From NCBI RefSeq assembly GCF_900110255.1, contig NZ_FODD01000009.1, positions 124,001 through 188,000 of the forward strand: a DNA stretch of 64,000 bases, written 5' to 3'. How positions within the stretch are numbered: position 1 is the first letter of the stretch; each line of letters begins with the position of its first letter. Position numbers and translations under genes: made by a program. The stretch is from Actinacidiphila rubida (GTDB lineage Bacteria; Actinomycetota; Actinomycetes; Streptomycetales; Streptomycetaceae). Under the pieces are notes generated by a model. It was not told the DNA's origin. It did not search any database and saw only the letters and a list, made by a program, of their open reading frames with translations. Below, one piece after another: positions 1 to 64,000 of this stretch.

Positions 1-1
1 G

Positions 2-3000
2 TTCACGCGGTTCGATCCGACCGGGCACGCGGCACTTCCGGGCGCGGCCAGCGCGACCGTGACCCTGGCGGGCGGGGCCGCCGCCTCCGCCTCCGCGGCT
101 ACGGCCGGCGCTCCTTCGGCGGACACATCGGCCCCGGGCCCTGCGGGCGCGACGCGAACGGAGTCTCCCCGCAGGCCTGTTCGCGCGGGGGCGACGCCGG
201 TGCTGCTGTCCGCGGCGCACTCCACCGCGACAGCGGCCCAGGTGCGGGTCGCCACGGCCGACCAGCGCACCGCGCAGGCGGCCGGCGTGCACGGCATGCT
301 GTTCTCGCTGCGGAGCGCCGGCGCCGCGGGCAGTGTCGGCGTCTCCGTGGACGCCTCGGTCTTCCGGTTCGCCTACGGCGGTGACTTCGCCGCACGGCTG
401 CACCTGGTGTCGCTGCCGGCGTGCGCCCTGACCACACCTCGACTACCGCGTTGCCAGGGGCAGACGCCGTTGCGGACCACGCCGGGGGCCGGGCCGCTGT
501 CCGCGCAGGTGGCCCTGCCCGCAGCGAGCACCCCGGCGGTCGGCGCGACCCGCTCAGCCGGCGGTGCACTCGTGGTGCTGGCGGCGACCTCGGGCACGAG
601 CGGTTCGTCGGGCGACTACTCGGCGACCAGCCTCTCGTCCGGAGGCACCTGGTCCATGGGCGCCAACACCGGTTCCTTCACGTACAGTTACCCGATCTCG
701 CTGCCCCCGGCGATCGGCGGCGCGGCACCCGACGTCGCGCTGTCCTACGACTCCTCCACCCAGGACGCGCGCACCGAGGGTACGAACAACCAGTCGTCCT
801 GGCTGGGGGACGGCTGGTCCACCTCGGAGAACTTCATCGAGCGGACCTACAAGCCGTGCAAGGACGACTCGTCGTCCGGAGCGCCGAAGGACGACGGCGA
901 CGAGTGCTGGGCGGGACAGATCCTGACCCTGTCGCTGAACGGGAAGTCCTCGCCGATCGTCTACGACGACGCGACCAAGAGCTTCCACCCGGCACAGGAC
1001 GACTCGACCACGAAGATCGAGAACCTCACCGACGCCACGAACGGCACCGACAACGGCGAGTACTTCAAGGTCACCGAGAACGGCGTGCAGTACTTCTTCG
1101 GCCTGAACCACCTGCCCGGCTGGTCCAGCGGCAAGGAGGACACGCAGTCGGTGTGGACGATGCCGGTCTACAAGGCGCACGACGGGGTGTCCGCCTGCCC
1201 GGCGGGCACCGACTTCGCCTCCAGCGCGTGCACGCTGGGCTACCGGTTCAACCTGGACTACGTGGTGGACCCGCATGCCAACGCCATGGCGTACTACTAC
1301 GCACCGGAGACCGGCTACTACGGCGTGAACATGAAGAACACCGCGGTGGCGTACACCCGCGGCGGCACGCTCAAGCGCATCGACTACGGCATGACGGCGT
1401 CGACGGTCTACGCGGCCACGGCACCGGAGCAGGTGCTCTTCGACGCCACCGCCGAACGGTGCGTGTCCGGGGTGCCCGCCGGCAACACCTGCTCCGACAC
1501 GCAGTTCACGACGTCCAACCCGGACTACTGGCCGGACGTGCCGATCGACCTGAACTGCTCGAAGGGATCCACCGACTGCACCAACCACGGGGCGAGTTTC
1601 TGGTCGCGCAAGCGGCTGACGTCGATCACCACCCAGGTGCAGGTCGGCGGTACCACCGACCAGGTCGACCGCTACGACTTCACGCAGTCCTTCCCCGACG
1701 GCGGCGACCACGCGCCGACCCTGTGGCTGGACTCCATCACGCACACGGGACTCGACCTGCTGGGCGGCGCCACAGCCACCAAGCCCACCCCGTCGGTGAG
1801 CTTCGATCCGCCGCTCCAACTGTCCAACCGGGTGGGGACGATCCCGCAGATGCCGCCGATGTACCACGACCGGATCCAGACCGTCACCACCGAGACCGGC
1901 GCACAGACGACCGTGGCCTACGGCACCCCGAACTGCTCCTCGGCCCCCGCCAGCGATCCCGCGGATCCGACCGACGCCGCCGCCAAGGGCTTCGCCTCGA
2001 CCAACAAGCTCTGGTGCTTCCCGGTGTACTGGACGCCCCACGGGCAACCGTCGCCGATGCTGGACTGGTTCTTCCTGCACCCGGTCGCCTCCGTCACCAC
2101 GATCGATCCGCACAACCACTACCAGGACGGCACGGAACCGGAGTTGCTGACCTCCTACGCCTACAAGGGGGATCCGGGCTGGCACTACGACGACAACGAG
2201 ACCGTCAAGGCCAAGAACCGTACGTGGGGGCAGTTCCGGGGCTTCCCGGAGGTGGACACCACCACCGGTGACCCGAACGTCTTCCACTACACCGACGGCC
2301 GGAAGGTCTACGACCAGAAGACGCTCACCAAGGCGTACTACTTCCTGGGCATGGACGGCGACACGCTCCCGTCCGGAACCCGGAGCGTCCCCGATCTGAC
2401 CAGCCAGGACGGCAGCGTCACGGTCCCCGACGACAACGCCCTGGCGGGCCAGGTCCTCGAGACCGACACCTACACGGGCGTCGACGGCAGCATCGACAAG
2501 GCCGTCGTCACCGTGCCCACGATCATCGGCCCCACCGCGTCCCGGAGCCGCACCGGCCTGCCCGCGCTGACCGCGCAGATGGTGCGCACGGCCAAAACGC
2601 TCACCCGCCAGGCCGTCTCCTACGGCTGGCGGAAGACCGAGACGGACACCTTCTACACCACCACGCTGGGCCGGACCACGACCGGCATGGCCGTGCAGAG
2701 CGACGACCGCGGCGAGGTGGGCGCGGCCCGCAACACCGCGAGCTGCACCTTCACCCGCTACCTCGACGGCAAGCCCGCGACGCTGGTGGTGACCGCGGAG
2801 ACCATCGTGACCGACCAGGACTGCGCCACCACCGGTGCGACCCCCGGCGGCACCCTGATCTCGGACAGCCGCAGCTCCTTCGACCACAACCCCTTCGCCT
2901 ACAACGGCGACGGGCAGTCGAACCCCGCGCTGCCCACCCTGGGCGACATCACGATGACCCAGAAGGCCGCGGCGGCCACCGGCACCACGGTCACCCGGTT

Positions 3001-6000
3001 CGTGAACGAGGCCGCCACCACCTACGACTCCTACGGCCGGGTGACGGTCACCACCCGCACACCCAACTCCACAGCCCCCGACGGCAGCAGCCTCGCGCAG
3101 AGCACGACCACGGCGTACACGCCGGCCGGCGGTGCGCTGCCCACCGGCACGGCCACCGCCGTGCAGATCACCCCCGGAGCGGCCTGCACGCCGACGACGG
3201 CGACATCGAAGACCTGCCACGTCTCCGCGGTGTCCCTCGACGCGGCACGACAGGCCGCGGTGACCAAGACCGATGTGGCGGGCCTGGTCACCTCGTTGAC
3301 GTACGACGCCCTCGGCCGGCTGACCGGCGTGTGGCTGCCCAGCCAGGACAAGTCCGCCGGCGCGCCGGCCAGCATGACCTACACCTACACCCTGTCGGCG
3401 ACCGCGCCGTCCGTCGTGTCGACGAACACCCTGCTGGAGAACGGGAGTTACAGCGCCAGCGAGACGCTGTACGACGCCATGCTGCGCTCCTTGCAGACCC
3501 AGACGACCGCGGAGAACGGCGACACCACGGTCTCGGACACCGAGTACGACTCGCACGGCTGGACGGTCGTCACCGACAACGCCTACGCGGTCGGCGGCAG
3601 TCCCGGCCCCAGCCTGGTGTCGGTGTCGCAGGTGAGTATCCCCGACACGACCGCCACCGACCACGACGGCCTGGGCCGTGCCACCTCGGTCACCGAGGAG
3701 CACGACGGGGTGCAGACCTGGACCACGCTCAGCGCGTTCACCGGCGACACCACCACGGTCATCCCGCCCAAGGGCGCGGCCGCCACCCGGACCAGCGTCG
3801 ACGCGCGCGGCCACACCACGCAGTTGACGCAGTTCACCGTCGCGCCGACCCTGACCGGCAGCGCCACCACCGGCTGGACCGCCACCGGCGGGACCGGCAG
3901 CGCGACCACGTACTTCTACGACGCCGCCGGCCGGCAGAGCCAGGTGACCGGACCCGACAACGCCGTCTGGACCTTCGGCTACGACCTGCTGGGTCACCAG
4001 AACGCCCAGACGGACCCGGACGCAGGGGGCAGCAGCTCCGTCTTCGACGACGCCGGCAACCAGGTCTCCACCACCGACGCGCGTACCGACGAGCTCGACT
4101 ACACGTACGACCTGTCGGGCCGCAAGCTCACCGAGACCGACAAGAAGACCGGCTTCCAGGCCGCGTCGTGGCTGTACGACACCCTGCGCGTGGGCCTGCC
4201 GACCTCGTCGACCCGCTACGTGCAGGGCGTGACCGGCGGCTACACGGTGGCGACCACCGGCTACACCACGCTCGGCAAGCCGGTCGGCACGAAGATCACC
4301 CTGCCCGCGTCCGAGGCCCCGCTGCCGACCAGCTACCAGACGAGCTACGCCTACAGCGTCACCACGCAGATGCTGACCTCGCAGACCGATCCGCGCACCC
4401 AGGGCCTGATCGGCGAGACCATCACCTACGGGCACGACGTCCTCGGCAACCCGACCACGACCAGCAGCGCCGGGCTCTCCGTCATCGGCACCGTCTACAC
4501 CGACTACGGCCAGCCCTCCCAGGTCACCCTGGGCGCCTCCAGCAGCCCGGTCACGCTCACCTACTCCTACGACGACCAGACCCGCCGGCTGACCGACCGC
4601 CTGATCAGCAGGAGCCAGGCGCCAGGACCGCAGGTGGACGACACCTCCTACACCTACGACGCGGCCGGGGACGCGCTGTCGGTCACCGACAAGCAGTCGG
4701 AGACCGGGAACACCGCCACCGACACCCAGTGCTTCCAGTACGACGCCCTGGCCCGCCTCACGCAGGCCTGGACCGCCAAGGCCGCCTGCCCGGCCCAGGG
4801 CACCGACCCGACGGCCGCCACCGTGGCGGCAACGGCGGGCTCGTACTGGCAGTCGTACCAGTACGACGCGGTCGGCGACCGCCAGCAGGTGACCGACCAC
4901 TCCACCGCCGGCGGCGCCGACACCACCACCGTGTACAAGGACGGCTGCACCGCCAACTGCACCCCGACGGGCGCCCAGCCGCACACCCTGACGACGACCA
5001 CCGGCGGCACCGGCGCCTCGTCCTTCGTCTACGACGCCTCCGGCAACCTGCTCAGCCGCACCCCCACCGCCGGAGGCCCCGGCCAGACCCTCGTCTGGGA
5101 CCACGAGGGCCACCTGGCGGAGACCGACACCACCGGGAGCTCCCCGTCCGCGACCACCTACCTGTACGACGCGAACGGCAATCAGCTGATCCGCCGCGAC
5201 CCGGGCCGCACGACGCTCTTCGCGGGTGACACCGAGATCACCGTCAACACCTCCGTCACCCCCAACGTCCTGCTCGGCGCGGTCCGCACGTACACCCACG
5301 GCGGCGTCGGACCCGCGATGGCGGTGCACTCCAGCCTCCCGGGCGGTGGTGTCGACTACCTCTTCGACGACCCGCACGGCACCGCCCAACTCGCGATGGA
5401 CACCACCACCCAGCAGGTCACGCGCCAGCAGTACACACCGTTCGGACAGCAGCGGGCGAGCGCCAACCCGGGCAGCTGGCCCGACGCCACGCACACGTTC
5501 CTCGGCAAGTCCCAGGAGACCGCTACCGGCTACACCGACGTGGGCGCCCGCAAGTACGACCCGACCCTGGGCCGTTTCATCAGCGACGACCCGGTCTTCG
5601 AGGCCACCAGCCCACAGGAGCTCAACGGCTACGGCTACGCCGGGGAGAACCCCGTCCGCAACGCGGACCCGACGGGCAAGTCCCTGTACGACCCGGACAC
5701 CGGCTGCAACGGCACGGTGAAGGCGGTCGAGGCGTGCATCAGCAAGAACAGCCCCAGCTCGGGTTCGGCTTCGGCTTCGGCTTCGGCTTCGGGTTCGGGT
5801 TCGGGCTCCGGTTCGGGTTCGGGGTCAGGTTCGGGGTCCGGGAACTCGGGCGGGTCCTCGTCCGGCTCCGGCAGCAGCGGATGCGTCTTCGTCCTCGTCG
5901 ACCCGTGCGGCACGCACGCGCCCACGCACCAGGTGGTCGCCCCCTTCTTCGTGCCCTACTTCTCCGGGTGGTGGAGCTCGCAGTGCGCGACGAACCTGCT

Positions 6001-6529
6001 CGGGAAGGTGTGCACCACGACCGGAGTGGTCTCCACGGGACTGGGTGGGGCGCAGTCCTATCTCGGCAAATACACCCCCGGCGCCGTGGTGAAGGGAATC
6101 AACAGCGGCACCGCGGAAGAAGGCATGGCGAATGCCAACCGCATTCTGCAGATGCAGAACACCGGAACAGGACTGTCGCGGACTTCCCTACTGAATCCGG
6201 GACTCACCTCGGTCCCCGCGGCACGGATACTCACCGGCGTGGGAGGCGTGGCAGCCTACGGCTACAACTACATGACGGACAGGTCGGAAGGGCAGTCCCG
6301 CACCCGGGCGGCGCTGACCAGCGTCCCGCAGGCCGGGGCCGACATGTACATATCGGCGACGATGACCGAGTCCGGCCTGGAGACCGGAGCGATCATCGGT
6401 TCCTTCGTGGGCCCCGAAGGCACCGTCATCGGGGGAGCGGTGGGGGCGGTTGTAGGCTTGGGCGCCGGCTTTGTGACCAGCAACGTCACGAACAACGTCA
6501 TTTCGGATATCGGAAGTTGGTTCAAGTGA
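2..6529 (+). CDS. Rhs/YD-repeat polymorphic toxin, 5' partial, with glycine-zipper C-terminal toxin region
   Basis: Secreted or surface-delivered Rhs protein that probably carries a toxin at its C-terminus. The reading frame is open from base 2; the GTG at 59 is internal, because codons before it already encode the linker that usually precedes this domain, so the real start and signal peptide lie outside the window. In order: a low-complexity linker, an SpvB/TcdB-like entry (around nt 600-1150, motif SFTYSYPISLP), many YD repeats (nt 3000-5200), the RHS-associated core ending in YDPTLGRFISDDP and NPVRNADPTG near nt 5675, a Ser/Gly/Ala hexamer-repeat linker, then about 210 residues of variable C-terminus. 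The last 60 residues are a glycine zipper (GAIIGSFVGPEG and GGAVGAVVGLGAG) suggesting membrane insertion. Codons after about nt 6050 are less GC-biased, as expected for exchanged toxin tips. I do not recognise the toxin family. Confidence 0.9.
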   Translation, partial: FTRFDPTGHAALPGAASATVTLAGGAAASASAATAGAPSADTSAPGPAGATRTESPRRPVRAGATPVLLSAAHSTATAAQVRVATADQRTAQAAGVHGMLFSLRSAGAAGSVGVSVDASVFRFAYGGDFAARLHLVSLPACALTTPRLPRCQGQTPLRTTPGAGPLSAQVALPAASTPAVGATRSAGGALVVLAATSGTSGSSGDYSATSLSSGGTWSMGANTGSFTYSYPISLPPAIGGAAPDVALSYDSSTQDARTEGTNNQSSWLGDGWSTSENFIERTYKPCKDDSSSGAPKDDGDECWAGQILTLSLNGKSSPIVYDDATKSFHPAQDDSTTKIENLTDATNGTDNGEYFKVTENGVQYFFGLNHLPGWSSGKEDTQSVWTMPVYKAHDGVSACPAGTDFASSACTLGYRFNLDYVVDPHANAMAYYYAPETGYYGVNMKNTAVAYTRGGTLKRIDYGMTASTVYAATAPEQVLFDATAERCVSGVPAGNTCSDTQFTTSNPDYWPDVPIDLNCSKGSTDCTNHGASFWSRKRLTSITTQVQVGGTTDQVDRYDFTQSFPDGGDHAPTLWLDSITHTGLDLLGGATATKPTPSVSFDPPLQLSNRVGTIPQMPPMYHDRIQTVTTETGAQTTVAYGTPNCSSAPASDPADPTDAAAKGFASTNKLWCFPVYWTPHGQPSPMLDWFFLHPVASVTTIDPHNHYQDGTEPELLTSYAYKGDPGWHYDDNETVKAKNRTWGQFRGFPEVDTTTGDPNVFHYTDGRKVYDQKTLTKAYYFLGMDGDTLPSGTRSVPDLTSQDGSVTVPDDNALAGQVLETDTYTGVDGSIDKAVVTVPTIIGPTASRSRTGLPALTAQMVRTAKTLTRQAVSYGWRKTETDTFYTTTLGRTTTGMAVQSDDRGEVGAARNTASCTFTRYLDGKPATLVVTAETIVTDQDCATTGATPGGTLISDSRSSFDHNPFAYNGDGQSNPALPTLGDITMTQKAAAATGTTVTRFVNEAATTYDSYGRVTVTTRTPNSTAPDGSSLAQSTTTAYTPAGGALPTGTATAVQITPGAACTPTTATSKTCHVSAVSLDAARQAAVTKTDVAGLVTSLTYDALGRLTGVWLPSQDKSAGAPASMTYTYTLSATAPSVVSTNTLLENGSYSASETLYDAMLRSLQTQTTAENGDTTVSDTEYDSHGWTVVTDNAYAVGGSPGPSLVSVSQVSIPDTTATDHDGLGRATSVTEEHDGVQTWTTLSAFTGDTTTVIPPKGAAATRTSVDARGHTTQLTQFTVAPTLTGSATTGWTATGGTGSATTYFYDAAGRQSQVTGPDNAVWTFGYDLLGHQNAQTDPDAGGSSSVFDDAGNQVSTTDARTDELDYTYDLSGRKLTETDKKTGFQAASWLYDTLRVGLPTSSTRYVQGVTGGYTVATTGYTTLGKPVGTKITLPASEAPLPTSYQTSYAYSVTTQMLTSQTDPRTQGLIGETITYGHDVLGNPTTTSSAGLSVIGTVYTDYGQPSQVTLGASSSPVTLTYSYDDQTRRLTDRLISRSQAPGPQVDDTSYTYDAAGDALSVTDKQSETGNTATDTQCFQYDALARLTQAWTAKAACPAQGTDPTAATVAATAGSYWQSYQYDAVGDRQQVTDHSTAGGADTTTVYKDGCTANCTPTGAQPHTLTTTTGGTGASSFVYDASGNLLSRTPTAGGPGQTLVWDHEGHLAETDTTGSSPSATTYLYDANGNQLIRRDPGRTTLFAGDTEITVNTSVTPNVLLGAVRTYTHGGVGPAMAVHSSLPGGGVDYLFDDPHGTAQLAMDTTTQQVTRQQYTPFGQQRASANPGSWPDATHTFLGKSQETATGYTDVGARKYDPTLGRFISDDPVFEATSPQELNGYGYAGENPVRNADPTGKSLYDPDTGCNGTVKAVEACISKNSPSSGSASASASASGSGSGSGSGSGSGSGSGNSGGSSSGSGSSGCVFVLVDPCGTHAPTHQVVAPFFVPYFSGWWSSQCATNLLGKVCTTTGVVSTGLGGAQSYLGKYTPGAVVKGINSGTAEEGMANANRILQMQNTGTGLSRTSLLNPGLTSVPAARILTGVGGVAAYGYNYMTDRSEGQSRTRAALTSVPQAGADMYISATMTESGLETGAIIGSFVGPEGTVIGGAVGAVVGLGAGFVTSNVTNNVISDIGSWFK
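5759..5838 (+). repeat. Hexanucleotide microsatellite in the Rhs linker
   Basis: About thirteen tandem copies of a six-base unit (TTCGGC or TTCGGG, with a few variants) encode Ser-Ala and Ser-Gly dipeptides between the RHS core and the toxin tip. Because the unit is a multiple of three, copy-number change alters linker length without shifting the frame. Confidence 0.8.
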
Positions 6530-7314
6530 TCTCCTGGGCCGCGCTCGCGGGGGGTGCCGCGTTGGGTGCCCTGTCCGCTCGCTCCTGGCGGCGGGTGGCC
6601 CGGTACTGGAGCAACCCCGCGGCGCGCCCGTCACCGGTCGCCCTGTCGCGGTACTTCGGGCCCGACGCCAGAAAGCGGCTCGAGCAGGGCTCCGCTCTCA
6701 ACGCGGCCTGCCTGACCGGTCTGGCGCTCCTGCTGCTGGGAGGAGCCTGGCTCCCCCCGAGCAGGGGGTCCGGTTCGCAGAACCCGTTCGCCTTCGGGGT
6801 GGCCGTGTTCGGGCTGGCGGTCTTCCTCGCCGGAGCCCTCGGCCAGCTCTCGCTGGGATTCCTCGGCCGCCCGCTGTTCGTCCTCCCTCAGCACGCCCGA
6901 GGGGGGACAGGCGACACCTCCGAAGCCGCGGGCGGCCGGACGACCCGCTCCTCCCCTGACCAAGGACACCACATGGCATCTGCACCGATCTCGCGGGAAC
7001 CCGACGGCGGCGCCGAGATCCTGGTGTTCCGTGACGAGGCCGACTCGTACGCGCAACTGCGCCGCTACAAGGTCTATGTGGACGGCAAGCGGGTGGGCGA
7101 CATCCGGCGGGGGGAGAGCTGCTCGCGGTCCGTCGCCCCCGGGCCGCACAGCGTCCAGGTCAGGATCTCCTGGTGCTCGAGTCAGGTGTCCTCCGTCGAG
7201 GTGTCCCCCGGGGACCGGCTGCGCTTCATCTGCCGGGCGGCGCCCGGAGTGGAGTCCGACCCCACCGCGGTCTACCGGCGCAGGAACGATTTCCTGCTGC
7301 TGCGCGCGGTGTGA
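6526..7314 (+). CDS. Putative immunity protein: two-TM membrane part plus a beta-rich (PEGA-like) domain
   Basis: The GTG start overlaps the Rhs stop codon by four bases (GTGA), so translation is probably coupled to the toxin, as expected for an immunity gene. The 262-residue product has an N-terminal hydrophobic stretch, two clear membrane segments (CLTGLALLLLGGAWL and GVAVFGLAVFLAGALG), a polar linker, then a soluble domain (YKVYVDGKRVGDIRRGES... SVQVRISWCSS) resembling the PEGA-like beta domains of actinobacterial hypothetical proteins. An internal ATG at 6973 has an excellent AAGGA site six bases upstream in the same frame, so the soluble domain may also, or instead, be made as a separate 113-residue protein. 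Function is inferred from position only. Confidence 0.65.
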   Translation: MISWAALAGGAALGALSARSWRRVARYWSNPAARPSPVALSRYFGPDARKRLEQGSALNAACLTGLALLLLGGAWLPPSRGSGSQNPFAFGVAVFGLAVFLAGALGQLSLGFLGRPLFVLPQHARGGTGDTSEAAGGRTTRSSPDQGHHMASAPISREPDGGAEILVFRDEADSYAQLRRYKVYVDGKRVGDIRRGESCSRSVAPGPHSVQVRISWCSSQVSSVEVSPGDRLRFICRAAPGVESDPTAVYRRRNDFLLLRAV

Positions 7315-7341
7315 GTCCTGCCTGGGCCTCGGCCTCGGCTG

Positions 7342-7382
7342 AAGGGCGCCTGGCCTGACGTCCGGTCAGGGCCGGCGCCCTT
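7342..7382 (+). terminator. Rho-independent terminator after the Rhs/immunity pair
   Basis: Nine-base arms AAGGGCGCC and GGCGCCCTT enclose a second short stem (CCTGAC/GTCAGG) and run into a short T tract. The position 28 bases after the stop codon fits the end of the toxin-immunity transcript. Confidence 0.7.
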
Positions 7383-7447
7383 TCCGCCATCGGGTGACCC
7401 TGCACCCGTGGTCGCGGGGCAGCCGCAAAGGCGAAAGGGTGGTGACG

Positions 7448-7879
7448 GTGAGCAGGATCAGCGAACTCTGGCGCGAGTACCTGGCGCCCGGGTGGGACGG
7501 GATGTATCGCGCCGACGGGTCGGCTCGCCAGGCGGAGGTGGACGGCGACGACCTGTCGTGGTTCGAACTCGGCCCGTCCTTCGACGTCGACGCCCTGCTG
7601 GAGGAGGACCCGGAAAACCTCAACGATGTCGGCCCCGATCCGCGGACCGTCGTCGAACTTCCGGACGGGTCGGGTTACGTCTGCGGCGGCGAGAGCAGCA
7701 TGGGGGGAGACGGGTTCTTCGCCCGCCTCGACCCCGAACAGAACGTGGTCTGGCTGGTGTTCCTCAGCAATTCGAACCCGTTCGTGCGAGTGGCGGTCGA
7801 GGGCTCGATGGTCACCTTCGTCAACAACCGCGACCGTTCCCTGGTCATCGACCTGAACGACCCGGACTTCGCCCTTTGA
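7448..7879 (+). CDS. Small acidic protein, possible second immunity protein
   Basis: This 143-residue acidic soluble protein has no signal peptide or membrane segment. The start chosen is the third of three close GTG codons because GAAAGG lies nine bases before it; 7439 and 7442 are alternatives. It begins ISELWREYLAPGWDGMYRADG and contains VVELPDGSGYVCGGES followed by an alternating hydrophobic core, a pattern reminiscent of small SUKH-like or other polymorphic-toxin immunity proteins, but I cannot assign a family. Its place directly after the Rhs module, beyond a terminator, suggests either an orphan immunity gene from an earlier toxin tip or an unrelated small gene. Its 3' end overlaps the convergent acetyltransferase gene by 35 bases. 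Confidence 0.65.
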   Translation: MSRISELWREYLAPGWDGMYRADGSARQAEVDGDDLSWFELGPSFDVDALLEEDPENLNDVGPDPRTVVELPDGSGYVCGGESSMGGDGFFARLDPEQNVVWLVFLSNSNPFVRVAVEGSMVTFVNNRDRSLVIDLNDPDFAL

Positions 7880-8474
7880 CCTGCGGACCGCTGCCGGGGA
7901 TCCGGGCGGGCCCGAGCGGCGTGGGCGTGGGGCGCCACTCGCGGCGGAGGAGGCCGAAGACCCAGGAGTCGGAGACGTCGCCGTTGACGACGCAGTCCTC
8001 GCGGAGGGTGCCTTCGAGGGCGAAGCCGAGCTTCTCCAGGACCCGGGCGGACGCCGCGTTGCGAGTGTCCGTCTCGGCTTGGACGCGGTTCAGGTCCAGG
8101 GTGTCGAACGCCCATCGCAGGACGGCATGCGCGGTCTCCGTGGCGTAGCCGTGGCCCCACGCGGCGGCGTCGAAGACGTAGCCCAGGGACGCGCTGCGGA
8201 AGTCGGGGTTCCAGCCGGTCAGGCCGCACCAGCCGATGAACGCGCCGTCGGAGGCTCGGTCGACGGCCAGCCGTGCTCCCGTGCCTTCCTTCTCGATGGT
8301 CCGGCAGGCCGCGACGAAGCGCTGGGCGCGCGCGGGTTCGGTCCATGGCGGGGAGTCCCAGTAGCGCAGCACGTGGGCGCTGCTGTGCAGCGCGTACAGG
8401 GGCGCCGCGTCGGCGCCGGTGAAGGGCCGCAGTCGCAGGCGGGCGGTGTGCAGTGCGGGGGTGGGCAAGGTCAT
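7845..8474 (-). CDS. GNAT family N-acetyltransferase (RimJ/RimL-like)
   Basis: Transfers an acetyl group from acetyl-CoA to an amine; the substrate is unknown. The 209-residue protein opens with LHTARLRLRPFTGADAAPLYAL, typical of RimJ/RimL-type enzymes, continues with GWCGLTGWNPDFRSASLGYVFDAAAWGHGYATETA (the acetyl-CoA binding segment, given here in part from the family pattern) and ends with the usual NAASARVLEKLGFALEGTLRE motif. The ATG at 8474 is preferred because AGGA lies seven bases upstream; an in-frame ATG nine bases further out is possible. It converges on the small acidic gene and is divergent from the FG-GAP gene. Confidence 0.9.
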   Translation of the reverse strand: MTLPTPALHTARLRLRPFTGADAAPLYALHSSAHVLRYWDSPPWTEPARAQRFVAACRTIEKEGTGARLAVDRASDGAFIGWCGLTGWNPDFRSASLGYVFDAAAWGHGYATETAHAVLRWAFDTLDLNRVQAETDTRNAASARVLEKLGFALEGTLREDCVVNGDVSDSWVFGLLRREWRPTPTPLGPARIPGSGPQVKGRSPGRSGR

Positions 8475-8664
8475 GCGGGGCATCCTGGCGCGTCCGGCTC
8501 GCCGCCCGCCATCCGTTTGTCCGGACGGTCGGGGGCGCGCACGTCCCCGCCGGCACCCGACGCGCCCCAGGGCGTACATCCGCTGCCCGTCCTCGCGGAC
8601 GAGCCCCTGCCTCGAAGTGCGCGGCACGCCGGGTCCTATGATGCACGGATCCACACGCATCCCT

Positions 8665-8674
8665 GGGGGGGGGG
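8665..8674 (+). repeat. Poly-G tract of ten in a ribosome-binding region
   Basis: Ten consecutive G residues followed by ACCC end four bases before the ATG of the FG-GAP gene. The tract must serve as, or overlap, the ribosome-binding site. A slippage-prone homopolymer here could vary start-site spacing. Confidence 0.85.
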
Positions 8675-8678
8675 ACCC

Positions 8679-10346
8679 ATGACTGCCCGACGTACCTTGC
8701 GCCTGTTCAGAACAGCCGTCGCCACCGCCCTGACAGCCGGGTCCGTGCTCGGCAGCGTGGCTGTGTCACCGGTGTCCGCGGCCGCGCCCGCCGCCACCAC
8801 CACGACGGCCGCCAAGGCACCGAACGACTTCGACGGGGACGGCCGGAGTGACCTCGTCGGCCTCGACTCCTTCGACCGGCTTGCGGTGCTGTGGCGCACC
8901 GACGCGGAGACCACGATCGGCGGCGGCGACGCTCAGGTGCGGGGCATGCCGGTCAACTACCAGAAGATCGCGGCGCCGGGCGATCTCGACGGTGACGGCC
9001 TGCCCGACGTGCTGGCGGTGCGGCCGTCCGGCCAGCTGCGGATCTTCTCCAGCCGCCTGCACGAGACGACCGACGGCGGCCCGGGCTCGACCGGCCCGAA
9101 GTCGCCCACCGTCATCGGAAGCGGCTGGCAGGCCTACAGCATGCTGCTCACCCCCGGCGACCTGAACGCCGACGGCCGCCCGGACCTGCTGGCCCGCGGC
9201 TACGACGGCAGCCTGTGGTTCTACGCCGGCACCGGCAGCGCCACCGCACCGTTCAGGGCCCGGGCGAAGGTCGGCACCGGCTGGAACATGTACGACCAGA
9301 CGCTCGGCGCCGGTGACTTCGACGGCAACGGGTACGGCGACGTCATCGCCCGCGACCTCCAGGGCCGGCTGTGGCTCTACCCGGGCGTCGGCGGCGGCAA
9401 GCTCGGCGCCCGCCGCCAGATCGGCACCGGCTGGCAGGCCTACAACCAGCTCATCGGCGACGTCGACTGGAACGGCGACGGCCACCTCGACCTGCTCGCC
9501 CGGGCGCTCGACGGCACGCTGTACCTCTACGCCGGCGACGGCCACGGCGCCTACAAGGCCCGCACGACGGCGGGTATGCGGGAGAAGACGGACGCCTTCG
9601 CCGACCAGGGAGGCATCTACTCCTGGGGGAAGAACAACCTCGTCGGCCACCTGACCGACGGCCATTTCGCCTGGTACTACGCGAACAACGACGGCCCCGT
9701 CACCAGGTACGGCGCCGACCCGTGGAACCACGACACGGAACTGGAGGGCGCCAAGCGGGTCACCAACCCCGCGTCGCTCTCCGACAACGGTCAGCTCGGA
9801 TACCTCTACGACGACGGCTACGGCAACCTCATCCCCCCCTCCGGGAACGGCGTGACCGGTGCCCGCTCGTACTCCCTCTTCCTTGCCCCCGGCGACCTGA
9901 CCGGCGACGGCACCACGGACCTGGTCGTGCGGACCACCTCGGGCGGCCTGTACGTGCTTCCCGGCAACGGCGGCGACGACGAGAGGTTCGGCGCCAAGCG
10001 CTACGTCGGAGCCGGCTGGAACATCTACAACCGGATCGTCGGAGCCGGCGACTTCACCGGCGACGGCCGCACCGACATCGCGGCCACCACACCCGGCGGA
10101 GCGCTGTACATCTACCCCGGTCGCGGGGACGGGACGTTCGCCGCGCGCCACTACGTCGGCAGCGGCTGGCAGGGATACAGCAAGCTCGCGGCACCCGGCG
10201 ACCTCACCGGAGACGGCAAGGCCGACCTGGCGGGCGTGGACTCGGCCGGCCGGCTGTGGCTCTACCCCGGCAACGGGGCATCCGCCTTCGGCGCGCGCAA
10301 GGAGATCGGCACGGCGGGATGGAACGGATTCAGCGAACTCAGCTGA
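8679..10346 (+). CDS. Secreted FG-GAP/VCBS repeat protein
   Basis: A 555-residue exported protein of unknown role. An N-terminal signal peptide (RRTLRLFRTAVATALTAGSV, Ala-rich cleavage region near residue 37) is followed by about eight FG-GAP repeats with calcium-binding loops such as FDGDGRSDLVGLD, GDLDGDGLPDVLAV, GDLNADGRPDLLAR, GDLTGDGTTDLVVR and GDFTGDGRTDIAAT. These blades usually build a seven- or eight-bladed beta-propeller. No catalytic domain is fused, so it is probably a stand-alone adhesin, binding protein or propeller with unknown ligand. The start is the ATG after the poly-G tract because the signal peptide begins there, although the frame is open far upstream. Confidence 0.88.
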   Translation: MTARRTLRLFRTAVATALTAGSVLGSVAVSPVSAAAPAATTTTAAKAPNDFDGDGRSDLVGLDSFDRLAVLWRTDAETTIGGGDAQVRGMPVNYQKIAAPGDLDGDGLPDVLAVRPSGQLRIFSSRLHETTDGGPGSTGPKSPTVIGSGWQAYSMLLTPGDLNADGRPDLLARGYDGSLWFYAGTGSATAPFRARAKVGTGWNMYDQTLGAGDFDGNGYGDVIARDLQGRLWLYPGVGGGKLGARRQIGTGWQAYNQLIGDVDWNGDGHLDLLARALDGTLYLYAGDGHGAYKARTTAGMREKTDAFADQGGIYSWGKNNLVGHLTDGHFAWYYANNDGPVTRYGADPWNHDTELEGAKRVTNPASLSDNGQLGYLYDDGYGNLIPPSGNGVTGARSYSLFLAPGDLTGDGTTDLVVRTTSGGLYVLPGNGGDDERFGAKRYVGAGWNIYNRIVGAGDFTGDGRTDIAATTPGGALYIYPGRGDGTFAARHYVGSGWQGYSKLAAPGDLTGDGKADLAGVDSAGRLWLYPGNGASAFGARKEIGTAGWNGFSELS

Positions 10347-10455
10347 GACGGGTCCCCGGGTGCTGTGGGGTCGGGAAGGGACGACCCGCCGTGCCCCCAC
10401 CACCCGCCCTGCTTGGACGCCTGACGTCGAGGGCCGAGGACCGGCCGTGGGCGCG

Positions 10456-10488
10456 GCCCTGACCTGCTACAAGAAGGTCGGTCAGGGC
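10456..10488. terminator. Hairpin between the FG-GAP and TetR genes
   Basis: Perfect nine-base arms GCCCTGACC and GGTCAGGGC around a 15-base loop; the right arm overlaps the TetR stop codon. It could terminate both convergent transcripts. There is no T run, so this is moderate evidence. Confidence 0.4.
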
Positions 10489-11081
10489 TGGTCGTCCACG
10501 AGGGTGACTGCGCGCGTTTCGGGAACGCCCAGCATCAGCAGGGTCGTGATCGTCGCTGCGCGGGCGCCGAGGGTCCCGTTCTGCTGGTCGTCGTCCGCGA
10601 GGGCGAACACGACGCCGTAGGCGACCTGGCTCAGAGTGCCCGCCGGCAGGTGCTGTGCGAACACGTCGCCGTCCTGGCCCCGTTCCACGAGGTCGGCGAG
10701 GAGCTCGTCGACCGGCCCGAGCAGGCCGTGGATCGCCTCGCCGTACTCGCCGCGGCGCAGCGCCAACAGCACGCGGTACCGGTGCGTGACCGGCCAGACG
10801 CGGGCGATGAACTCGACCCACGCCGCGTCCGCCGCCGCGCCGGAGGCGTTGATGTCGGTGAGCACGGCGGTCATCTCGGCGACGGCCCGTTCCGTGAGGG
10901 TCCGGACGAGGTCGAGGCGCGAGGGGAAATGGCCGTAGACCGTGCGACGGACGACGCCGGCAGCGGAGGCGATGTCGCCCATTCCGGCGTCGGGGTTCTC
11001 TCCCAGCACATCGAGGGCGACGTCGAGGATGCGATCGCGTGTCTCGTTCATCGAGCGCGCGCGGGAGGACTCAGTGGGCAC
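10482..11081 (-). CDS. TetR family repressor divergent from the epoxide hydrolase
   Basis: A 199-residue TetR-type regulator. The N-terminal helix-turn-helix reads RDRILDVALDVLGENPDAGMGDIASAAGVVRRTVYGHFPSRLDLVRTL (shortened family pattern: IASAAGVVRRTVYGHFPSR), and the rest is an all-helical ligand-binding domain with no recognised specificity. The GTG at 11081 is used; an internal ATG at 11051 would give 189 residues and also keep the HTH intact. It is transcribed away from the epoxide hydrolase, and two copies of a TGCACA-N4-TGTGCA palindrome sit between them, so it most likely represses both genes and is released by an epoxide, a xenobiotic or a related ligand. Confidence 0.9.
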   Translation of the reverse strand: MPTESSRARSMNETRDRILDVALDVLGENPDAGMGDIASAAGVVRRTVYGHFPSRLDLVRTLTERAVAEMTAVLTDINASGAAADAAWVEFIARVWPVTHRYRVLLALRRGEYGEAIHGLLGPVDELLADLVERGQDGDVFAQHLPAGTLSQVAYGVVFALADDDQQNGTLGARAATITTLLMLGVPETRAVTLVDDQP

Positions 11082-11091
11082 GCGACCATTG

Positions 11092-11120
11092 TTGCACAGT
11101 GGTGTGCAGCGAAGTACGCT
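11092..11120 (+). promoter_or_regulatory. Promoter of the epoxide hydrolase gene
   Basis: TTGCAC and TACGCT are separated by 17 bases, a good housekeeping-type promoter. The first TetR operator overlaps the -35 box and the second starts at the last base of the -10 box, an arrangement suited to repression. Confidence 0.6.
11093..11108. promoter_or_regulatory. TetR operator copy 1
   Basis: TGCACAGTGGTGTGCA: arms TGCACA and TGTGCA with a four-base centre. It covers the -35 region and lies just upstream of the TetR gene, so it also fits autoregulation. Confidence 0.65.
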
Positions 11121-11135
11121 GCACACTAGTGTGCA
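11120..11135. promoter_or_regulatory. TetR operator copy 2 (perfect palindrome)
   Basis: TGCACACTAGTGTGCA is a perfect 16-base palindrome sharing both arms with copy 1 and starting 27 bases after it. It covers the predicted transcription start of the epoxide hydrolase gene. Confidence 0.7.
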
Positions 11136-11178
11136 GTGGAGAGCTGCGCTGTGCTTCGAATCCCAGGAGGAGAAGGCA

Positions 11179-12345
11179 ATGACCGCACCGCCGCCGCCGC
11201 CGACCTCGACCCTCGTCCGCCCGTTCACCGTCTCGATCTCGGATGCGGAGATCGACGACCTGAAGCAGCGACTGGCCAGAACCCGATGGCCGGATCCGGA
11301 GACGGTGGGCGACTGGTCGCAAGGGGTTCGCCTGCAGAACGCCAGGTCTCTGGTCGACTACTGGGAGCGCGGCTACGACTGGCGGCGCCTGGAGTCCGAG
11401 CTCAATCGCTTCCCCCAGTTCCTGACCGAGATCGACGGGCTGGATATCCACTTCGTCCACGTCAGGTCCAAGAACCCCCGCGCGATGCCGCTGATCCTCA
11501 CGCACGGATGGCCGGGGTCAATCGTCGAGTTCCTGAAGCTGATCGGCCCGCTGACCGATCCGGTCCCGTTCGGAGGAGACGCCGCCGATTCCTTCGACGT
11601 GGTGGTGCCGTCGCTCCCCGGGTTCGGCTTCTCCCAGAAGCCCACGGAGACCGGGTGGACCGTGTCGCGCATCGCAAGCGCGTGGGCGGAACTGATGAGG
11701 CGTCTCGGCTACACGAGATGGGCCGCGCAAGGCGGTGACTGGGGTGCCGTCGTCACCACCGCCCTCGGGGCCATGCAACCTGAGGGGCTTCTCGGAATTC
11801 ATCTGAACACCCAGTTCGCCTTTCCCGCACAGATACCCGACGCCCTTTCGCCCGAACAGCGCCATGCCGTGGAGACTCTCGCCGTCTACACCGGCGATCT
11901 CGGTGGGTCCAACCACCTTCAGGGCACGAAGCCGGAGACCGTCGGATTCGCCCTGGCGGACTCTCCCGCCGGTCAGGCGGCCTGGATCTACGAGAAGTTC
12001 CAGTCCAAGACCGACAACCGCGGGCTCGCCGAGGACGCCCTCAGCAGGGACGACATGCTCGACGCGATATCCCTCTACTGGTTCACCAACAGCGCGGCGT
12101 CGTCCGCCCGCATCTATTGGGAGAACAGATCGGGCACTTTCGCCGGCCCGAAGCTCACACTTCCGGTCGCGGTGACCGTCTTCCCGAAGGACATCCCACG
12201 CCTGCCGCGAAGCTGGATCGAAGACACCTACAGCAATCTCATCCACTACGGCGAGGCCGCCAAGGGCGGCCACTTCGCAGCCCTGGAACAGCCCGAGATC
12301 CTGGTCAGCGAAATCCGCACCGGCCTGCGCAGCCTCCGCTCCTGA
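11179..12345 (+). CDS. Epoxide hydrolase (alpha/beta hydrolase with EHN domain)
   Basis: Hydrolyses an epoxide to a diol through an enzyme-ester intermediate; cytoplasmic. The 388-residue protein starts with the epoxide-hydrolase N-terminal domain (FTVSISDAEIDDLKQRLARTRWPD) and continues with the alpha/beta-hydrolase fold: oxyanion motif HGWPG at 109-113, nucleophile Asp187 in GGDWG, and the general-base His365 in KGGHFAALEQP. Length and motifs match the juvenile-hormone/microsomal-type bacterial family. An AGGAGG-type site lies a few bases before the ATG. Expression is probably controlled by the divergent TetR repressor. The natural substrate cannot be read from the sequence. Confidence 0.92.
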   Translation: MTAPPPPPTSTLVRPFTVSISDAEIDDLKQRLARTRWPDPETVGDWSQGVRLQNARSLVDYWERGYDWRRLESELNRFPQFLTEIDGLDIHFVHVRSKNPRAMPLILTHGWPGSIVEFLKLIGPLTDPVPFGGDAADSFDVVVPSLPGFGFSQKPTETGWTVSRIASAWAELMRRLGYTRWAAQGGDWGAVVTTALGAMQPEGLLGIHLNTQFAFPAQIPDALSPEQRHAVETLAVYTGDLGGSNHLQGTKPETVGFALADSPAGQAAWIYEKFQSKTDNRGLAEDALSRDDMLDAISLYWFTNSAASSARIYWENRSGTFAGPKLTLPVAVTVFPKDIPRLPRSWIEDTYSNLIHYGEAAKGGHFAALEQPEILVSEIRTGLRSLRS

Positions 12346-12392
12346 CGCCACGGTGTGAGCTCGGAAGCACCTGCGTATCACTGGGGCTTCAC

Positions 12393-12433
12393 AGCGGCGC
12401 CCGACCTGGCACGAGGTCAGGTCGGGCGCCGCT
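12393..12433. terminator. Bidirectional terminator between epoxide hydrolase and aldehyde dehydrogenase
   Basis: Perfect 15-base arms (AGCGGCGCCCGACCT and its complement) around an 11-base loop, sitting between two convergent stop codons. Confidence 0.8.
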
Positions 12434-12443
12434 TGGACGTGTT

Positions 12444-13961
<1,518 letters not shown>

Positions 13962-14088
13962 GGCGGGCGCTCCTGGGAAACGCGGGAACGAGCGGGACGC
14001 CGCTCACTGTGGTCGGCCGAGGTTGGTGAAAGGTTGGCGCCGCCGGCGGTCAGGCACAGGCGCGCTCGCCGCCGGCCCCCGGGTCGCA

Positions 14089-14134
14089 CGTCCGCCGGCA
14101 CCCGGCCCGCCCGTCCGCCGGCACGCGGCCCGCC
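14089..14134. repeat. Two tandem 23-bp copies beside the GAF regulator stop
   Basis: Two adjacent 23-base units beginning CGTCCGCCGGCAC differ at one position. They lie just past the regulator stop codon, in the 176-base gap before the aldehyde dehydrogenase gene. I see no clear promoter or terminator in the rest of that gap. Confidence 0.7.
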
Positions 14135-14137
14135 CTC

Positions 14138-15388
14138 TCACATGCGCAGCGCGGCGCCCAGCCGGCTCGCGGCGATGCCGCGGCGCGCGTCCCGCGGGCC
14201 CATCAGCCGCAGCGCGTGCTCGTGCACCGCGGTGTCGTACGGGGCCAACTCGCCGTACCGCAGCGCGTGTTCGGGTGCGGTCGCGGCCAGGACCGCCTCC
14301 CGGACCACCACCTCCAGATGGGACCGCCAGGCGGCCACGCCCGGCGCCTCCGACGTCGGCAGCAGGGGACCCCGGTACTCCGCGAGGGCGGTCGCGATGT
14401 CCCCGCGATCCAGGGCCCGCAGGACGCGGACCGCGTCGCACTCCACGGGAGCGGTGAGCGCGTAGCGGCGGGTGGCGACCGCGCCGTCCAGCGCCCGGCG
14501 CAGGTGCGACATCTCCGCCTTGAACGTGGACGCCGAGACCGGGCGGTCGCCGTACAGCAGGTCCCGCAGCCGCTCCGGCGTGTGGCCGCCGGGTTCGAGC
14601 GCCAGCAGCGTGAGGATCTCGAGCTGGCGCGGCGGGAGGTGCAGGGCGACGCCGCCGCGCGTGACCCGGGAGGGTCCGAGGCAGTGGAGCGCGAGTGCCT
14701 CCGGCGGTGCGGCGGGCGGGTGTTCGGGCGTCGCGTCGCGCAGGCCGGCCTCGATCGCCGAGGTCAGGCCCCGCACGGTGGGCAGGGCCAGCGGGTGCGA
14801 GCGGTCCCAGGTGGTGGACAGGTCCAGGACGCCGAGCACCCGGCCGTCCGGGGCGTGGATCGGCGCGCAGTAGCAGACCCAGCCGTGCAGGGCCGCGACC
14901 AGGTGTTCGGCGGAGAACACGGTGCTGGGGCGGCCGGTGCGCAGGGCCAGCGACAGCGCGTTGGTGCCCATCGCACCCTCGTCCCAGCGGCCGCCCGGCG
15001 CGAAGTTCACGCGCTCGGCGCGGCGCCGCATCACCCGGCCCCCGCAGGTCCACAGGATCGTGCCGGTCTCGTCGGTCACCGCGGCGACGAACCCGGCGTC
15101 CTCGGCGATGCCGCCTATCTCCTCGGCGAGTTCGGTCACCGGGCCGCGCAGCGGCGATCCGGCCCATCGTGCGCTCGCGGCGCCGGGCGGGGCGCACTGC
15201 ACCTGAGGGTCCACCGTGGCCAGGGACCGTGCCCACGAGTCGCTGACCTCGGTACGGACCGCGGGGCCGCGGGTGCCGGGCCCGGCGCCGCGCCGCCCTG
15301 CCGCGAGCAGTTGGGGCACCCGGCGTGCCCACTCGTCCTCCAGCACGGTCCTGCGCTGCCTGAGCGCACCCTTCTCCGCCATCGTCAT
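14138..15388 (-). CDS. GAF-domain transcriptional regulator of the aldehyde dehydrogenase gene
   Basis: A 416-residue regulator resembling the AcoR N-terminal half but without the AAA+ sigma54-activator domain. An N-terminal region with SDSWARSLATVDP is followed by a GAF-like sensor (VTDETGTILWTCGG, then WDEGAMGTNALSLALRTGRP and WVCYCAPIHAPDGRVLGVLDLS), and the C-terminal half is a winged-helix DNA-binding domain (LEILTLLALEPGGHTPERLRDLLYG... STFKAEMSHLRRAL). The start is the ATG of the MTMAEKG sequence; a second in-frame ATG lies two codons on. It is upstream of and co-oriented with the aldehyde dehydrogenase, so it probably senses an aldehyde, alcohol or derived metabolite and activates that gene. 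Confidence 0.82.
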   Translation of the reverse strand: MTMAEKGALRQRRTVLEDEWARRVPQLLAAGRRGAGPGTRGPAVRTEVSDSWARSLATVDPQVQCAPPGAASARWAGSPLRGPVTELAEEIGGIAEDAGFVAAVTDETGTILWTCGGRVMRRRAERVNFAPGGRWDEGAMGTNALSLALRTGRPSTVFSAEHLVAALHGWVCYCAPIHAPDGRVLGVLDLSTTWDRSHPLALPTVRGLTSAIEAGLRDATPEHPPAAPPEALALHCLGPSRVTRGGVALHLPPRQLEILTLLALEPGGHTPERLRDLLYGDRPVSASTFKAEMSHLRRALDGAVATRRYALTAPVECDAVRVLRALDRGDIATALAEYRGPLLPTSEAPGVAAWRSHLEVVVREAVLAATAPEHALRYGELAPYDTAVHEHALRLMGPRDARRGIAASRLGAALRM

Positions 15389-15673
15389 CCCGACTTCATC
15401 GTCGTTCGACGCACTTCTCGTGCGACTGCCGCGTGTCCGTACGACGTCCCATTGAAGGCGGAACGCGGCGCAACGTCGAGACCTCCGGCGCGCCCGGCCC
15501 GCGCGGGCCGGCGGTTCGCCACCGCCCCGCGGGGGTCGCCCGGTCGGTCCCGGACCACCGGCCGGTGGTGGGTTGCTCGCGTGTGCCCTCCGGGCGGCTG
15601 ACCTTCGGCCGTACACGGCGAGCCCGGGAGCGGGGACTCCGGCCCGCGCTGGGCGCACCCAGCGGAGTGGGGG

Positions 15674-16828
15674 CTACCTCGCGGGAGCGAAGAGGCGCTG
15701 GGCGGCTACGGCGGCACCGCCGCGGGCCCACTCCTCGAAGGGGAGCGGCCGCACCACGATGTCGCAGTCCGCGGCCGCGCCGAACGCCTGCGCGGCGAAC
15801 GTCTGGCGGATCTGGTCGGCGAACAGGTCGTAGGAGGCGACGCCCTCGCCGGAGATGATGATCCGCTGGGGTCCGATCAGGTTCGCCACGGACGCCAGGG
15901 CCAGCCCGAGCGCGTGGCCGGCCCGGGAGAAGACCGCGCGGACCGCGGTGTGGCCGGCGTGCGCGAGCCGCACCGCGTCGTCGATCGTCAGCGTCGGGTC
16001 GCCGGTCGCCTGCCGGGCCTGCTCGGTGATGGCGTGGGTCGAGGCGACCGCCTCCACGCAGCCGGTGTTGCCGCAGGTGCACACCCGGTCGCTGCCTCCC
16101 ACCGGCAGGTGCCCGACCTCGCCGGACACGCCGTGCGCGCCGGACACCACCCGGCCGCCGATGGACAGCCCCGCGCCTATGCCCGCGCCCACGGTGACCA
16201 GGGCGAACGACGACAGACCGGCGCCGGCGCCGAACCACTGCTCGGCGACGGCGAGCGCACGCACGTCGTTCTCGATCACCGTCGGCGTGCCGGTCGCGGC
16301 CTGGACGAGCTGGGCCAGGGGGACGCGCCGCCAGTTGAGGAACGGGGTGTACTGCACGGTCCCCGTCTGCCCGTCGACGTCGCCGGAGATGGTCACCCCG
16401 ATGCTGTGCACCGGGCCGTGCGCGGTGGTGCCCGCCTCCGCGCACAACTCGGCGACCAGCCGGGCGATGGCGTGCACGACGGTGCCGACGTCCCGGGTGC
16501 GCAGGTCGGCCCTGCGGGTGGCGAGCGGCTGCGCGGTCAGGTCGCCGAGAAAGCCGATCAGCTCGTCGCCGGTGACCTTGACACCCGCGAAGCAGGCCCG
16601 TTCCGCGCGTACCGCAACCAGCGTGGCCGGCCGCCCGTTGGCGCGCTCGCCCTCCAGGCGGCCCAGTTCGGTGATCCAGCCGTCGGCCAGCAGGGGAGTG
16701 GCCACCTTGGTGACGGCGCCGGCCGAGAGGCCGGTGCGCCGGCCGACCTCGGCGCGGGTCAGCGGACCCTGGGCGAGCAGGGTCTGGAAGACCAGTGCGG
16801 CGGCGGGGGGCTGGTCGGCGAGCGTCAT
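15674..16828 (-). CDS. ROK family transcriptional repressor
   Basis: Sugar-responsive repressor of 384 residues. It has an N-terminal winged helix (LTRAEVGRRTGLSAGAVTKVATPLL), then a ROK sugar-kinase-like domain with IENDVRALAVAEQWFG, GAGIGAGLSIGGRVVSGAHG, EVGHLPV and the zinc motif CTCGNTGCVE. It is divergent from the GH27-transport-GH95-GH36 locus and most likely represses it, releasing DNA on binding a sugar from the degraded glycan. A TAnnnT -10 box six bases before the ATG and the absence of a ribosome-binding site predict a leaderless transcript. A TTTC-N5-GAAA inverted repeat overlaps this promoter. Confidence 0.92.
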   Translation of the reverse strand: MTLADQPPAAALVFQTLLAQGPLTRAEVGRRTGLSAGAVTKVATPLLADGWITELGRLEGERANGRPATLVAVRAERACFAGVKVTGDELIGFLGDLTAQPLATRRADLRTRDVGTVVHAIARLVAELCAEAGTTAHGPVHSIGVTISGDVDGQTGTVQYTPFLNWRRVPLAQLVQAATGTPTVIENDVRALAVAEQWFGAGAGLSSFALVTVGAGIGAGLSIGGRVVSGAHGVSGEVGHLPVGGSDRVCTCGNTGCVEAVASTHAITEQARQATGDPTLTIDDAVRLAHAGHTAVRAVFSRAGHALGLALASVANLIGPQRIIISGEGVASYDLFADQIRQTFAAQAFGAAADCDIVVRPLPFEEWARGGAAVAAQRLFAPAR

Positions 16829-16834
16829 GCCGGA

Positions 16835-16840
16835 ACCCTA
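16835..16840 (-). promoter_or_regulatory. -10 box for a leaderless ROK transcript
   Basis: Read on the minus strand, TAGGGT lies exactly six bases before the ATG and no purine-rich ribosome-binding site is present. The -35 region is weak. Confidence 0.5.
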
Positions 16841-16842
16841 CA

Positions 16843-16855
16843 TTTCCACGAGAAA
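16843..16855. promoter_or_regulatory. Candidate ROK operator
   Basis: TTTC and GAAA are separated by five bases (TTTCCACGAGAAA), immediately upstream of the ROK -10 box and thus inside its promoter. This fits autoregulation; the arms are short, so it is tentative. Confidence 0.4.
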
Positions 16856-16982
16856 GTAAGGAAGGCGTGCAGGCCACGTCGACGTACGGGAGGATCCCAT
16901 GTATCTGTCCTGATTCGTCGGGATTGCCGCGCGATCCTTCGTCAAGCGCCGGTCAGACATCGGATTTTTCCCGCTGACTATG

Positions 16983-17012
16983 TTGACGGTGGAAGGAAAC
17001 CCTGGCTACATT
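16983..17012 (+). promoter_or_regulatory. Promoter of the glycan-utilisation locus
   Basis: TTGACG and TACATT are spaced by 18 bases, close to the housekeeping consensus. If used, transcription starts near 17019 and leaves a leader of about 210 bases before the GH27 start. Confidence 0.5.
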
Positions 17013-17041
17013 CGCCGCACTCCGCGTCGGGTGGAAGGGAT

Positions 17042-17092
17042 GGTTCCCCCGCCGGGAGCGCGGCCGGATCCTCCCGCCGGCCGCGCTGAACC
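17042..17092 (+). promoter_or_regulatory. Strong hairpin in the leader of the glycan locus
   Basis: Perfect 11-base arms AGCGCGGCCGG and CCGGCCGCGCT around a nine-base loop, with an outer GGTTC/GAACC pair. It lies between the predicted promoter and the GH27 start. No T run follows, so it may be a leader structure or operator rather than a terminator. Beyond it, to 17218, I see nothing else in this 400-base gap. Confidence 0.5.
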
Positions 17093-17229
17093 GCCCTCGG
17101 TGGTGCTCCGGGACGACCGCCACCGAGGGAACCCTCTTCATTCCTCAGGTGGCTGACCGCGCGCGGTTCCGTGCGCCCGGGTCCGGACGGACCGGGGCGC
17201 GCTGCCGCGCGCCGAGACGGAGAACACCC

Positions 17230-19362
17230 ATGCCTCGTCCAGCACGACCCGCAGGATCCGTACGACGCAGAACCCTGCTGCCCGGCGGCCGTGGCGCCCG
17301 CGCGGTGCCGGTCCTGGCCGTCACCGCGGTCGCGGCGGCCCTGGCCGTGCCCGCGGCGGCGTCCGCGGCCCCGGCCCCGGCGTCCAAGGCCTCAGCCGCC
17401 CCGGCCGCGTCGGCCCCGGCCGCCTCCGCGGCCGACCAGCTCGCCGCCAAGCCGTACATGGGCTGGAGCAGCTGGAGCCTGGAGTCCACCAACTTCCCCG
17501 GCTACGGCGGCGAGAACTGGCTCACCGAGGACCATGTGCTGCAGCAGGCCGGCATCGTGGCCTCGAAGCTGAAGTCCCACGGCTACGAGTACGTGAACGT
17601 GGACGCCGGCTGGAACGTCGACAACGGCCACAACGTGTCCGACGCGTACGCCCGGCCGACCGCGGACCTGAAGAAGTTCCCGCACGGCATGAAGTACCTG
17701 GGCGACCAACTCCACGCCAAGGGGCTGAAGTTCGGCGTCTACCTGGCCGTCGGGCTCTACCAGGACTACTACAACGACGGGAACACGCCGATCTACGGCG
17801 CCCCGGGGTGCACCACCAAGGACATCGTCTACCCCGACCTGCGCAAGACCAGCGGCTGGGACAACGTGTCCTACCAGCTGAACTTCGGCAGCCCCTGCAC
17901 GGTCAAGTACATCCAGTCCGAGGCCGACGAACTCGCCTCCTGGGGTGTGGACTTCCTCAAGATCGACGGTGTCGGCCCCGGCTCCAGCCAGGGTGACGCG
18001 GCGCACGACAACACCGACGACATCAAGGCGTGGCACACCGCGCTGCAGAACACCGGCCGCCCGATCCAGTTCGTGCTGTCGTGGTCGCTCAGCCACAAGA
18101 AGGCCGACGTGTGGAAGGCCAACTCCAACGGCTGGCGCGTCGACACGGACGTCGAGTGCTACTGCAACACGCTCGCGACGTGGAACAACTCCGTCAAGCA
18201 GCGCTGGAACGACGTCGTGCAGTGGATCGACGACGCCGGACCCGGCCACTGGAACAACCTCGACTCGCTCGACGTCGGCGTCGGCGCGATGGACGGGCTC
18301 ACGGACGCCGAACGGCAGAGCTACGCCACCCTGTGGGCGATCGAGTCCGCGCCGCTGTACGCCGGTGACGACCTGACCAAGCTCGACCCGTACGGCCTGT
18401 CGCTGATCACCAACGACGAGGTCATCGGCGTCGACCAGGCCGGCAACCCGGCGCGTCCGGTCAGCCAGGCCAGTGACCAGCAGGTCTGGTACGCCCGCAA
18501 CGCCGACGGCAGCTACACCGTCGCGCTGTTCAACCTCGGCGCCGGCTACAGCGACGTCACCGCGGACTTCTCCGACCTGGGCATCACCGGCAAGGCGTCG
18601 GTGCGCGACCTGTGGCACCGCAAGAACCTCGGTTCGGTGAGCGGCAGTTTCGGCGCCAGCCTGCCGCCGCACGGTTCGGAGCTGCTGCGGATCACGCCAG
18701 ACAAGGCCGCCACGCCCGGCGTCCCGCTGAACGTGCACGCCACCGCGGACACCGCGGGCAGCGTCTCGCTGTCCTGGCTGCCGGTGAACTCCGGTACCAC
18801 GACCACCGGTTACGACGTCTACGCCAACGGGACCAAGGTCGCCGCCACCACCGGCGGCTCGGTCACCGTGGGCGGGCTCTCCGCAGGCACCGGCTACTCC
18901 TTCACCGTCGTCGCGCACGACGCCAGGGGACGCGCCTCCGCGCCGAGCAAGGCCGTCCCGGTCACCACGCCGGTGGCCGGCGGGCCGGTCTCCTACGAGG
19001 CCGAGGCCCCGGGCAACACGCTGACCGGCAGCGCGAGCGTCAACGACTGCTCGGCCTGCTCCGGCGGCAAGAAGGTCGGCAACCTCGGCGGCAGCGCCGG
19101 GGTGACCGTCAACGGCGTCAACGCGCCGAAGGACGGCACCTACCTGATGAAGCTGGACTACGTGGACGGCTCCTCCGGCCGCACCGTGGTCGTCACCGTC
19201 AACGGCCGGACGATCCAGGTGCCGCTGCCCGGCAGCAACGACAACGACTGGGGCACGCCGCAGTCGCTGATCGTGCCGGTGCCCCTCAAGGCCGGAGCCA
19301 ACAGCGTGGCCTTCGGCAACCCGTCCGACTACGTGTCCGACATCGACCGCATCACGGTCTGA
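17230..19362 (+). CDS. Secreted GH27 glycoside hydrolase with Fn3 and carbohydrate-binding domains
   Basis: Exported enzyme acting on terminal alpha-galactosyl-type, beta-L-arabinopyranosyl or isomaltosyl linkages, as known for GH27. The 710-residue protein has a signal peptide ending near residue 46, the GH27 barrel from about 75 (KPYMGWSSWS), candidate nucleophile Asp246 in DFLKIDG, acid/base Asp307 in WRVDTDVE, a beta-sandwich, an Fn3 domain (around 500-580: GVPLNVHATADTAGSVSLSWLP) and a C-terminal CBM35-like domain starting VSYEAEAPGNTL. The YMGWSSWS opening differs from the MGFNDWN of classical alpha-galactosidases, so specificity is open. GGAG lies seven bases before the ATG. It leads the locus divergent from the ROK repressor. 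Confidence 0.88.
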   Translation: MPRPARPAGSVRRRTLLPGGRGARAVPVLAVTAVAAALAVPAAASAAPAPASKASAAPAASAPAASAADQLAAKPYMGWSSWSLESTNFPGYGGENWLTEDHVLQQAGIVASKLKSHGYEYVNVDAGWNVDNGHNVSDAYARPTADLKKFPHGMKYLGDQLHAKGLKFGVYLAVGLYQDYYNDGNTPIYGAPGCTTKDIVYPDLRKTSGWDNVSYQLNFGSPCTVKYIQSEADELASWGVDFLKIDGVGPGSSQGDAAHDNTDDIKAWHTALQNTGRPIQFVLSWSLSHKKADVWKANSNGWRVDTDVECYCNTLATWNNSVKQRWNDVVQWIDDAGPGHWNNLDSLDVGVGAMDGLTDAERQSYATLWAIESAPLYAGDDLTKLDPYGLSLITNDEVIGVDQAGNPARPVSQASDQQVWYARNADGSYTVALFNLGAGYSDVTADFSDLGITGKASVRDLWHRKNLGSVSGSFGASLPPHGSELLRITPDKAATPGVPLNVHATADTAGSVSLSWLPVNSGTTTTGYDVYANGTKVAATTGGSVTVGGLSAGTGYSFTVVAHDARGRASAPSKAVPVTTPVAGGPVSYEAEAPGNTLTGSASVNDCSACSGGKKVGNLGGSAGVTVNGVNAPKDGTYLMKLDYVDGSSGRTVVVTVNGRTIQVPLPGSNDNDWGTPQSLIVPVPLKAGANSVAFGNPSDYVSDIDRITV

Positions 19363-19370
19363 CCCCGCGA

Positions 19371-19395
19371 GCCGGGCCGCCCCCAGCGGCCCGGC
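19371..19395 (+). terminator. Hairpin between the GH27 and ABC permease genes
   Basis: Perfect ten-base arms GCCGGGCCGC and GCGGCCCGGC around CCCCA, ten bases after the GH27 stop. It may attenuate readthrough or protect the GH27 mRNA, giving uneven expression within the locus. Confidence 0.55.
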
Positions 19396-19454
19396 ACGCC
19401 CCGGGGCCCGCGCACGCCAGGATCCCGGACCGCCTCAACGCCAAGGAGAGTGCC

Positions 19455-20471
19455 GTGGTGGTCACCTCGCAGGACAACCACACGACGGCGGTGACACCGC
19501 CGTCCGGCGCCGTGGCCGCCACGGCCGCCCCTTCCCGCCGCACCACCGGCAGCCGCCGGTCCCGCTTCGCCCAGCGCACCGCGCCCACCCGGTCGCGGGC
19601 CGCACGCCGCATGGACCTGCCGTTCGCCCTGCTGCTGATCCTGCCCGCGGTCGCCGGGTTCGCGATCTTCTACGCGTACCCCACCTTCCGCGGCGTGTAC
19701 CTGAGCTTCACCGACTTCCACGTGCTCACGCCGCCCACCTGGACCGGCCTGGCGAACTTCCGCGAACTCGTCCACGACGGCGTCTTCTGGCACTCGCTGG
19801 GCGTGACCGCCTACTTCGTGGTGCTGTCCGTCGTGTTCGGGACGCTGATCTCGCTCGTCACCGCGGTGGTCCTGCACCGCGTGACACGCTCCACCACGCT
19901 GCGCGGCGTGATCCTGCTGCCGTTCCTGATCTCCAACGTGATCGCCGCCCTGGTCTGGCAGTGGATGCTCGACCCCGAACTCGGCATCGTCGACATCGCG
20001 TTGAAGCACCTGACCGGCCACTCGATCATGTTCCTCGGCAGCGGCGGATGGGCCATCCCCTCGCTCGCCGCGATCAGCGTGTGGAAGTGGATGGGCTATT
20101 ACGCCCTGCTGATCTTCGCCGGCCTGCAGACCATCCCGCCCACCATCTACGAGGCGGGCCGCGTCGACGGCGCCAGCGAGGTGCAGATGTTCCGCCGCCT
20201 GACGGTGCCGCTGCTGCGGCCGATCCTGGCGATGGTCGTGGTGCTGACGGTCATCAACGCCTTCCAGGTCTTCGACATCGTCGCCGTCACCACCGAGGGC
20301 GGACCGGCCAACGCCTCGAACGTGCTGCAGGAGTACATCTACCGCAAGGCGTTCCGGCAGTTCGACTTCGGCTACGCGGCCACCATGTCGCTGGCCCTCT
20401 TCGCCCTCCTCGTCGCGGTCACCTTCACCCAGCTCCGGCTGTCCCGCGCCAACGAATCCGACCTGAGCTGA
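19455..20471 (+). CDS. Sugar ABC transporter permease (MalF/UgpA type)
   Basis: One of the two membrane subunits of a carbohydrate importer. The 338-residue protein has a long basic N-terminal tail (about 55 residues), then six membrane segments beginning LPFALLLILPAVAGFAIFYAYP. The conserved EAA loop that contacts the ATPase reads YEAGRVDGASEVQMFRRLTVPLL. The GTG start follows AAGGAG by six bases. It is followed after 11 bases by the second permease. No ATPase gene is present in the locus, as usual for Streptomyces oligosaccharide importers that share the MsiK ATPase. Confidence 0.92.
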   Translation: MVVTSQDNHTTAVTPPSGAVAATAAPSRRTTGSRRSRFAQRTAPTRSRAARRMDLPFALLLILPAVAGFAIFYAYPTFRGVYLSFTDFHVLTPPTWTGLANFRELVHDGVFWHSLGVTAYFVVLSVVFGTLISLVTAVVLHRVTRSTTLRGVILLPFLISNVIAALVWQWMLDPELGIVDIALKHLTGHSIMFLGSGGWAIPSLAAISVWKWMGYYALLIFAGLQTIPPTIYEAGRVDGASEVQMFRRLTVPLLRPILAMVVVLTVINAFQVFDIVAVTTEGGPANASNVLQEYIYRKAFRQFDFGYAATMSLALFALLVAVTFTQLRLSRANESDLS

Positions 20472-20482
20472 AGGAGGCCCCC

Positions 20483-21430
20483 GTGGCTGTCACCCTCGCA
20501 CCCGGCACCGCCGCCGCCCCGGGCCGCCCCCGCCCCGTCACACGCCGCGGCCCGCGGCGCGCGACCCCCGGCCGCATCGTCGCCTGGACGTACCTGGGCA
20601 TCGTCGTCCTCGTCACGCTCTTCCCGTTCTACTGGATCCTGCGCACAGCGCTGTCCAACAACTACAAGCTGGCCACGCACCCGTCCTCGCCGCTGCCCGT
20701 GGGCTTCACCTGGGGCGCCTTCGAGCGGGCCCTCGGCATCGCGTCCACCGCGCAGGCCCAGGCGCAGGGCGGCTCCGGCGCCTCCCTGGACATCCCGCTG
20801 TACCTGCGCAACTCGCTGATCTACGCGTCGGTGCAGACCGTGCTCATCGTGCTGTTCTCGGCCGCGGCCGCCTACGCGTTCTCCCGGCTGCACTGGCGCG
20901 GCCGCAACCTCGTGTTCGGCGTGCTCATCAGCGCCCTGATGGTGCCAGGCGTCTTCACGCTGCTGCCGAACTTCGTCTTCGTCAAGGACGTGGGCCTGAA
21001 CAACACCTTCGCCGGACTGATCCTGCCCGGCGGGCTGTTCCAGGCGTTCACCCTGTTCTTCCTGCGGCAGTTCATGCTCGGGCTCAGCAACGAGATCGAG
21101 GAGGCCGCGATCATCGACGGGGCCGGGCCGCTGCGGATCTTCCTGCGCGTCGTCCTGCCGATGTCGTCCGCGCCGATCGCCACCGTCTCGCTGCTGATGT
21201 TCGTCAACGCCTGGAACGACTACATGTGGCCGCTGCTGGTCACCAACTCCCCGGCCACCGAGCCGCTGACGCTCGCCCTCGGCGTCTTCAAGCAGTCCTC
21301 GCCGCAGGCCGCGCCCGACTGGGCCGGGCTGATGGCCGCCGCCCTCATCGCGGCCCTGCCGATGCTGCTGCTGTTCATCGCCTTCGGCAGGCGCATCGTG
21401 AACTCCATCGGCTTCTCCGGCATCAAGTAG
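20483..21430 (+). CDS. Sugar ABC transporter permease (MalG/UgpE type)
   Basis: Partner permease of 315 residues with six membrane segments (IVAWTYLGIVVLVTLFPFYW first) and the EAA loop EEAAIIDGAGPLRIFLRVVLP. The ribosome-binding site AAGGAGG overlaps the stop codon of the preceding permease, so the two are translated together. With the binding lipoprotein encoded 3.6 kb downstream it should form an importer for the oligosaccharides released by the secreted GH27 enzyme. Confidence 0.93.
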   Translation: MAVTLAPGTAAAPGRPRPVTRRGPRRATPGRIVAWTYLGIVVLVTLFPFYWILRTALSNNYKLATHPSSPLPVGFTWGAFERALGIASTAQAQAQGGSGASLDIPLYLRNSLIYASVQTVLIVLFSAAAAYAFSRLHWRGRNLVFGVLISALMVPGVFTLLPNFVFVKDVGLNNTFAGLILPGGLFQAFTLFFLRQFMLGLSNEIEEAAIIDGAGPLRIFLRVVLPMSSAPIATVSLLMFVNAWNDYMWPLLVTNSPATEPLTLALGVFKQSSPQAAPDWAGLMAAALIAALPMLLLFIAFGRRIVNSIGFSGIK

Positions 21431-21509
21431 CCGGATCCGCTCCCCGACCCGCCCACGGCAGTGCGCTCGGCCGCGGGCCGGCCGCCCCTCGAACGACGGG
21501 AACGCCTCC

Positions 21510-24014
21510 GTGCACACCACCCCCGACACCGCCGACGACCTGCTGCTGTCGTGGCCCGCACCGGCCGCCGCCTGGCACGAGGCCGCCCCCGTCGGCAACG
21601 GCCGCCTCGGCGCCATGGTCTTCGGCGGCACCCACCGCAGCCGCGTCCAGATCAACGACTCGACCGTCTGGTCCGGGACCCCCGGCGGCCCCGCCGCCGC
21701 CCTGGCCGCCGTCACGGCCGGCGGCGCGGGCCCCGAGCGGCTCGCCGAGGTGCGGGCGGCGCTGCGGGCCGGCGACCGCCGCACGGCCGAGGCGCTGCTC
21801 ATGACGTTCGAGGGGCCCTACAGCCAGGAGTACCTGCCCTACGCCGACCTGTGGCTGACCCTGGCGGGCGGCGAGCGCGCGGTCCACCGCGGGCGGACGC
21901 TCAACCTGGACGACGGTGTCGCCGCGGACTCCCTGGACCTCGGCGGCATCGCCGTGCACCGCAGGACCTGGGCCGACGCGGTCTCCGGCACCCTGTGCAC
22001 CGAACTCACCGCCGCCGGCGGCCCCGTGGACCTCGGCCTGGAGCTGACCAGCCCGCTGCGGGAGGTGCACCGCGGCGCCGACCCGCACGGCATCACCCTC
22101 GGAGTGGAGATCCCGGTGGACGGCGCCCCGGCCCACGAACCCTCCGTCGCCGAACCGCTGCGCTACGCCGGCGGGCCGGTCGGTGGCTACGACCCGTTCG
22201 GCGCCCTCGCCGTCCGCGTGGCCACCGACGGCGAGGTCACCGTCGCCGCCCAGGACGGCAGCCTGCGGATCACCGGCGCGACCCGCCTGCTGGTGACCGT
22301 CGCCTCCTCCACCAGCGCCCACGCGCACTGGAGCGGCCTCCCCGGTCCGGACAGCCGCGCCGCCCACCTCCAGGCCGCGGCGGACACCGCCGGCGCCGCC
22401 GCCGCGCTCGGAGCCCGCCACCTGCTGGACCAGCACCGGTCGGACCTGCGGGCGCTGCTGGGCGGCACCGCCCTGCGCGTCGGCCCGCGCCGGGCCGGCA
22501 CGTACGACGTGGCCGCCGACATCCTCAGCGGGCGCGACGAACTGCTCACCGCCACCGTGCTGTTCCAGTTCGGCCGCTACCTGCTCGCCGCCGCGTCCCG
22601 CCCGCGCACCGGACCGCCCGCCAACCTCCAGGGCATCTGGAACGCCGACCTGCGGCCCGCCTGGTCCTCCAACTACACCGTCAACATCAACACGCAGATG
22701 AACTACTGGGGTGCCGAGGCCGCCGGCCTCCCCGCCTGCCACGAGCCGCTGTTCGACCTGCTGGACCGGGTGGCCGCCCAAGGCACGGGCGTGGCGGGCC
22801 AGTTGTACGGCGCCCGCGGCTGGGTCGCCCACCACAACACCGACATGTGGGGCTGGGCGCTGCCGGTCGGCATGGGACACGGCAACCCGTCGTGGGCGAT
22901 CTGGATGATGGGCGGCGCATGGCTGTCCCAGCACCTGTGGGACCACTACGACTTCACCCGCGACACCGCGTTCCTGCGTGACCGCGCCTGGCCGCTGCTC
23001 CACGGCTGCGCGGCCTTCCTCCTCGACTGGCTCACCGACGACGCGGCAGCCGCGGGCGACGGTGCGGACCGTGCGGCCGGGGGCGACGGCGCTCCGGCCG
23101 GAGGGTGGCTGGGAACGCTCCCGTCGACCTCGCCGGAGAACCTGTTCCTGTCCGAGCAGGGCACCCCCGAGTCGCTGACCCACTCCTCCGCCATGGACAT
23201 CGCGCTGATCCGCGCGGTCTTCGAGCGCACCCTGCGCGCGGCCGGACTCCTCGGCGTCCAGGACCCGTTGTGCGACGAGATCCGGGCCGCGCTGCCCAGG
23301 CTGCCGCCCCCGCCGGTCTCCCCGGCGGGACTCCTCCAGGAGTGGGCCGAGGACCTGCCGGAACAGGACCCGGCGCACCGCCACCTGTCCCCGCTGATCG
23401 CCCTCCACCCGCTCGGCCAGATCGACCCGGACACCACGCCCGCGACCGCGCTCGCCGCCCGCCGGCTGCTCGACCGCCGGGGGCCGGGCGCCATGGGCTG
23501 GTCCTGGGCCTGGAAGATCGCGATGCGCGCCTGGCTGCGGGACGCCGCCTCCGCCCGCGGCCTGCTGCTGGAGGCCGCCCGCCCGCTGGAGGGCGACGCC
23601 GGCGCCGACGCCCCGGTCGACGGCTCGCAGTGGGGCGGGCTGCTGCCCAACCTGTTCTCCACCCACCCGCCGTTCCAGATCGACGGCACCTACGGGTTCA
23701 TGGCCGCGATCACCGAGATGGTCCTGCAGAGCCACGCCGGCGCCGTCCACCTGCTGCCGGCGCTGCCCGCCGAATGGGCCGAGGGCGCCGCGACCGGGCT
23801 GCGCTGCCGCGGCGGCCTCGCGGCCGACCTCACCTGGCGGGGCGGGGCGCTCACCGCGGTGACGCTGCGCCGGATCGCCGGCGACCCCGCCGAGCCCGTG
23901 CGCGTGCGCCACGGCGACCGGGTCACCGAGGTCACCGTCGTGCCCGGGGCGCCGCTGACCCTCGACGGGCGGCTGCGGTCCGCCGCCGACCGGACGGAGG
24001 CCGCCGCGTGCTGA
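21510..24014 (+). CDS. GH95 glycoside hydrolase (alpha-L-fucosidase / alpha-L-galactosidase)
   Basis: Inverting enzyme that removes alpha-1,2-linked L-fucose or L-galactose. The 834-residue protein begins with the GH95 N-terminal beta-domain (LSWPAPAAAWHEAAPVGNGRLGAMVFGG). Catalytic positions known from Bifidobacterium AfcA are visible: Asn392 and Asn394 in NINTQMNYW, Glu543 in STSPEN and Asp725 in FQIDGTYG. There is no signal peptide, so it acts in the cytoplasm on imported oligosaccharides. The GTG start has only a weak ribosome-binding site. The last codons overlap the start of the CE7 esterase, indicating coupled translation. Confidence 0.9.
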   Translation: MHTTPDTADDLLLSWPAPAAAWHEAAPVGNGRLGAMVFGGTHRSRVQINDSTVWSGTPGGPAAALAAVTAGGAGPERLAEVRAALRAGDRRTAEALLMTFEGPYSQEYLPYADLWLTLAGGERAVHRGRTLNLDDGVAADSLDLGGIAVHRRTWADAVSGTLCTELTAAGGPVDLGLELTSPLREVHRGADPHGITLGVEIPVDGAPAHEPSVAEPLRYAGGPVGGYDPFGALAVRVATDGEVTVAAQDGSLRITGATRLLVTVASSTSAHAHWSGLPGPDSRAAHLQAAADTAGAAAALGARHLLDQHRSDLRALLGGTALRVGPRRAGTYDVAADILSGRDELLTATVLFQFGRYLLAAASRPRTGPPANLQGIWNADLRPAWSSNYTVNINTQMNYWGAEAAGLPACHEPLFDLLDRVAAQGTGVAGQLYGARGWVAHHNTDMWGWALPVGMGHGNPSWAIWMMGGAWLSQHLWDHYDFTRDTAFLRDRAWPLLHGCAAFLLDWLTDDAAAAGDGADRAAGGDGAPAGGWLGTLPSTSPENLFLSEQGTPESLTHSSAMDIALIRAVFERTLRAAGLLGVQDPLCDEIRAALPRLPPPPVSPAGLLQEWAEDLPEQDPAHRHLSPLIALHPLGQIDPDTTPATALAARRLLDRRGPGAMGWSWAWKIAMRAWLRDAASARGLLLEAARPLEGDAGADAPVDGSQWGGLLPNLFSTHPPFQIDGTYGFMAAITEMVLQSHAGAVHLLPALPAEWAEGAATGLRCRGGLAADLTWRGGALTAVTLRRIAGDPAEPVRVRHGDRVTEVTVVPGAPLTLDGRLRSAADRTEAAAC

Positions 24015-24988
24015 CCGAGCAGGACGTCCCCGACCTGTGGGCCTACCGCAGCGCGTACCGCGAGCCCGCCGGCTTCGACGCCTTCTGGAAGGCGACCCTG
24101 GAGGAGGCCCGTACCCACACCGCCCGCCTGCGCCTCGACCCCGTCGAGACCGGCCTGGAGACCGTCGAGGTCCACGACGCCGAGTTCCCCGGCTTCGGCG
24201 GTCACCCCGTCCGCGCCTGGCTGCGGCTGCCCCGGGAACGCAGCGGACCGCTCCCCGCGGTCGTGCAGTTCCACGGCTACGGCAGCGGGCGCGGCGCGCC
24301 CCTGGACGACCTGCTGTGGGCGTCGGCCGGATACCTGCACCTGCTGGTGGACACCCGCGGCCAGGGCGGCGCGTGGGCCGGCGGCGGCGCCACCCCCGAC
24401 CCCGTCGGCAGCGGGCCCTCCCACCCGGGCTTCCTCACCCGCGGCATCGAGGACCCGCACACCTACGTCTACCGGCGGGTGTTCACCGACGCGGTCCGCG
24501 CCGTCGACGCCGTCCGGAACTGCCCGCTCGCCGACCCGGACCGTGTCGCCGTCGCCGGTGCCAGCCAGGGCGGCGGCATCGCGCTCGCCGTGGCCGGGCT
24601 CGTCCCCGACGTGCGGGCGCTGCACGTCCAGTCGCCGTTCCTGTGCGACATCCGGCACGCCACCCGGCTCACCGGCGAACCGCCGTACGCCGAGCTGATC
24701 GGCTACCTCGCGGCCCGCCGCGACCTGGTGGAGCAGACCTTCGCGACCCTCGGCCATTTCGACGGACTCGCGTTCGCCCGGCGCGCCACCGCGCCCGCCT
24801 GGTTCTCCGCCGGGCTCCGCGACGAGGTCTGCCCCCCGTCCACCGCGCTCGCGGCCTACCACGCCTACGCCGGGCCCCGGCACATGCGGCTGTGGGAGTT
24901 CAACGGCCACGACGCGGGCGGCCCGGAGGACCTCGCGATCGCCCTGAGCGCCTTCGGCGCCCTCCTCAAGACGTCGTCCCACGCATGA
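24008..24988 (+). CDS. CE7 acetyl esterase (acetyl xylan esterase / cephalosporin-C deacetylase type)
   Basis: Removes acetyl groups from short oligosaccharides. The 326-residue length is standard for the family. Motifs: FHGYGSGRG (oxyanion region), RGQGG, nucleophile Ser186 in GASQGGG, Asp272 in LRDEVCPP and His301 in NGHDAGG. No signal peptide, so it works inside the cell on imported acetylated sugars. The GTG start lies seven bases before the end of the GH95 gene, in another frame. Next to a fucosidase-type enzyme and two galactosidase-type enzymes it points to an acetylated, fucosylated galactoside as substrate. Confidence 0.9.
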   Translation: MLTEQDVPDLWAYRSAYREPAGFDAFWKATLEEARTHTARLRLDPVETGLETVEVHDAEFPGFGGHPVRAWLRLPRERSGPLPAVVQFHGYGSGRGAPLDDLLWASAGYLHLLVDTRGQGGAWAGGGATPDPVGSGPSHPGFLTRGIEDPHTYVYRRVFTDAVRAVDAVRNCPLADPDRVAVAGASQGGGIALAVAGLVPDVRALHVQSPFLCDIRHATRLTGEPPYAELIGYLAARRDLVEQTFATLGHFDGLAFARRATAPAWFSAGLRDEVCPPSTALAAYHAYAGPRHMRLWEFNGHDAGGPEDLAIALSAFGALLKTSSHA

Positions 24989-25033
24989 CCGACGCATGAC
25001 CCACGCATCAGGCGCAACCCGAAAGAAGGAATC

Positions 25034-26380
25034 ATGAGAGTTCGCAAGGTCGTCGCGCTGGGCGCCACCCTTACCCTGGCCGCGGTGGTCTCCGCCTGCT
25101 CATCCGGCTCCGGCGGCGGCTCCGGCTCCAAGACCCTCAACTGGTGGACCTGGGACGACAAGCAGGCCGCCGCGTACCAGGTGTGCGCAACGGACTTCGA
25201 GAAGGCCAACCCCGGCGTGACCGTGAAGATCTCGCAGTACAACGTGACCGACTACTTCACCAAGCTGACGGCGGGCTTCGTCGGGGGCAACGCTCCCGAC
25301 GCGTTCCAGAACAGCGTCCAGTTCTTCCAGGCGTACGCCTCCCAGCACCAGCTGATGCCGCTCGACAGCTACATCAGCAAGGACGCGTTCGACCTGTCCC
25401 GCTTCTCGGTGGGCGTCGACGCCTGGAAGTTCACCGACAGCAAGCAGTACGCGCTGCCCCTGGACTGGGCCGCCACCGGCATCTACTACAACGCCGACAT
25501 GCTCACCAAGGCCGGCTACAGCGCGGACGACGTCGACAACCTGACGTGGAACCCCGACGACGGCGGCACGTTCGGGAAGGTCGTCGCCCACCTGACCCTG
25601 GACGACAAGGGGCGTCGCGGCGACCAGCCGGGCTTCGACAAGGGCCACGTCAAGACCTACGGGCTCGGCGAGATGGCGGCGAAGGACTTCATCGGGCAGA
25701 CCACCTGGAGCTCGTTCGTCTCCACCACCGGGTGGCGGCTCGGCGACAAGCCCAACTGGCCCACGGTCTTCAACTACGCCGACCCGCGGTTCGTGAAGAC
25801 CATGGACTGGGTGAAGTCGCTGGAGGACAAGGGCTACGCCCCGAAGATCGGGCAGTTCACCAGCAGCGTGAGCGATGTGGACCTGCTCTCCTCGGGCAAG
25901 GTCGCGCTGGAGACCGGCGGCTCCTGGGAGGCGTCGACGTTCGCCAAGATCCCGAACCTCAAGGTGGGCATCGCCCCGACCGTCAAGGGCCCGAACGGCA
26001 CCCGCTCGGTGCTGAGCAACTCCAACGGCAACAACATCTGGGCCGGCACCAAGAACCCGGACCTCGCCTGGAAGTGGGTCTCCTACATGGGCTCCGAGGC
26101 GTGCCAGTCCAAGGCGTCCACCACCGGCACCTTCTTCCCGTCCATACCCGCCTCCATGGACGCGTCCGCGCAGGCGCTCAAGGCGCAGGGCGTCGACCTG
26201 TCGGTCTTCACCGACATGCTGAAGGACAAGGTCCTCTACCCGTCTCCGGTGTACGGCAACGGCGCCGCCATCCAGGACGCCATCGAGCCCCAGTTCGAGG
26301 CGTACTTCGCCGGACAGAAGAATGACAGTGTCTTCACCGGCATGCAGAGCACGACGAAGTCTCTGCTCGCGAAGAACTGA
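25034..26380 (+). CDS. Sugar-binding lipoprotein of the ABC importer
   Basis: Extracellular substrate-binding protein of family 1, 448 residues. A lipoprotein signal ends at Cys22 (AAVVSAC), followed by a Ser/Gly linker and the mature domain starting TLNWWTWDDKQAAAYQVCATDF. Other family features are AGFVGGNAPDAFQ, ALPLDWAATGIYYN and GGSWEASTFAKIP. A strong AAGAAGGA site precedes the ATG. It is placed downstream of the hydrolase and esterase genes rather than next to the permeases, but strand and content argue for one importer. Confidence 0.93.
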   Translation: MRVRKVVALGATLTLAAVVSACSSGSGGGSGSKTLNWWTWDDKQAAAYQVCATDFEKANPGVTVKISQYNVTDYFTKLTAGFVGGNAPDAFQNSVQFFQAYASQHQLMPLDSYISKDAFDLSRFSVGVDAWKFTDSKQYALPLDWAATGIYYNADMLTKAGYSADDVDNLTWNPDDGGTFGKVVAHLTLDDKGRRGDQPGFDKGHVKTYGLGEMAAKDFIGQTTWSSFVSTTGWRLGDKPNWPTVFNYADPRFVKTMDWVKSLEDKGYAPKIGQFTSSVSDVDLLSSGKVALETGGSWEASTFAKIPNLKVGIAPTVKGPNGTRSVLSNSNGNNIWAGTKNPDLAWKWVSYMGSEACQSKASTTGTFFPSIPASMDASAQALKAQGVDLSVFTDMLKDKVLYPSPVYGNGAAIQDAIEPQFEAYFAGQKNDSVFTGMQSTTKSLLAKN

Positions 26381-26465
26381 ACCCACGCAAGCAACTGGTG
26401 CCAGGACGGCGGGCGGCCCCCAGGGCGGGGTGCGTCCGCCGTCCCGGCGAAGGAAAGGACTCTGT

Positions 26466-28655
26466 ATGCCCACCACTCCCGCGCGGATCGTCTCCCTGCG
26501 CGCGGCAGGCACCTGCCTCGTCGTGGAACTCACCGAGCCGGTGCCCAGAGTCCTGCACTGGGGCGCGGACCTCGGCGAGCTCACCGGCGCCGACCGCGAG
26601 GCGCTCGCGCTGACCGCCGACGGCCCGATCCTCAACAACGCCCTGGACGAGCCGCGCCGCTTCACGGTGTGGCCCACCGAGGCCGAGGGCTGGCAGGGCA
26701 CGCCCGCCCACCACGGCCACCTCGCCGGCTCGGCCGGCGCCCCCCGGCCCGCCCTCGCCGCCGTCGAGCACCGCGAGAACCCGGACGGCGGCGGCGACCT
26801 CGTGCTCACCCTCACCGAGCCGGGCGCCGGCCTCGACATCACCCTCGGCTACACCATGGACCCCTCGGGCGTGCTGTCCGTGGCCACCGGGGTGACCCGC
26901 CGCGCGACCCCCGAGGCCGCGCCCGAGCCGTACGACCTCACGCAGGTCACCACGCTGCTGCCGCTGCCCCGCCGCGCCACCGAGATCCTGGACTTCACCG
27001 GCAAGTGGAGCCGGGAGCGCTCGCCGCAGCGCCGTCCGCTGGGCCACGGCACGTACGTCCGCGAGATGCGCCGCGGCAAGCCCGGCCTGGACAGCCCCTA
27101 CCTCGTCACCGTCGGCGAGCCCGGCTTCGGTTTCCGCGGCGGCGAGGTGTGGGCGGTGCACGTCGCGTGGAGCGGCGACCAGCGCTACCTGGTGGAGCAG
27201 CTGCCCGAGGGCGCCGGCGTCCACGCGTCGGTGCTCGGCGGCGGCGAACTGCTGCGCTCCGGCGAGATCCGGCTGGCACCGGGCGACAGCTACCAGGCCC
27301 CTGTGTGCCACTACGCCTGGTCGCCCGAGGGCCTGGACGGGCTCGCCGCCCGCTTCCACACGCTGCTGCGGTCGCGTCCCAGCCACCCGCGCACGCCCCG
27401 CCCGGTCATCCTCAACAGCTGGGAGGCGGTGTACTTCGACCACGACCTGGACCGGCTGCTGCAGCTGGCCGAGCGGGCCGCGCAGGTCGGCGTGGAGCGC
27501 TTCGTGCTGGACGACGGCTGGTTCTCCGGCCGCCGCTCCGACCACGCCGGGCTCGGCGACTGGACGGTCGACCCCGTGGTGTGGCCGCACGGGCTCACCC
27601 CGCTCGCGGACCGGGTGCGCGCCCTCGGCATGGAGTTCGGGCTGTGGGTCGAGCCGGAGATGGTCAACCCCGACTCGGAGCTGGCCAGGGAGCACCCCGA
27701 CTGGGTGCTCGGCCCCGCCGCCGGCGGCGGCCCCACCGCGCGCCACCAGTACGTGCTGGACCTGGCCAACCCGGACGCCTGGAAGTACCTGCTGCAGAGC
27801 CTCGACTCCCTCGTCGACACCTACGGCATCGCGTATCTGAAGTGGGACCACAACCGGGAGCTGGACGAGGCCGTCCACGGCCCCGACGACCGCCCCACCT
27901 CGCACGGCCAGGTCGTCGCGGCCTACCGGCTGATCGACGCGCTGAAGGACCGTCACCCGGGCCTGGAGATCGAGAGCTGCGCGAGCGGCGGCGGCCGGAT
28001 CGACCTGGGCATCCTGGCCAGGACCGACCGGGTGTGGGCCTCGGACTGCAACGACCCGGTGGAGCGCCAGTCGATCCAGCGCTGGACCGGGCAGCTGCTG
28101 CCGCCCGAGCTGGTCGGCACGCACTTCGGCCCCTCGCCGAGCCACACCACCGCCCGGCAGAGCTACGACGGTTTCCGGCTGACCACGGCGCTGTTCGGCC
28201 ACGCCGGCATCGAGCAGGACATCACCGCCTGCGGTGACGAGGAGCTGGCGCGGATCACCGCGTGGACCGCGCTGCACCGCGAGTTGCGGCCGCTGCTGCA
28301 CGGCGGCGTGACGGTCCGGGCCGACCTCGGTGACGACGCGGTGATGCTGCACGGCGTGGTCGCGCCGGACGGCGCCTCGGCGCTGTACTCCTGGGTGCGG
28401 CTCACCACGTCCCGCGAGGCCCAGTCGGGCCGGGTCCGGCTGCCCGGCCTGGCCGCCGACGGCCGCTACGAGGTGCGCGTGCGCGCCGAGTTGGGGCTGC
28501 CCTCGTTCCACCAGACCAGCGGGCCGCAGTGGCTGACCCGCGCGCTGGAGGGATGGGTGCCGCTGCCCGGCGCGGTGCTGGCGGTGGCGGGTCTGCCGAT
28601 GCCGACCCTCAACCCCGAGCAGGCGCTGCTGATCGAGGTGCGGCGGCTGCCCTGA
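26466..28655 (+). CDS. GH36 alpha-galactosidase
   Basis: Retaining alpha-galactosidase of 729 residues acting inside the cell on oligosaccharides. The N-terminal beta-supersandwich precedes the barrel with NSWEAVYFD, VLDDGWF, GLWVEPEMVNPDSEL, nucleophile Asp461 in YLKWDHN, ESCASGGGRIDLG and the acid/base Asp in SDCNDPVERQ. It lacks a signal peptide. A GGAAAGGA site lies before the ATG. It is the last gene of the locus and complements the secreted GH27 enzyme at the head. Confidence 0.93.
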   Translation: MPTTPARIVSLRAAGTCLVVELTEPVPRVLHWGADLGELTGADREALALTADGPILNNALDEPRRFTVWPTEAEGWQGTPAHHGHLAGSAGAPRPALAAVEHRENPDGGGDLVLTLTEPGAGLDITLGYTMDPSGVLSVATGVTRRATPEAAPEPYDLTQVTTLLPLPRRATEILDFTGKWSRERSPQRRPLGHGTYVREMRRGKPGLDSPYLVTVGEPGFGFRGGEVWAVHVAWSGDQRYLVEQLPEGAGVHASVLGGGELLRSGEIRLAPGDSYQAPVCHYAWSPEGLDGLAARFHTLLRSRPSHPRTPRPVILNSWEAVYFDHDLDRLLQLAERAAQVGVERFVLDDGWFSGRRSDHAGLGDWTVDPVVWPHGLTPLADRVRALGMEFGLWVEPEMVNPDSELAREHPDWVLGPAAGGGPTARHQYVLDLANPDAWKYLLQSLDSLVDTYGIAYLKWDHNRELDEAVHGPDDRPTSHGQVVAAYRLIDALKDRHPGLEIESCASGGGRIDLGILARTDRVWASDCNDPVERQSIQRWTGQLLPPELVGTHFGPSPSHTTARQSYDGFRLTTALFGHAGIEQDITACGDEELARITAWTALHRELRPLLHGGVTVRADLGDDAVMLHGVVAPDGASALYSWVRLTTSREAQSGRVRLPGLAADGRYEVRVRAELGLPSFHQTSGPQWLTRALEGWVPLPGAVLAVAGLPMPTLNPEQALLIEVRRLP

Positions 28656-28676
28656 GCGGCGGGTGCGCCGCGCGGC

Positions 28677-29333
28677 TCAACGGCCGCTGGCGAGGCGGGC
28701 CCAGACCGTCTTGCCGGCGGCCTCGGGGGGCGAGTGCCCCCAGGTCTCGCTGAGTTCGGCCACGATGCGCAGGCCGCGGCCGGACTCGGCGAACGGCTCG
28801 GGCTCGGCCATCGCCGGCAGCGCGGGACTGGGGTCGGCCACCGCGCAGACCACGGCGTGGTCCGTTCGCACCAGGGCGATCCACGCCGAGGGCTTCGGCG
28901 GCAGCAGGGGCGCGGCGGCGGGCTGGAGGGCGTGGGTGACCGCGTTCGCGACCAGTTCGGCGGCGATGGCGGTGGCGTCGTCCACCAGGTCCGGCAGCTG
29001 CCAGCCCGTCAGGGTGCTGCGCAGGAAGCTCCTGGTGCGGGTGACGCTGCCCGGGGTGGCGTCGAAGCGGAGGGCCGCGAAGCCGCTCTCGGCGCTGCCC
29101 GTGGGGCCGCCCCACGCCTGCGGCACGCCGTGCAGGAAAGCGTCGAGCGCGGTGTCCACGGCCGTGCCCTCGGGGGTGCCCGCCGTCGCGTTCCGCGCGG
29201 TGTTCCGCACGGTGCCCCGGGACGGACGGGCAGCGGTGTCCGGTGTGATGTTCCGCTCCGCCAGAACGAGTTGGGGCCGTCCGCGAGGATCGCACTCGGC
29301 GTCGGACCCGGAGCCGGACGACTGCGCGGTCAT
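28677..29333 (-). CDS. RsbW-like anti-sigma/ATP-binding protein (HATPase_c)
   Basis: A 218-residue protein with a long variable N-terminus and a C-terminal GHKL ATPase fold as in SpoIIAB/RsbW: N-box ELVANAVTHA, ADPSPALP and the G-box GRGLRIVAELSETWG. Streptomyces carry dozens of these, often beside DUF397 and XRE genes, and most have unknown targets. The ATG of MTAQSSG is chosen; GAGGGG lies upstream. It is divergent from the DUF397 gene. Confidence 0.85.
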   Translation of the reverse strand: MTAQSSGSGSDAECDPRGRPQLVLAERNITPDTAARPSRGTVRNTARNATAGTPEGTAVDTALDAFLHGVPQAWGGPTGSAESGFAALRFDATPGSVTRTRSFLRSTLTGWQLPDLVDDATAIAAELVANAVTHALQPAAAPLLPPKPSAWIALVRTDHAVVCAVADPSPALPAMAEPEPFAESGRGLRIVAELSETWGHSPPEAAGKTVWARLASGR

Positions 29334-29417
29334 GCGCTTCACCCCTCGGAGCGACGTGTTCGGGCACGCAAAGAGATCACTGTCCCACTCACAGTATCGC
29401 CGCGAGGGGACTTCCGG

Positions 29418-29441
29418 TGCAATTGCATCGGGAATTGCATC
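29418..29441. promoter_or_regulatory. Palindrome and direct repeats upstream of DUF397
   Basis: TGCAATTGCA is a perfect ten-base palindrome, and AATTGCATC occurs twice in register at a 12-base spacing. This sits in the 200-base gap between divergent regulatory genes and may be a binding site for the neighbouring XRE protein. Confidence 0.4.
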
Positions 29442-29456
29442 CGCAAGTGCGCGGCG

Positions 29457-29470
29457 GGTACGTGTGTACC
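29457..29470. promoter_or_regulatory. Inverted repeat at the DUF397 promoter
   Basis: GGTAC and GTACC flank GTGT, directly followed by TATCGT, which has the TAnnnT form of a -10 box for the DUF397 gene. The -35 is not clear. Confidence 0.4.
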
Positions 29471-29534
29471 TATCGTGGTTCCTGATGCGGAAGCAGACCC
29501 GCGGGGTGGCTAACCCACGAAGGAGTGATGCCAA

Positions 29535-29771
29535 GTGCAGCAGTTCGACAACGGAATCCAGGCCGGCTCGCTGACCGGAGTGCGCTGGGTGAAGAGCGGG
29601 CGCAGCAACCAGAGCGGAAACTGCGTCGAGGTGGCGGCGCTTCCCGACGGCAGCGTCGCGGTGCGCAACTCCCGTCATCCGGACGGCCCGGCGCTGATCT
29701 ACACGCGTGCGGAGATCACCGCGTTCGTGGAAGGGGCCAAGGACGGCGACTTCGACGCCTTCACGGCGTGA
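29535..29771 (+). CDS. DUF397 protein
   Basis: A 78-residue small protein of the DUF397 family, recognised by VRWVKSGRSNQSGNCVEVAALPDG followed by VAVRNSRHPDGPALIYTRAEITAFVEGAKDGDFD (family pattern shown in parts). In Streptomyces these act with a paired XRE/Scr1-type regulator, probably as its antagonist or cofactor. The GTG start has GAAGGAG nine bases upstream. Unusually it precedes its XRE partner, which follows 86 bases later. Confidence 0.93.
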   Translation: MQQFDNGIQAGSLTGVRWVKSGRSNQSGNCVEVAALPDGSVAVRNSRHPDGPALIYTRAEITAFVEGAKDGDFDAFTA

Positions 29772-29822
29772 ACTCGACTGATCGACAACGCCGTTAGGCG
29801 GCGAAAGCGGGCTCCCGGGTGC

Positions 29823-29843
29823 AATACTGGCCTGTCAAGTATT
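29823..29843. promoter_or_regulatory. Inverted repeat upstream of the XRE gene
   Basis: AATACT and AGTATT are separated by nine bases, 14 bases before the XRE start codon. In such GC-rich DNA this AT-rich symmetrical site is a reasonable autoregulatory operator. Confidence 0.45.
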
Positions 29844-29857
29844 CGTTGGGAGCCCGC

Positions 29858-30766
29858 ATGCCCGCAGTGCCAGTGTCGCAGCCTGTCTCGCCGATACAGC
29901 TCCTCGAACGCCGCCCCGACATGGGCTCCAAGGCCATGGCACGCGTCCTGGGGAACTACCTCCGGGCGCTGCGCGAGAGCAGGGCCATGTCCCCGGCCGC
30001 CGCAGGCCACCACATCAGGGCGCACGCCTCCAAGATCAGCCGCATGGAGACCGCCCACGTGTCGCTGAAGGCCCGCGACGTGGAGGACCTGCTGGCCCTC
30101 TACGGGGTCACGGCCGACGAGCGCGCCGAGATCGCGCGGATCGTGCAGCGCTCCTCCCAGCCCGACTGGTGGCAGTCGTACGGCGAGGTCGTCCCCGACT
30201 GGCTGCAGCAGCTCATCGGCCTGGAGCGCGACGCCCACGTCATCCGCACCTACGAGACGCAGTTCGTGCCCGGCCTCCTGCAGATCCCCGCCTACGCCGA
30301 GGCCGTCGTGCTCAGCGGCCACCGGCTCGCCCCGCCGGACGAGGTCGAGAAGCGGGTGAACCTGCGGCTGGAGCGCCAGCGCCGGATGTCCGAGCCCGGC
30401 GCGCCCGTCCTGTGGGCGCTCATCGACGAGGGCGTGCTCTACCGCCCGGTCGGCGGCCGCGACGTGATGCGCGCCCAGCTGGAGTACCTGGTCGAGGCGC
30501 TGCGCCAGCCCGGCATCCGCCTGCAGATCGCCTCCTACGCGGCCAGCGCCGCCGCCACGCCCGGCGCGGCGGTCACCTATCTGCGGTTCGCCCAGGGCTT
30601 CCTGCCCGACGTGGTGTACCTGGAGCACATGACCAGCGCGGTGTACCTGGACCGCCTGGAGGACCTGGACCGGTACCGTGCCGCGCTCGACGAGCTGAGC
30701 GCCCTGGCCGCGACGCCGGCGGCCAGCCGGGCGATGCTGGAAGCGGCCCTGGAGCACTACCGCTGA
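29858..30766 (+). CDS. XRE/Scr1-type regulator with DUF5753 domain
   Basis: A 302-residue DNA-binding regulator. The helix-turn-helix spans about residues 25-80 (LGNYLRALRESRAMSPAAAG... ASKISRMETAHVSLKARDVEDLL), and the C-terminal DUF5753 domain begins near WWQSYGEVVPDWLQQLIGLE and contains YETQFVPGLLQIPAYAEAV. The same architecture is found in WhiJ-like developmental regulators. The ATG is supported by GGGAG five bases upstream. It works with the adjacent DUF397 protein; the ATP-binding protein on the other strand completes the common trio. Confidence 0.92.
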   Translation: MPAVPVSQPVSPIQLLERRPDMGSKAMARVLGNYLRALRESRAMSPAAAGHHIRAHASKISRMETAHVSLKARDVEDLLALYGVTADERAEIARIVQRSSQPDWWQSYGEVVPDWLQQLIGLERDAHVIRTYETQFVPGLLQIPAYAEAVVLSGHRLAPPDEVEKRVNLRLERQRRMSEPGAPVLWALIDEGVLYRPVGGRDVMRAQLEYLVEALRQPGIRLQIASYAASAAATPGAAVTYLRFAQGFLPDVVYLEHMTSAVYLDRLEDLDRYRAALDELSALAATPAASRAMLEAALEHYR

Positions 30767-30778
30767 CCCCGGACGACA

Positions 30779-30817
30779 CGAGGAGGCCCCGCACCCACCG
30801 GGTGCGGGGCCTCCTCG
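30779..30817. terminator. Very strong bidirectional terminator
   Basis: A perfect 18-base stem (CGAGGAGGCCCCGCACCC and its complement) with a three-base loop lies between the convergent XRE and methyltransferase genes. Confidence 0.88.
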
Positions 30818-30859
30818 CGTGCGGAGCGCCGCCGGGGCGGCCGGGAACCGGCCGCGGGC

Positions 30860-31672
30860 TCAGAGACGGGCCACGCCGCCGAACTCGATCCACTCGGCGC
30901 TGGGCTGCTTGGGCGCCAGGTCGTTGTCGGCCCGCCAGGTGGAGACCTCCACCAGGCCCGGCTCCAGCAGTTCCAGGCCGTCCAGGTAGTGGGCGACGTC
31001 GGACTCCTCGCGGACCCGGCCCCAGTTGCCGTTGGTCGACAGGTCCATGAACTCGGTCACCCCGCGACGGGTCTCCTCGTCCTCGCTGACCAGCTGGCAG
31101 ACCACCAGGAAGCTGCCCTTCGGCAGCCTCTCGCGGACCCGGGCCACCACGCCGGCCGGGTCGTCCGAGTCCGGGATGCAGTGCAGCACCGAGACGAACA
31201 GCGCGGCGACCGGCTGGTCCATGTCGATGAGGCGCTTGACCTCGTCGCTGCTCCAGACGCTCTCGGTGTCGCGGAAGTCGGCGGTGATGACGGCCGTGTT
31301 GTCGTTCTGCTCCAGCAGCGCCCGGCCGTGCGCCAGCACGATCGGGTCGTTGTCGGTGTACACCACGCGGGCGTCGGGGTGGATGCGCTGCACGATCTCG
31401 TGCACGTTGTCCGCGGTGGGCAGGCCGGATCCGTGGTCGACGAACTGCTTGATGCCGTAGTCCTCGGCGAGCACCCGGACCACGCGGCGCAGGAACTGAC
31501 GGTTGTTCAGGGCGAGCACCTTCATGCTCGGCACCTGCTGCAGCAGCTGCTCGGTGGCCGCGCGGTCGGCCGGGTAGTTGTCCTTCCCGTCCAGGAGGTA
31601 GTCGTACATGCGGGCCACACTCGGCACCGTCACGTCGATCTTGTCGGTCTGCGGTGTGTCCGCGTGTTCCAT
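30860..31672 (-). CDS. SAM-dependent methyltransferase, DUF574 (Methyltransf_19) family
   Basis: A 270-residue protein of the actinobacterial DUF574 family. Landmarks are PSVARMYDYLLDGKDNYPADR at the start, then NRQFLRRVVRVLAEDYGIKQFVDHGSGLPT (SAM-binding region, in parts), VVYTDNDPIVLAHGRALL and LFVSVLHCIPD. The glycine-rich loop reads DHGSGLPT rather than a classical GxGxG, which is normal for this family. Substrate unknown. The ATG of MEHADTPQ is chosen; GAGGG lies upstream. Streptomyces genomes encode many paralogues, often next to XRE/DUF397 genes as here. Confidence 0.92.
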   Translation of the reverse strand: MEHADTPQTDKIDVTVPSVARMYDYLLDGKDNYPADRAATEQLLQQVPSMKVLALNNRQFLRRVVRVLAEDYGIKQFVDHGSGLPTADNVHEIVQRIHPDARVVYTDNDPIVLAHGRALLEQNDNTAVITADFRDTESVWSSDEVKRLIDMDQPVAALFVSVLHCIPDSDDPAGVVARVRERLPKGSFLVVCQLVSEDEETRRGVTEFMDLSTNGNWGRVREESDVAHYLDGLELLEPGLVEVSTWRADNDLAPKQPSAEWIEFGGVARL

Positions 31673-31773
31673 GGGGTCCCTCTTGACTCTCGACTCTGAG
31701 TAGTCCGGCGGTTGCGCAAGTTCCCTCATCCTAGGGAGCGTTGATCGCCCGGTCGAGACTGTTCCCCAGGTCG

Positions 31774-32511
31774 TTACCGGGTGCACCCGTGCCTGGTGCC
31801 GGACGTGGCGCCCGGCGTCAGCGCCAGGTCGAGGCGCAGCCCCTCGGAGTCGGTCACCGCGCGCACCAGCCGTACACCGCCCGGAAGTTGAGGGAGCGTC
31901 ACGGACTGCGGACCGAGCCGTCCGGCGAGTGCCGAGGTCCGCGGGTCGGCCGCCAGGCCGCCGACCGTGAACTGCCGCCCCAGCAGCGAGACATCGGTGG
32001 GCGTGACGGTCAGCCGGCCCCCGGCCGTGGCGAGCCGGGCGTGCACGGCCAGTGGCAGCGGGATGCCGGCGAGCGTCCCGGTCAGCACCAGGCCGCCGTG
32101 CCCGTCCCCGCTCGGCCGCAGCCCCGCGGCGCGGCTGCCCATCCGTGCGGCGAGCTGCCCGTAGGCGAGGGTCGCGGTCGCGGTGCCGCCGGCGATCGCC
32201 CCGCCGGTGGTCACCCCGTGCAGCTCCGCGGCGACAGACAGGCTCGTGCCGTCGCGGCGGACGTCCCGCGCGGCGATCCGGACCGTGCCCACGTCGCCGG
32301 TCAGCAGCCGCAGCCCGGGCAGGGTGCCGGTCAGGCCGGCGGAGACCGGCCCGCTCGGTCGCAGCCGGCACGCGGCGGCGCCGGCGATCCGGCCGCGGGC
32401 GACGTGCTCCAGCACCAGGTCGCCGACGCCGGCCAGCACGACGGCGGCCGCCACCGCGCCGGCGGTCACGAGCAGGGGAGTGCGGCGCGGCCGCGCGAAG
32501 GGGTTCCTCAC
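31774..32511 (-). CDS. LmeA-like lipid-binding protein (DUF2993)
   Basis: A 245-residue membrane-anchored exported protein. One N-terminal membrane segment (PLLVTAGAVAAAVVLAGVGDLVLE) is followed by the DUF2993 fold, whose mycobacterial member LmeA binds phospholipid and helps mature cell-envelope lipoglycan. The GTG start overlaps the TetR stop by four bases (GTGA), so both are co-translated. Together with the divergent MMPL exporter this suggests a small envelope-lipid module. Confidence 0.8.
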   Translation of the reverse strand: MRNPFARPRRTPLLVTAGAVAAAVVLAGVGDLVLEHVARGRIAGAAACRLRPSGPVSAGLTGTLPGLRLLTGDVGTVRIAARDVRRDGTSLSVAAELHGVTTGGAIAGGTATATLAYGQLAARMGSRAAGLRPSGDGHGGLVLTGTLAGIPLPLAVHARLATAGGRLTVTPTDVSLLGRQFTVGGLAADPRTSALAGRLGPQSVTLPQLPGGVRLVRAVTDSEGLRLDLALTPGATSGTRHGCTR

Positions 32512-33389
32512 CGGGCGCCGGTCCCGTTCCCGATCCGCGACAGGATGCCGAGGGCGGCGGGCAGCAGCGCGGCCGGCTCGGGAGCGGTCCCGTCCGCGAC
32601 GCCGCGGGCGGACCGGGTGCGCAGTATGGCGCGCACCGTCGACAGGCACGCGCAGGCCAGCATCGCCGCGTGCAGGTCGCGGTCCGGCGTCCACCGCGGC
32701 AGGCGCGCGGCCACCAGCTCCGTCAGCTGCTCCTCGAACCCGTCGAACGCCTGCACCAGCAGGTCGACGGCGACCGGGCCGTCGAACACGACCGGGCCGT
32801 CGGCCAGGTCCGGACCGCCGAGCGCGACCTGACCGTCCGCCGGGTTCGGGCCCTCGGCCGGGTTCGGACCCTCGGCCGGGCCCCGACCGCCGGCCGGGAC
32901 CGCTCCGTCCGAGGCAGACGCCCGCGCCTGCCCGCCGTCCGCCGTGGGGGCGAGGGATCCGGCGGCGGCCAGCAGCGCCGCGCACACCGCCTCCAGCGGC
33001 TCCTCCCGCGCCGGGCGTGCCGCGAGCTCCGCCTCTATCCGGGCGAGCAGCTCCGCGGCGTCCGGCAGCAGCAGCGCCTCCTTGCTGACGAAGTACCGGA
33101 AGAAGGTGCGCTCCGAGACGTTCGCGGAGGCGGCGATGTCGGCCACGGTCGTCGCGCCGAACCCCTGGTCCGCGAACAGGCGGGCCGCGCCCGCCCGCAG
33201 CTCCCTGCGGGTCTGGGCCTTCTTGCGCTCCCGCAGGCCCGCCCCGGCCCGCCGGCCACCGGCGCCGCGTGCGGCGTCCCGGCGCTCCCGGTCCTGATGC
33301 TCCGCGTCCCTGCGCCCCGACCCCTGGTGGGGGACGCCCCCGCGCCCGGTGTCCGGGCGGACGTCCCGGTCTCTGGCCTCGGCTTTCAC
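32508..33389 (-). CDS. TetR family regulator of the MMPL/LmeA module
   Basis: A 293-residue regulator, longer than usual. After about 50 basic, low-complexity residues comes the helix-turn-helix (TRRELRAGAARLFADQGFGATTVADIAASANVSERTFFRYFVSKEALL in family form; key core VADIAASANVSERTFFRYF). The ligand domain holds an inserted stretch rich in GPxxxDGP repeats around residues 155-205. On the minus strand TTGACA-N16-TAGGCT ends six to seven bases before this GTG, and no ribosome-binding site is visible, so the mRNA is probably leaderless. A downstream start nearer the HTH cannot be excluded. Confidence 0.85.
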   Translation of the reverse strand: MKAEARDRDVRPDTGRGGVPHQGSGRRDAEHQDRERRDAARGAGGRRAGAGLRERKKAQTRRELRAGAARLFADQGFGATTVADIAASANVSERTFFRYFVSKEALLLPDAAELLARIEAELAARPAREEPLEAVCAALLAAAGSLAPTADGGQARASASDGAVPAGGRGPAEGPNPAEGPNPADGQVALGGPDLADGPVVFDGPVAVDLLVQAFDGFEEQLTELVAARLPRWTPDRDLHAAMLACACLSTVRAILRTRSARGVADGTAPEPAALLPAALGILSRIGNGTGAR

Positions 33390-33395
33390 ACGGGC

Positions 33396-33423
33396 AGCCT
33401 AATCGCCCTGTCGGCCCTGTCAA
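33396..33423 (-). promoter_or_regulatory. Promoter of the TetR-LmeA pair
   Basis: On the minus strand a consensus TTGACA and a TAGGCT are 16 bases apart. The predicted transcription start coincides with the TetR GTG codon. Confidence 0.55.
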
Positions 33424-33448
33424 TTGGCAGCCATGACACTTTCTGCCA
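33418..33448. promoter_or_regulatory. Candidate TetR operators in the TetR/MMPL gap
   Basis: Two interleaved inverted repeats: TGTCA-N11-TGACA and TGGCAG-N12-CTGCCA. They overlap the TetR -35 box and lie about 40-70 bases before the MMPL start, so one factor could control both directions. Confidence 0.5.
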
Positions 33449-33487
33449 TGGTCGAGCCAGCACCGCACGCCAGGAGGCGGCCCGTCC

Positions 33488-35665
33488 ATGACCTCTTCGA
33501 CCCCTTCGTCCTACCTTCCAGACCCCGCACCTGAGGTGCCCTCAGGCCGACTGGCCCGGCTCGGGGCGTTCTGCGGACGGCACGCGGTATGGGTCATCGC
33601 CTGCTGGCTGGTGCTGCTGGTCGCCGCGCTCGCCGGCCGGGCGATCGTGGGACCGACGTTCAGCGACCAGGTGACCCTGTCGGGCAGTCAGTCCGCCACC
33701 GGGACCGACCTGCTGACCGCGTCGGACCCGGCCGCGGCGGCCCCCAGCGGCCTGGTGGTCTTCCACACCGGCTCCGGTACCGTCGCCGACCACCAGTCCG
33801 CGGTGAACACCACGCTGGGCAACCTGCGGAAGATGCCGCACGCCACGGGCGCCTCGGCCCTCGTCACCAGCAGCGACGGCCGCACGGCCTACTCCACGGT
33901 CACCTTCGACGAGCAGCTCAAGTCGCTCGGCAACGACTACACCGACCAGCTGGACACCGCGACCGCCCCGGCCCGCGCCGACGGCCTGGGCGTGGCGTAC
34001 GGCGGCGGCTTCGACCAGATCACCAACGCCCCCGCCAACGACCTGAAGAGCGAACTCGTCGGCATCGGCGTGGCCCTGGTCATCCTGCTGCTGGTGTTCG
34101 GCAGCGTCTTCGCCGCGGTGCTGCCGCTGGTCTGCGCGCTGGTCGCGGTCGGCGTGGGCATCGGCGTGGTGGGCATCGTCGCGGGCACGGTCAGCTTCGC
34201 CACCGCCGCGCCCACCCTGTCGACGATGATCGGCCTGGGCGTGGGCATCGACTACGCGCTGTTCCTCACCACCCGCTTCCGCCAGGACCTGATGGACGGC
34301 CGGACTCCCGCCCAGGCCGTCGCCAGGACCAGCGCGGTGACCGGGCACGCGGTCCTCGTCGCCGCCACCACGGTGTCCGTGGCCATGCTCGGCCTGTACG
34401 CGTGCGGGCTGACCTTCATCGGCAAGCTCGGACTCGCCGCGACCATCGCGGTCGTCATCACCGCCACCGCGTCGCTGACCCTCGTCCCGGCCGCGCTCAC
34501 CCTCGTCGGCCGGCACATCGACCGGGTCCACGTCCGGCGCCCGGTCGCCGAGTCCGCGGGAGAGAGCGACGACTGGCACCGGTACGCGGTGTTCGTCTCC
34601 CGCCACCCGGCCGAGTTCCTGACCGCCGGCTGCGTCCTGCTGGTGGTCCTCGCGATCCCGCTGTTCTCGATGCGGCTCGGTCACGTCGACAGCGGCGCGA
34701 ACCAGTCGGGCACCACCAGCAGGACCGCGTTCGACTGGATCTCCGACGCGCCGGGTCCCGGCTTCGGGCCGGGCGCCAACGACCCGCTGACGGTCGTCGT
34801 CGACGTCCAGCACGCCACGGTCCCGGCCGGCCAGATCGCCGACGACGTCACCAAGGCCCTGCAGGGCGCCGGCGACATCGCCCGCTTCACCCCCGTGCAG
34901 CCCACCCCCGACGGCAAGCTGCTGGTCTCCACGGTCACACCCGTCGACGTGCCGCAGTCGGCGAGCACCGGCGGGCTGCTCAACCGGCTGACCGGCGCCA
35001 CCCTGCACGACGCGCTGCGCGGCACCGGAGCCACGAGCTACGTCACCGGCACCACGGCCAGCCAGTACGACTTCCGCAACACCGTCAAGGACCGCCTGCC
35101 GATCATCATCGGGATCGTCCTGATCGCCGCGTTCCTGCTGCTGATGACCGTCTTCCGCAGCCTCGTCATCCCCGTCAAGGCCGTGCTGCTCAACCTGCTG
35201 ACCACGGGCGCCTCGTACGGCGTGCTGGTGGCCGCGTTCCAGTGGGGCTGGGCGACCGGGCTGCTCGGCCTGCCCCAGGCGGTGCCGATCGAGTCCTATG
35301 TGCCGATGATGATGTTCGCCATCGTCTTCGGCCTGTCCATGGACTACGAGATCTTCCTCCTCTCCCGTATCGCCGAGGCGTGGTACGCCACCGCCGACAA
35401 CACCCGCTCGGTGGGCGCCGGGCTCTCCGCGACCGGCCGGGTGATCTCCAGTGCCGCGCTCATCATGACCGCGGTGTTCCTGTCGTTCACGGCCTCGCCG
35501 ACCGTGGTGATCAAGATGCTCGCGGTCGGCCTGGCCGTCAGCGTCATCCTGGACGCGACCGTCGTCCGGCTGGTCCTGGTGCCCGCGACGATGTTCCTCA
35601 TGGGGCGCGCCAACTGGTGGTTCCCGCGCCGCTTGGACCGCATCCTGCCCCGCGTCCACATGTAG
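33488..35665 (+). CDS. MMPL family RND-type exporter
   Basis: A 725-residue inner-membrane transporter with twelve membrane segments in two RND halves, each with a large extracytoplasmic loop. Features include FCGRHAVWVIACWLVLLVAALAGRAIVG (first segment, in part), LVGIGVALVILLLVFGSVFAAVLPL, the GLGVGIDYALFLTTRFRQDL motif of half one and FGLSMDYEIFLLSRIAEAW of half two. MMPL proteins export lipids or hydrophobic compounds using the proton gradient. An AGGAGG site is ten bases before the ATG. It is divergent from the TetR gene. Confidence 0.93.
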   Translation: MTSSTPSSYLPDPAPEVPSGRLARLGAFCGRHAVWVIACWLVLLVAALAGRAIVGPTFSDQVTLSGSQSATGTDLLTASDPAAAAPSGLVVFHTGSGTVADHQSAVNTTLGNLRKMPHATGASALVTSSDGRTAYSTVTFDEQLKSLGNDYTDQLDTATAPARADGLGVAYGGGFDQITNAPANDLKSELVGIGVALVILLLVFGSVFAAVLPLVCALVAVGVGIGVVGIVAGTVSFATAAPTLSTMIGLGVGIDYALFLTTRFRQDLMDGRTPAQAVARTSAVTGHAVLVAATTVSVAMLGLYACGLTFIGKLGLAATIAVVITATASLTLVPAALTLVGRHIDRVHVRRPVAESAGESDDWHRYAVFVSRHPAEFLTAGCVLLVVLAIPLFSMRLGHVDSGANQSGTTSRTAFDWISDAPGPGFGPGANDPLTVVVDVQHATVPAGQIADDVTKALQGAGDIARFTPVQPTPDGKLLVSTVTPVDVPQSASTGGLLNRLTGATLHDALRGTGATSYVTGTTASQYDFRNTVKDRLPIIIGIVLIAAFLLLMTVFRSLVIPVKAVLLNLLTTGASYGVLVAAFQWGWATGLLGLPQAVPIESYVPMMMFAIVFGLSMDYEIFLLSRIAEAWYATADNTRSVGAGLSATGRVISSAALIMTAVFLSFTASPTVVIKMLAVGLAVSVILDATVVRLVLVPATMFLMGRANWWFPRRLDRILPRVHM

Positions 35666-35686
35666 CCCGGGGCGTCACCGCCGCTC

Positions 35687-35725
35687 GTGAGGGGGACCGC
35701 CGCGCGGAGCGGCGGCCCCCCTCAC
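35687..35725. terminator. Bidirectional terminator after the MMPL gene
   Basis: Seventeen-base arms with one mismatch around GCGGA (left arm GTGAGGGGGACCGCCGC), between convergent genes. Confidence 0.82.
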
Positions 35726-35740
35726 CCCCATGCCACGCGA

Positions 35741-36973
35741 TCAGCCGGCCACCGTGGCGGCGCCCTGAGCCGCACCGCCGGTGCCGTCGATCGCGTGGGC
35801 CTGAGTGCCGGCGCCGTCGCGGGCGACGGCCGGCAGGTCGTGGAAGCGCACCCCGGGACGGCCGGGCGGGTCGGCCGGGCACCCGCCGCGCCCGGGCCCG
35901 CCGGCGGCCCAGCCCGCGCCCGTGCCCTGGCCGGCCCGCCACGCCCACACGCGGTCGAGCTGCACGTGGTCGCTGTTGACGACCAGGGCGGTGGCCGCCC
36001 GGCCGCCGGCCGGCTCGCTCCCGCTCCGGGACGCCTGCGCGCCCTCCGGGGGGCGGCCGGCGTCGGTGGAGCGGTGGGTGTCCGCGCCGCCGATCCGGAA
36101 GAACACGTCCTGCACCGACGCCGGTGCGCGCGGGTCGGACCGACCGCCGCCGCTGCGGCCCAGCTCCAGCAGCACCGGTGAGGTGACCGGTCCCGCGTCG
36201 AACAGCAGGCCCGCGATGCGCACGCCCCGCGCGTCGCTGACGGTCATCGGCACCGTGGCGCCGACCGGGGCCAGCACGGCGAGGCCGAGCCCGAGCACCA
36301 CCGTGCCCGCCCACTTGACCCGCACCGTGTCCGCCAGCCGGTAGACGCCCGGGGTGAGCAGGAGGTGCCGGCCCTGCGCCAGCGCCCTGTTGAGGGTGCG
36401 CACCGAGTCGCCGGGCCGGGCCACGAAGAAGCGGTCGAGCGGCACCGACCAGCCGTGCGCCGGGCCGCCGCCACCCGGGACCGCGCCGCCGCGCAGCGCC
36501 GGCAGGAACACCCGGTACGCGCCCGCGCCGTCGACGTACAGGAACGGCTTGCCCCGCGATGCCACCACCCCGCCCGCGGGGACGCCGGCGGACGGAACGA
36601 GGGTGAGGTTCTCCACGGGCGGCCGCAGCTCCGCGGCCACGGCGTCGCCGTCCTCGGGCCCCCGTCCGCCGGACGCCCGCAGCGCGCCTTCGACGGTCAC
36701 CTCGTGCGGCGACAGGCCCAGGCCCGCCACCCAGGTGCGGGCGCCGAGCCGCGCGTCGACGCGGTACCTGCCGGGCCTGAACAGGAACGCCTGGTGCTCC
36801 CCGGCCGGTCCGGTCGCGGCGGCGTCCAGTGCCGCCCGGACCTCGGCGGCCGGAGTGCCGGGGGCGAAGACCCGCACGCGGGGGCCGAAGTCGGGCTCCG
36901 GTGGGGCCTGCGCACCGGCAACCGCCGTACGGGGGAAGGCCGTTGCCGGGGCCGTGGCGCTGAAAGACGACAT
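35741..36973 (-). CDS. Beta-helix-like protein related to Streptomyces 'coagulation factor 5/8' proteins, shortened
   Basis: A 410-residue protein. Segments match a longer Streptomyces family I know under the names coagulation factor 5/8-type or adenylyl cyclase protein: FGPRVRVFAPGTPAAEVRAAL, LFRPGRYRVDARLGARTWVAGLGLSP, KPFLYVDGAGAYRVFLPALR, LLLTPGVYRLADTVRV, VLGLGLAVLAPVG, RIAGLLFDAG and VQDVFFRIGG. Compared with that family the first parallel-beta section and most of the C-terminal half (the usual YQTVWNG region) are missing, and the joints are Gly/Pro/Arg-rich. No signal peptide is obvious from the chosen ATG. It may be a condensed paralogue or a decaying gene. Two LacI-type palindromes lie upstream. 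Confidence 0.7.
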   Translation of the reverse strand: MSSFSATAPATAFPRTAVAGAQAPPEPDFGPRVRVFAPGTPAAEVRAALDAAATGPAGEHQAFLFRPGRYRVDARLGARTWVAGLGLSPHEVTVEGALRASGGRGPEDGDAVAAELRPPVENLTLVPSAGVPAGGVVASRGKPFLYVDGAGAYRVFLPALRGGAVPGGGGPAHGWSVPLDRFFVARPGDSVRTLNRALAQGRHLLLTPGVYRLADTVRVKWAGTVVLGLGLAVLAPVGATVPMTVSDARGVRIAGLLFDAGPVTSPVLLELGRSGGGRSDPRAPASVQDVFFRIGGADTHRSTDAGRPPEGAQASRSGSEPAGGRAATALVVNSDHVQLDRVWAWRAGQGTGAGWAAGGPGRGGCPADPPGRPGVRFHDLPAVARDGAGTQAHAIDGTGGAAQGAATVAG

Positions 36974-37044
36974 GGGGGACGACCCACCTTCACAGGGATG
37001 GCCAGCGACCGGACGACTCACGGGAGTTGGGCGGACAGCGCACT

Positions 37045-37056
37045 GAGAGCGCTCTC
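37045..37056. promoter_or_regulatory. LacI-type operator copy 1
   Basis: GAGAGCGCTCTC, a perfect 12-base palindrome with the AGCGCT core typical of Streptomyces LacI-family regulators of polysaccharide genes. Confidence 0.75.
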
Positions 37057-37090
37057 TTGGAGAGGTACCCTGCGGGGTCCTCCGGCCGGC

Positions 37091-37096
37091 TGTCAA
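37091..37096 (-). promoter_or_regulatory. -35 element between the two operators
   Basis: A consensus TTGACA on the minus strand lies between the palindromes; the -10 is not convincing (GTACCT or TACCTC further on). Confidence 0.35.
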
Positions 37097-37104
37097 GCCG
37101 GGAA

Positions 37105-37116
37105 GAGAGCGCTCTC
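37105..37116. promoter_or_regulatory. LacI-type operator copy 2
   Basis: A second identical GAGAGCGCTCTC palindrome, starting exactly 60 bases from the first and bracketing a TTGACA element. Confidence 0.75.
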
Positions 37117-37216
37117 CGATCGCCGTGGTCCTGCGAGGTCTCCGGTGCGGGTGGGGCGTGACAGGTGCGTGCCGGCGGGCAGCCGCGGCCGTGCGGCCGC
37201 GGTCAGCCGGCCGGGG

Positions 37217-37936
37217 TCACTGCTTGGCGGAGGCCGAGGGAGAGGAGGATGCCGAGGGGGAGTGGGGCGCGGTGGACGGGGGCGGGCCGAAGGTGACGTT
37301 CACGCTGCTGAAGCCGAGCGAGGTCAGCATGTGCTCCAGCATCGTGCGGGTGTTGGTCTCGGCGCGGGCGGTCAACTCGGTCTTGCGGGCCGCGTCCTGG
37401 ATCTTCTGCGAGGCGAGGATGCTCAGCTTCTGGGCGTTGCCGGTGTCGCTGCCGAAGAAGTCGCCGACCCGGTCGAACAGGCCCCGCTGCTGCGAGACGA
37501 TGTAGGAGTGCTCCGGGTCGAGTGACGTGCGCTCCAGCGCGGCGTGCGGCAGGCGGATCGTCGCCGTCTTGCGGTCGTCGGAGACCGTGACGGCGCCCGG
37601 CCCGATCGAGCCGAGGTCGACGTAGGCGTTGACGCTGCCGGCGCCCACGTACAGCGTCCGTTCGCCGTGCACGACGTCCGGCAGGTACTTGGCGTCCTTC
37701 TGCAGGTCGACGACGACCTCGAAGTTGCCGCTGGCGCCCTCGAACCGGCTCATGTCCTGGATCGACTTGAGCAGGACCGGCCCGCTGCGGTCCTCGGTCT
37801 TCTCGGCGAACGGGTCAGGGAGCCCGGGCAGCAGGTGGAATCTGCCGAACAGCAGTAACACCACGAGCAACGCGGCCAGTACGACGACTATGCGCCCCCA
37901 CCACGGGGTGCGGTTCACGACGGTCTGTGCGGTCAT
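37217..37936 (-). CDS. DUF4230 membrane-anchored protein
   Basis: A 239-residue protein with one N-terminal membrane segment (IVVVLAALLVVLLLFGRF) and an extracytoplasmic DUF4230-type domain (SIQDMSRFEGASGNFEVVVDLQKDAKYLPDVVHGERTLYVGAGSVNAYVDL in parts; core GERTLYVGAGSVNAYVDLG). The tail is a short Ser/Pro-rich stretch. Function unknown across the family. The ATG of MTAQTVVN is preferred because AGGAGG lies just upstream. Confidence 0.85.
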   Translation of the reverse strand: MTAQTVVNRTPWWGRIVVVLAALLVVLLLFGRFHLLPGLPDPFAEKTEDRSGPVLLKSIQDMSRFEGASGNFEVVVDLQKDAKYLPDVVHGERTLYVGAGSVNAYVDLGSIGPGAVTVSDDRKTATIRLPHAALERTSLDPEHSYIVSQQRGLFDRVGDFFGSDTGNAQKLSILASQKIQDAARKTELTARAETNTRTMLEHMLTSLGFSSVNVTFGPPPSTAPHSPSASSSPSASAKQ

Positions 37937-37980
37937 GACGTACCTCCTCGCCGTCCGTCTGCCCCGGGATCGGCGCGAAA

Positions 37981-38009
37981 TCGTTGCGAACACAACAGTC
38001 GTGCAACGA
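37981..38009. promoter_or_regulatory. Inverted repeat upstream of the DUF4230 gene
   Basis: TCGTTGC and GCAACGA are separated by 15 bases, about 45 bases before the DUF4230 start. Possible operator; no partner is identified. Confidence 0.3.
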
Positions 38010-38136
38010 ATCGGCCAACTCCGGTCTCGGCGCGGGTCCCCGCGCAGGTCCGCGCCATGAAGGCCGGGTTCGCGGGCAGGAGAAACGCGGCGGCCGAAGC
38101 GCGGTCGTGCGGGTGTTCAGGTGGGAGGGGTGAGCG

Positions 38137-39207
38137 GTGGCGAGTGGCGAGGGCGTGCCGTCCGCCGGGCGGAGGTCCGTCCGGGGCAGGCGCCGGGGCA
38201 GGGTGCCTGACCGGGACCTGTCCGGCACGACGGCGGTTGAGCCGTCCGGCGGGACGGCCGCGGGCACGATCGGCGGGAGGACCGCGGACGGCATCGGGGT
38301 GGACGCCGGCGGCACTTCGGACCCGAAGGCCGGGGACCGGCGGCGCAGGCGGCCGGTCGCCGCGACGTTCGCGATGCTCGGGACGCTGTTCCGGGCGCTG
38401 GTGTCGGCCTGGGACAAGGACGCGACGGAACGGGCCGCCGCGCTCACCTACTACGCCGTGCTGGCGCTGTTTCCCGCGCTGCTGATGACGCTGTCCCTGG
38501 TGGGGCTGACCGGCAACCCGGACGCGAGCGGTGTGCCGGGCGGACTCGAGGTGCTGATGCCGGGTCAGTCCCGCCCGCTGGTGGCCGACACGCTGCGGCA
38601 CATGGCGACGAACGCCTCGGCGACCACCTCGCTGGCCGCCTTCAGCGGCGCGGGCGCGGCCTGGGCGGCGTGCAGCTACGCCGCGGTCTTCCGCCGCGCC
38701 CTGCACCACATTCACGGTGTGGCGGACCACCGGCCGGCCTGGCGGGCCGCGCCGCGGGTGCTGATCACGGCGCTCCTGCTGCTGGTCCTGCTGGTGTGCA
38801 GCACGGTCTGCGTGGTCGTCAGCGGTGAAGTCGCCCACCGGGCAGGCGCGTTGCTGCACCTGAGCGGACCGGTGGTGTCCGCGTGGCGGGCGCTGCGCTG
38901 GCCGGTGCTGGTGGCGGTGGCCGCCGTGACGGTGCAGATCCTCTTCCACTCGGGACCGCGCGGGTTCCGCGGCGTGCGGGCGAACGCGCCGGGCGGGGGA
39001 GTGGCCGTCGGGCTCTGGCTGCTGATCTCCGCCGGGTTCGCGATCTACACCGCGCGGATGGGCACGTACAACTGGCTCTACGGCCCCCTGGCCGGTGCCG
39101 TCGCGTTCCTGGTGTGGCTGTGGTTCACCAACCTGGCGCTCCTGGTCGGCGCGCACTACAACGCCGAGCGGGCCCGGCAGCGCGCGGCCCGCGCGGGCGC
39201 CGGGTGA
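38137..39207 (+). CDS. YihY/UPF0761 family membrane protein
   Basis: A 356-residue multi-pass membrane protein. About 85 low-complexity basic/Gly-rich residues precede the conserved core: DKDATERAAALTYYAVLALFPALLMTLSLVGL, then AWAACSYAAVFRRALHHIHGV and WLYGPLAGAVAFLVWLWFTNLALLVGAHYNAE (read in parts). Six membrane segments. The family was once misnamed RNase BN and its role is unsettled. A GGAGG site lies eight bases before the GTG. A second member of the family is encoded at 44750-45649. Confidence 0.9.
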   Translation: MASGEGVPSAGRRSVRGRRRGRVPDRDLSGTTAVEPSGGTAAGTIGGRTADGIGVDAGGTSDPKAGDRRRRRPVAATFAMLGTLFRALVSAWDKDATERAAALTYYAVLALFPALLMTLSLVGLTGNPDASGVPGGLEVLMPGQSRPLVADTLRHMATNASATTSLAAFSGAGAAWAACSYAAVFRRALHHIHGVADHRPAWRAAPRVLITALLLLVLLVCSTVCVVVSGEVAHRAGALLHLSGPVVSAWRALRWPVLVAVAAVTVQILFHSGPRGFRGVRANAPGGGVAVGLWLLISAGFAIYTARMGTYNWLYGPLAGAVAFLVWLWFTNLALLVGAHYNAERARQRAARAGAG

Positions 39208-39268
39208 CGTACCGTCAGCCGGAGCCCGGGCCGCGGCCGAACCGCCGTCACCGGCCGGGCGGGGTGGA

Positions 39269-39274
39269 TAGCCT
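39269..39274 (+). promoter_or_regulatory. -10 box for a leaderless trmO transcript
   Basis: TAGCCT ends six bases before the ATG of trmO and there is no ribosome-binding site. Confidence 0.45.
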
Positions 39275-39280
39275 CGGGCC

Positions 39281-39748
39281 ATGCGGAGCTTCGAGATCAC
39301 TCGGATAGGCACGGTCCACAACGACCGGACGGATGTCCAGCACACCGACAACTGGGGCGCCGTCCGGAGCACGATCACCGTCGACGAGCGTTTCGGCGAG
39401 GCCTGCCTGCAGGGGCTGGAGGACTTCTCCCACGTCGAGGTCCTCTTCGTCTTCGACCGGTTCCCGGAGAGCGACGACCACCGCGAACCCCGCCCCTCCC
39501 GGGGCCGCGCCGACCTGCCGCCGGTCGGCGTCTTCGCCGGCCGCGGTCCCCGCCGGCCGAACCGCATCGGCGTGACGTCCTGCGCCATCGTCTCCGTGCA
39601 CGGGCGCGAGCTCACGGTGGTGGGCCTCGACGCGGTCTCGGGCACCCCGGTCATCGACCTCAAGCCCGTGATGCGGGAGTTCCGGCCCGCGCACGTCGAG
39701 CAACCGGAATGGGTCGGCCGCCTGATGGCGGACTACTTCCGGCCGTAG
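39281..39748 (+). CDS. trmO: TrmO-type tRNA (t6A37) methyltransferase
   Basis: SAM-dependent enzyme of the TrmO/TsaA family that methylates N6-threonylcarbamoyladenosine at position 37 of tRNA. The 155-residue protein is a single TrmO beta-barrel: IGTVHNDRTDVQHTDNWGAV, LQGLEDFSHVEVLFVFDRFP, the RGRADLPPVGVFAGRGPRRPNRIGVTSCAIV signature (read in parts) and LDAVSGTPVIDLKPVMREF. It lacks the C-terminal extension of E. coli TrmO, as many actinobacterial versions do, so the exact substrate is less certain. Confidence 0.88.
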   Translation: MRSFEITRIGTVHNDRTDVQHTDNWGAVRSTITVDERFGEACLQGLEDFSHVEVLFVFDRFPESDDHREPRPSRGRADLPPVGVFAGRGPRRPNRIGVTSCAIVSVHGRELTVVGLDAVSGTPVIDLKPVMREFRPAHVEQPEWVGRLMADYFRP

Positions 39749-39783
39749 CGCGCTCACCGCCCGCCGCGCCCGCGCGCCAGGCC

Positions 39784-40161
39784 CTAGGCGAGCGGGCCGG
39801 GGCGCGGCTTCCGGCGGGCGGCGGGTTCCGCGCCGGGTTCGGCGCGCGGCTCGGGCACGGGTTCCGCGTGCGGGGCGGACCCGGGGCCCTGCCCAGGCCC
39901 ATGTCCAGGCCCCTGTCCGGGTCCCGATCCGGGGGCGTCGGCCCAGGTCATCTCCTTGAGCTCCATCCGGGCGGCGGGCGCCGAGCCGGGGAGCGTCGCC
40001 CAGAACGGATGGGCGGTGATCCGCACCGACAGCCGGACGAGCCGCCGGCGCAGCACCGTGGTGTGCGTGCCGCTGCCGCCGCTCGCGGCCAGTTCGCGAT
40101 ACGTGGCGTACCAGTCGCGCTGCGCCTGGACGAGATCGTCGGGGAAGGAGTGGTGGGGCAT
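39784..40161 (-). CDS. Small conserved Streptomyces protein with low-complexity tail
   Basis: A 125-residue protein. The N-terminal 70 residues (FPDDLVQAQRDWYATYRELAA... LRRRLVRLSVRITAHPFWATLPG) match a small hypothetical family I recall from other Streptomyces. The rest is a Gly-Pro-Gln repeat and then a Glu-Pro/Arg-rich tail, which looks disordered. No enzymatic motif. The ribosome-binding site is weak. Confidence 0.7.
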   Translation of the reverse strand: MPHHSFPDDLVQAQRDWYATYRELAASGGSGTHTTVLRRRLVRLSVRITAHPFWATLPGSAPAARMELKEMTWADAPGSGPGQGPGHGPGQGPGSAPHAEPVPEPRAEPGAEPAARRKPRPGPLA

Positions 40162-40235
40162 GGGCAGGATTCTGGCACAGGTTCGAACGGGTGTGCGATA
40201 CGGGGGCCGGGGTGTCGCGGGGCGATTCCGGAACC

Positions 40236-40259
40236 GCCCGGCGATACCGCCCGCCGGGC
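40236..40259 (-). terminator. Hairpin after the lipoprotein gene
   Basis: Seven-base arms GCCCGGC and GCCGGGC with a ten-base loop, just past the stop codon of the solute-binding lipoprotein; probably ends the caspase operon. Confidence 0.45.
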
Positions 40260-40262
40260 GCG

Positions 40263-41663
40263 CTACTTGCCGGACAGGGCCCTGCGCAGCGCCGTGTCGA
40301 GCTGCGCGGCGACCTTGTCGGTGTCCTGCGGTCCCGTCCCGGTGAGCCAGCGGTGCACGACCGACTGGAGCGCCTGCGTGAACGCCCCGTAGTACGGCGT
40401 GCGGGGGCGCTGGACGGCGGACGTGAGGGCCGGCAGCAGCGTTCCGGCCGCGTACTGCGGCCGGTGCTGGTCGTCCGTGGGCATGCTGCTGCCCTCGCCC
40501 GTCGTCGCGCCGGGCGACGGGCTCGCGGACGGCGGGGCGGAAGCGTGCGGCAGCGGGCACGTCACCCGGGAGTCGTCGTAAGCGGAATTCCGGGTCGCGG
40601 CGAATCCGGCGTCGAGCAGGCAGCGCTCGCTGCCCTGGTCGGTGAGGAACTCCGCCAGCTTCAGCGCCCACGCGGCGCGCGGCGAGGCCGCGGACACCGC
40701 CAGGTCCTGGCCGCCGAGCACCGCCTTGCCCGGCAGGGGCGCCACCGCCAGGTCGGCGGCGGGCAGCGACTGCGGCAGCAGCCGGTAGGCGTACGGCCAG
40801 TGGCGGAGGAAGGCGGTGCGGCCCGCGGCGAAGTCGTTCAGCGACTGCGGCTCCTTCGAGGACAGCGCGGCCGGCAGGGCGTACGCCGTGCGGCTGTGCA
40901 GCTCGTCAAGGCCCCGGCTCAGGCTCACCGGATCGGCGACGTAGTGGCCGTCGGCGTCGGTGAGCGGCACCCCCGCGGTGGCGAACGCCTCCACGGCGTT
41001 GACGGTCAGCCCTTCGTAGGAGGCCAGCTGGGTGGTCCAGCCCTGCTCGTACCCCTTCGGCGCCGTCGTGGCGAGCTCCTGGATGATGTTCCGCAGCTGC
41101 TGCCAGTCGGTGCCGGCCGACGGGTAGTTGCCGAGGTCGATACCCGCTGCCTTCAGATAGTCGGGGCGGTAGTAGAGCAGGCCCACGTCGCTGTTGAAGG
41201 GCAGCGCGTAGACGTGCTTCTTCCACATCGCGGTGCCCGCCACCGACGGGATGAAGTCCGAGCCGGCGCCCAGGTCCACCGAGCCGTCCAGCGGGGTGAT
41301 CAGGCCCGCCTGGGCGAACTCCGGCACCCAGGTGACGTCCAGGTTCACCAGGTCGTAGTCGGCGCTGCCGGACTGCAGCGAGCCGAGCAGCTGGCTGCGC
41401 TGCTCGTCCGCGTCGCCCGGGAGTTCGAGCAGCCGCGCGGGGTGCTCGCGGCCCTCGGCGGTGAGGTTCCACGCGTCGATGAGCTGCTGCCGCACGCCGT
41501 CGCTGCCCGTCACGTCCAGCCCGCTGGCCACCACGATCTCGCCGCCGCCGCTGCTGGTGGGCCGCGGAGCCGTGCCGGAGCCGCCGCCCGTGCAGGCGGT
41601 GAGCAGCAGGCCGAGGGCGGCCGCGGCGCCGAGCGCCGCCCTGAGCCGGGCCGGTGTCCTCAC
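40263..41663 (-). CDS. Solute-binding lipoprotein of the caspase/EACC1 operon
   Basis: A 466-residue lipoprotein: signal ending at Cys24 (GLLLTACTGGG), then a family 1 solute-binding fold with ASGLDVTGSDGVRQQLIDAWN, DYDLVNLDVTWVPEFAQAGLITPL, MWKKHVYALPFNSDVGLLYYR and FAAGRTAFLRHWPYAY. A Ser/Pro-rich stretch near residue 370 interrupts the second lobe. There are no ABC permease genes nearby, so a role as an extracellular sensor for the adjacent membrane caspase is more likely than import. Its GTG overlaps the stop of the caspase gene by four bases (GTGA). Confidence 0.85.
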   Translation of the reverse strand: MRTPARLRAALGAAAALGLLLTACTGGGSGTAPRPTSSGGGEIVVASGLDVTGSDGVRQQLIDAWNLTAEGREHPARLLELPGDADEQRSQLLGSLQSGSADYDLVNLDVTWVPEFAQAGLITPLDGSVDLGAGSDFIPSVAGTAMWKKHVYALPFNSDVGLLYYRPDYLKAAGIDLGNYPSAGTDWQQLRNIIQELATTAPKGYEQGWTTQLASYEGLTVNAVEAFATAGVPLTDADGHYVADPVSLSRGLDELHSRTAYALPAALSSKEPQSLNDFAAGRTAFLRHWPYAYRLLPQSLPAADLAVAPLPGKAVLGGQDLAVSAASPRAAWALKLAEFLTDQGSERCLLDAGFAATRNSAYDDSRVTCPLPHASAPPSASPSPGATTGEGSSMPTDDQHRPQYAAGTLLPALTSAVQRPRTPYYGAFTQALQSVVHRWLTGTGPQDTDKVAAQLDTALRRALSGK

Positions 41664-44287
41664 TGCGCGCCCCCCGTTCCCACGCCGGTGACCGCCTCGC
41701 GCAGCCCGGCGATCTGGTTGCCGCCCGGGTCCAGGCAGCGGCCGCCGGTGGCGCCGGCCACCTCCGGACCCAGATGCCGGCTGCTGCTCGTGCAGCCGGC
41801 GCTGGTCAGGGACACCCAGTACACCGGGACGTGCTGCGCCGTGGCGGCGCTGCCGATCCGCTTCAGCTGGTCCGGGGTGATCCAGGTGTCGTCCTCGTCG
41901 TCGGTCAGCATCACGATCAGCTGCGGCCGGCCCGTTCGCTGATCGCGTTTCAGCTCGCCCAGCGCGTCCAGGACGGCGTCGCCGGGGTGGGCCTCGCCGC
42001 CGGTCCGTGCCGCCGCCAGCCGCTGCCGTGGTCCGGTGGGCGACGCGTAGGACCCGAACGGGACGAGCGCGTGGTCGGGCGGGCTCGTGCCGGACACCGT
42101 CCACACGCCGTACTGGTCGTCGGGCCCGAAGGCGTCGAGGGTCTGGGCGACCAGGTCCTTGGCCCGGCCGGGGCCCGACCACACCTTGTTCACCGTGTCG
42201 CCCATCGACGTCGAGGAGTCCAGCAGATAGAGCACCTGGCCGGGGCCCCGCGCGCTGTGGAACTCCGTGAGCGCGCGTTCCACCGAGGCCGCCGGAGCTG
42301 CGTCCGCGGGGTGCGGCAGCTGGCCGAGAGCACGGCCCGGGCCGGTGAGCCAGGACCCGGCCGGCGGCGCCGCCGCGTCGCCCGCGTGGTCCGACAGGGC
42401 GCGGTAGCCCGCGTCGGTGAACACCTTCTGCCCGTCGGCGCCCGTGAGCCAGCCGTGCAGCGCCTCCACGGCGGCGTTCCGGGCGGCCGCGTCGCGGTCG
42501 CCGCCGCGCCACGTGACGTGGACGAAGGGCAGGTCCAGCATCCCCACGTCCGACGGGTACTCGGGTGCGCGCTGCCCCAGCCGGCCGGTGAGGCACTCCG
42601 GTTCGTGCAGCGGGGCCTTCGCGTCGTTGAACTGCGCCATAACCTGCTCCGGCACCACCACGGCCGCCCGGTCCTCCAGGCCGGCCGGCCCGGACGCCAG
42701 GGCGCACATCAGCTCGGACGAACTGCGCGGCGCCGGGCTCAGCAGCGCGGTCTGCTGCTCCAGCGCGCGGACCCCGGCGTCCGTGACGTCCGCGGCGCCG
42801 CCGATGCCGTAGAGGCCGACGGTCGCCAGCTGCGCCGCGTCCGTGTACTCCGGATCGGCCCGCAGCACCACCGCCTGCTTGTTGCTCGCCTGCAACTGCG
42901 TGACCAGCGACGCCAGCGGGACCCCGGTCGCGTTCGCGGCCGGCACGGCGAACGTGCGCAGCACGGCGAGCACCAGCGGCGAGTAGGCCAGCGGCCCGAG
43001 CGAGTCCAGCGTGGCCGCGCCCCCGCCCCCGCCCCCGCCTCCGCCCCGGGCCCGCTCGTAGCTGACGGACGAGCCCGGTATCCACACGTCCGGCTGGGGG
43101 CCGATGTCGCGCTGCGGCTGGAACGTTCCGGTGGCCGGCGGGCTCTGCCACTGGGCGGCGCGCCGCAGGCCGGTGACCGCGTCGGTCGCCTGCGGCGACT
43201 CGATGCTGATGCCGGCGCGGCGGCAGCCGTGGCCGTCGTGGTTGTCGCCCGAGTCGAGGAACGCGTCGACCGCGCGGCCGACGGTGGGCTCGACGTCGGG
43301 GTCGGCGAGCAACCGCAGCTGCACCGGCGGGGCGCAGGCCGGGCTGCCCTCCGTCCACCGGTGGACGCCGTAGCCGCCGGCCGCCAGCAGGACCGCGAGG
43401 ACCGCGGCCAGCGCGGTCAGCGGCCGCGAGCGCGCCGCGTCCCTGATCGCGGTGACGACCCGGCGCCCGGCCGACCTCACCGCGGTCGCCGCCCGGGCCA
43501 CGAGGCGGCGCCGGGCCTCCTCGCGGCCGCCGGCCACGCCGAGGATCACGTCGCGGCCGCCCTCGGCCAGGTGGTGGCGCGGCTCCCACGGGTCGCCGTC
43601 GTCGGTCCACGAGCCGTGCATCGCCTCCTGCAGCGCGGTGGCCAGCGGCGCCAGCCGGACCAGGCCGTCCTCGGCGCCCACGCCGTGGCGCAGCAGCCGC
43701 ACCAGATGGGCGGTGTACGGGGTCGCCGTGGTCCCGCGGCCCGCCGGGATGCGGCGGTTGACCTGCACGGCGGTGAGCACCGAGATGCGGTCGCGGCCGG
43801 CCTCAAGGGCGCCCGGCTTGAAGCTCTCCAGTGCGTTGCCCGCGAAGCAGCAGTCGAGGACCACCACGATGCGGTCGACGGTCCCGTTCACCGCGTAGCC
43901 GCGCAGCTTGCTGCGCAGCACCTCGTTCCACGACACCGACTCGCTGTAGTGCGGCTCGTCGCCCGGCAGGCGGCGGGAGGAGCCGAAGGTGAGGAACAGC
44001 TCGGAGCCGTCGTGCGACAGCCGTCCGTGCCCGGCGAAGTACACCAGCAGCAGTCCGCGCGCCTTCTTCGCCGCCCGGTCGAGCGCGGTCAGGAAGTCGC
44101 TGCTCCCGACGGGCGCGGCCCTGGTGACGTCCTCGGGCCCGAAGAGACCGCCGGCGCGCAGGGCCTCGGACAGGTCGTCCAGGTTGTGCCGTACGCCGGG
44201 CAGGTCGTCCGCGTACGTGTAACCGTCCACCCCGACGAGCAGGGCGTGGTTGACCCTGCCCCTCGGGTCGAAGTCGGGGCCTGGCAC
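41660..44287 (-). CDS. Transmembrane caspase-like peptidase with extracellular SBP and VWA domains
   Basis: An 875-residue signalling protein. Residues 10-250 are a caspase/metacaspase (peptidase C14) domain with the catalytic dyad His87 in YFAGHGRL and Cys147 in LDCCFAGN. A membrane segment follows at about 290-308 (LTALAAVLAVLLAAGGYGV). Outside the cell, residues 320-660 form a solute-binding-like region interrupted by a run of nine Gly, and residues 680-870 a von Willebrand A domain with the MIDAS DSSTS (Asp690) and a later LIVMLTDDEDD. Such a protein can sense outside and cleave inside. It is preceded by an EACC1 gene, the known partner of caspase- and trypsin-type effectors in predicted actinobacterial conflict systems. 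GTG start, weak ribosome-binding site. Confidence 0.88.
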   Translation of the reverse strand: MPGPDFDPRGRVNHALLVGVDGYTYADDLPGVRHNLDDLSEALRAGGLFGPEDVTRAAPVGSSDFLTALDRAAKKARGLLLVYFAGHGRLSHDGSELFLTFGSSRRLPGDEPHYSESVSWNEVLRSKLRGYAVNGTVDRIVVVLDCCFAGNALESFKPGALEAGRDRISVLTAVQVNRRIPAGRGTTATPYTAHLVRLLRHGVGAEDGLVRLAPLATALQEAMHGSWTDDGDPWEPRHHLAEGGRDVILGVAGGREEARRRLVARAATAVRSAGRRVVTAIRDAARSRPLTALAAVLAVLLAAGGYGVHRWTEGSPACAPPVQLRLLADPDVEPTVGRAVDAFLDSGDNHDGHGCRRAGISIESPQATDAVTGLRRAAQWQSPPATGTFQPQRDIGPQPDVWIPGSSVSYERARGGGGGGGGGAATLDSLGPLAYSPLVLAVLRTFAVPAANATGVPLASLVTQLQASNKQAVVLRADPEYTDAAQLATVGLYGIGGAADVTDAGVRALEQQTALLSPAPRSSSELMCALASGPAGLEDRAAVVVPEQVMAQFNDAKAPLHEPECLTGRLGQRAPEYPSDVGMLDLPFVHVTWRGGDRDAAARNAAVEALHGWLTGADGQKVFTDAGYRALSDHAGDAAAPPAGSWLTGPGRALGQLPHPADAAPAASVERALTEFHSARGPGQVLYLLDSSTSMGDTVNKVWSGPGRAKDLVAQTLDAFGPDDQYGVWTVSGTSPPDHALVPFGSYASPTGPRQRLAAARTGGEAHPGDAVLDALGELKRDQRTGRPQLIVMLTDDEDDTWITPDQLKRIGSAATAQHVPVYWVSLTSAGCTSSSRHLGPEVAGATGGRCLDPGGNQIAGLREAVTGVGTGGAQ
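43021..43046. repeat. C-rich microsatellite encoding polyglycine in the caspase gene
   Basis: A cytosine-rich tract, mostly CCCCCG units, encodes the nine-glycine run in the extracellular part of the caspase protein. The run interrupts the SBP-like region. Confidence 0.6.
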
Positions 44288-44292
44288 GACGT

Positions 44293-44715
44293 CTACCGGA
44301 TCCCTTCGCCCTCGCCGTCGTCCGTTCGCGAGCCCGGGTCGGGGCCGTCGTCACCGCCTCGCGTGCCGGTGTCGACGTGCGGGGGCCGGGCCCCGCTGTT
44401 GTCCGCCCAGGCGCGCACGGCCGCCTTGACGCGCGTGTACAGGTCCTCGAACGCAGGGCTCATGGCCGCACCCGCCACGACCAGCACCAGTTCGGTGATC
44501 ACGCCGCCCATCGGCGGGCCCTCGGGACCGGTCTCCCGCGCGGTGCCGTCCTCCTCGGGGAAGGCCACCCGCAGGCCGGAGTCCCGCTCCGCCCGGGCGA
44601 ACCAGTCCTCCCGGCCCAGCCAGCGGTGCAGCGCGCCGAGATCGCGCTGACTGCCCCCCTGCAGCCGTATGCGGATCTGGCGGCCTCCCCCGTCCCCCTG
44701 CACACCTTGCGTCAT
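44293..44715 (-). CDS. EACC1, effector-associated constant component
   Basis: A 140-residue small protein. IRIRLQGGSQRDLGALHRWLGREDWFARAE at the start, then GPPMGGVITELVLVVAGAAMSPAFEDLYTRVKAAVRAW (both read in parts), match EACC1, described by comparative genomics as the constant component next to variable effectors such as caspase-like peptidases in multicellular bacteria. The C-terminal 35 residues are acidic and disordered. It begins the EACC1-caspase-lipoprotein operon and ends five bases before the caspase start. The ATG of MTQGVQG is used; a GTG six codons upstream is possible. Confidence 0.82.
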   Translation of the reverse strand: MTQGVQGDGGGRQIRIRLQGGSQRDLGALHRWLGREDWFARAERDSGLRVAFPEEDGTARETGPEGPPMGGVITELVLVVAGAAMSPAFEDLYTRVKAAVRAWADNSGARPPHVDTGTRGGDDGPDPGSRTDDGEGEGIR

Positions 44716-44749
44716 AACACACCACTCTGGCACGTCAGTTGAGACGCCG

Positions 44750-45649
44750 TCACGCCTTGTGGCGGTTCCTGATCCGGTTCAGTGGCAGGGCCAGCGGCGG
44801 CTGGGTGGCGAGCACCGCGCCGGCCGTGAGCGTGACGGTGATGACCACGCAGATGGCGATCAGCCAGGACAGCAGGGTGAACACCGAGCCGAGCGAACCG
44901 TAGGTGGCCAGGCTGTGGTTGAGGGCGGTCGGCATGTAGATCCTCGCCGTGACCGACAGCGCCGTCATCGCCCCGGCGGTGAGCACCGCGCCCGGAAGCA
45001 GCAGCAGCCACGGCACCCTGCCGCCGAGCAGGAACCGCTGGGTCCACCACCACAGGCCGACGTCCATCACGAAGATCAGCGGGACGCCGAGCCACAGCCC
45101 GGCGCCGAAGCCGTCGCGCATCGGCCCCTGGAGCACGAGCACGGCCACCCAGGTGATGATCCAGGTGAACCAGCGCCACACGGCCATGCGCGCGGACGTC
45201 TTGGGCAGCTGCCAGGCGCGCTGGCAGACCCGGCCCATGGCCCGGCTGCTCGCCGTCGCCGACAGCAGCGCCACCAGGGCGCCGATCACGCCGGTCGCCT
45301 GCCGGGTGCCGTCCTGGCCGCTGTGCTGCGCCCCGTACAGCTGCCGCAGCTGGTCCTCGGACGCGCCGGTCAGGCCGAACACGTCACGGGCCGACGTCAG
45401 CAGCTGGTCGCGCACGCTCTGCGGGGTGAACGCCGCGGCGACGAGGATGAACGGCACCGCGGTCAGGAACAGCTGCGCCGCCAGCCTGGTCGCGGCGTCC
45501 AGCACGTTGACCGACAGCAGGCGCGCGGTCAGCTCGGTGATGACCGGGAAGCGCCGTTCGGCCTCCTGACGCGCGGACTCGGCCCGCGACCGCCACCGCC
45601 GCGTCCGGCCGGGCCCGCGGCCACCGGGAGGCGGCGCCGGTGTGGCCAT
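44750..45649 (-). CDS. YihY/UPF0761-like membrane protein
   Basis: A 299-residue protein with six membrane segments, a divergent YihY-family member (LLSVNVLDAATRLAAQLFLTAVPFILVAAAF at the first segment, in part; TALNHSLATYGSLGSVFTLLSWL near the end). GGAGG lies eight bases before the ATG. It lies 34 bases upstream of the EACC1 gene on the same strand and could share its transcript. Whether it belongs to the conflict system is unknown. Confidence 0.82.
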   Translation of the reverse strand: MATPAPPPGGRGPGRTRRWRSRAESARQEAERRFPVITELTARLLSVNVLDAATRLAAQLFLTAVPFILVAAAFTPQSVRDQLLTSARDVFGLTGASEDQLRQLYGAQHSGQDGTRQATGVIGALVALLSATASSRAMGRVCQRAWQLPKTSARMAVWRWFTWIITWVAVLVLQGPMRDGFGAGLWLGVPLIFVMDVGLWWWTQRFLLGGRVPWLLLLPGAVLTAGAMTALSVTARIYMPTALNHSLATYGSLGSVFTLLSWLIAICVVITVTLTAGAVLATQPPLALPLNRIRNRHKA

Positions 45650-45800
45650 GCGGAGGACCTCCACGACGGGTGCGGCGGCGAGGGGCGGCGGGCGGACGCG
45701 GACGCGGCAAGGGCAGTGAAGGCATTATGCGCGGAATGCCCCCCTGTGCGGTGCAGGGGCTCGGGTGGTGTCCCGACGGCGGCGCGGGCCGGCGGGCCGG

Positions 45801-46793
45801 TCAGCCGTGACCGCGGACGGAGCCCGCGGGCGAGGAGGCCGACAGCACGAATGTGGCCAGATAGCGGTGGTGGGCGTACCCCGCGGCGGCCAGTGCCTCG
45901 GTGGACAGCGGGTGCCAGACCCGGTACACGGCCCTGCTCCTGCCGTCCCGGCCGTACGGGCGGTCCGAGGGTGCGTAGTCCTGGGCCCACACCCCGTCCC
46001 AGGTGCCGCCTTCCGGGAGCGCCGGGCTGGACGTCACCGACACCAGCAGGCTCCTCAGCCGTGGGGCGGCCGGGTCGGGCGCGGCGCCGGGCGCGGTGCC
46101 GGGCGTGGTTTCGGGCCCGGGCCCGGTTCCGGGCGTGGCGGACTCCGGCGGCCGCGGAGAGAACGGGACGGTGAGCGCGACCGGTTCGGGCGGGACCGGT
46201 GTGGCGGGCGTCCCCGTCCCCTGGCCGGACTGCGCGCTGAGGGTGAAGTACAGCCCCCGCAGGGGACTTGAGGAGCCGGCCGGCGATCCGGTCGGCTGCC
46301 AGGGGAGTCCGCCGACCGCCGTGTCCAGTTGCCGCAGGCGTGCGGGCAGGTCGCCGTCGAAGGCCACGTACAGGGCCGTCTCGCGGACGCAGCCGGCCGG
46401 GGTCCAGTGGCGGCTGACGCTCATGAAGGCCGACTCGAGCGTCGCGGAGCAGAAGTCCGTCACCGAGGTGCCGAGCGGCTGGGCCCACGGGGTCGCGGCA
46501 CGCAGCCGGTCGAGCTGTCCGTCCATCGTCCGCGTCACCGCGAGGTCCGCCGCGCGCACCCCCGGTTCCCCGGCCACCGCCTCGATGTCCGGGCCCGGCG
46601 GATTCATCGCCCGGTGCCAGCTCCAGAGGATCCCGCCGGCCACCAGGGCGAACAGCACCAGGAGGGCCGCCACCACGTGGAGACAGCAGTCGCCCGGTCC
46701 GTAGCGGCCCGGCACAGGGGTGCCCGGCCGCCCGCGTTCCGTCAGGGCCCTGCGTTCGGCCGCGTACCCATGGATCCCGCCCCCGTGTTCCAT
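45801..46793 (-). CDS. Single-TM protein of unknown function
   Basis: A 330-residue protein with one membrane segment near residues 38-62 (CLHVVAALLVLFALVAGGILW) and an extracytoplasmic remainder containing conserved-looking motifs (WAQPLGTSVTDFCSATLESAFMSVSRHWTP in parts) and a Pro/Gly/Thr-rich insert. No family recognised. GAGGAT lies upstream of the ATG. It sits just after the rhamnose mutarotase gene on the same strand. Confidence 0.7.
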   Translation of the reverse strand: MEHGGGIHGYAAERRALTERGRPGTPVPGRYGPGDCCLHVVAALLVLFALVAGGILWSWHRAMNPPGPDIEAVAGEPGVRAADLAVTRTMDGQLDRLRAATPWAQPLGTSVTDFCSATLESAFMSVSRHWTPAGCVRETALYVAFDGDLPARLRQLDTAVGGLPWQPTGSPAGSSSPLRGLYFTLSAQSGQGTGTPATPVPPEPVALTVPFSPRPPESATPGTGPGPETTPGTAPGAAPDPAAPRLRSLLVSVTSSPALPEGGTWDGVWAQDYAPSDRPYGRDGRSRAVYRVWHPLSTEALAAAGYAHHRYLATFVLSASSPAGSVRGHG

Positions 46794-46934
46794 GGCCCGA
46801 TCCTCACGGGCGCACGACGCGCCGCCGCAACGCCCGGGTCTCCGTTGGGCATCGGCTTCCCGCGCGTGCGTGAACGCGCCGGGGCGGGCCGGGGGGAACC
46901 CGAGGGGCGGACCGGACGGCGTCCCCAAGTCGCC

Positions 46935-47258
46935 CTAGTCCAGGTGGAAGACCTCTTCCATCGGCGCCCACCACTCGCCCTCGGCCGCGCCGTCGACCGG
47001 CTGCTGGCACGGGTCCGTACGGGCCCACCACTCCCGGGTGACCGGGTCCTCGCCGATCGCCGCGGTGTCGGCCGCGTAGTCCTCGCCGCCGTACTCCAGG
47101 TAGCTGAAGAGCAGTCCGTCGCGCAGGTAGATCGAGTAGTTGCCGATGTTCGCGCGCTTGAGCGCGGCCAGCACGCCCGGCCACGCGGCGGCGTGCAGCT
47201 CGCGGTACTCGGCCTCCTTCTCCGGGCGCAGGCGGATGATCGAGGCGAATCGCTGCAC
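46935..47258 (-). CDS. rhaM: L-rhamnose mutarotase
   Basis: Interconverts alpha and beta anomers of L-rhamnose. At 107 residues it is full length for the family, with RFASIIRLRPEKEAEYRELHAAAWPGVLAALKRANIGNYSIYL (read in parts), LFSYLEYGGEDYAAD, WWARTDPCQQP and WWAPMEEVFHLD, including the active-site His and paired Trp residues. AAGGAG precedes the GTG start. It stands without other rhamnose-catabolic genes in this window. Confidence 0.93.
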   Translation of the reverse strand: MQRFASIIRLRPEKEAEYRELHAAAWPGVLAALKRANIGNYSIYLRDGLLFSYLEYGGEDYAADTAAIGEDPVTREWWARTDPCQQPVDGAAEGEWWAPMEEVFHLD

Positions 47259-47415
47259 GCGTGACTCCTTCGCGGTCGGACGGCGGCACAGCGTACCCCG
47301 CGGTGCCGGCCGGCGGGAGCGGGCGTCCGCGGCAGGGGAGTTGGAGCGGGGGGTCGGGGCAGGGGCCGCGGAGGGGCGAGTCCGGGAACCGTGGTGGATT
47401 CCGTGTGCACGGGCC

Positions 47416-47445
47416 TTGTCAAGGCCGAGCCGGGCCTCCTAACGT
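47416..47445 (+). promoter_or_regulatory. Promoter of the second GH27 gene
   Basis: TTGTCA and TAACGT are separated by 18 bases; predicted start near 47452, giving a leader of about 150 bases. Upstream, from 47259 to 47415, I see nothing but GC-rich spacer and the CCGTG/CACGG partial symmetry at 47401-47412. Confidence 0.5.
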
Positions 47446-47454
47446 GTCGCCCTG

Positions 47455-47476
47455 AACAGAAATGAGCGACTCTGTT
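47455..47476. promoter_or_regulatory. Operator-like inverted repeat downstream of the GH27 promoter
   Basis: AACAGA-N10-TCTGTT lies directly at the predicted transcription start, a good position for repression. The regulator is not encoded next to it. Confidence 0.5.
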
Positions 47477-47599
47477 TTGTTCCGTTGAATTGAAACGTTC
47501 GCACCCACACTGTTCCGCACACTCCCCCACGCATCGTGTGGCTGCGTATGCCCGCGGGCCGTTGAGGCCCGACCTCGAACCGGGAGCAGAGGAACCTTC

Positions 47600-49627
47600 A
47601 TGCCAAGACTCGCCCACAGACTGCTGGCCTGCGCCACCGCCGGCGCGTTGTGGACCGGCGGCCTGGGTGCCGTGGCGGTGACGACCGAGATGGTCGCCAC
47701 CGCCGCACCCGCCGCCGCCCTGGACAACGGACTCGCGACCACCCCGCCTATGGGCTTCAACGACTGGAACGCCTTCGGGTGCAACGTCAGTGAGCAGCTC
47801 ATCAAGCAGACCGCCGACTACTTCCTCAGTTCCGGGCTGAAGGACGCGGGTTACACCTACGTCAACATCGACGACTGCTGGATGACCCACACGCGCGACG
47901 CCCAGGGCCGCCTGGTGCCGGACCCGGCGAAGTTCCCCGACGGCATCAAGGGCACGGCCGACTACGTGCACTCCAAGGGCCTGAAGCTGGGCATCTACGA
48001 GGACGCTGGTACCGCGACCTGCGCCGGCTACCCCGGCAGCCTCGGCCACGAGACCACCGACGCCCAGACGTTCGCCGACTGGGGCGTGGACTACCTCAAG
48101 TACGACAACTGCAACAACAAGAGCGACGGCACGCGCCAGGACTACGTCAACCGCTACACCGCGATGCGCGACGCGCTCCTCGCGACCGGCCGGCCGATCG
48201 TGTACTCGCTGTGCGAGTGGGGCGTGAACAACCCCTGGGAGTGGGCCGGCGACGTCGGCAACTCCTGGCGCACCACCGGCGACATCAGCGACAACTGGGC
48301 CAGCATGCTGTCCATCGCCAAGGCCAACATGCCGCTGGCCTCCGCCGCGGGACCCGGGCACTGGAACGACCCGGACATGCTGGAGGTCGGCAACGGCGGC
48401 ATGACCGACACCGAGTACCGCACGCACTTCAGCCTCTGGTCGATGATGAACTCGCCGCTGCTGATCGGCACCGACCTGCGCAAGGCCACCCAGCAGACGC
48501 TGGACATCCTCAGCAACCGGGACGTCATCGCGCTGAACCAGGACACGCTGGGCCAGCAGGCGACCGTGGTCTCCTCGGCCGGCGGCAGCTACGTCCTCAC
48601 CAAGCCGCTCGCCAACGGCGACCGGGCGGTCGCGCTCTTCAACTCCAGCGACCAGGCCCAGCACATCAGCACCACGGCCACCGCCGCGGGACTGCCCAAG
48701 CGCGGCACGTACAGCGTGCGCGACCTGTGGCAGCACACCGACTCCGAGAGCGCCGGCACCCTGTCGGCGACCGTGCCCGCGCACGCCACCGTGCTGCTGC
48801 GGGTCGGGGCCGACGACCAGGGCGGCGCGCTGGACAACCCGCCGATGCTCGACACCGGGGCGACGCAGACGCAGAGCCACATCGAGCCCGGCAGCTCCGG
48901 CCCCGTCTCGGCGAGCGTCACCGACCTGGGCACCGTGCCCGCCACGGACGTCTCGGTGCAGCTGAACGCCCCGAGCGGCTGGACCGCCACCGCGGCCGGA
49001 CCGACCACCACCCCGGTCGTGCCCAAGGACCACACGTTCAGCACGTCGTGGAACGTGAGCGTGCCGGCCGGCACTCGACCCGGCGTCTACTCGCTGACCG
49101 GCAGCGTCAGTTTCCGCAACGCGGCCAACGACAAGCCGGCCACCGCCCCGCTGAACGGCAGCGTCGCGGTGCTCGTCCCGCCGCCGTCCGGCACGCACTA
49201 CCTCAGTGACCTCGACTGGACGTCGGCGACCAACGGCTGGGGTCCGGTCGAGCGTGACGAGTCCAACGGCGAGACCGCGGCGGGCGACGGCCACCCGATC
49301 ACCCTCGGCGGCACCGTCTACGCCAAGGGCCTCGGCGTCCACGCGCCGAGCACCGTCTCGTACTTCCTGGACGGCAAGTGCTCCAGCATCACCGCGACGG
49401 TCGGGGTGGACGACGAGAAGAACGGCAAGGGCTCCGTGGAGTTCCTGGTCTCCGCCGACGGCAAGCAGGTCGCCGACAGCGGTGTGCTCACCAACCCCAT
49501 GGGCGGCAAGCCGCTGCACGCCGACGTCACCGGCGCGCAGAACGTCCAGTTGATCGTCACCGACGGCGGCGACGGCAACGACAGCGACCACGCGGACTGG
49601 GCCGACGCCCAGCTCACCTGCTCGTGA
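47600..49627 (+). CDS. Secreted GH27 alpha-galactosidase with NPCBM/CBM51 domain
   Basis: Removes terminal alpha-galactose outside the cell. The 675-residue protein has a signal peptide (cleavage around residue 40, APAAALDNG), the GH27 barrel starting TPPMGFNDWNAFGCNV, nucleophile Asp169 in YLKYDNCN, acid/base Asp228 in WRTTGDISDNW, the C-terminal beta-sandwich to about 410, a NEW3-type alpha-galactosidase-associated domain (SHIEPGSSGPVSASVTDLG) and an NPCBM domain (YLSDLDWTSATNGWGPVERDES... KGLGVHAPSTVSYFLDGK). All classical motifs are present. Its stop codon lies within an 8-bp tandem repeat. Confidence 0.94.
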   Translation: MPRLAHRLLACATAGALWTGGLGAVAVTTEMVATAAPAAALDNGLATTPPMGFNDWNAFGCNVSEQLIKQTADYFLSSGLKDAGYTYVNIDDCWMTHTRDAQGRLVPDPAKFPDGIKGTADYVHSKGLKLGIYEDAGTATCAGYPGSLGHETTDAQTFADWGVDYLKYDNCNNKSDGTRQDYVNRYTAMRDALLATGRPIVYSLCEWGVNNPWEWAGDVGNSWRTTGDISDNWASMLSIAKANMPLASAAGPGHWNDPDMLEVGNGGMTDTEYRTHFSLWSMMNSPLLIGTDLRKATQQTLDILSNRDVIALNQDTLGQQATVVSSAGGSYVLTKPLANGDRAVALFNSSDQAQHISTTATAAGLPKRGTYSVRDLWQHTDSESAGTLSATVPAHATVLLRVGADDQGGALDNPPMLDTGATQTQSHIEPGSSGPVSASVTDLGTVPATDVSVQLNAPSGWTATAAGPTTTPVVPKDHTFSTSWNVSVPAGTRPGVYSLTGSVSFRNAANDKPATAPLNGSVAVLVPPPSGTHYLSDLDWTSATNGWGPVERDESNGETAAGDGHPITLGGTVYAKGLGVHAPSTVSYFLDGKCSSITATVGVDDEKNGKGSVEFLVSADGKQVADSGVLTNPMGGKPLHADVTGAQNVQLIVTDGGDGNDSDHADWADAQLTCS

Positions 49628-49670
49628 CCCCGTGACCCCGTGACCCCGTGACCCCGTGACCCCGTGACCC
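49623..49670 (+). repeat. Six perfect tandem copies of CGTGACCC over a stop codon
   Basis: Six identical 8-base units begin inside the last codons of the GH27 gene; the native TGA is in the first copy. Since 8 is not a multiple of three, the TGA in successive copies falls in all three frames. Confidence 0.92.
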
Positions 49671-49692
49671 CGCGGGCCGCGCGCCCGCGGGG
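49668..49692 (+). terminator. Terminator after the GH27 gene
   Basis: Ten-base arms CCCCGCGGGC and GCCCGCGGGG with a five-base loop, starting in the last 8-bp repeat copy. Confidence 0.65.
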
Positions 49693-49819
49693 CCCATGGT
49701 CAGGCGGACGGCGGCGCTTCCACGCGCCGCCGTCCGTGCCTGTTCGTGTCTGTTCGTGCCCGTGCCCGTGCTCGTGCCTGTCCGCCCGCCGCGCCGGGGC
49801 CGTGCCCGTTTCCGGGGCC

Positions 49820-50401
49820 TCACGCCGGGTGGTGACCCCAGCGCGGGCCGACCCGCGCCCACTCGCGGTCCAGCGCCACCGCCCGGCGGCGGTTGATCGT
49901 CAGCAGGACCACGCTCCGCCCGCCCACCACGACCAGACCGAGCACCGTCGACGCCATCAGGCCGAAGATGACCGCGCGCGCCTGCGTCTGCGCGGGGTCG
50001 GAGGGGTTGTCGCGCAGCGCGTGGTGACCATCGAGCCACACCGGGACACGGCTGCCCGCCGTGGTCCCCGCGGGAACCGCGGCCTCCCCGGTGTGCGGGG
50101 TGCCGCCGGGCGGGGTGTAGCGCACGAGCGTGCGCACATGGGTGCTGTCCGTGGCCACCGTCGTCCAGCCGGTACCGGGAGTGGCGGGTGCGTCCTGCAC
50201 CGCGACCGCCGTCACCCGGTGCCAGTCCGCTCCCGGGCGCGGCGCGTGCGCGGCCAGTGTCACGCCGGCGACGACTCCCGCGACGGGGGTGCCGAGCCAC
50301 AGCAGGACACCGACGACGACCACGACCCACGCTTCCACACGGTCACTGCGACGCCGCAACGCGTTGCGGCGCCAGCGCCAGAACCTCACGGTAGTACGCA
50401 T
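49820..50401 (-). CDS. Rv1733c-like two-TM membrane protein
   Basis: A 193-residue protein with two membrane segments (VEAWVVVVVGVLLWLGTPVAGVVAGV in part, and AVIFGLMASTVLGLVVVGGRSVVLL in part) flanking an extracytoplasmic domain with VPAGTTAGSRVPVWLDGHHALRDNP. This layout is that of the actinobacterial Rv1733c family, linked in mycobacteria to dormancy but of unknown biochemistry. AAGGGAG precedes the ATG. It is divergent from the pyrophosphatase gene. Confidence 0.82.
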   Translation of the reverse strand: MRTTVRFWRWRRNALRRRSDRVEAWVVVVVGVLLWLGTPVAGVVAGVTLAAHAPRPGADWHRVTAVAVQDAPATPGTGWTTVATDSTHVRTLVRYTPPGGTPHTGEAAVPAGTTAGSRVPVWLDGHHALRDNPSDPAQTQARAVIFGLMASTVLGLVVVGGRSVVLLTINRRRAVALDREWARVGPRWGHHPA

Positions 50402-50541
50402 CGCCGTACTCCCTTCCCGGTACCCATGCCCGCTCGGACGGCGGTGACACGAAACTGCCCGGCCCCGTCCGCGCGCATGCCGCGGCAGCCGGGCGCACAC
50501 TGGATCTGCGGGCGACGAGGCCGGCGGCGAGGGAGGCGTAC

Positions 50542-51036
50542 GTGGAGTTCGACGTCATCGTGGAGATCCCGCAGGGCTCCCGGAACAAGTACGAGATGGA
50601 CCACACGATCCACCGCATGCGGCTGGACCGCATGCTCTTCACCTCCACCCGGTACCCCGCCGACTACGGATACGTGGACGGCACGCTGGGGCGCGACGGC
50701 GACCCGCTGGACGCGCTCGTCCTGGTGGGGGAGCCGACCTTCCCGGGCTGCACGATCCTCTGCCGGGCCATCGGCATGTTCGTCATGACCGACGAGAAGG
50801 GCCCCGACGACAAGGTGCTGTGCGTGCCCGCGCACGACCCGCGCTACGCGCCCTTCCAGGACGTCACGGACGTGCCGAGCTTCGACCTGCTGGAGATCAC
50901 GCACTTCTTCGAGGTCTACAAGGACCTCGAACCCGGCAAGTCCGTCGAGGGCTCCCACTGGGACGGGCGCGACGCCGCCTACGCGGAGATCGAGGCGTCC
51001 CGCGTCCGTGCCCGGGTGACGGCCGGTCCGGTGTGA
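50542..51036 (+). CDS. ppa: Inorganic pyrophosphatase (family I)
   Basis: Hydrolyses pyrophosphate to phosphate, pulling biosynthetic reactions forward; cytoplasmic and magnesium dependent. The 164-residue protein carries EIPQGSRNKYEMDH, RYPADYGYVDGTLGRDGDPLDALVL (with the family signature DGDPLDAL) and EITHFFEVYKDLEPGK. The GTG start is preceded by GAGGGAGG. Confidence 0.96.
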   Translation: MEFDVIVEIPQGSRNKYEMDHTIHRMRLDRMLFTSTRYPADYGYVDGTLGRDGDPLDALVLVGEPTFPGCTILCRAIGMFVMTDEKGPDDKVLCVPAHDPRYAPFQDVTDVPSFDLLEITHFFEVYKDLEPGKSVEGSHWDGRDAAYAEIEASRVRARVTAGPV

Positions 51037-51040
51037 GCCC

Positions 51041-51060
51041 GGCCCGGACACGACCGGGCC
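51041..51060. terminator. Hairpin between ppa and the SCO2521-type operon
   Basis: Seven-base arms GGCCCGG and CCGGGCC around ACACGA, just after the ppa stop, between convergent genes. Confidence 0.6.
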
Positions 51061-51093
51061 CGCACCGGCAGTTCCCCCCAGGGACCGGCTGCC

Positions 51094-52005
51094 TCAGGTG
51101 CCCACGGCCCACAGGTCGTTGAACCGGCGCGTGCGGCGCGCGACACGCTCGCCGCGCATCACCAGCCGGGTGCTCGCGATGAGTTGCTGGTCCGACGACA
51201 CGAAGTCGGGGCTCACCTCGTAGCTCACCGCGTGGTCGAAGACGATGAAGTCGTTGGTGGGGTCCAGGCGCACCGGGTGCGGCACCGCGGAGATCGCCAC
51301 CACCCGCGCCTCCACCCCCAGCGCCTCGTGGCTGCGCCGCAGTTCCTTGATCTCGTCGTCGATCTGCTCCGGGCGGTCCACGATGAACAGGCGCCGCACC
51401 TGCACGCCCCGGTCGATCGCCGCGCGCTGCGCCGCGAGATAGCGGCGGCCCAGCTCCGACGTCCACAGCCCGGTGTCCACCGAGGTGCTCGTCGCGTCGA
51501 TGCTGGCGGTGCAGCAGTGGGTGAGGGTCACGATCCAGTCGTGGTCCTCGCCCTCGTACTCGACCTGGTCGGCCTTGAGGTCCTTGAGCAGCACCGAGAG
51601 CCGGGTGATCTCCGCCTCGGCGAACGAGTGGATGATGTCCTGGTTGCTCGACTCCAACTGCGTGACGTTGTGCACCAGTTCGGTGACGGCCCGGGTGGGC
51701 ACCGGAGAGCGCTCGACCAGCCCGAAGAACCGCGTCGCCTCGTTGATCTGCTCGAAGCCGTTCTCCACCACCTCCCGCATCGCCACGGCGTGCTGCTCGA
51801 AGGCGCTCTCGACCGTCTGCAGCCGGCGTTCGAAGTCGGTGAGGTACTGCACGATCAGCGTCGCTCCGCCGAGGAAGACCGACACCGTCAGCCGCCATAT
51901 CTCCGGCTGGTTGGTGATGTTGGTGATGAAGTACGCGAGCGCGCCGACGACGCTGGTGACGATGACCTTCCAGACGACGGTCGGTATCCCTTGGGCTTGG
52001 TCCAT
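51094..52005 (-). CDS. Membrane-anchored protein with a possible degenerate PLD-like domain, last gene of the SCO2521-SCO2525-type operon
   Basis: A 303-residue protein. Two membrane segments at residues 12-28 and 38-55 (VWKVIVTSVVGALAYFITN and LTVSVFLGGATLIVQYL) are followed by an amphipathic helical stretch and a soluble C-terminal domain (LWTSELGRRYLAAQRAAIDRGVQVRRLFIVDRP... TNDFIVFDHAVSYEV in parts). That domain resembles PLD-superfamily-like signalling domains seen in other bacterial proteins but lacks an obvious HKD motif. It follows the SCO2521-type gene after 33 bases and probably belongs to the same operon, perhaps as its membrane anchor or effector. Confidence 0.7.
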   Translation of the reverse strand: MDQAQGIPTVVWKVIVTSVVGALAYFITNITNQPEIWRLTVSVFLGGATLIVQYLTDFERRLQTVESAFEQHAVAMREVVENGFEQINEATRFFGLVERSPVPTRAVTELVHNVTQLESSNQDIIHSFAEAEITRLSVLLKDLKADQVEYEGEDHDWIVTLTHCCTASIDATSTSVDTGLWTSELGRRYLAAQRAAIDRGVQVRRLFIVDRPEQIDDEIKELRRSHEALGVEARVVAISAVPHPVRLDPTNDFIVFDHAVSYEVSPDFVSSDQQLIASTRLVMRGERVARRTRRFNDLWAVGT

Positions 52006-52038
52006 CTTCCCCCCAGTGGTCTCTCCGGTGGCGGCGGC

Positions 52039-53007
52039 TCAGGAACGCGCCATGACGGGTCGTGACAGCGGAACGGTCCGCAGGGCCACCTGGTCGCGGA
52101 TGCGCTGCACCAGGCTCTGCCACTGCCGGGAGAACCCGGGCCGGCGCTCCAGGGTCTCCCACACACCCGCCAGGGCGTCCGGGACGCGCGCCCCGGGCAT
52201 CCACAGGTGCAGCAGGTGGTCGACGAGCGGGCGCAGCGCGGCCAGCACGGCCTCGCCGTCGCCCGAGCCGAGCCGGCTGCGCTCGACCAGCGCCAGCAGC
52301 GTGGTCAGCAGCCAGTCGTGCAGGGCGAGGTCCTCGCACAGCGCGGCCACCGCGGACGGGTCCGCGGACGGCGTGCGCAGCGCGACCGTGCGCAGCCCGT
52401 CGGCCGCGACGGTGAAGCGCTCGATGGACGCCTGCGCGCCCTCGGCGGCCGGCAGCGCGGTCCACCGCAGCCGGGTGCGGCCGGACTTGAACGGAGCACG
52501 CTGGTCCAGCAGTTGATGCCGCAGCACCTCGTCCAGCAGCCGTTCGGCGATCGAGCCGGGGTTGAGCACGCCGCCCGGCAGCGGCGCCGAGGCCAGGAAC
52601 CCCTCCACCACGTCACGGGCCTGATGGCGCGCCAGCGGCTCGATGTCGCCGGGCCGCAGCAGGTAGTGGCCCCACGGCTTGCGGTGACTGCCGACGCCTG
52701 GGACGAGCCGGGCGAACGCCGAGGTCTGCAGCACCCGCCCCTCGGTGAGCACCGCCCGCACGGCCACCGTGCCGACCGCGCGGGGCCGGCCGCCGGTCAG
52801 CGCGGGCAGCCGGCAGTCCACGCCGGTCAGCTGGTGCGGCGACACCACCCGCAGGTTGGGCCGTTCGGACAGCAGCACATGCTCGTCGGGCCGCAGGTTG
52901 AGCAACTGGGTCGCGGTGCGGGCGGTCAGCGCCTCGGACGTGCGCAGCACGCTGGTCCGCACCTCGCCGCACAGCACCGTCTGCGGGCCGGGGTCCGGGG
53001 GCGTCAT
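52039..53007 (-). CDS. SCO2521 family protein
   Basis: A 322-residue protein that I recognise as the SCO2521 family, of unknown function. It starts TVLCGEVRTSVLRTSEALTARTATQLLNLRPDEHVL and contains LPGGVLNPGSIAERLLDEVLRHQLLDQRAPFKSGRTRLRW (both in parts). It has no membrane segment and no recognised catalytic motif; several helical stretches dominate the second half. It starts three bases after the SCO2522-type stop, so translation is coupled. Confidence 0.8.
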   Translation of the reverse strand: MTPPDPGPQTVLCGEVRTSVLRTSEALTARTATQLLNLRPDEHVLLSERPNLRVVSPHQLTGVDCRLPALTGGRPRAVGTVAVRAVLTEGRVLQTSAFARLVPGVGSHRKPWGHYLLRPGDIEPLARHQARDVVEGFLASAPLPGGVLNPGSIAERLLDEVLRHQLLDQRAPFKSGRTRLRWTALPAAEGAQASIERFTVAADGLRTVALRTPSADPSAVAALCEDLALHDWLLTTLLALVERSRLGSGDGEAVLAALRPLVDHLLHLWMPGARVPDALAGVWETLERRPGFSRQWQSLVQRIRDQVALRTVPLSRPVMARS

Positions 53008-53010
53008 CGG

Positions 53011-53973
53011 TCAGGGCCCCGGGTAGAAGACGTAGGCGGCGCGGTCGGCGATCTCCGCCGGGACCTGGATGCCCTCGCCGGCGGCGCGCTCGGCGACCTG
53101 CCGCAGAGCCCCGGAGTCCGCGTCCACCTGACCGAGGATCACCCGCACCGCGTGCTCGATCGGCAGGAAGCGGGACGGCAGCACCGATGTGGTGCGGTAC
53201 GCGGCGAACGGCGCCGCGGAGTCGTTCAGCCGCAGCAGCGGCGGTAACGCGCTCCAGGTCTCCGGCAGCGCCTGGTCGGGGCGCAGGCCCCGCGGTTCGA
53301 GCACCGGGTTGCCGCGGTGCCGCAGCAGGCCCAGCCGGGCGAGCTGCCACACCGACGCGAGGAACGGGCACGACCAGGTGCGGCGCGGGTCGGCGCTCCA
53401 CAGCTCCACGTCGACGAAGATCGAGTGCCGCCGCGCGCCGGCCTCCGACGGCGGTGTCCACGGCACGACCCGGCCCATCGCCTCCGCGGTGCCGGCCGCC
53501 GGCGAGCGCTGCCCGTTGGACAGCCAGCCCGTCTCCCGCGCGCCCGGCCGCGTGCCGTCGCTGCCCTCGGCCGGGCTCTCCACCAGCCGGCCCTCGACCG
53601 CCGCGGCCAGCGCCACGCCGTCGGCCTGCGCGCAGGCCGACTCCCGCGCCAGGTAGTCGATCTCCAGGCCGGCGGCCTTGGCCTCGCCGAGCAGCAGCGG
53701 CACCAGCTCCCGGGGCGAGGAGAACTGGGTGAAGTAGTCGTCGACGAGGAAGCAGGTGCTGACCCGGGCCCGCCCGCCGCCGGACATCACCGCGGCCGCG
53801 GCGTGCGCGGCGTCCGCCCACGGCTTGACGCGGGCGAAGTGCTCGCGCAGCCGGTCGGCGCCCTCCTCGAAGTCCTCCATGTACAAGTGGCCGAGTTCCA
53901 GGGACACATGGGCCAGCGGCACGGACTGGGTGCGGGGCTCCGCGGTGGTCTCGCGGAAGATCTGCTCGGTCAC
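53011..53973 (-). CDS. SCO2522 family protein
   Basis: A 320-residue member of the SCO2522 family, unknown function. Landmarks: VPLAHVSLELGHLYMEDFEEG near the start, RARVSTCFLVDDYFTQFSSPRELVPLLLGEAKAAGLEIDYLARES (in parts), and near the end RTTSVLPSRFLPIEHAVRVIL. A variable acidic insert lies around residue 140. The GTG at 53973 is chosen because it overlaps the upstream stop by four bases (GTGA) and has GGGAG upstream; a GTG four codons earlier also exists. Confidence 0.8.
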   Translation of the reverse strand: MTEQIFRETTAEPRTQSVPLAHVSLELGHLYMEDFEEGADRLREHFARVKPWADAAHAAAAVMSGGGRARVSTCFLVDDYFTQFSSPRELVPLLLGEAKAAGLEIDYLARESACAQADGVALAAAVEGRLVESPAEGSDGTRPGARETGWLSNGQRSPAAGTAEAMGRVVPWTPPSEAGARRHSIFVDVELWSADPRRTWSCPFLASVWQLARLGLLRHRGNPVLEPRGLRPDQALPETWSALPPLLRLNDSAAPFAAYRTTSVLPSRFLPIEHAVRVILGQVDADSGALRQVAERAAGEGIQVPAEIADRAAYVFYPGP

Positions 53974-54887
53974 TGGCGCTCCCACGCCTCTTCGTCCACC
54001 AGCGCGGCCGCCAGCTCCTCCAGCGCCTGCCGGGTGGGCATGCCGGCGACCTTGCTGGCGAGCACGTCCTCGTCGGTGATCAGCTGCTCACGCCACTGCA
54101 GGACCGGTTCCAGCGGGATCTTGCCCAGCAACCGGGCGTAGCCGAGGTCGAGTTCGGCGGCCAGTTCGGTGAGGTCCCGGTCGCACTTGCGCATCCACTC
54201 CGACTGGGCGAGCGGCACGTGGGCCCACAGCGGGGACTCCGGATCGGGCACCGCGGCACGGACGAAGCGGATGGAGTCGCGTAACGCGCCCTTGTCGTGG
54301 CCGCGTTCCACCCCGCCGGCCACGATGCCGCGCTCGCCGAAGACCAGGCCGTGCGCGGCGATGACGTGCTGGTGGGTCCAGCGGTGGAAGACCAGCCAGC
54401 GGCTGAGGACCCGCGCCAACTCCGGTTGCGCGGTGGCCTCGAGCACCATGTCGACCGCGTACGAGCGGCCCGCGCTGAGGTCGACCACCACGACGTCGAA
54501 CTCCGACTCCAGCTGCAGGAAGAGGTTCACGCAGCGGCGCACGGTGTCCTTGCCGATGGCGAACTCGCCGCCGTCCCGGTCGCCGGGAACGAGCACCAGC
54601 CGCCCGGACCCCGTGGGCCGGTAGCGCAGCTCCTCGTGCTCGGACTCCGCCCACACGTCGATGCGGTGCGGCTCGGTGTGCCGCCCCTGCAGATGGGAGT
54701 GGAGGCCGCCGGCGGCCACGCCCCTGCTGGCGCCGGGGACGTCGAAGACCGCCGCCGCGGTCGGCGACCCGAAGTCGAAGTCGAGATAGCAGACGTCGTC
54801 GCCCGCCAGCGCGCGGCGGTAGGCGACGTTGGAGCTGGTCACCGAACGTCCGGTGCCGCCCTTGTCGGAGGCTGCGAAGACCAGCAC
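53970..54887 (-). CDS. SCO2523 family variant P-loop protein
   Basis: A 305-residue protein related to MinD/ParA ATPases. The deviant Walker A motif reads KGGTGRS (residues 9-15): the signature Lys9 is kept but the phosphate-binding Lys is replaced by Arg14. YLDFDFGSPTAAAVFD and VVVDLSAGRSYAVDMV match the switch regions. The family name 'variant P-loop' reflects this change, and ATP hydrolysis is doubtful although nucleotide binding is possible. It begins three bases after the SCO2524-type stop. Confidence 0.85.
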   Translation of the reverse strand: MLVFAASDKGGTGRSVTSSNVAYRRALAGDDVCYLDFDFGSPTAAAVFDVPGASRGVAAGGLHSHLQGRHTEPHRIDVWAESEHEELRYRPTGSGRLVLVPGDRDGGEFAIGKDTVRRCVNLFLQLESEFDVVVVDLSAGRSYAVDMVLEATAQPELARVLSRWLVFHRWTHQHVIAAHGLVFGERGIVAGGVERGHDKGALRDSIRFVRAAVPDPESPLWAHVPLAQSEWMRKCDRDLTELAAELDLGYARLLGKIPLEPVLQWREQLITDEDVLASKVAGMPTRQALEELAAALVDEEAWERQ

Positions 54888-54890
54888 GGT

Positions 54891-56735
54891 TCACATCCCC
54901 CGGGCGGCGGCACGGCGGCCCATGGCCATGGCGTCCAGCTGCCCGAGCACCTGCAGCGCCAGCGCGCAGGCGGTGCCCGGCTGTTCGTCGATCACCTGGC
55001 GGGCCCGGCGCAGCGACACCTCGATGCCCTTGATCGCGATGCCGCGCGACCCGTCGCTCGACGAGGAGGGCTCCAGCAGCTCCTTGCCGAACAGGTGGTT
55101 GGCCTCGCTGAGCAGGGAGTCCGCGTAGGCGGTCAGCTCCGGGCTGCGCAGCGGCGGCTCCTGGAACAGCGACCGGGCGGCCACCATGCACTCCACCAGA
55201 CGCTCGGTGGAGCTCCAGGACACCGCCGTCGAGGGACCCAGCGGCGCCTCGGGGAAGGCGCCGGTCACGTCGTCCCAGAGCTTGGAACCGCGGCCGGAGC
55301 GCAGCCGCCGCAGCCAGAGGTGCTCCAGCGACGCCTCGCCCAGCACCAGCATCCGGTCCCGGGTGCCGATCGTGCGGGACAGCCCGCCCAGCTGGATGGC
55401 GCGCTTGAGGAGCTGCGCGGAGAAGTCCTTCATCGTCCACTGCATGGGCGGGCCCAGCCGGTCCGAGCCGTGCAGCGGCAGGCGGACGCCCGGGCTGTGC
55501 AGGGCGACCGCGCCGTCCCTGCCGGTCATCCGGCCGGTGATCCGGCCGCGTTCGGCCAGCCGTTCCATGATGGTCGCCATCCGGGACAGGTCGTCCTCGG
55601 AGCCGCGGCGGCGCTGGTGGTCCTGCACGAGGATCGCGGAGACCAGCAGGGTGAAGTACTCCGACTCCAGCCGCTGGCCGGTCGTCCGCCAGGGGATGTC
55701 CTCCAGCGGCCAGCGGCCCTCGCCGAACCGGGCCAGCAGGGACCAGTAGCGCTGGGTGATCTCCCAGCGCAGCCGGAGCGCCTCGGCCAGACCCTGCTGC
55801 TCGGGTGTCAGCAGGCCCAGCGTCAGGGTGCGGTCGGAGAACAGGTCGACGATGCCGTCGAGGGCGGCGACGGTGAAGTACAGGTAGGGAACCGGCTGCG
55901 CCACACCGGGCGGCTGCTGGCCGATCGGGATGGTGGTGTCGACCGGGGGAGCGGTGTCCACCACGCTCCACGACCAGCCGCACTCGAAGAGCTGGTTCTC
56001 GTCGTCGAGGTCGCCGACGATGTCCACGCCGATGGTGAAGCGGTCGCGGATGGTGGCTCGCAGGGGCTTCAGCCGCCGCTGGAGCTGCTGCACCACCAGC
56101 CGGTCGGGGAGGCGGCCCTGGCCGACCAGGCCGACCAGCGCCTCGCCCTGCGAGGACTCCGAGTCGAAGACGCTCACGGTGAACGAGCGCAGCAGGCTCA
56201 CCATGGCCGCGGTCAGCCGTAACGAGGTCGCCGCCCGCAGTTCCTCGGCGAGTTCGCGGACCTCGGCACGCCGCTGCTTCCCGGTGTACACCTTGAGGAA
56301 GCCCAGGGTGGCCAGGCAGAGCGTCACGGCCATCGAGTACGAGTCGACGACGCCGACGGCCAGCTGTTCCGGCGTCAGGTCCTTCTTGTCGTCCGCCGAG
56401 CTGAAGTAGTGGCCGCCGGCGAACGTCGGGGTCTTCTTCTCGTCGGTGTGGGCGCCCATGTAGTCGTGCATGATCTCCAGCAGCCGCACCGGGATGTCAC
56501 TGCGGGTGCCCACGGTGCGCAACGCGGACAGCACGTCGGCGTCCGTGGTGTCCGGGTCGTCGAGCCGGAACTCGGGGATCTCCGTCGCCGGATACAGCAG
56601 GCAGAGCAGGCGTTCGGAGTCCGCTACGCTGCTCTGCTTGCCGTCGTCTCCCCATTCCCAGTCCCCCCCGGGAAAGGAATGGCGGCCGATCGCCTGCCAG
56701 ATCTCCAGCAGTTGCTGGCGTGGTTGAATCTGCAT
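54891..56735 (-). CDS. SCO2524 family protein
   Basis: A 614-residue soluble protein of the SCO2524 family, unknown function and the largest of the operon. N-terminal QPRQQLLEIWQAIGRHSFPGGDWEWG; C-terminal RSPELTAYADSLLSEANHLFGKEL. Predominantly helical with no membrane segment or known catalytic motif. It begins 55 bases after the methyltransferase stop and is packed tightly against the P-loop gene. Confidence 0.8.
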   Translation of the reverse strand: MQIQPRQQLLEIWQAIGRHSFPGGDWEWGDDGKQSSVADSERLLCLLYPATEIPEFRLDDPDTTDADVLSALRTVGTRSDIPVRLLEIMHDYMGAHTDEKKTPTFAGGHYFSSADDKKDLTPEQLAVGVVDSYSMAVTLCLATLGFLKVYTGKQRRAEVRELAEELRAATSLRLTAAMVSLLRSFTVSVFDSESSQGEALVGLVGQGRLPDRLVVQQLQRRLKPLRATIRDRFTIGVDIVGDLDDENQLFECGWSWSVVDTAPPVDTTIPIGQQPPGVAQPVPYLYFTVAALDGIVDLFSDRTLTLGLLTPEQQGLAEALRLRWEITQRYWSLLARFGEGRWPLEDIPWRTTGQRLESEYFTLLVSAILVQDHQRRRGSEDDLSRMATIMERLAERGRITGRMTGRDGAVALHSPGVRLPLHGSDRLGPPMQWTMKDFSAQLLKRAIQLGGLSRTIGTRDRMLVLGEASLEHLWLRRLRSGRGSKLWDDVTGAFPEAPLGPSTAVSWSSTERLVECMVAARSLFQEPPLRSPELTAYADSLLSEANHLFGKELLEPSSSSDGSRGIAIKGIEVSLRRARQVIDEQPGTACALALQVLGQLDAMAMGRRAAARGM

Positions 56736-56790
56736 CCCCGTTCCCCTTGCCCTCTTCGCGCCCCAACCGTCACCGGAACCCCGCCGGGTT

Positions 56791-57564
56791 TCAGACCGCG
56801 CCGCGCCTGCCGCAGGCGACGATCATCCCCGTATATCCCTCGCGCACCGCATCGCCCTCCGGCGGGGCGATACGGACGATCTGCATGTCCTCGCTGTACG
56901 GTGCCAAGGTTGCCTCCACGTCGTGCCGCGTGACCGCGCACGCGGGGAACCAGTGGTCGCCGACCTGATAGCCCTCGGAATTCTCCATGAACGCCGCGGC
57001 GAAGGGCGATCCCGGCGCCAGCGCCTCGGCGAACGAATTGACGGCCTTGCGGAATTCCAGGTGCGACGTCGACATCGACTCGGCGACGAAGAACATCGTC
57101 CCCATGCCCCACTGCCGCGACGGCAGCTGGAACAGGTCGCCCTGCCGGACCGACGCCGCCCCGCGCAGCTCCGCCCGCGGATCGGTCACCTCCGCATAGC
57201 CCTCGCCGCGCAGCAGCAGGGCCCAGAACTCGTCCCAGTTGGGCTCGTATCCGGAGACCTGCCGGCGCAGCCAGGCGACGTTGGACGCGGACCGCTCGAA
57301 CATCGTGATCTCCCGGCACCAGGGAAGCATGGCGAGTGCCGGATACAGGTTGGCGCCCGCGCCGACGTCCACTCCGGTCACCGGCTGCCCGGGACGGTGG
57401 CCGTGGAAATGGGCGGCGAAGTGATCGCGCACGATTTCGATGATCTGCCGGTCGTCCTGGCGCAGCGTGCGGTAGTTGTGCTCGCTGTACGCGAGGGAGT
57501 CGAACGCGTCCCACGGGGCCTCGCGGTTGAGCGTCGCCGACGATGGGTCAGATGCGGGATCCAT
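56791..57564 (-). CDS. SCO2525 family SAM-dependent methyltransferase
   Basis: A 257-residue methyltransferase heading the operon. Residues 18-45 (WDAFDSLAYSEHNYRTLRQDDRQIIEI) and the SAM-binding GVDVGAGANLYPALAMLPWCREITMFERS recall the NNMT/PNMT/TEMT small-molecule N-methyltransferases; EAFAEALAPGSPFAAAFMENS follows the family plan of motif post I, read loosely. Substrate unknown. A TACCCT -10 box lies six bases before the ATG with no ribosome-binding site, which predicts a leaderless mRNA for the operon. Confidence 0.85.
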   Translation of the reverse strand: MDPASDPSSATLNREAPWDAFDSLAYSEHNYRTLRQDDRQIIEIVRDHFAAHFHGHRPGQPVTGVDVGAGANLYPALAMLPWCREITMFERSASNVAWLRRQVSGYEPNWDEFWALLLRGEGYAEVTDPRAELRGAASVRQGDLFQLPSRQWGMGTMFFVAESMSTSHLEFRKAVNSFAEALAPGSPFAAAFMENSEGYQVGDHWFPACAVTRHDVEATLAPYSEDMQIVRIAPPEGDAVREGYTGMIVACGRRGAV

Positions 57565-57570
57565 AAGGTC

Positions 57571-57576
57571 AGGGTA
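57571..57576 (-). promoter_or_regulatory. -10 box for a leaderless SCO2525-operon transcript
   Basis: Minus-strand TACCCT followed by six bases and then the ATG of the methyltransferase gene. The -35 region is weak. Confidence 0.5.
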
Positions 57577-57715
57577 GCGCCAACACGCCCGGGAACCCGC
57601 GCACGTGACACGAATTCAGGCCATGACCACCACGCGAACGCGCTATCCGGCCAGAAGCGCGATCACCGGGCCCCGATCTTCCCGAGGCGCCCTGGACAGC
57701 GAGTCCCGCACGGAA

Positions 57716-57738
57716 GTACACCAGCAGGGAAAGTGTAC
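57716..57738. promoter_or_regulatory. Inverted repeat GTACAC-N11-GTGTAC
   Basis: Perfect six-base arms about 50 bases before the GNAT start and 150 bases from the SCO2525-type start. Candidate operator; the regulator is unknown. Confidence 0.45.
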
Positions 57739-57788
57739 GAAATCACGTGCCGTGCGGAACCGGTATCCCTCATTCCCCAGGGAGCAGC

Positions 57789-58313
57789 GTGAACTTCCTG
57801 TCCAAAGCAAGGCGTCAGGGCTCCGACGCCGGCGCACAGCGCCCGCGGGAGGCCGTCATCCGGCCCGTCACCGAATCCGATCTCCCCGACATCGAGCGCC
57901 TGGACCGGGCGGTGTTCGGCGACGCCGCCTATCCGATGTTCGTGGTGCGCCAGCTCTTCGACGTGCACGGCCACCACATGCTCGCCCTCGACACCCCCAC
58001 GGGCCTGCACGGGTACGTGCTGCTGGCCACCGCCCGCGGCCGGGACACCGCCTGGATCCTCAGCCTCGGCGTGGAGGAGCCGTGGCGCAAGAAGGGGTAC
58101 GGCCGCCGGCTGCTCTCGCAGTGCCTGCGCGACCTGGCCGACCGCGACCTGCGCGAGATCCGGCTGAGCGTCGAGCCGGGCAACGACGCGGCCGTGCAGC
58201 TGTACCGCTCGCTGGGGTTCGTCCCCGCGGTGACCAGAGCCGACTACCTGGGGCCGGGCGAGGACCGGCTCATCATGGCGCTGCCGGTGGCCGGAGGGCC
58301 GCAAGGCCGGTGA
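57789..58313 (+). CDS. GNAT family N-acetyltransferase
   Basis: A 174-residue protein with a single GNAT domain: IRPVTESDLPDIERLDRAVFGDAAYP, LSLGVEEPWRKKGYGRRLLSQCL (acetyl-CoA loop), and LSVEPGNDAAVQLYRSLGFVP. It resembles RimI-type protein N-acetyltransferases, but the substrate is not clear. GTG start with AGGGAG upstream. It is divergent from the SCO2525-type operon and could be functionally linked to it only by position. Confidence 0.9.
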   Translation: MNFLSKARRQGSDAGAQRPREAVIRPVTESDLPDIERLDRAVFGDAAYPMFVVRQLFDVHGHHMLALDTPTGLHGYVLLATARGRDTAWILSLGVEEPWRKKGYGRRLLSQCLRDLADRDLREIRLSVEPGNDAAVQLYRSLGFVPAVTRADYLGPGEDRLIMALPVAGGPQGR

Positions 58314-58372
58314 CCGCGGGGGTCACCGGCCGCCGGCCGCTGGGCCGCCGGACCGCCGCCGCGGGCAGGGCA

Positions 58373-58403
58373 GGCGCCCGCCGTCCGGACCGGGGCGGGC
58401 GCC
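58373..58403. terminator. Bidirectional terminator between GNAT and ABC genes
   Basis: Perfect ten-base arms GGCGCCCGCC and GGCGGGCGCC around an 11-base loop. Confidence 0.7.
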
Positions 58404-58423
58404 GCCGGGCCGCGCGGCCGGTG

Positions 58424-59221
58424 TCAGCCGTCGCGGCGCTCCAGCATCAGCCAGCCCGCGCTGAGCGCCGCGGCCGCCCAGGCGGCGAGGACCGCGAGGC
58501 CGGACCAGGGGCCGATCGGCGCGGTGCCGGTGCCCGGGACCAGGGACTGCGCGGCCAGGCCCGCGGACATCGGCGACGCGTCCTGCACCGCGTGCAGGAC
58601 GTGGACGGGCATCGGGACGATCCGGGACGCGACGAACGGGCCGTAGAGCAGGCCGGCGACCGCGCCCACCGCGGCGGCCTGGTGGCGGAGCACCCAGGCC
58701 GCGCCCAGGGCCAGCACTCCGACCAGCACCAGATAGAGCACGGTGCCGGCGGCCGCCCGCAGCAGCGCGGGGTCCGACAGCGGGACCGGTCCGCGACCCG
58801 CCCGGGCGGTGAAGCCCCGCGCGGAGAGCACCTCGTGCCCGGCGGCCAGCGCGGCGGCCACGCCGAGCACCGCGCTGACCAGCACCGCCGCCGTGGCCAC
58901 CGCCGCCTTCGCGAGGAGCACGGTGCCGCGCCCGGGCCGCGCCGCCAGCGTCAGCAGGATCACCCGCGGCTGGTACTCGCCGGAGACCAGCGCCACCGCG
59001 ACGGCCAGCGCCGCCAGTTGGGCCAGGTAGACGCCCGACAGGACCAGCGCGGTGATGTCCTGCGGCGCGCAGCCCCCGCCCGGCCCGCAGTCCGGCGGCC
59101 GTTGCGTGGCCGCCACCAGGACCCCGGCCGCGGCCAGCACCGCGGTGACGGCGGCGAGCGTCCACAGGTGCGCGGGGACGGTGACCAGCTTGGTCCACTC
59201 CGCGTGCAGGGCCCGCCTCAT
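58424..59221 (-). CDS. ABC-2 type exporter permease
   Basis: A 265-residue integral membrane protein with six membrane segments (LHAEWTKLVTVPAHLWTLAAV at the N-terminus; MLERRDG at the end). Start HAEWTKL is typical of ABC-2 permeases of lantibiotic-immunity or antibiotic-export type. ATGA overlap with the upstream permease gene. Last gene of the three-gene exporter operon. Confidence 0.85.
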   Translation of the reverse strand: MRRALHAEWTKLVTVPAHLWTLAAVTAVLAAAGVLVAATQRPPDCGPGGGCAPQDITALVLSGVYLAQLAALAVAVALVSGEYQPRVILLTLAARPGRGTVLLAKAAVATAAVLVSAVLGVAAALAAGHEVLSARGFTARAGRGPVPLSDPALLRAAAGTVLYLVLVGVLALGAAWVLRHQAAAVGAVAGLLYGPFVASRIVPMPVHVLHAVQDASPMSAGLAAQSLVPGTGTAPIGPWSGLAVLAAWAAAALSAGWLMLERRDG

Positions 59222-60690
59222 GCGTCGCGCCGGCGCTGCAGCCAGAACGCGGCGCCGAGCGCGACCGCGGTGTACGCGGCGAGCACCGCGAAGCCCGGCC
59301 ACGGACCGATGGCGTTCTCGAACAGCGGCTGCGTCTGCCGGATCGCCGCCCCGGCGATGGGCGTCGCCCGGCCGACCCACAGCCCCGCTCCGACCGATGT
59401 CACCTGCGCCACCAGCGGGATCACCACCAGCACGGTGAACAGCAGGATCACCGCTGCGGCCGTCCGCCGCACGATCACCCCCACGGCCAGGCTGAGCAGC
59501 GCGACGAGGGCGAGGAAGGCCGCGGTGCCGGCCACCGCCCGCAGCACCACCGGATCCGTCAGCGAGTGCCGCGGGAAGATCGGCGGCCCGTAGCCGTTCC
59601 CGCGCTGGATGGGCTGGGCGATGAGGAACGAGGCCGCGCAGGCGACGAGTCCGGCCGCGAACACCCCCGCGGCCACCACGAGCGCCTTGGCGGCCAGGAC
59701 CCGGCCGCGGTGCGGGCTGACCGTGAAGGTCGTCCGGATGGTGCGGGTCCGGTACTCCGAGGTCATCGCGAGCACGCCGAGCGCGATCACCGCGAACAGC
59801 CCTATCTGGACGCCGCTGAGCGTCGAGGCCACGGTGTCGCTGTCGCCGTCCTGGCCGATGCCGCCCACGCCGGGGGTCCCCACGTCGCCGCTGCCCGTCA
59901 CGGTGAAGGCCGTGCCCGCCTCGTGCAGGGTGCCCGGTCCGGCGGTCCGCGCCGGCATGCCCGCAGGACCCGGCGGCTGCTCCACGTCCGTCAACTGCCA
60001 GGCCCCCGCGCCGCCCGGCACACCCGCCTCCGCGCCGCCCGCCGTCGCGCCCGACGGGCCGCTCGCCGTCAGGTGGTCGAACACCGCGCGGCCCGTGGTG
60101 GCCTGGGCGCTGCCCACCACCTTGCCCGGCCCCGCCCAGTGCGAGCGTGCGAACGGCGGCGAGGCCACGAACGTGCCGGCCTCCGCGGTCGCGGGCAGAC
60201 CGGTGTCCGGGACGCTGCCCACGGTGTGCCAGGTGCGGCCGTCGGCCGACTCCGCGCCCGTGACGCGGCCGCCGGAGCGGGTCAGCCGCAGCCAGTACGG
60301 CGCCGCGGCTCCGCCGCTGCCGGTGAACTCCTCCGTCCCGCGGGCCGCCTGCATCCGCACACCGTGTCCCGGGGTGAGCATCAGCGACACCGACGGCGAG
60401 CCGCTGCCGGTCCCGGACTTGAGCATCAGTCCGGCCTTCGCCCACGGCGCGGTGTCGGCCTGGGAGGTCACCTCCGCGGTGACGGTCACGTCACCGGTCG
60501 CCGGCCGGTGCACGAACGTGAACCCGTCCAGGCGGGTGGGCCCGCCGTAACTGCTGTGCCCGCCCTCGGCGGTGAGCACACCGATCAGCACCACCAGGGC
60601 GACGGTCGCCAGCAGCGCGGCGCCGGTGCTGCGCACCGACCGCAGCTTGGCCCACTCGGCCCGTACCGCCCGCAGCAGGGAGGTCGTCAT
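59218..60690 (-). CDS. ABC-2 permease with a large extracytoplasmic beta-sandwich insert
   Basis: A 490-residue permease. AVRAEWAKLRSVRSTGAALLATVALVVLIG is the first membrane segment (in parts); about 230 residues outside the membrane follow, starting LDGFTFVHRPATGDVTVTAEVTSQADTAPWAKAGLML (in part), resembling the DUF1349/laminin-G-like sandwich that recognises carbohydrates, then five further segments beginning IGLFAVIALGVLAM. Typical ABC-2 permeases have about 260 residues, so the insert is notable. Overlaps the ATPase stop by ATGA and co-translates with it. Confidence 0.87.
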   Translation of the reverse strand: MTTSLLRAVRAEWAKLRSVRSTGAALLATVALVVLIGVLTAEGGHSSYGGPTRLDGFTFVHRPATGDVTVTAEVTSQADTAPWAKAGLMLKSGTGSGSPSVSLMLTPGHGVRMQAARGTEEFTGSGGAAAPYWLRLTRSGGRVTGAESADGRTWHTVGSVPDTGLPATAEAGTFVASPPFARSHWAGPGKVVGSAQATTGRAVFDHLTASGPSGATAGGAEAGVPGGAGAWQLTDVEQPPGPAGMPARTAGPGTLHEAGTAFTVTGSGDVGTPGVGGIGQDGDSDTVASTLSGVQIGLFAVIALGVLAMTSEYRTRTIRTTFTVSPHRGRVLAAKALVVAAGVFAAGLVACAASFLIAQPIQRGNGYGPPIFPRHSLTDPVVLRAVAGTAAFLALVALLSLAVGVIVRRTAAAVILLFTVLVVIPLVAQVTSVGAGLWVGRATPIAGAAIRQTQPLFENAIGPWPGFAVLAAYTAVALGAAFWLQRRRDA

Positions 60691-61628
60691 GGCCGCGGCT
60701 CCTCGGTCTCGTGCGCGTGCGCCCGGAACTCGGTCGCGTCGCGGGTCAGGTCCAGATAGGCCTCCTCCAGGGAGGCGCGGTGCGGTGCCAGGGACGAGAA
60801 CGGCACCGCGCCGCCGCCGAGTTCGGCCGCCACGCGTTCCGCGGGCAAGCCGGCGACGGTCAGCGCGTCGGTACCGAGCACCGACACCGTCGCGCCGGCC
60901 GCGGCCAGCACCGTCATGGCCTCGGAACGGTGGGAGGTGTGCAGCACCACCCGGTCGCCGGAGGCCGCCGCGAGCAGCGCGTCGACCGCCGTGTCCGCCA
61001 GCAGCCGGCCGCGGCCGATCACGATCACGTGGTCGGCGGTGTCCTGCAGTTCGCTCATCAGATGGCTGGAGACCAGCACCGTGCGGCCCTCGGCGGCCAG
61101 CGACCGGAGCAGGCCGCGGATCCACCGGATCCCCTCGGGGTCGAGCCCGTTGACCGGCTCGTCGAGGATCAGCACCCGCGGGTCGCCGAGCAGCGCCCCG
61201 GCGATGCCCAGCCGCTGGCGCATGCCCAGCGAGAACCCGCCGGCCCGCTTGCCGGCCGCCGAGCCCAGCCCGACCGTCTCCAGCACCTCGTCGACCCGGC
61301 CGGCCGGCAGTCCGTTGTAGCGCGCCTGCCACAGCAGATGGGCCCGCGCGCGCCGCCCCGGGTGCACCGCCTCGGCGTCCAGCAGCGCACCGACGACCCG
61401 CAGCGGGTCGCGCAGCGCGCGGTACGGCCGGCCGCCGATCAGCGCGCTGCCGCCGTCGGGCGCGTCCAGGCCGAGCAGCATCCGCAGGGTGGTCGACTTG
61501 CCGGCGCCGTTCGGCCCGACGAAACCGGTGACCCTGCCCGGCTCCACGGTGAAGGACAGCGCGTCCACCGCCACCGTGTGCCCGTAGGTCTTGCTGAGAC
61601 CGCTCACCGCGATCGTCCACTCCGTCAT
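60687..61628 (-). CDS. ABC transporter ATP-binding protein (DrrA type)
   Basis: Energises the two permeases. The 313-residue protein has Walker A GPNGAGKSTT, Q-loop region LLDAEAVHPGR, signature FSLGMRQRLGIA, Walker B VLILDEPVNGLDPEG and H-loop VSSHLM, followed by a C-terminal accessory domain of about 80 residues typical of antibiotic exporters. TAGCGT lies seven bases upstream of the ATG with only a poor ribosome-binding site, so the transcript may start at or next to the ATG. Divergent from the histidine kinase, which probably controls it. Confidence 0.92.
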   Translation of the reverse strand: MTEWTIAVSGLSKTYGHTVAVDALSFTVEPGRVTGFVGPNGAGKSTTLRMLLGLDAPDGGSALIGGRPYRALRDPLRVVGALLDAEAVHPGRRARAHLLWQARYNGLPAGRVDEVLETVGLGSAAGKRAGGFSLGMRQRLGIAGALLGDPRVLILDEPVNGLDPEGIRWIRGLLRSLAAEGRTVLVSSHLMSELQDTADHVIVIGRGRLLADTAVDALLAAASGDRVVLHTSHRSEAMTVLAAAGATVSVLGTDALTVAGLPAERVAAELGGGAVPFSSLAPHRASLEEAYLDLTRDATEFRAHAHETEEPRP

Positions 61629-61635
61629 GGCCTCG

Positions 61636-61641
61636 ACGCTA
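61636..61641 (-). promoter_or_regulatory. -10 box for the ABC exporter operon
   Basis: Minus-strand TAGCGT, seven bases before the ATG of the ATPase gene. Confidence 0.35.
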
Positions 61642-61736
61642 CTGACGGCCGGCGCCGCTGCCGTCCCGCGCACGGGGAGTCCTGACGCGGCACGCCATCC
61701 CCCGCGCGGGGGACGCGACCTGCCGGAAACGCTGCG

Positions 61737-61742
61737 GATAAT
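61737..61742 (+). promoter_or_regulatory. -10 box for a leaderless kinase transcript
   Basis: GATAAT ends six bases before the ATG of the histidine kinase gene, and no ribosome-binding site is present. Confidence 0.5.
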
Positions 61743-61748
61743 GGCCCG

Positions 61749-63026
61749 ATGAGCCCCCCGTCGCCGCTGTCGCCGCCGTTCTCCGGACGCTGCGCGGCCG
61801 TGCTGCGCCGGGCCGTCGCCGCGGAGGACCTGCCGCTCGTGGCGGCCGCGGCGCTGGGCACCCTGGCGCTCGCGCAGGCCGCGGCGGCGGGCAGCGGCCA
61901 GGGCCAGGACCGCGCGTCCTCGGCGATCGCGGGCGCCCTCGCCCTGGCGCTCGGCTCGACCGTCCCGCTGGCCTTCGTCCGCGCCCAACTCGTGCCGGCC
62001 GCGACCGCGATCGCCGCCGCCGTGCTGCTGGCGCCGCAGAGCGGCGTGACGCCCACCGCGGCCGGACTGGCCGCGCTCGCGGCCGTGCTGTACCTGGTCG
62101 GACTGCGCTGCCGCCCGGTCGTCGCGCTGCTGTCCGCCGTGCCGTTCGTGGTGTACGCGGTGGGCGCGGGTCCGGGCCAGGCGGGCGGCAGGCCGCTGGC
62201 GGTGGCCATGCTGGCGGGCGCCTCGCTCGCACCGGCCCTCGGCGCGTACCGCAGGCACCGGCACGACGCGAGGGCCCGCGCCGCCGCGGACTGGGCCTAC
62301 GCCGACACCCTGCTGCGGCACGCGGCGCGCGGCGAACGCACGCGCATCGCAAGGGAACTGCACGACATCGTCGCCCACCACATCAGTGCCCTGTCCGTGC
62401 AGGCGGAGACGGCCCGGCTCACCACGCCGGGACTCCCGCCGGAGGGCGCCGCGAAGCTGCTGGCGATCGGCGAGACGGCCCGCGAGGCACTGGCCGAGAT
62501 GCGCCGGCTGCTCGGGGTGCTGCGCGAGGACGACGGGCCCGCGCCCGGCCCGGCACCCGCCCCGGACCTCACACCGCCGCCCGGTGGCCGCGGTCCGCTG
62601 CGGACCCGTGTGGCGCGCCACCCGCAGCCGGGCCTCGACCAGTTGCTCGCGCTGGTCGACCAGGCGCGCGAGACCACGGGGACGGTGGTGCGGCTCACCG
62701 TCCGCGGAGCGGTCCGCCCGCTGGACCCCGGTGTCGAACTGGCCGCCTTCCGCATCGCGCAGGAGGCGCTCACCAACGCCCGTCGGCACGCGCCCGGCAG
62801 CGCGGTCGACGTCGAACTGCTCTACGGGAAAAGGGAGTTGCGGGTGACCGTCCGTGACAGCGGGCCGGGCGGGGTGCCCGTCGCCGGCGGCCACGGCCTG
62901 ATCGGCATGCGGGAGCGCACCGCGATGGCGGGCGGCACCCTGGCGGCGGGACCGGGCCGGATCACCGGCTTCGTCGTGGACGCGCGCCTGCCGCTGCCCC
63001 CGGCCGGCGATCGGCGCGCGGCGTGA
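61749..63026 (+). CDS. Sensor histidine kinase (DesK/NarX HisKA_3 type)
   Basis: A 425-residue sensor with about four N-terminal membrane segments (residues 28-165) and no large extracellular loop, as in the 'intramembrane sensing' kinases paired with exporters. The phosphoacceptor His205 lies in RTRIARELHDIVAHHIS; the HATPase_c domain follows with FRIAQEALTNARRHAPG and GHGLIGMRERTAM. It overlaps the response regulator start by four bases (GTGA). Divergent from the ABC operon, it most likely detects the exported compound or envelope stress. Confidence 0.93.
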   Translation: MSPPSPLSPPFSGRCAAVLRRAVAAEDLPLVAAAALGTLALAQAAAAGSGQGQDRASSAIAGALALALGSTVPLAFVRAQLVPAATAIAAAVLLAPQSGVTPTAAGLAALAAVLYLVGLRCRPVVALLSAVPFVVYAVGAGPGQAGGRPLAVAMLAGASLAPALGAYRRHRHDARARAAADWAYADTLLRHAARGERTRIARELHDIVAHHISALSVQAETARLTTPGLPPEGAAKLLAIGETAREALAEMRRLLGVLREDDGPAPGPAPAPDLTPPPGGRGPLRTRVARHPQPGLDQLLALVDQARETTGTVVRLTVRGAVRPLDPGVELAAFRIAQEALTNARRHAPGSAVDVELLYGKRELRVTVRDSGPGGVPVAGGHGLIGMRERTAMAGGTLAAGPGRITGFVVDARLPLPPAGDRRAA

Positions 63027-63757
63027 GCGGGCCGGGCGAGCGGGACGTGCGCGACGAGCGGGCCGAGCGCGAGGCCGCGGGCCCGGTGCGCCTCCTGGTC
63101 GTCGACGACCAGGACATCGTCCGGGCCGGGTTCGCCGCGCTGCTCGGCAGCCAGCCCGACTTCGACGTGGTCGGCAGCGCGGCCGACGGTGCCGCGGCGG
63201 TCCGGCTGTGCGACGCGCTGCGCCCCGACGTCGTGCTGATGGACGTGCGCATGCCCGTGCTCGACGGCATCGAGGCGGCCCGGCGGATCACCGGGCGGCC
63301 CGGCCCCGCACCGCGAATCATCATGCTCACCACCTTCGACCTGGACGAGCACGTCTACGACGCGCTGGCCGCGGGCGCCAGCGGCTTCCTCCTCAAGGAC
63401 ATGGCGGCCGAGCGGCTCTTCGAGGCGGTGCGGGTGGTCGCGTCCGGCGAGGCGCTGCTCGCGCCGACCGTCACCCGGCGACTGATCGGCGAGTTCGTCC
63501 GGATGCGCCCCCAGGCCGCGGCCGCCGGTGCCGCCCTGTCCGCACTGACCCCGCGCGAGACCGACACGCTGCGGCTGGTCGCCGAGGGCCTGTCCAACGC
63601 GGAGATCGCGGAGCGCCTGGTGGTCAGCGCGGAGACCGTCAAGACCCATGTCAGCCGGGTCCTGACCAAACTGGGCGCGCGCGACCGCGCCCAGGTGATC
63701 GTCCTCGCCTACGAGCACGGTCTGGTGATCCCGGGCCGCCGCCCCGACGCGGTCTGA
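63023..63757 (+). CDS. Response regulator (NarL/LuxR type)
   Basis: A 244-residue DNA-binding regulator. The receiver domain has the acidic pocket VVDDQD (residues 27-31), phosphoacceptor Asp74 in VLMDVRMP and the Lys of GFLLKD; the C-terminal LuxR domain reads LTPRETDTLRLVAEGLSNAEIAERLVVSAETVKTHVSRVL (in parts). Co-translated with the kinase. Its likely target is the divergent ABC exporter operon. The first 20 residues are a variable charged extension. Confidence 0.95.
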   Translation: MSGPGERDVRDERAEREAAGPVRLLVVDDQDIVRAGFAALLGSQPDFDVVGSAADGAAAVRLCDALRPDVVLMDVRMPVLDGIEAARRITGRPGPAPRIIMLTTFDLDEHVYDALAAGASGFLLKDMAAERLFEAVRVVASGEALLAPTVTRRLIGEFVRMRPQAAAAGAALSALTPRETDTLRLVAEGLSNAEIAERLVVSAETVKTHVSRVLTKLGARDRAQVIVLAYEHGLVIPGRRPDAV

Positions 63758-63802
63758 CCTGTCGCGAGGCCGGCCGTCACGCGCCGCCGACACGCACCCC
63801 CG

Positions 63803-64000
63803 TCACGCGTGAGGTCGGCCGCCCGAAGCGGGTGCGGGCACTGCGGGTTCGGCCGGTCCGGGCGCGGACGGCGCCGGTGCGGACGGCGCCGGTGCGGACG
63901 GCGCCGGTGCGGACGGGGCGGCGCGGCGGCCGGCGGGAAGCGGGAGGCGCGCGGCGAGCAGGGTGCAGACCCCGGCCAGCAGGCCCCAGAACGCCGAGCC
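63803..64000 (-). CDS. C-terminal tail of a membrane transporter, 3' end only (partial)
   Basis: A minus-strand frame enters from the right edge and stops here: 65 residues beginning SAFWGLLAGVCTLLAARLPL, like the last membrane segment of an EmrB/QacA-type major facilitator transporter, then a Pro/Ser/Ala repeat tail. The rest of the gene lies outside the window, so the family assignment is tentative. Confidence 0.5.
   Translation of the reverse strand, partial: GSAFWGLLAGVCTLLAARLPLPAGRRAAPSAPAPSAPAPSAPAPSAPGPAEPAVPAPASGGRPHA
63864..63920. repeat. 15-bp tandem repeat in the transporter tail
   Basis: Three perfect copies of GCGGACGGCGCCGGT and a partial fourth with one change encode a PSAPA repeat on the minus strand, downstream of the last membrane segment. 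Confidence 0.8.

Follow-up and report, generated by a model that had tools for sequence, protein, structure and literature searches.

The window, as we call the whole stretch of 64,000 nucleotides analysed, encodes an ABC-2 permease that holds a folded domain between its first two membrane helices. At the level of sequence and predicted structure, this insert is a circularly permuted variant of DUF1349; permeases with the insert are associated with two-component systems whose kinases have no recognisable sensor domain and whose promoters carry class-specific boxes, and insert and system are retained after loss of the ATPase. We lean towards the proposal that the insert senses a surface ligand and that the permease signals to the sensor-less kinase, which would induce the exporter. 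The insert is probably the missing sensor because the insert-permease usually adjoins a sensor-less kinase, even in motor-less relatives. The preliminary description had raised the idea that the permease insert is the sensor, and comparative evidence now supports it.

The exporter genes lie on the minus strand in the order ATPase, permease 1, permease 2, with ATGA overlaps between the ATPase stop and the permease 1 start codon (ATG) and between the permease 1 stop and the permease 2 start. The kinase and regulator genes, on the plus strand, diverge from this operon across 120 bp. The features are as follows.

58424..59221, minus strand: ABC-2 permease 2, 265 aa, insert-less (open reading frame, sequence comparison)
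59218..60690, minus strand: ABC-2 permease 1, 490 aa, with extracytoplasmic insert (open reading frame, hydropathy, AlphaFold2 model, fold comparison)
59686..59757, minus strand: cytoplasmic TM2-TM3 loop of permease 1, residues 312-335 (EYRTRTIRTT...AAK), presumed ATPase contact (permease alignment)
59836..60555, minus strand: insert, residues 46-285, between TM1 and TM2 (hydropathy, AlphaFold2 model, alignment)
59881..60018, minus strand: displaced segment of the insert, residues 225-270, equivalent to the canonical N-terminal three strands (profiles, models)
60061..60534, minus strand: beta-sandwich core of the insert, residues 53-210, canonical strands 4 to 14 (profile comparison, models)
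60687..61628, minus strand: exporter ATPase, 313 aa (Walker A and signature motifs intact by eye)
61664..61678, no strand: second, imperfect box TCCCGCGCACGGGGA (box comparison)
61698..61713, no strand: perfect 16-bp palindrome TCCCCCGCGCGGGGGA in the 120-bp divergent promoter region, presumed regulator site (class-wide TCCC-N8-GGGA)
61749..63026, plus strand: HisKA_3 histidine kinase, multi-TM, without sensor domain (Pfam, hydropathy)
63023..63757, plus strand: NarL-type response regulator (family profile matches)

Judged from its sequence, the locus is a complete ABC-2 exporter made of an ATPase and two unlike permease halves, presumably acting in export. Permease 2 and the membrane part of permease 1 share 36% identity, and relative to permease 2 the insert of about 240 residues is extra. 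Hydropathy gave permease 1 the six-helix type, with the insert after TM1 (residues 18-45) and ahead of TM2 (286-312). By predicted fold and Pfam family, permease 1 belongs to the ABC-2 (type V) permeases: the membrane part of the AlphaFold2 model matched NosY (7o12_E; Z 18.5, rmsd 3.2, 232 aligned) in a fold comparison, and 21 of the 31 aligned permeases matched ABC2_membrane_2 at E up to 0.01, the window permease 1 itself scoring 21.9 bits, below the cut-off of 27.2. The membrane fold is thus one that NosDFY and the remaining type V ABC exporters share. NosDFY has its extracytoplasmic beta-protein, NosD, as a subunit of its own, whereas in the window system the extracytoplasmic domain sits inside the permease itself. 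The closest named relative is Actinacidiphila acidipaludis (L009), with a permease 83% identical over the matched segment. A GNAT acetyltransferase gene (window 57747-58313, plus strand) adjoins the exporter and is also found, at 84% identity, beside the exporter of that species. We rejected the insert as a defence component; PADLOC returned no match for either permease, and its ATPase matches were below any claim.

The preliminary description had placed about 230 extracytoplasmic residues between membrane segments 1 and 2, close to the 240 given by hydropathy, and had likened them to a DUF1349/laminin-G-like sandwich; it was correct and understated the case. The window permease 1 alone gave a weak match to Pfam DUF1349 (E 0.0032, 17.6 bits; cut-off 32.4), and 31 of 31 aligned permeases matched the family (PF07081) at E up to 0.01, the best at 8.9e-11. 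In a pairwise profile comparison, the insert core matched the domain of large, presumably secreted proteins at E 2.2e-44. Structure prediction, the check named beforehand, also returned a folded sandwich: the AlphaFold2 model of permease 1 from the 31-permease alignment (mean pLDDT 79.7) has the sandwich at residues 57-210 and further strands at 232-236, 254-258 and 261-266. We turned to fold comparison because a sequence search of solved structures yielded three matches at E up to 10, the best of them (yeast YJL217W) at only 0.14. The insert matched in fold the DUF1349 structures 3mep_A (ECA2234; Z 14.9, rmsd 2.3, 142 aligned) and 3o12 (yeast YJL217W; Z 14.0, rmsd 2.7, 144 aligned), and the same sandwich fold is common to the GH43 C-terminal domain 6ms3_A (Z 13.2, rmsd 2.2, 139 aligned) and CBM66 4b1m_C (Z 11.6, rmsd 2.5, 126 aligned). 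A shared fold by itself shows no ligand, and binding of a carbohydrate or of the cell wall, as raised in the preliminary description, is a possibility. Between TM1 and the sandwich, exactly two cysteines occur in 66 of 89 permeases and none in the other 23, a pattern that fits an outside, disulphide-forming position of the insert.

The insert shares WAKAG and other W/R/G positions with the canonical domains, from which it differs in the permuted strands and in having both ends joined to membrane helices. Canonical domains follow the order W..DIG..aGs...gTvtGsGaDIw..D.F..v.qpL.GDG...PWAKAGLM; the permeases have the D.F..v part at the front and the W..DIG...FTVTGsGDIGP part at the back. (The invariance of PWAKAGLM in the permease alignment is biased, since some loci were found through that motif.) A profile of the canonical domain matched the core in the window permease at E 5.5e-38, and in 25 of 31 permeases its N-terminal part gave a second match beyond the core, each time weak and nearly always not significant by itself; a pairwise profile-profile comparison of the insert tail with the canonical N-terminal segment gave E 1.5e-5. 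The models agree with this order. A canonical domain from Herbidospora (pLDDT 96.1) was predicted with strands at 7-11, 19-23 and 28-33, and then from 45-53 onward to 168-177, and apart from an extra hairpin at 180-196 the permease insert has the later strands of that model first and its three initial strands last. The alignment to 3mep_A spans 12 to 188 for the Herbidospora model (Z 21.6, rmsd 2.1, 163 aligned) and only 43 to 190 for the permease insert. In place of the canonical strand order, therefore, the insert runs through strands 4-14 and then 1-3, and it is a clear example, from nature, of a domain made to fit a membrane loop by circular permutation.

Outside the permeases, the domain was seen in large and presumably secreted proteins from Verrucomicrobiota, Planctomycetota, Armatimonadota, an archaeon and Herbidospora. 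The Herbidospora loci (L037 5923-8046 and others) hold open frames of 1419-1869 aa with three tandem DUF1349-like units; a permuted unit could naturally arise from tandem proteins of this kind. The genome that contains the window likewise encodes DUF1349-like domains within larger and presumably secreted proteins (L005, L006 and L007, the last at 209227-209661 of its contig), one DUF1349-like protein of that genome lying about 21 kb past the window end. The open-licence papers searched yielded none on the insert-permease architecture, and the DUF1349 papers among them included none on exporters.

We explored the distribution of the insert-permease with a motif-seeded search (30 permeases) and whole-genome profile searches (296 genomes of the class and 61 relatives' genomes). 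The full-length insert-permease was present in at least 24 of the 296 class genomes, the window's own included, at 28 places, a lower bound with five first-look candidates scored per genome; one further genome of the class had a partial match. Its occurrence in other genomes rules out that it is unique to the window genome. Besides the window's own, 61 full-length or partial places were recorded as L177-L237. Removal of L190 and L193, copies of L009 and L008, reduced the set from 90 to 88 loci, and L228 did not enter the counts, since its insert had gone unrecognised by the script; a divergent NarL system is present there. As controls we used 40 insert-less matches of the same profile, hand-chosen with enough flank and differing in taxon mix; all had some ATPase nearby, which in 35 was close to that of the window and in five (L137, L139, L141, L150 and L154) was only distantly like it (E about 1e-34).

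A kinase and regulator within 4.5 kb were found at 85 of 88 unique insert loci compared to 10 of 40 insert-less controls (Fisher p 2e-17), and the nearest regulator was divergent and upstream at 81 of 88 compared to 1 of 40. When only loci from the whole-genome searches were counted, with the two duplicates and L228 set aside, a system was present in 58 of 58. The three loci without a system were L013, on a contig that stops shortly upstream of the ATPase, L032 and L040. Twelve controls came from genomes in which an insert-permease is present as well, and of these six had a system nearby and one had it divergent; proximity to a two-component system is not rare in such genomes. Three further loci came from outside the class (296 phylum genomes), two with a divergent NarL system and a third that ends at the ATPase. 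The Streptomyces plasmid NZ_CP108633.1 shows the same layout in its own annotation, where the protein is named ‘ABC transporter permease subunit’. The insert-less locus L140 (6015-9861) encodes a paralogous exporter with its own divergent HisKA_3/NarL system and has no TCCC-N8-GGGA box; such systems can therefore work without an insert.

The partner systems fell into two classes. Among 89 loci, window included, 43 had a HisKA_3 kinase with a NarL-type regulator, 43 had a HAMP-HisKA kinase with an OmpR-type regulator, in two gene orders, and none was seen in three. By parsimony on the permease tree the system class changed six times while the insert stayed throughout (a quick tree of 89 rows and 478 columns that excluded the ATPase-contact loop and has 21 forks open). 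Counting only its well-supported branches still requires four or more changes for the NarL group. The window kinase has four hydropathy segments and only HisKA_3 and HATPase domains, in agreement with the preliminary description of a divergent system without a sensory loop. In the NarL class, 41 of 42 kinases have 4-6 segments; in 8 of 42 a loop of 63-92 aa was predicted, perhaps because a helix was missed or because the kinase has a small part outside. All 43 OmpR-class kinases have two TM segments with a loop of 19-76 aa between them, which reaches 25 aa or more in 41 of 43; for Bce-type kinases the loop limit is about 25 aa. A Pfam search for sensor families in 60 kinases (59 of the 85 and that of the window) found none except for one weak DUF6611 match. 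Thus, as far as domain searches can recognise, kinases of two unrelated classes partner the same insert and both lack a sensor domain. At L024, L025 and L026, a second OmpR-type two-component system is located downstream of the insert-permease operon (near 8500-11700).

The divergent promoters carry boxes that differ with the system class. In the 330 bp before the ATPase, TCCC-N8-GGGA occurred at 44 sites in 31 of 42 NarL-class loci, against an expectation of 0.21 taken from the rest of the same loci. The N8 spacing was chosen after four promoters had been aligned, three of them among the 42 loci counted, and spacings of 4 to 8 were tried, spacing 4 giving 13 sites. The same region held the box in none of the 43 OmpR-class loci and in one of the two system-less loci (L032 and L040). 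Across the whole window there were three matches for 2.07 expected, no more than chance; it is the place of the box that counts, not the number. In the OmpR class with the kinase nearest, CCTAAC-N20-32-GTTA was found at 7 of the 15 loci that have an ATPase and 3 of the 5 that do not, on which the box had itself been derived; the other 68 insert loci and the 40 controls all lacked it. Where the regulator is nearest in the OmpR class, enriched words emerged but no definable operator. The boxes suggest that the regulator binds at, and controls, the operon. A second perfect TCCCCCG..CGGGGGA palindrome of the window's genome (L238 near 1500, 125296-125311) lies upstream of a small open reading frame, CsoR-like by eye, and could be a further target or chance.

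Adjacency and promoter boxes alone fit plain transcriptional control, and we considered whether the role of the insert is substrate capture or docking of the exporter to the wall, the system only regulating transcription and sensing through its own membrane part. Control of the operon by the regulator, as suggested by the boxes, agrees with this, as do the 10 of 40 insert-less relatives with a nearby system and the fold that the insert has in common with CBM66 and GH43 C-terminal domains. The sharing of one insert by kinases of two unrelated classes, neither with a recognisable sensor domain, argues against it. So do relatives without an adjoining ATPase, in which insert and system persist with the contact loop gone and the insert is relatively more conserved. 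We therefore regard capture or docking as unlikely, albeit a serious contender to sensing by the insert.

No ATPase adjoins 12 of the 89 permeases (L031, L032, L034, L040, L178, L179, L180, L185, L208, L209, L211 and L212), all of which keep the insert; on the quick permease tree, three losses of the ATPase are needed. The TM2-TM3 loop is deleted in seven of the 12, scrambled in four and intact in one (L185). The divergent two-component system is kept at 10 of the 12 loci. In eight (L031, L034, L178, L179, L180, L209, L211 and L212) a divergent OmpR-type system is directly adjacent and there is no ATPase within 4.5 kb, and at L208 the nearest ATPase match is 3.2 kb off, beyond the two-component system. 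The insert-proteins of Nonomuraea L032 (6010-7419) and L040 (5881-7281) have neither an ATPase nor a system within 4.5 kb. An ATPase encoded elsewhere may serve these permeases.

We compared the conservation of the insert with that of the membrane part. Eleven of the ATPase-less permeases (all but L185) form 55 pairs, in which insert identity averaged 0.589 versus 0.489 for the membrane part, compared to 0.464 versus 0.471 in 2926 ATPase-bearing pairs. At a given membrane-part identity, inserts of the ATPase-less pairs were more conserved by a mean of 0.113, with 55 of 55 above the regression, and label permutation reached this in 0 of 2000 trials, a statistic that ignores phylogeny. The dN/dS of the insert was under 1 in 8 of 8 ATPase-less pairs (0.16 to 0.62), the ratios being noisy at this G+C and the loop being 31 codons long. 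In six ATPase-less pairs of the L178 clade, the loop gave 0.92-1.60 and the insert 0.26-0.62; the insert exceeded the membrane part wherever L211 was one of the pair (three pairs), and the 20-codon loop remnant compared between L179 and L180 gave 0.50, which is not neutral. Among 18 ATPase-bearing pairs the loop was under 0.55 in 15 of the 17 with a value. The dN/dS ratios and the pair conservation together point to an insert that is under constraint while the motor contact drifts.

The ATPase-less relatives also bear on BceAB-like flux sensing, in which the kinase would read the ATP-driven transport cycle and the insert merely load substrate. The likeness to Bce modules is real. BceAB-RS systems (BceRSAB, VraFG-GraRS), like the window, place an ABC exporter beside a sensor-less kinase system and have a large extracytoplasmic permease domain, and the logic of these modules, for which flux sensing has been proposed (PMC10314905), favours this explanation (PMC3023708, PMC10314905). 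The BceB loop is reported to be needed for induction (PMC3023708), and the VraG loop to interact with the kinase GraS and restrain its signalling (PMC7951975). However, BceB is described as a single 10-TM FtsX-type permease with its domain between TM7 and TM8 (PMC8003753), whereas the window type has ABC-2 halves and a DUF1349 insert between TM1 and TM2. Pfam returned no FtsX match for permease 1 at E up to 1, which together with the ABC-2/NosY fold rules out a BceB-type loop, and the label ‘BceAB-type’ in the preliminary description was dropped. The BceAB family is, moreover, reported as Firmicutes-specific apart from one exception (PMC3023708), unlike the present type, which is found in Actinomycetota with NarL or OmpR systems and lacks the ATPase in some relatives. 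Flux sensing, which had been proposed for this locus, cannot explain relatives that keep insert and system without an adjoining ATPase (10 of 12) or the promoter box kept in 3 of 5 ATPase-less loci of the kinase-nearest class, and we consider it improbable. It is more doubtful still that the ATPase-less loci are decaying relics, uninformative on function, and the insert a passive structural or adhesive domain; loss of the system as well in 2 of 12 (L032, L040) and the possibility of ATPases encoded elsewhere would agree with decay, but the insert ratios under 1 in all eight pairs and the same retained promoter boxes speak against it.

If the insert is the sensor, as we favour, it would recognise its ligand on the cell surface, and the permease would convey its own state by way of the membrane helices to the adjacent sensor-less kinase. 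The regulator would then act on the palindromic boxes in the shared divergent promoter, raising both exporter and kinase; in the window, which has the whole exporter, induction of that exporter would close the loop. We infer ligand binding, the permease-kinase contact, regulator binding and its direction, and export. More tentatively, and as something short of our expectation, a permease with a permuted lectin-like domain may be a detachable two-component receptor in Actinomycetota, for which kinases of two unrelated classes were recruited repeatedly and from which the motor was dropped in about three lineages, leaving an ATP-independent receptor. If true, this would give actinobacteria an equivalent of Bce modules assembled from different components, and would point to actinobacterial kinases whose sensor sits in a neighbouring permease. 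The natural motor-less versions would separate sensing from transport, and comparison of such naturally occurring relatives could test whether signalling goes by ligand binding or by transport flux.

With its three genes, the exporter resembles the Cpr/LanFEG systems described in PMC8003753 more than it does Bce systems. CprABC/LanFEG exporters with CprKR-type systems have one ATPase, two unlike permeases and an adjacent two-component system, all of which were found in the window. Unlike these, the window ATPase scores 192.8 bits against its best NCBIfam model, TIGR03740 (lantibiotic-protection subfamily), below the curated cut-off of 309.75, and neither window permease matched the lantibiotic permease models at E up to 1. 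The Cpr kinase is assumed to sense via its own extracellular loop (PMC8003753); in the window system this role would have moved to the permease.
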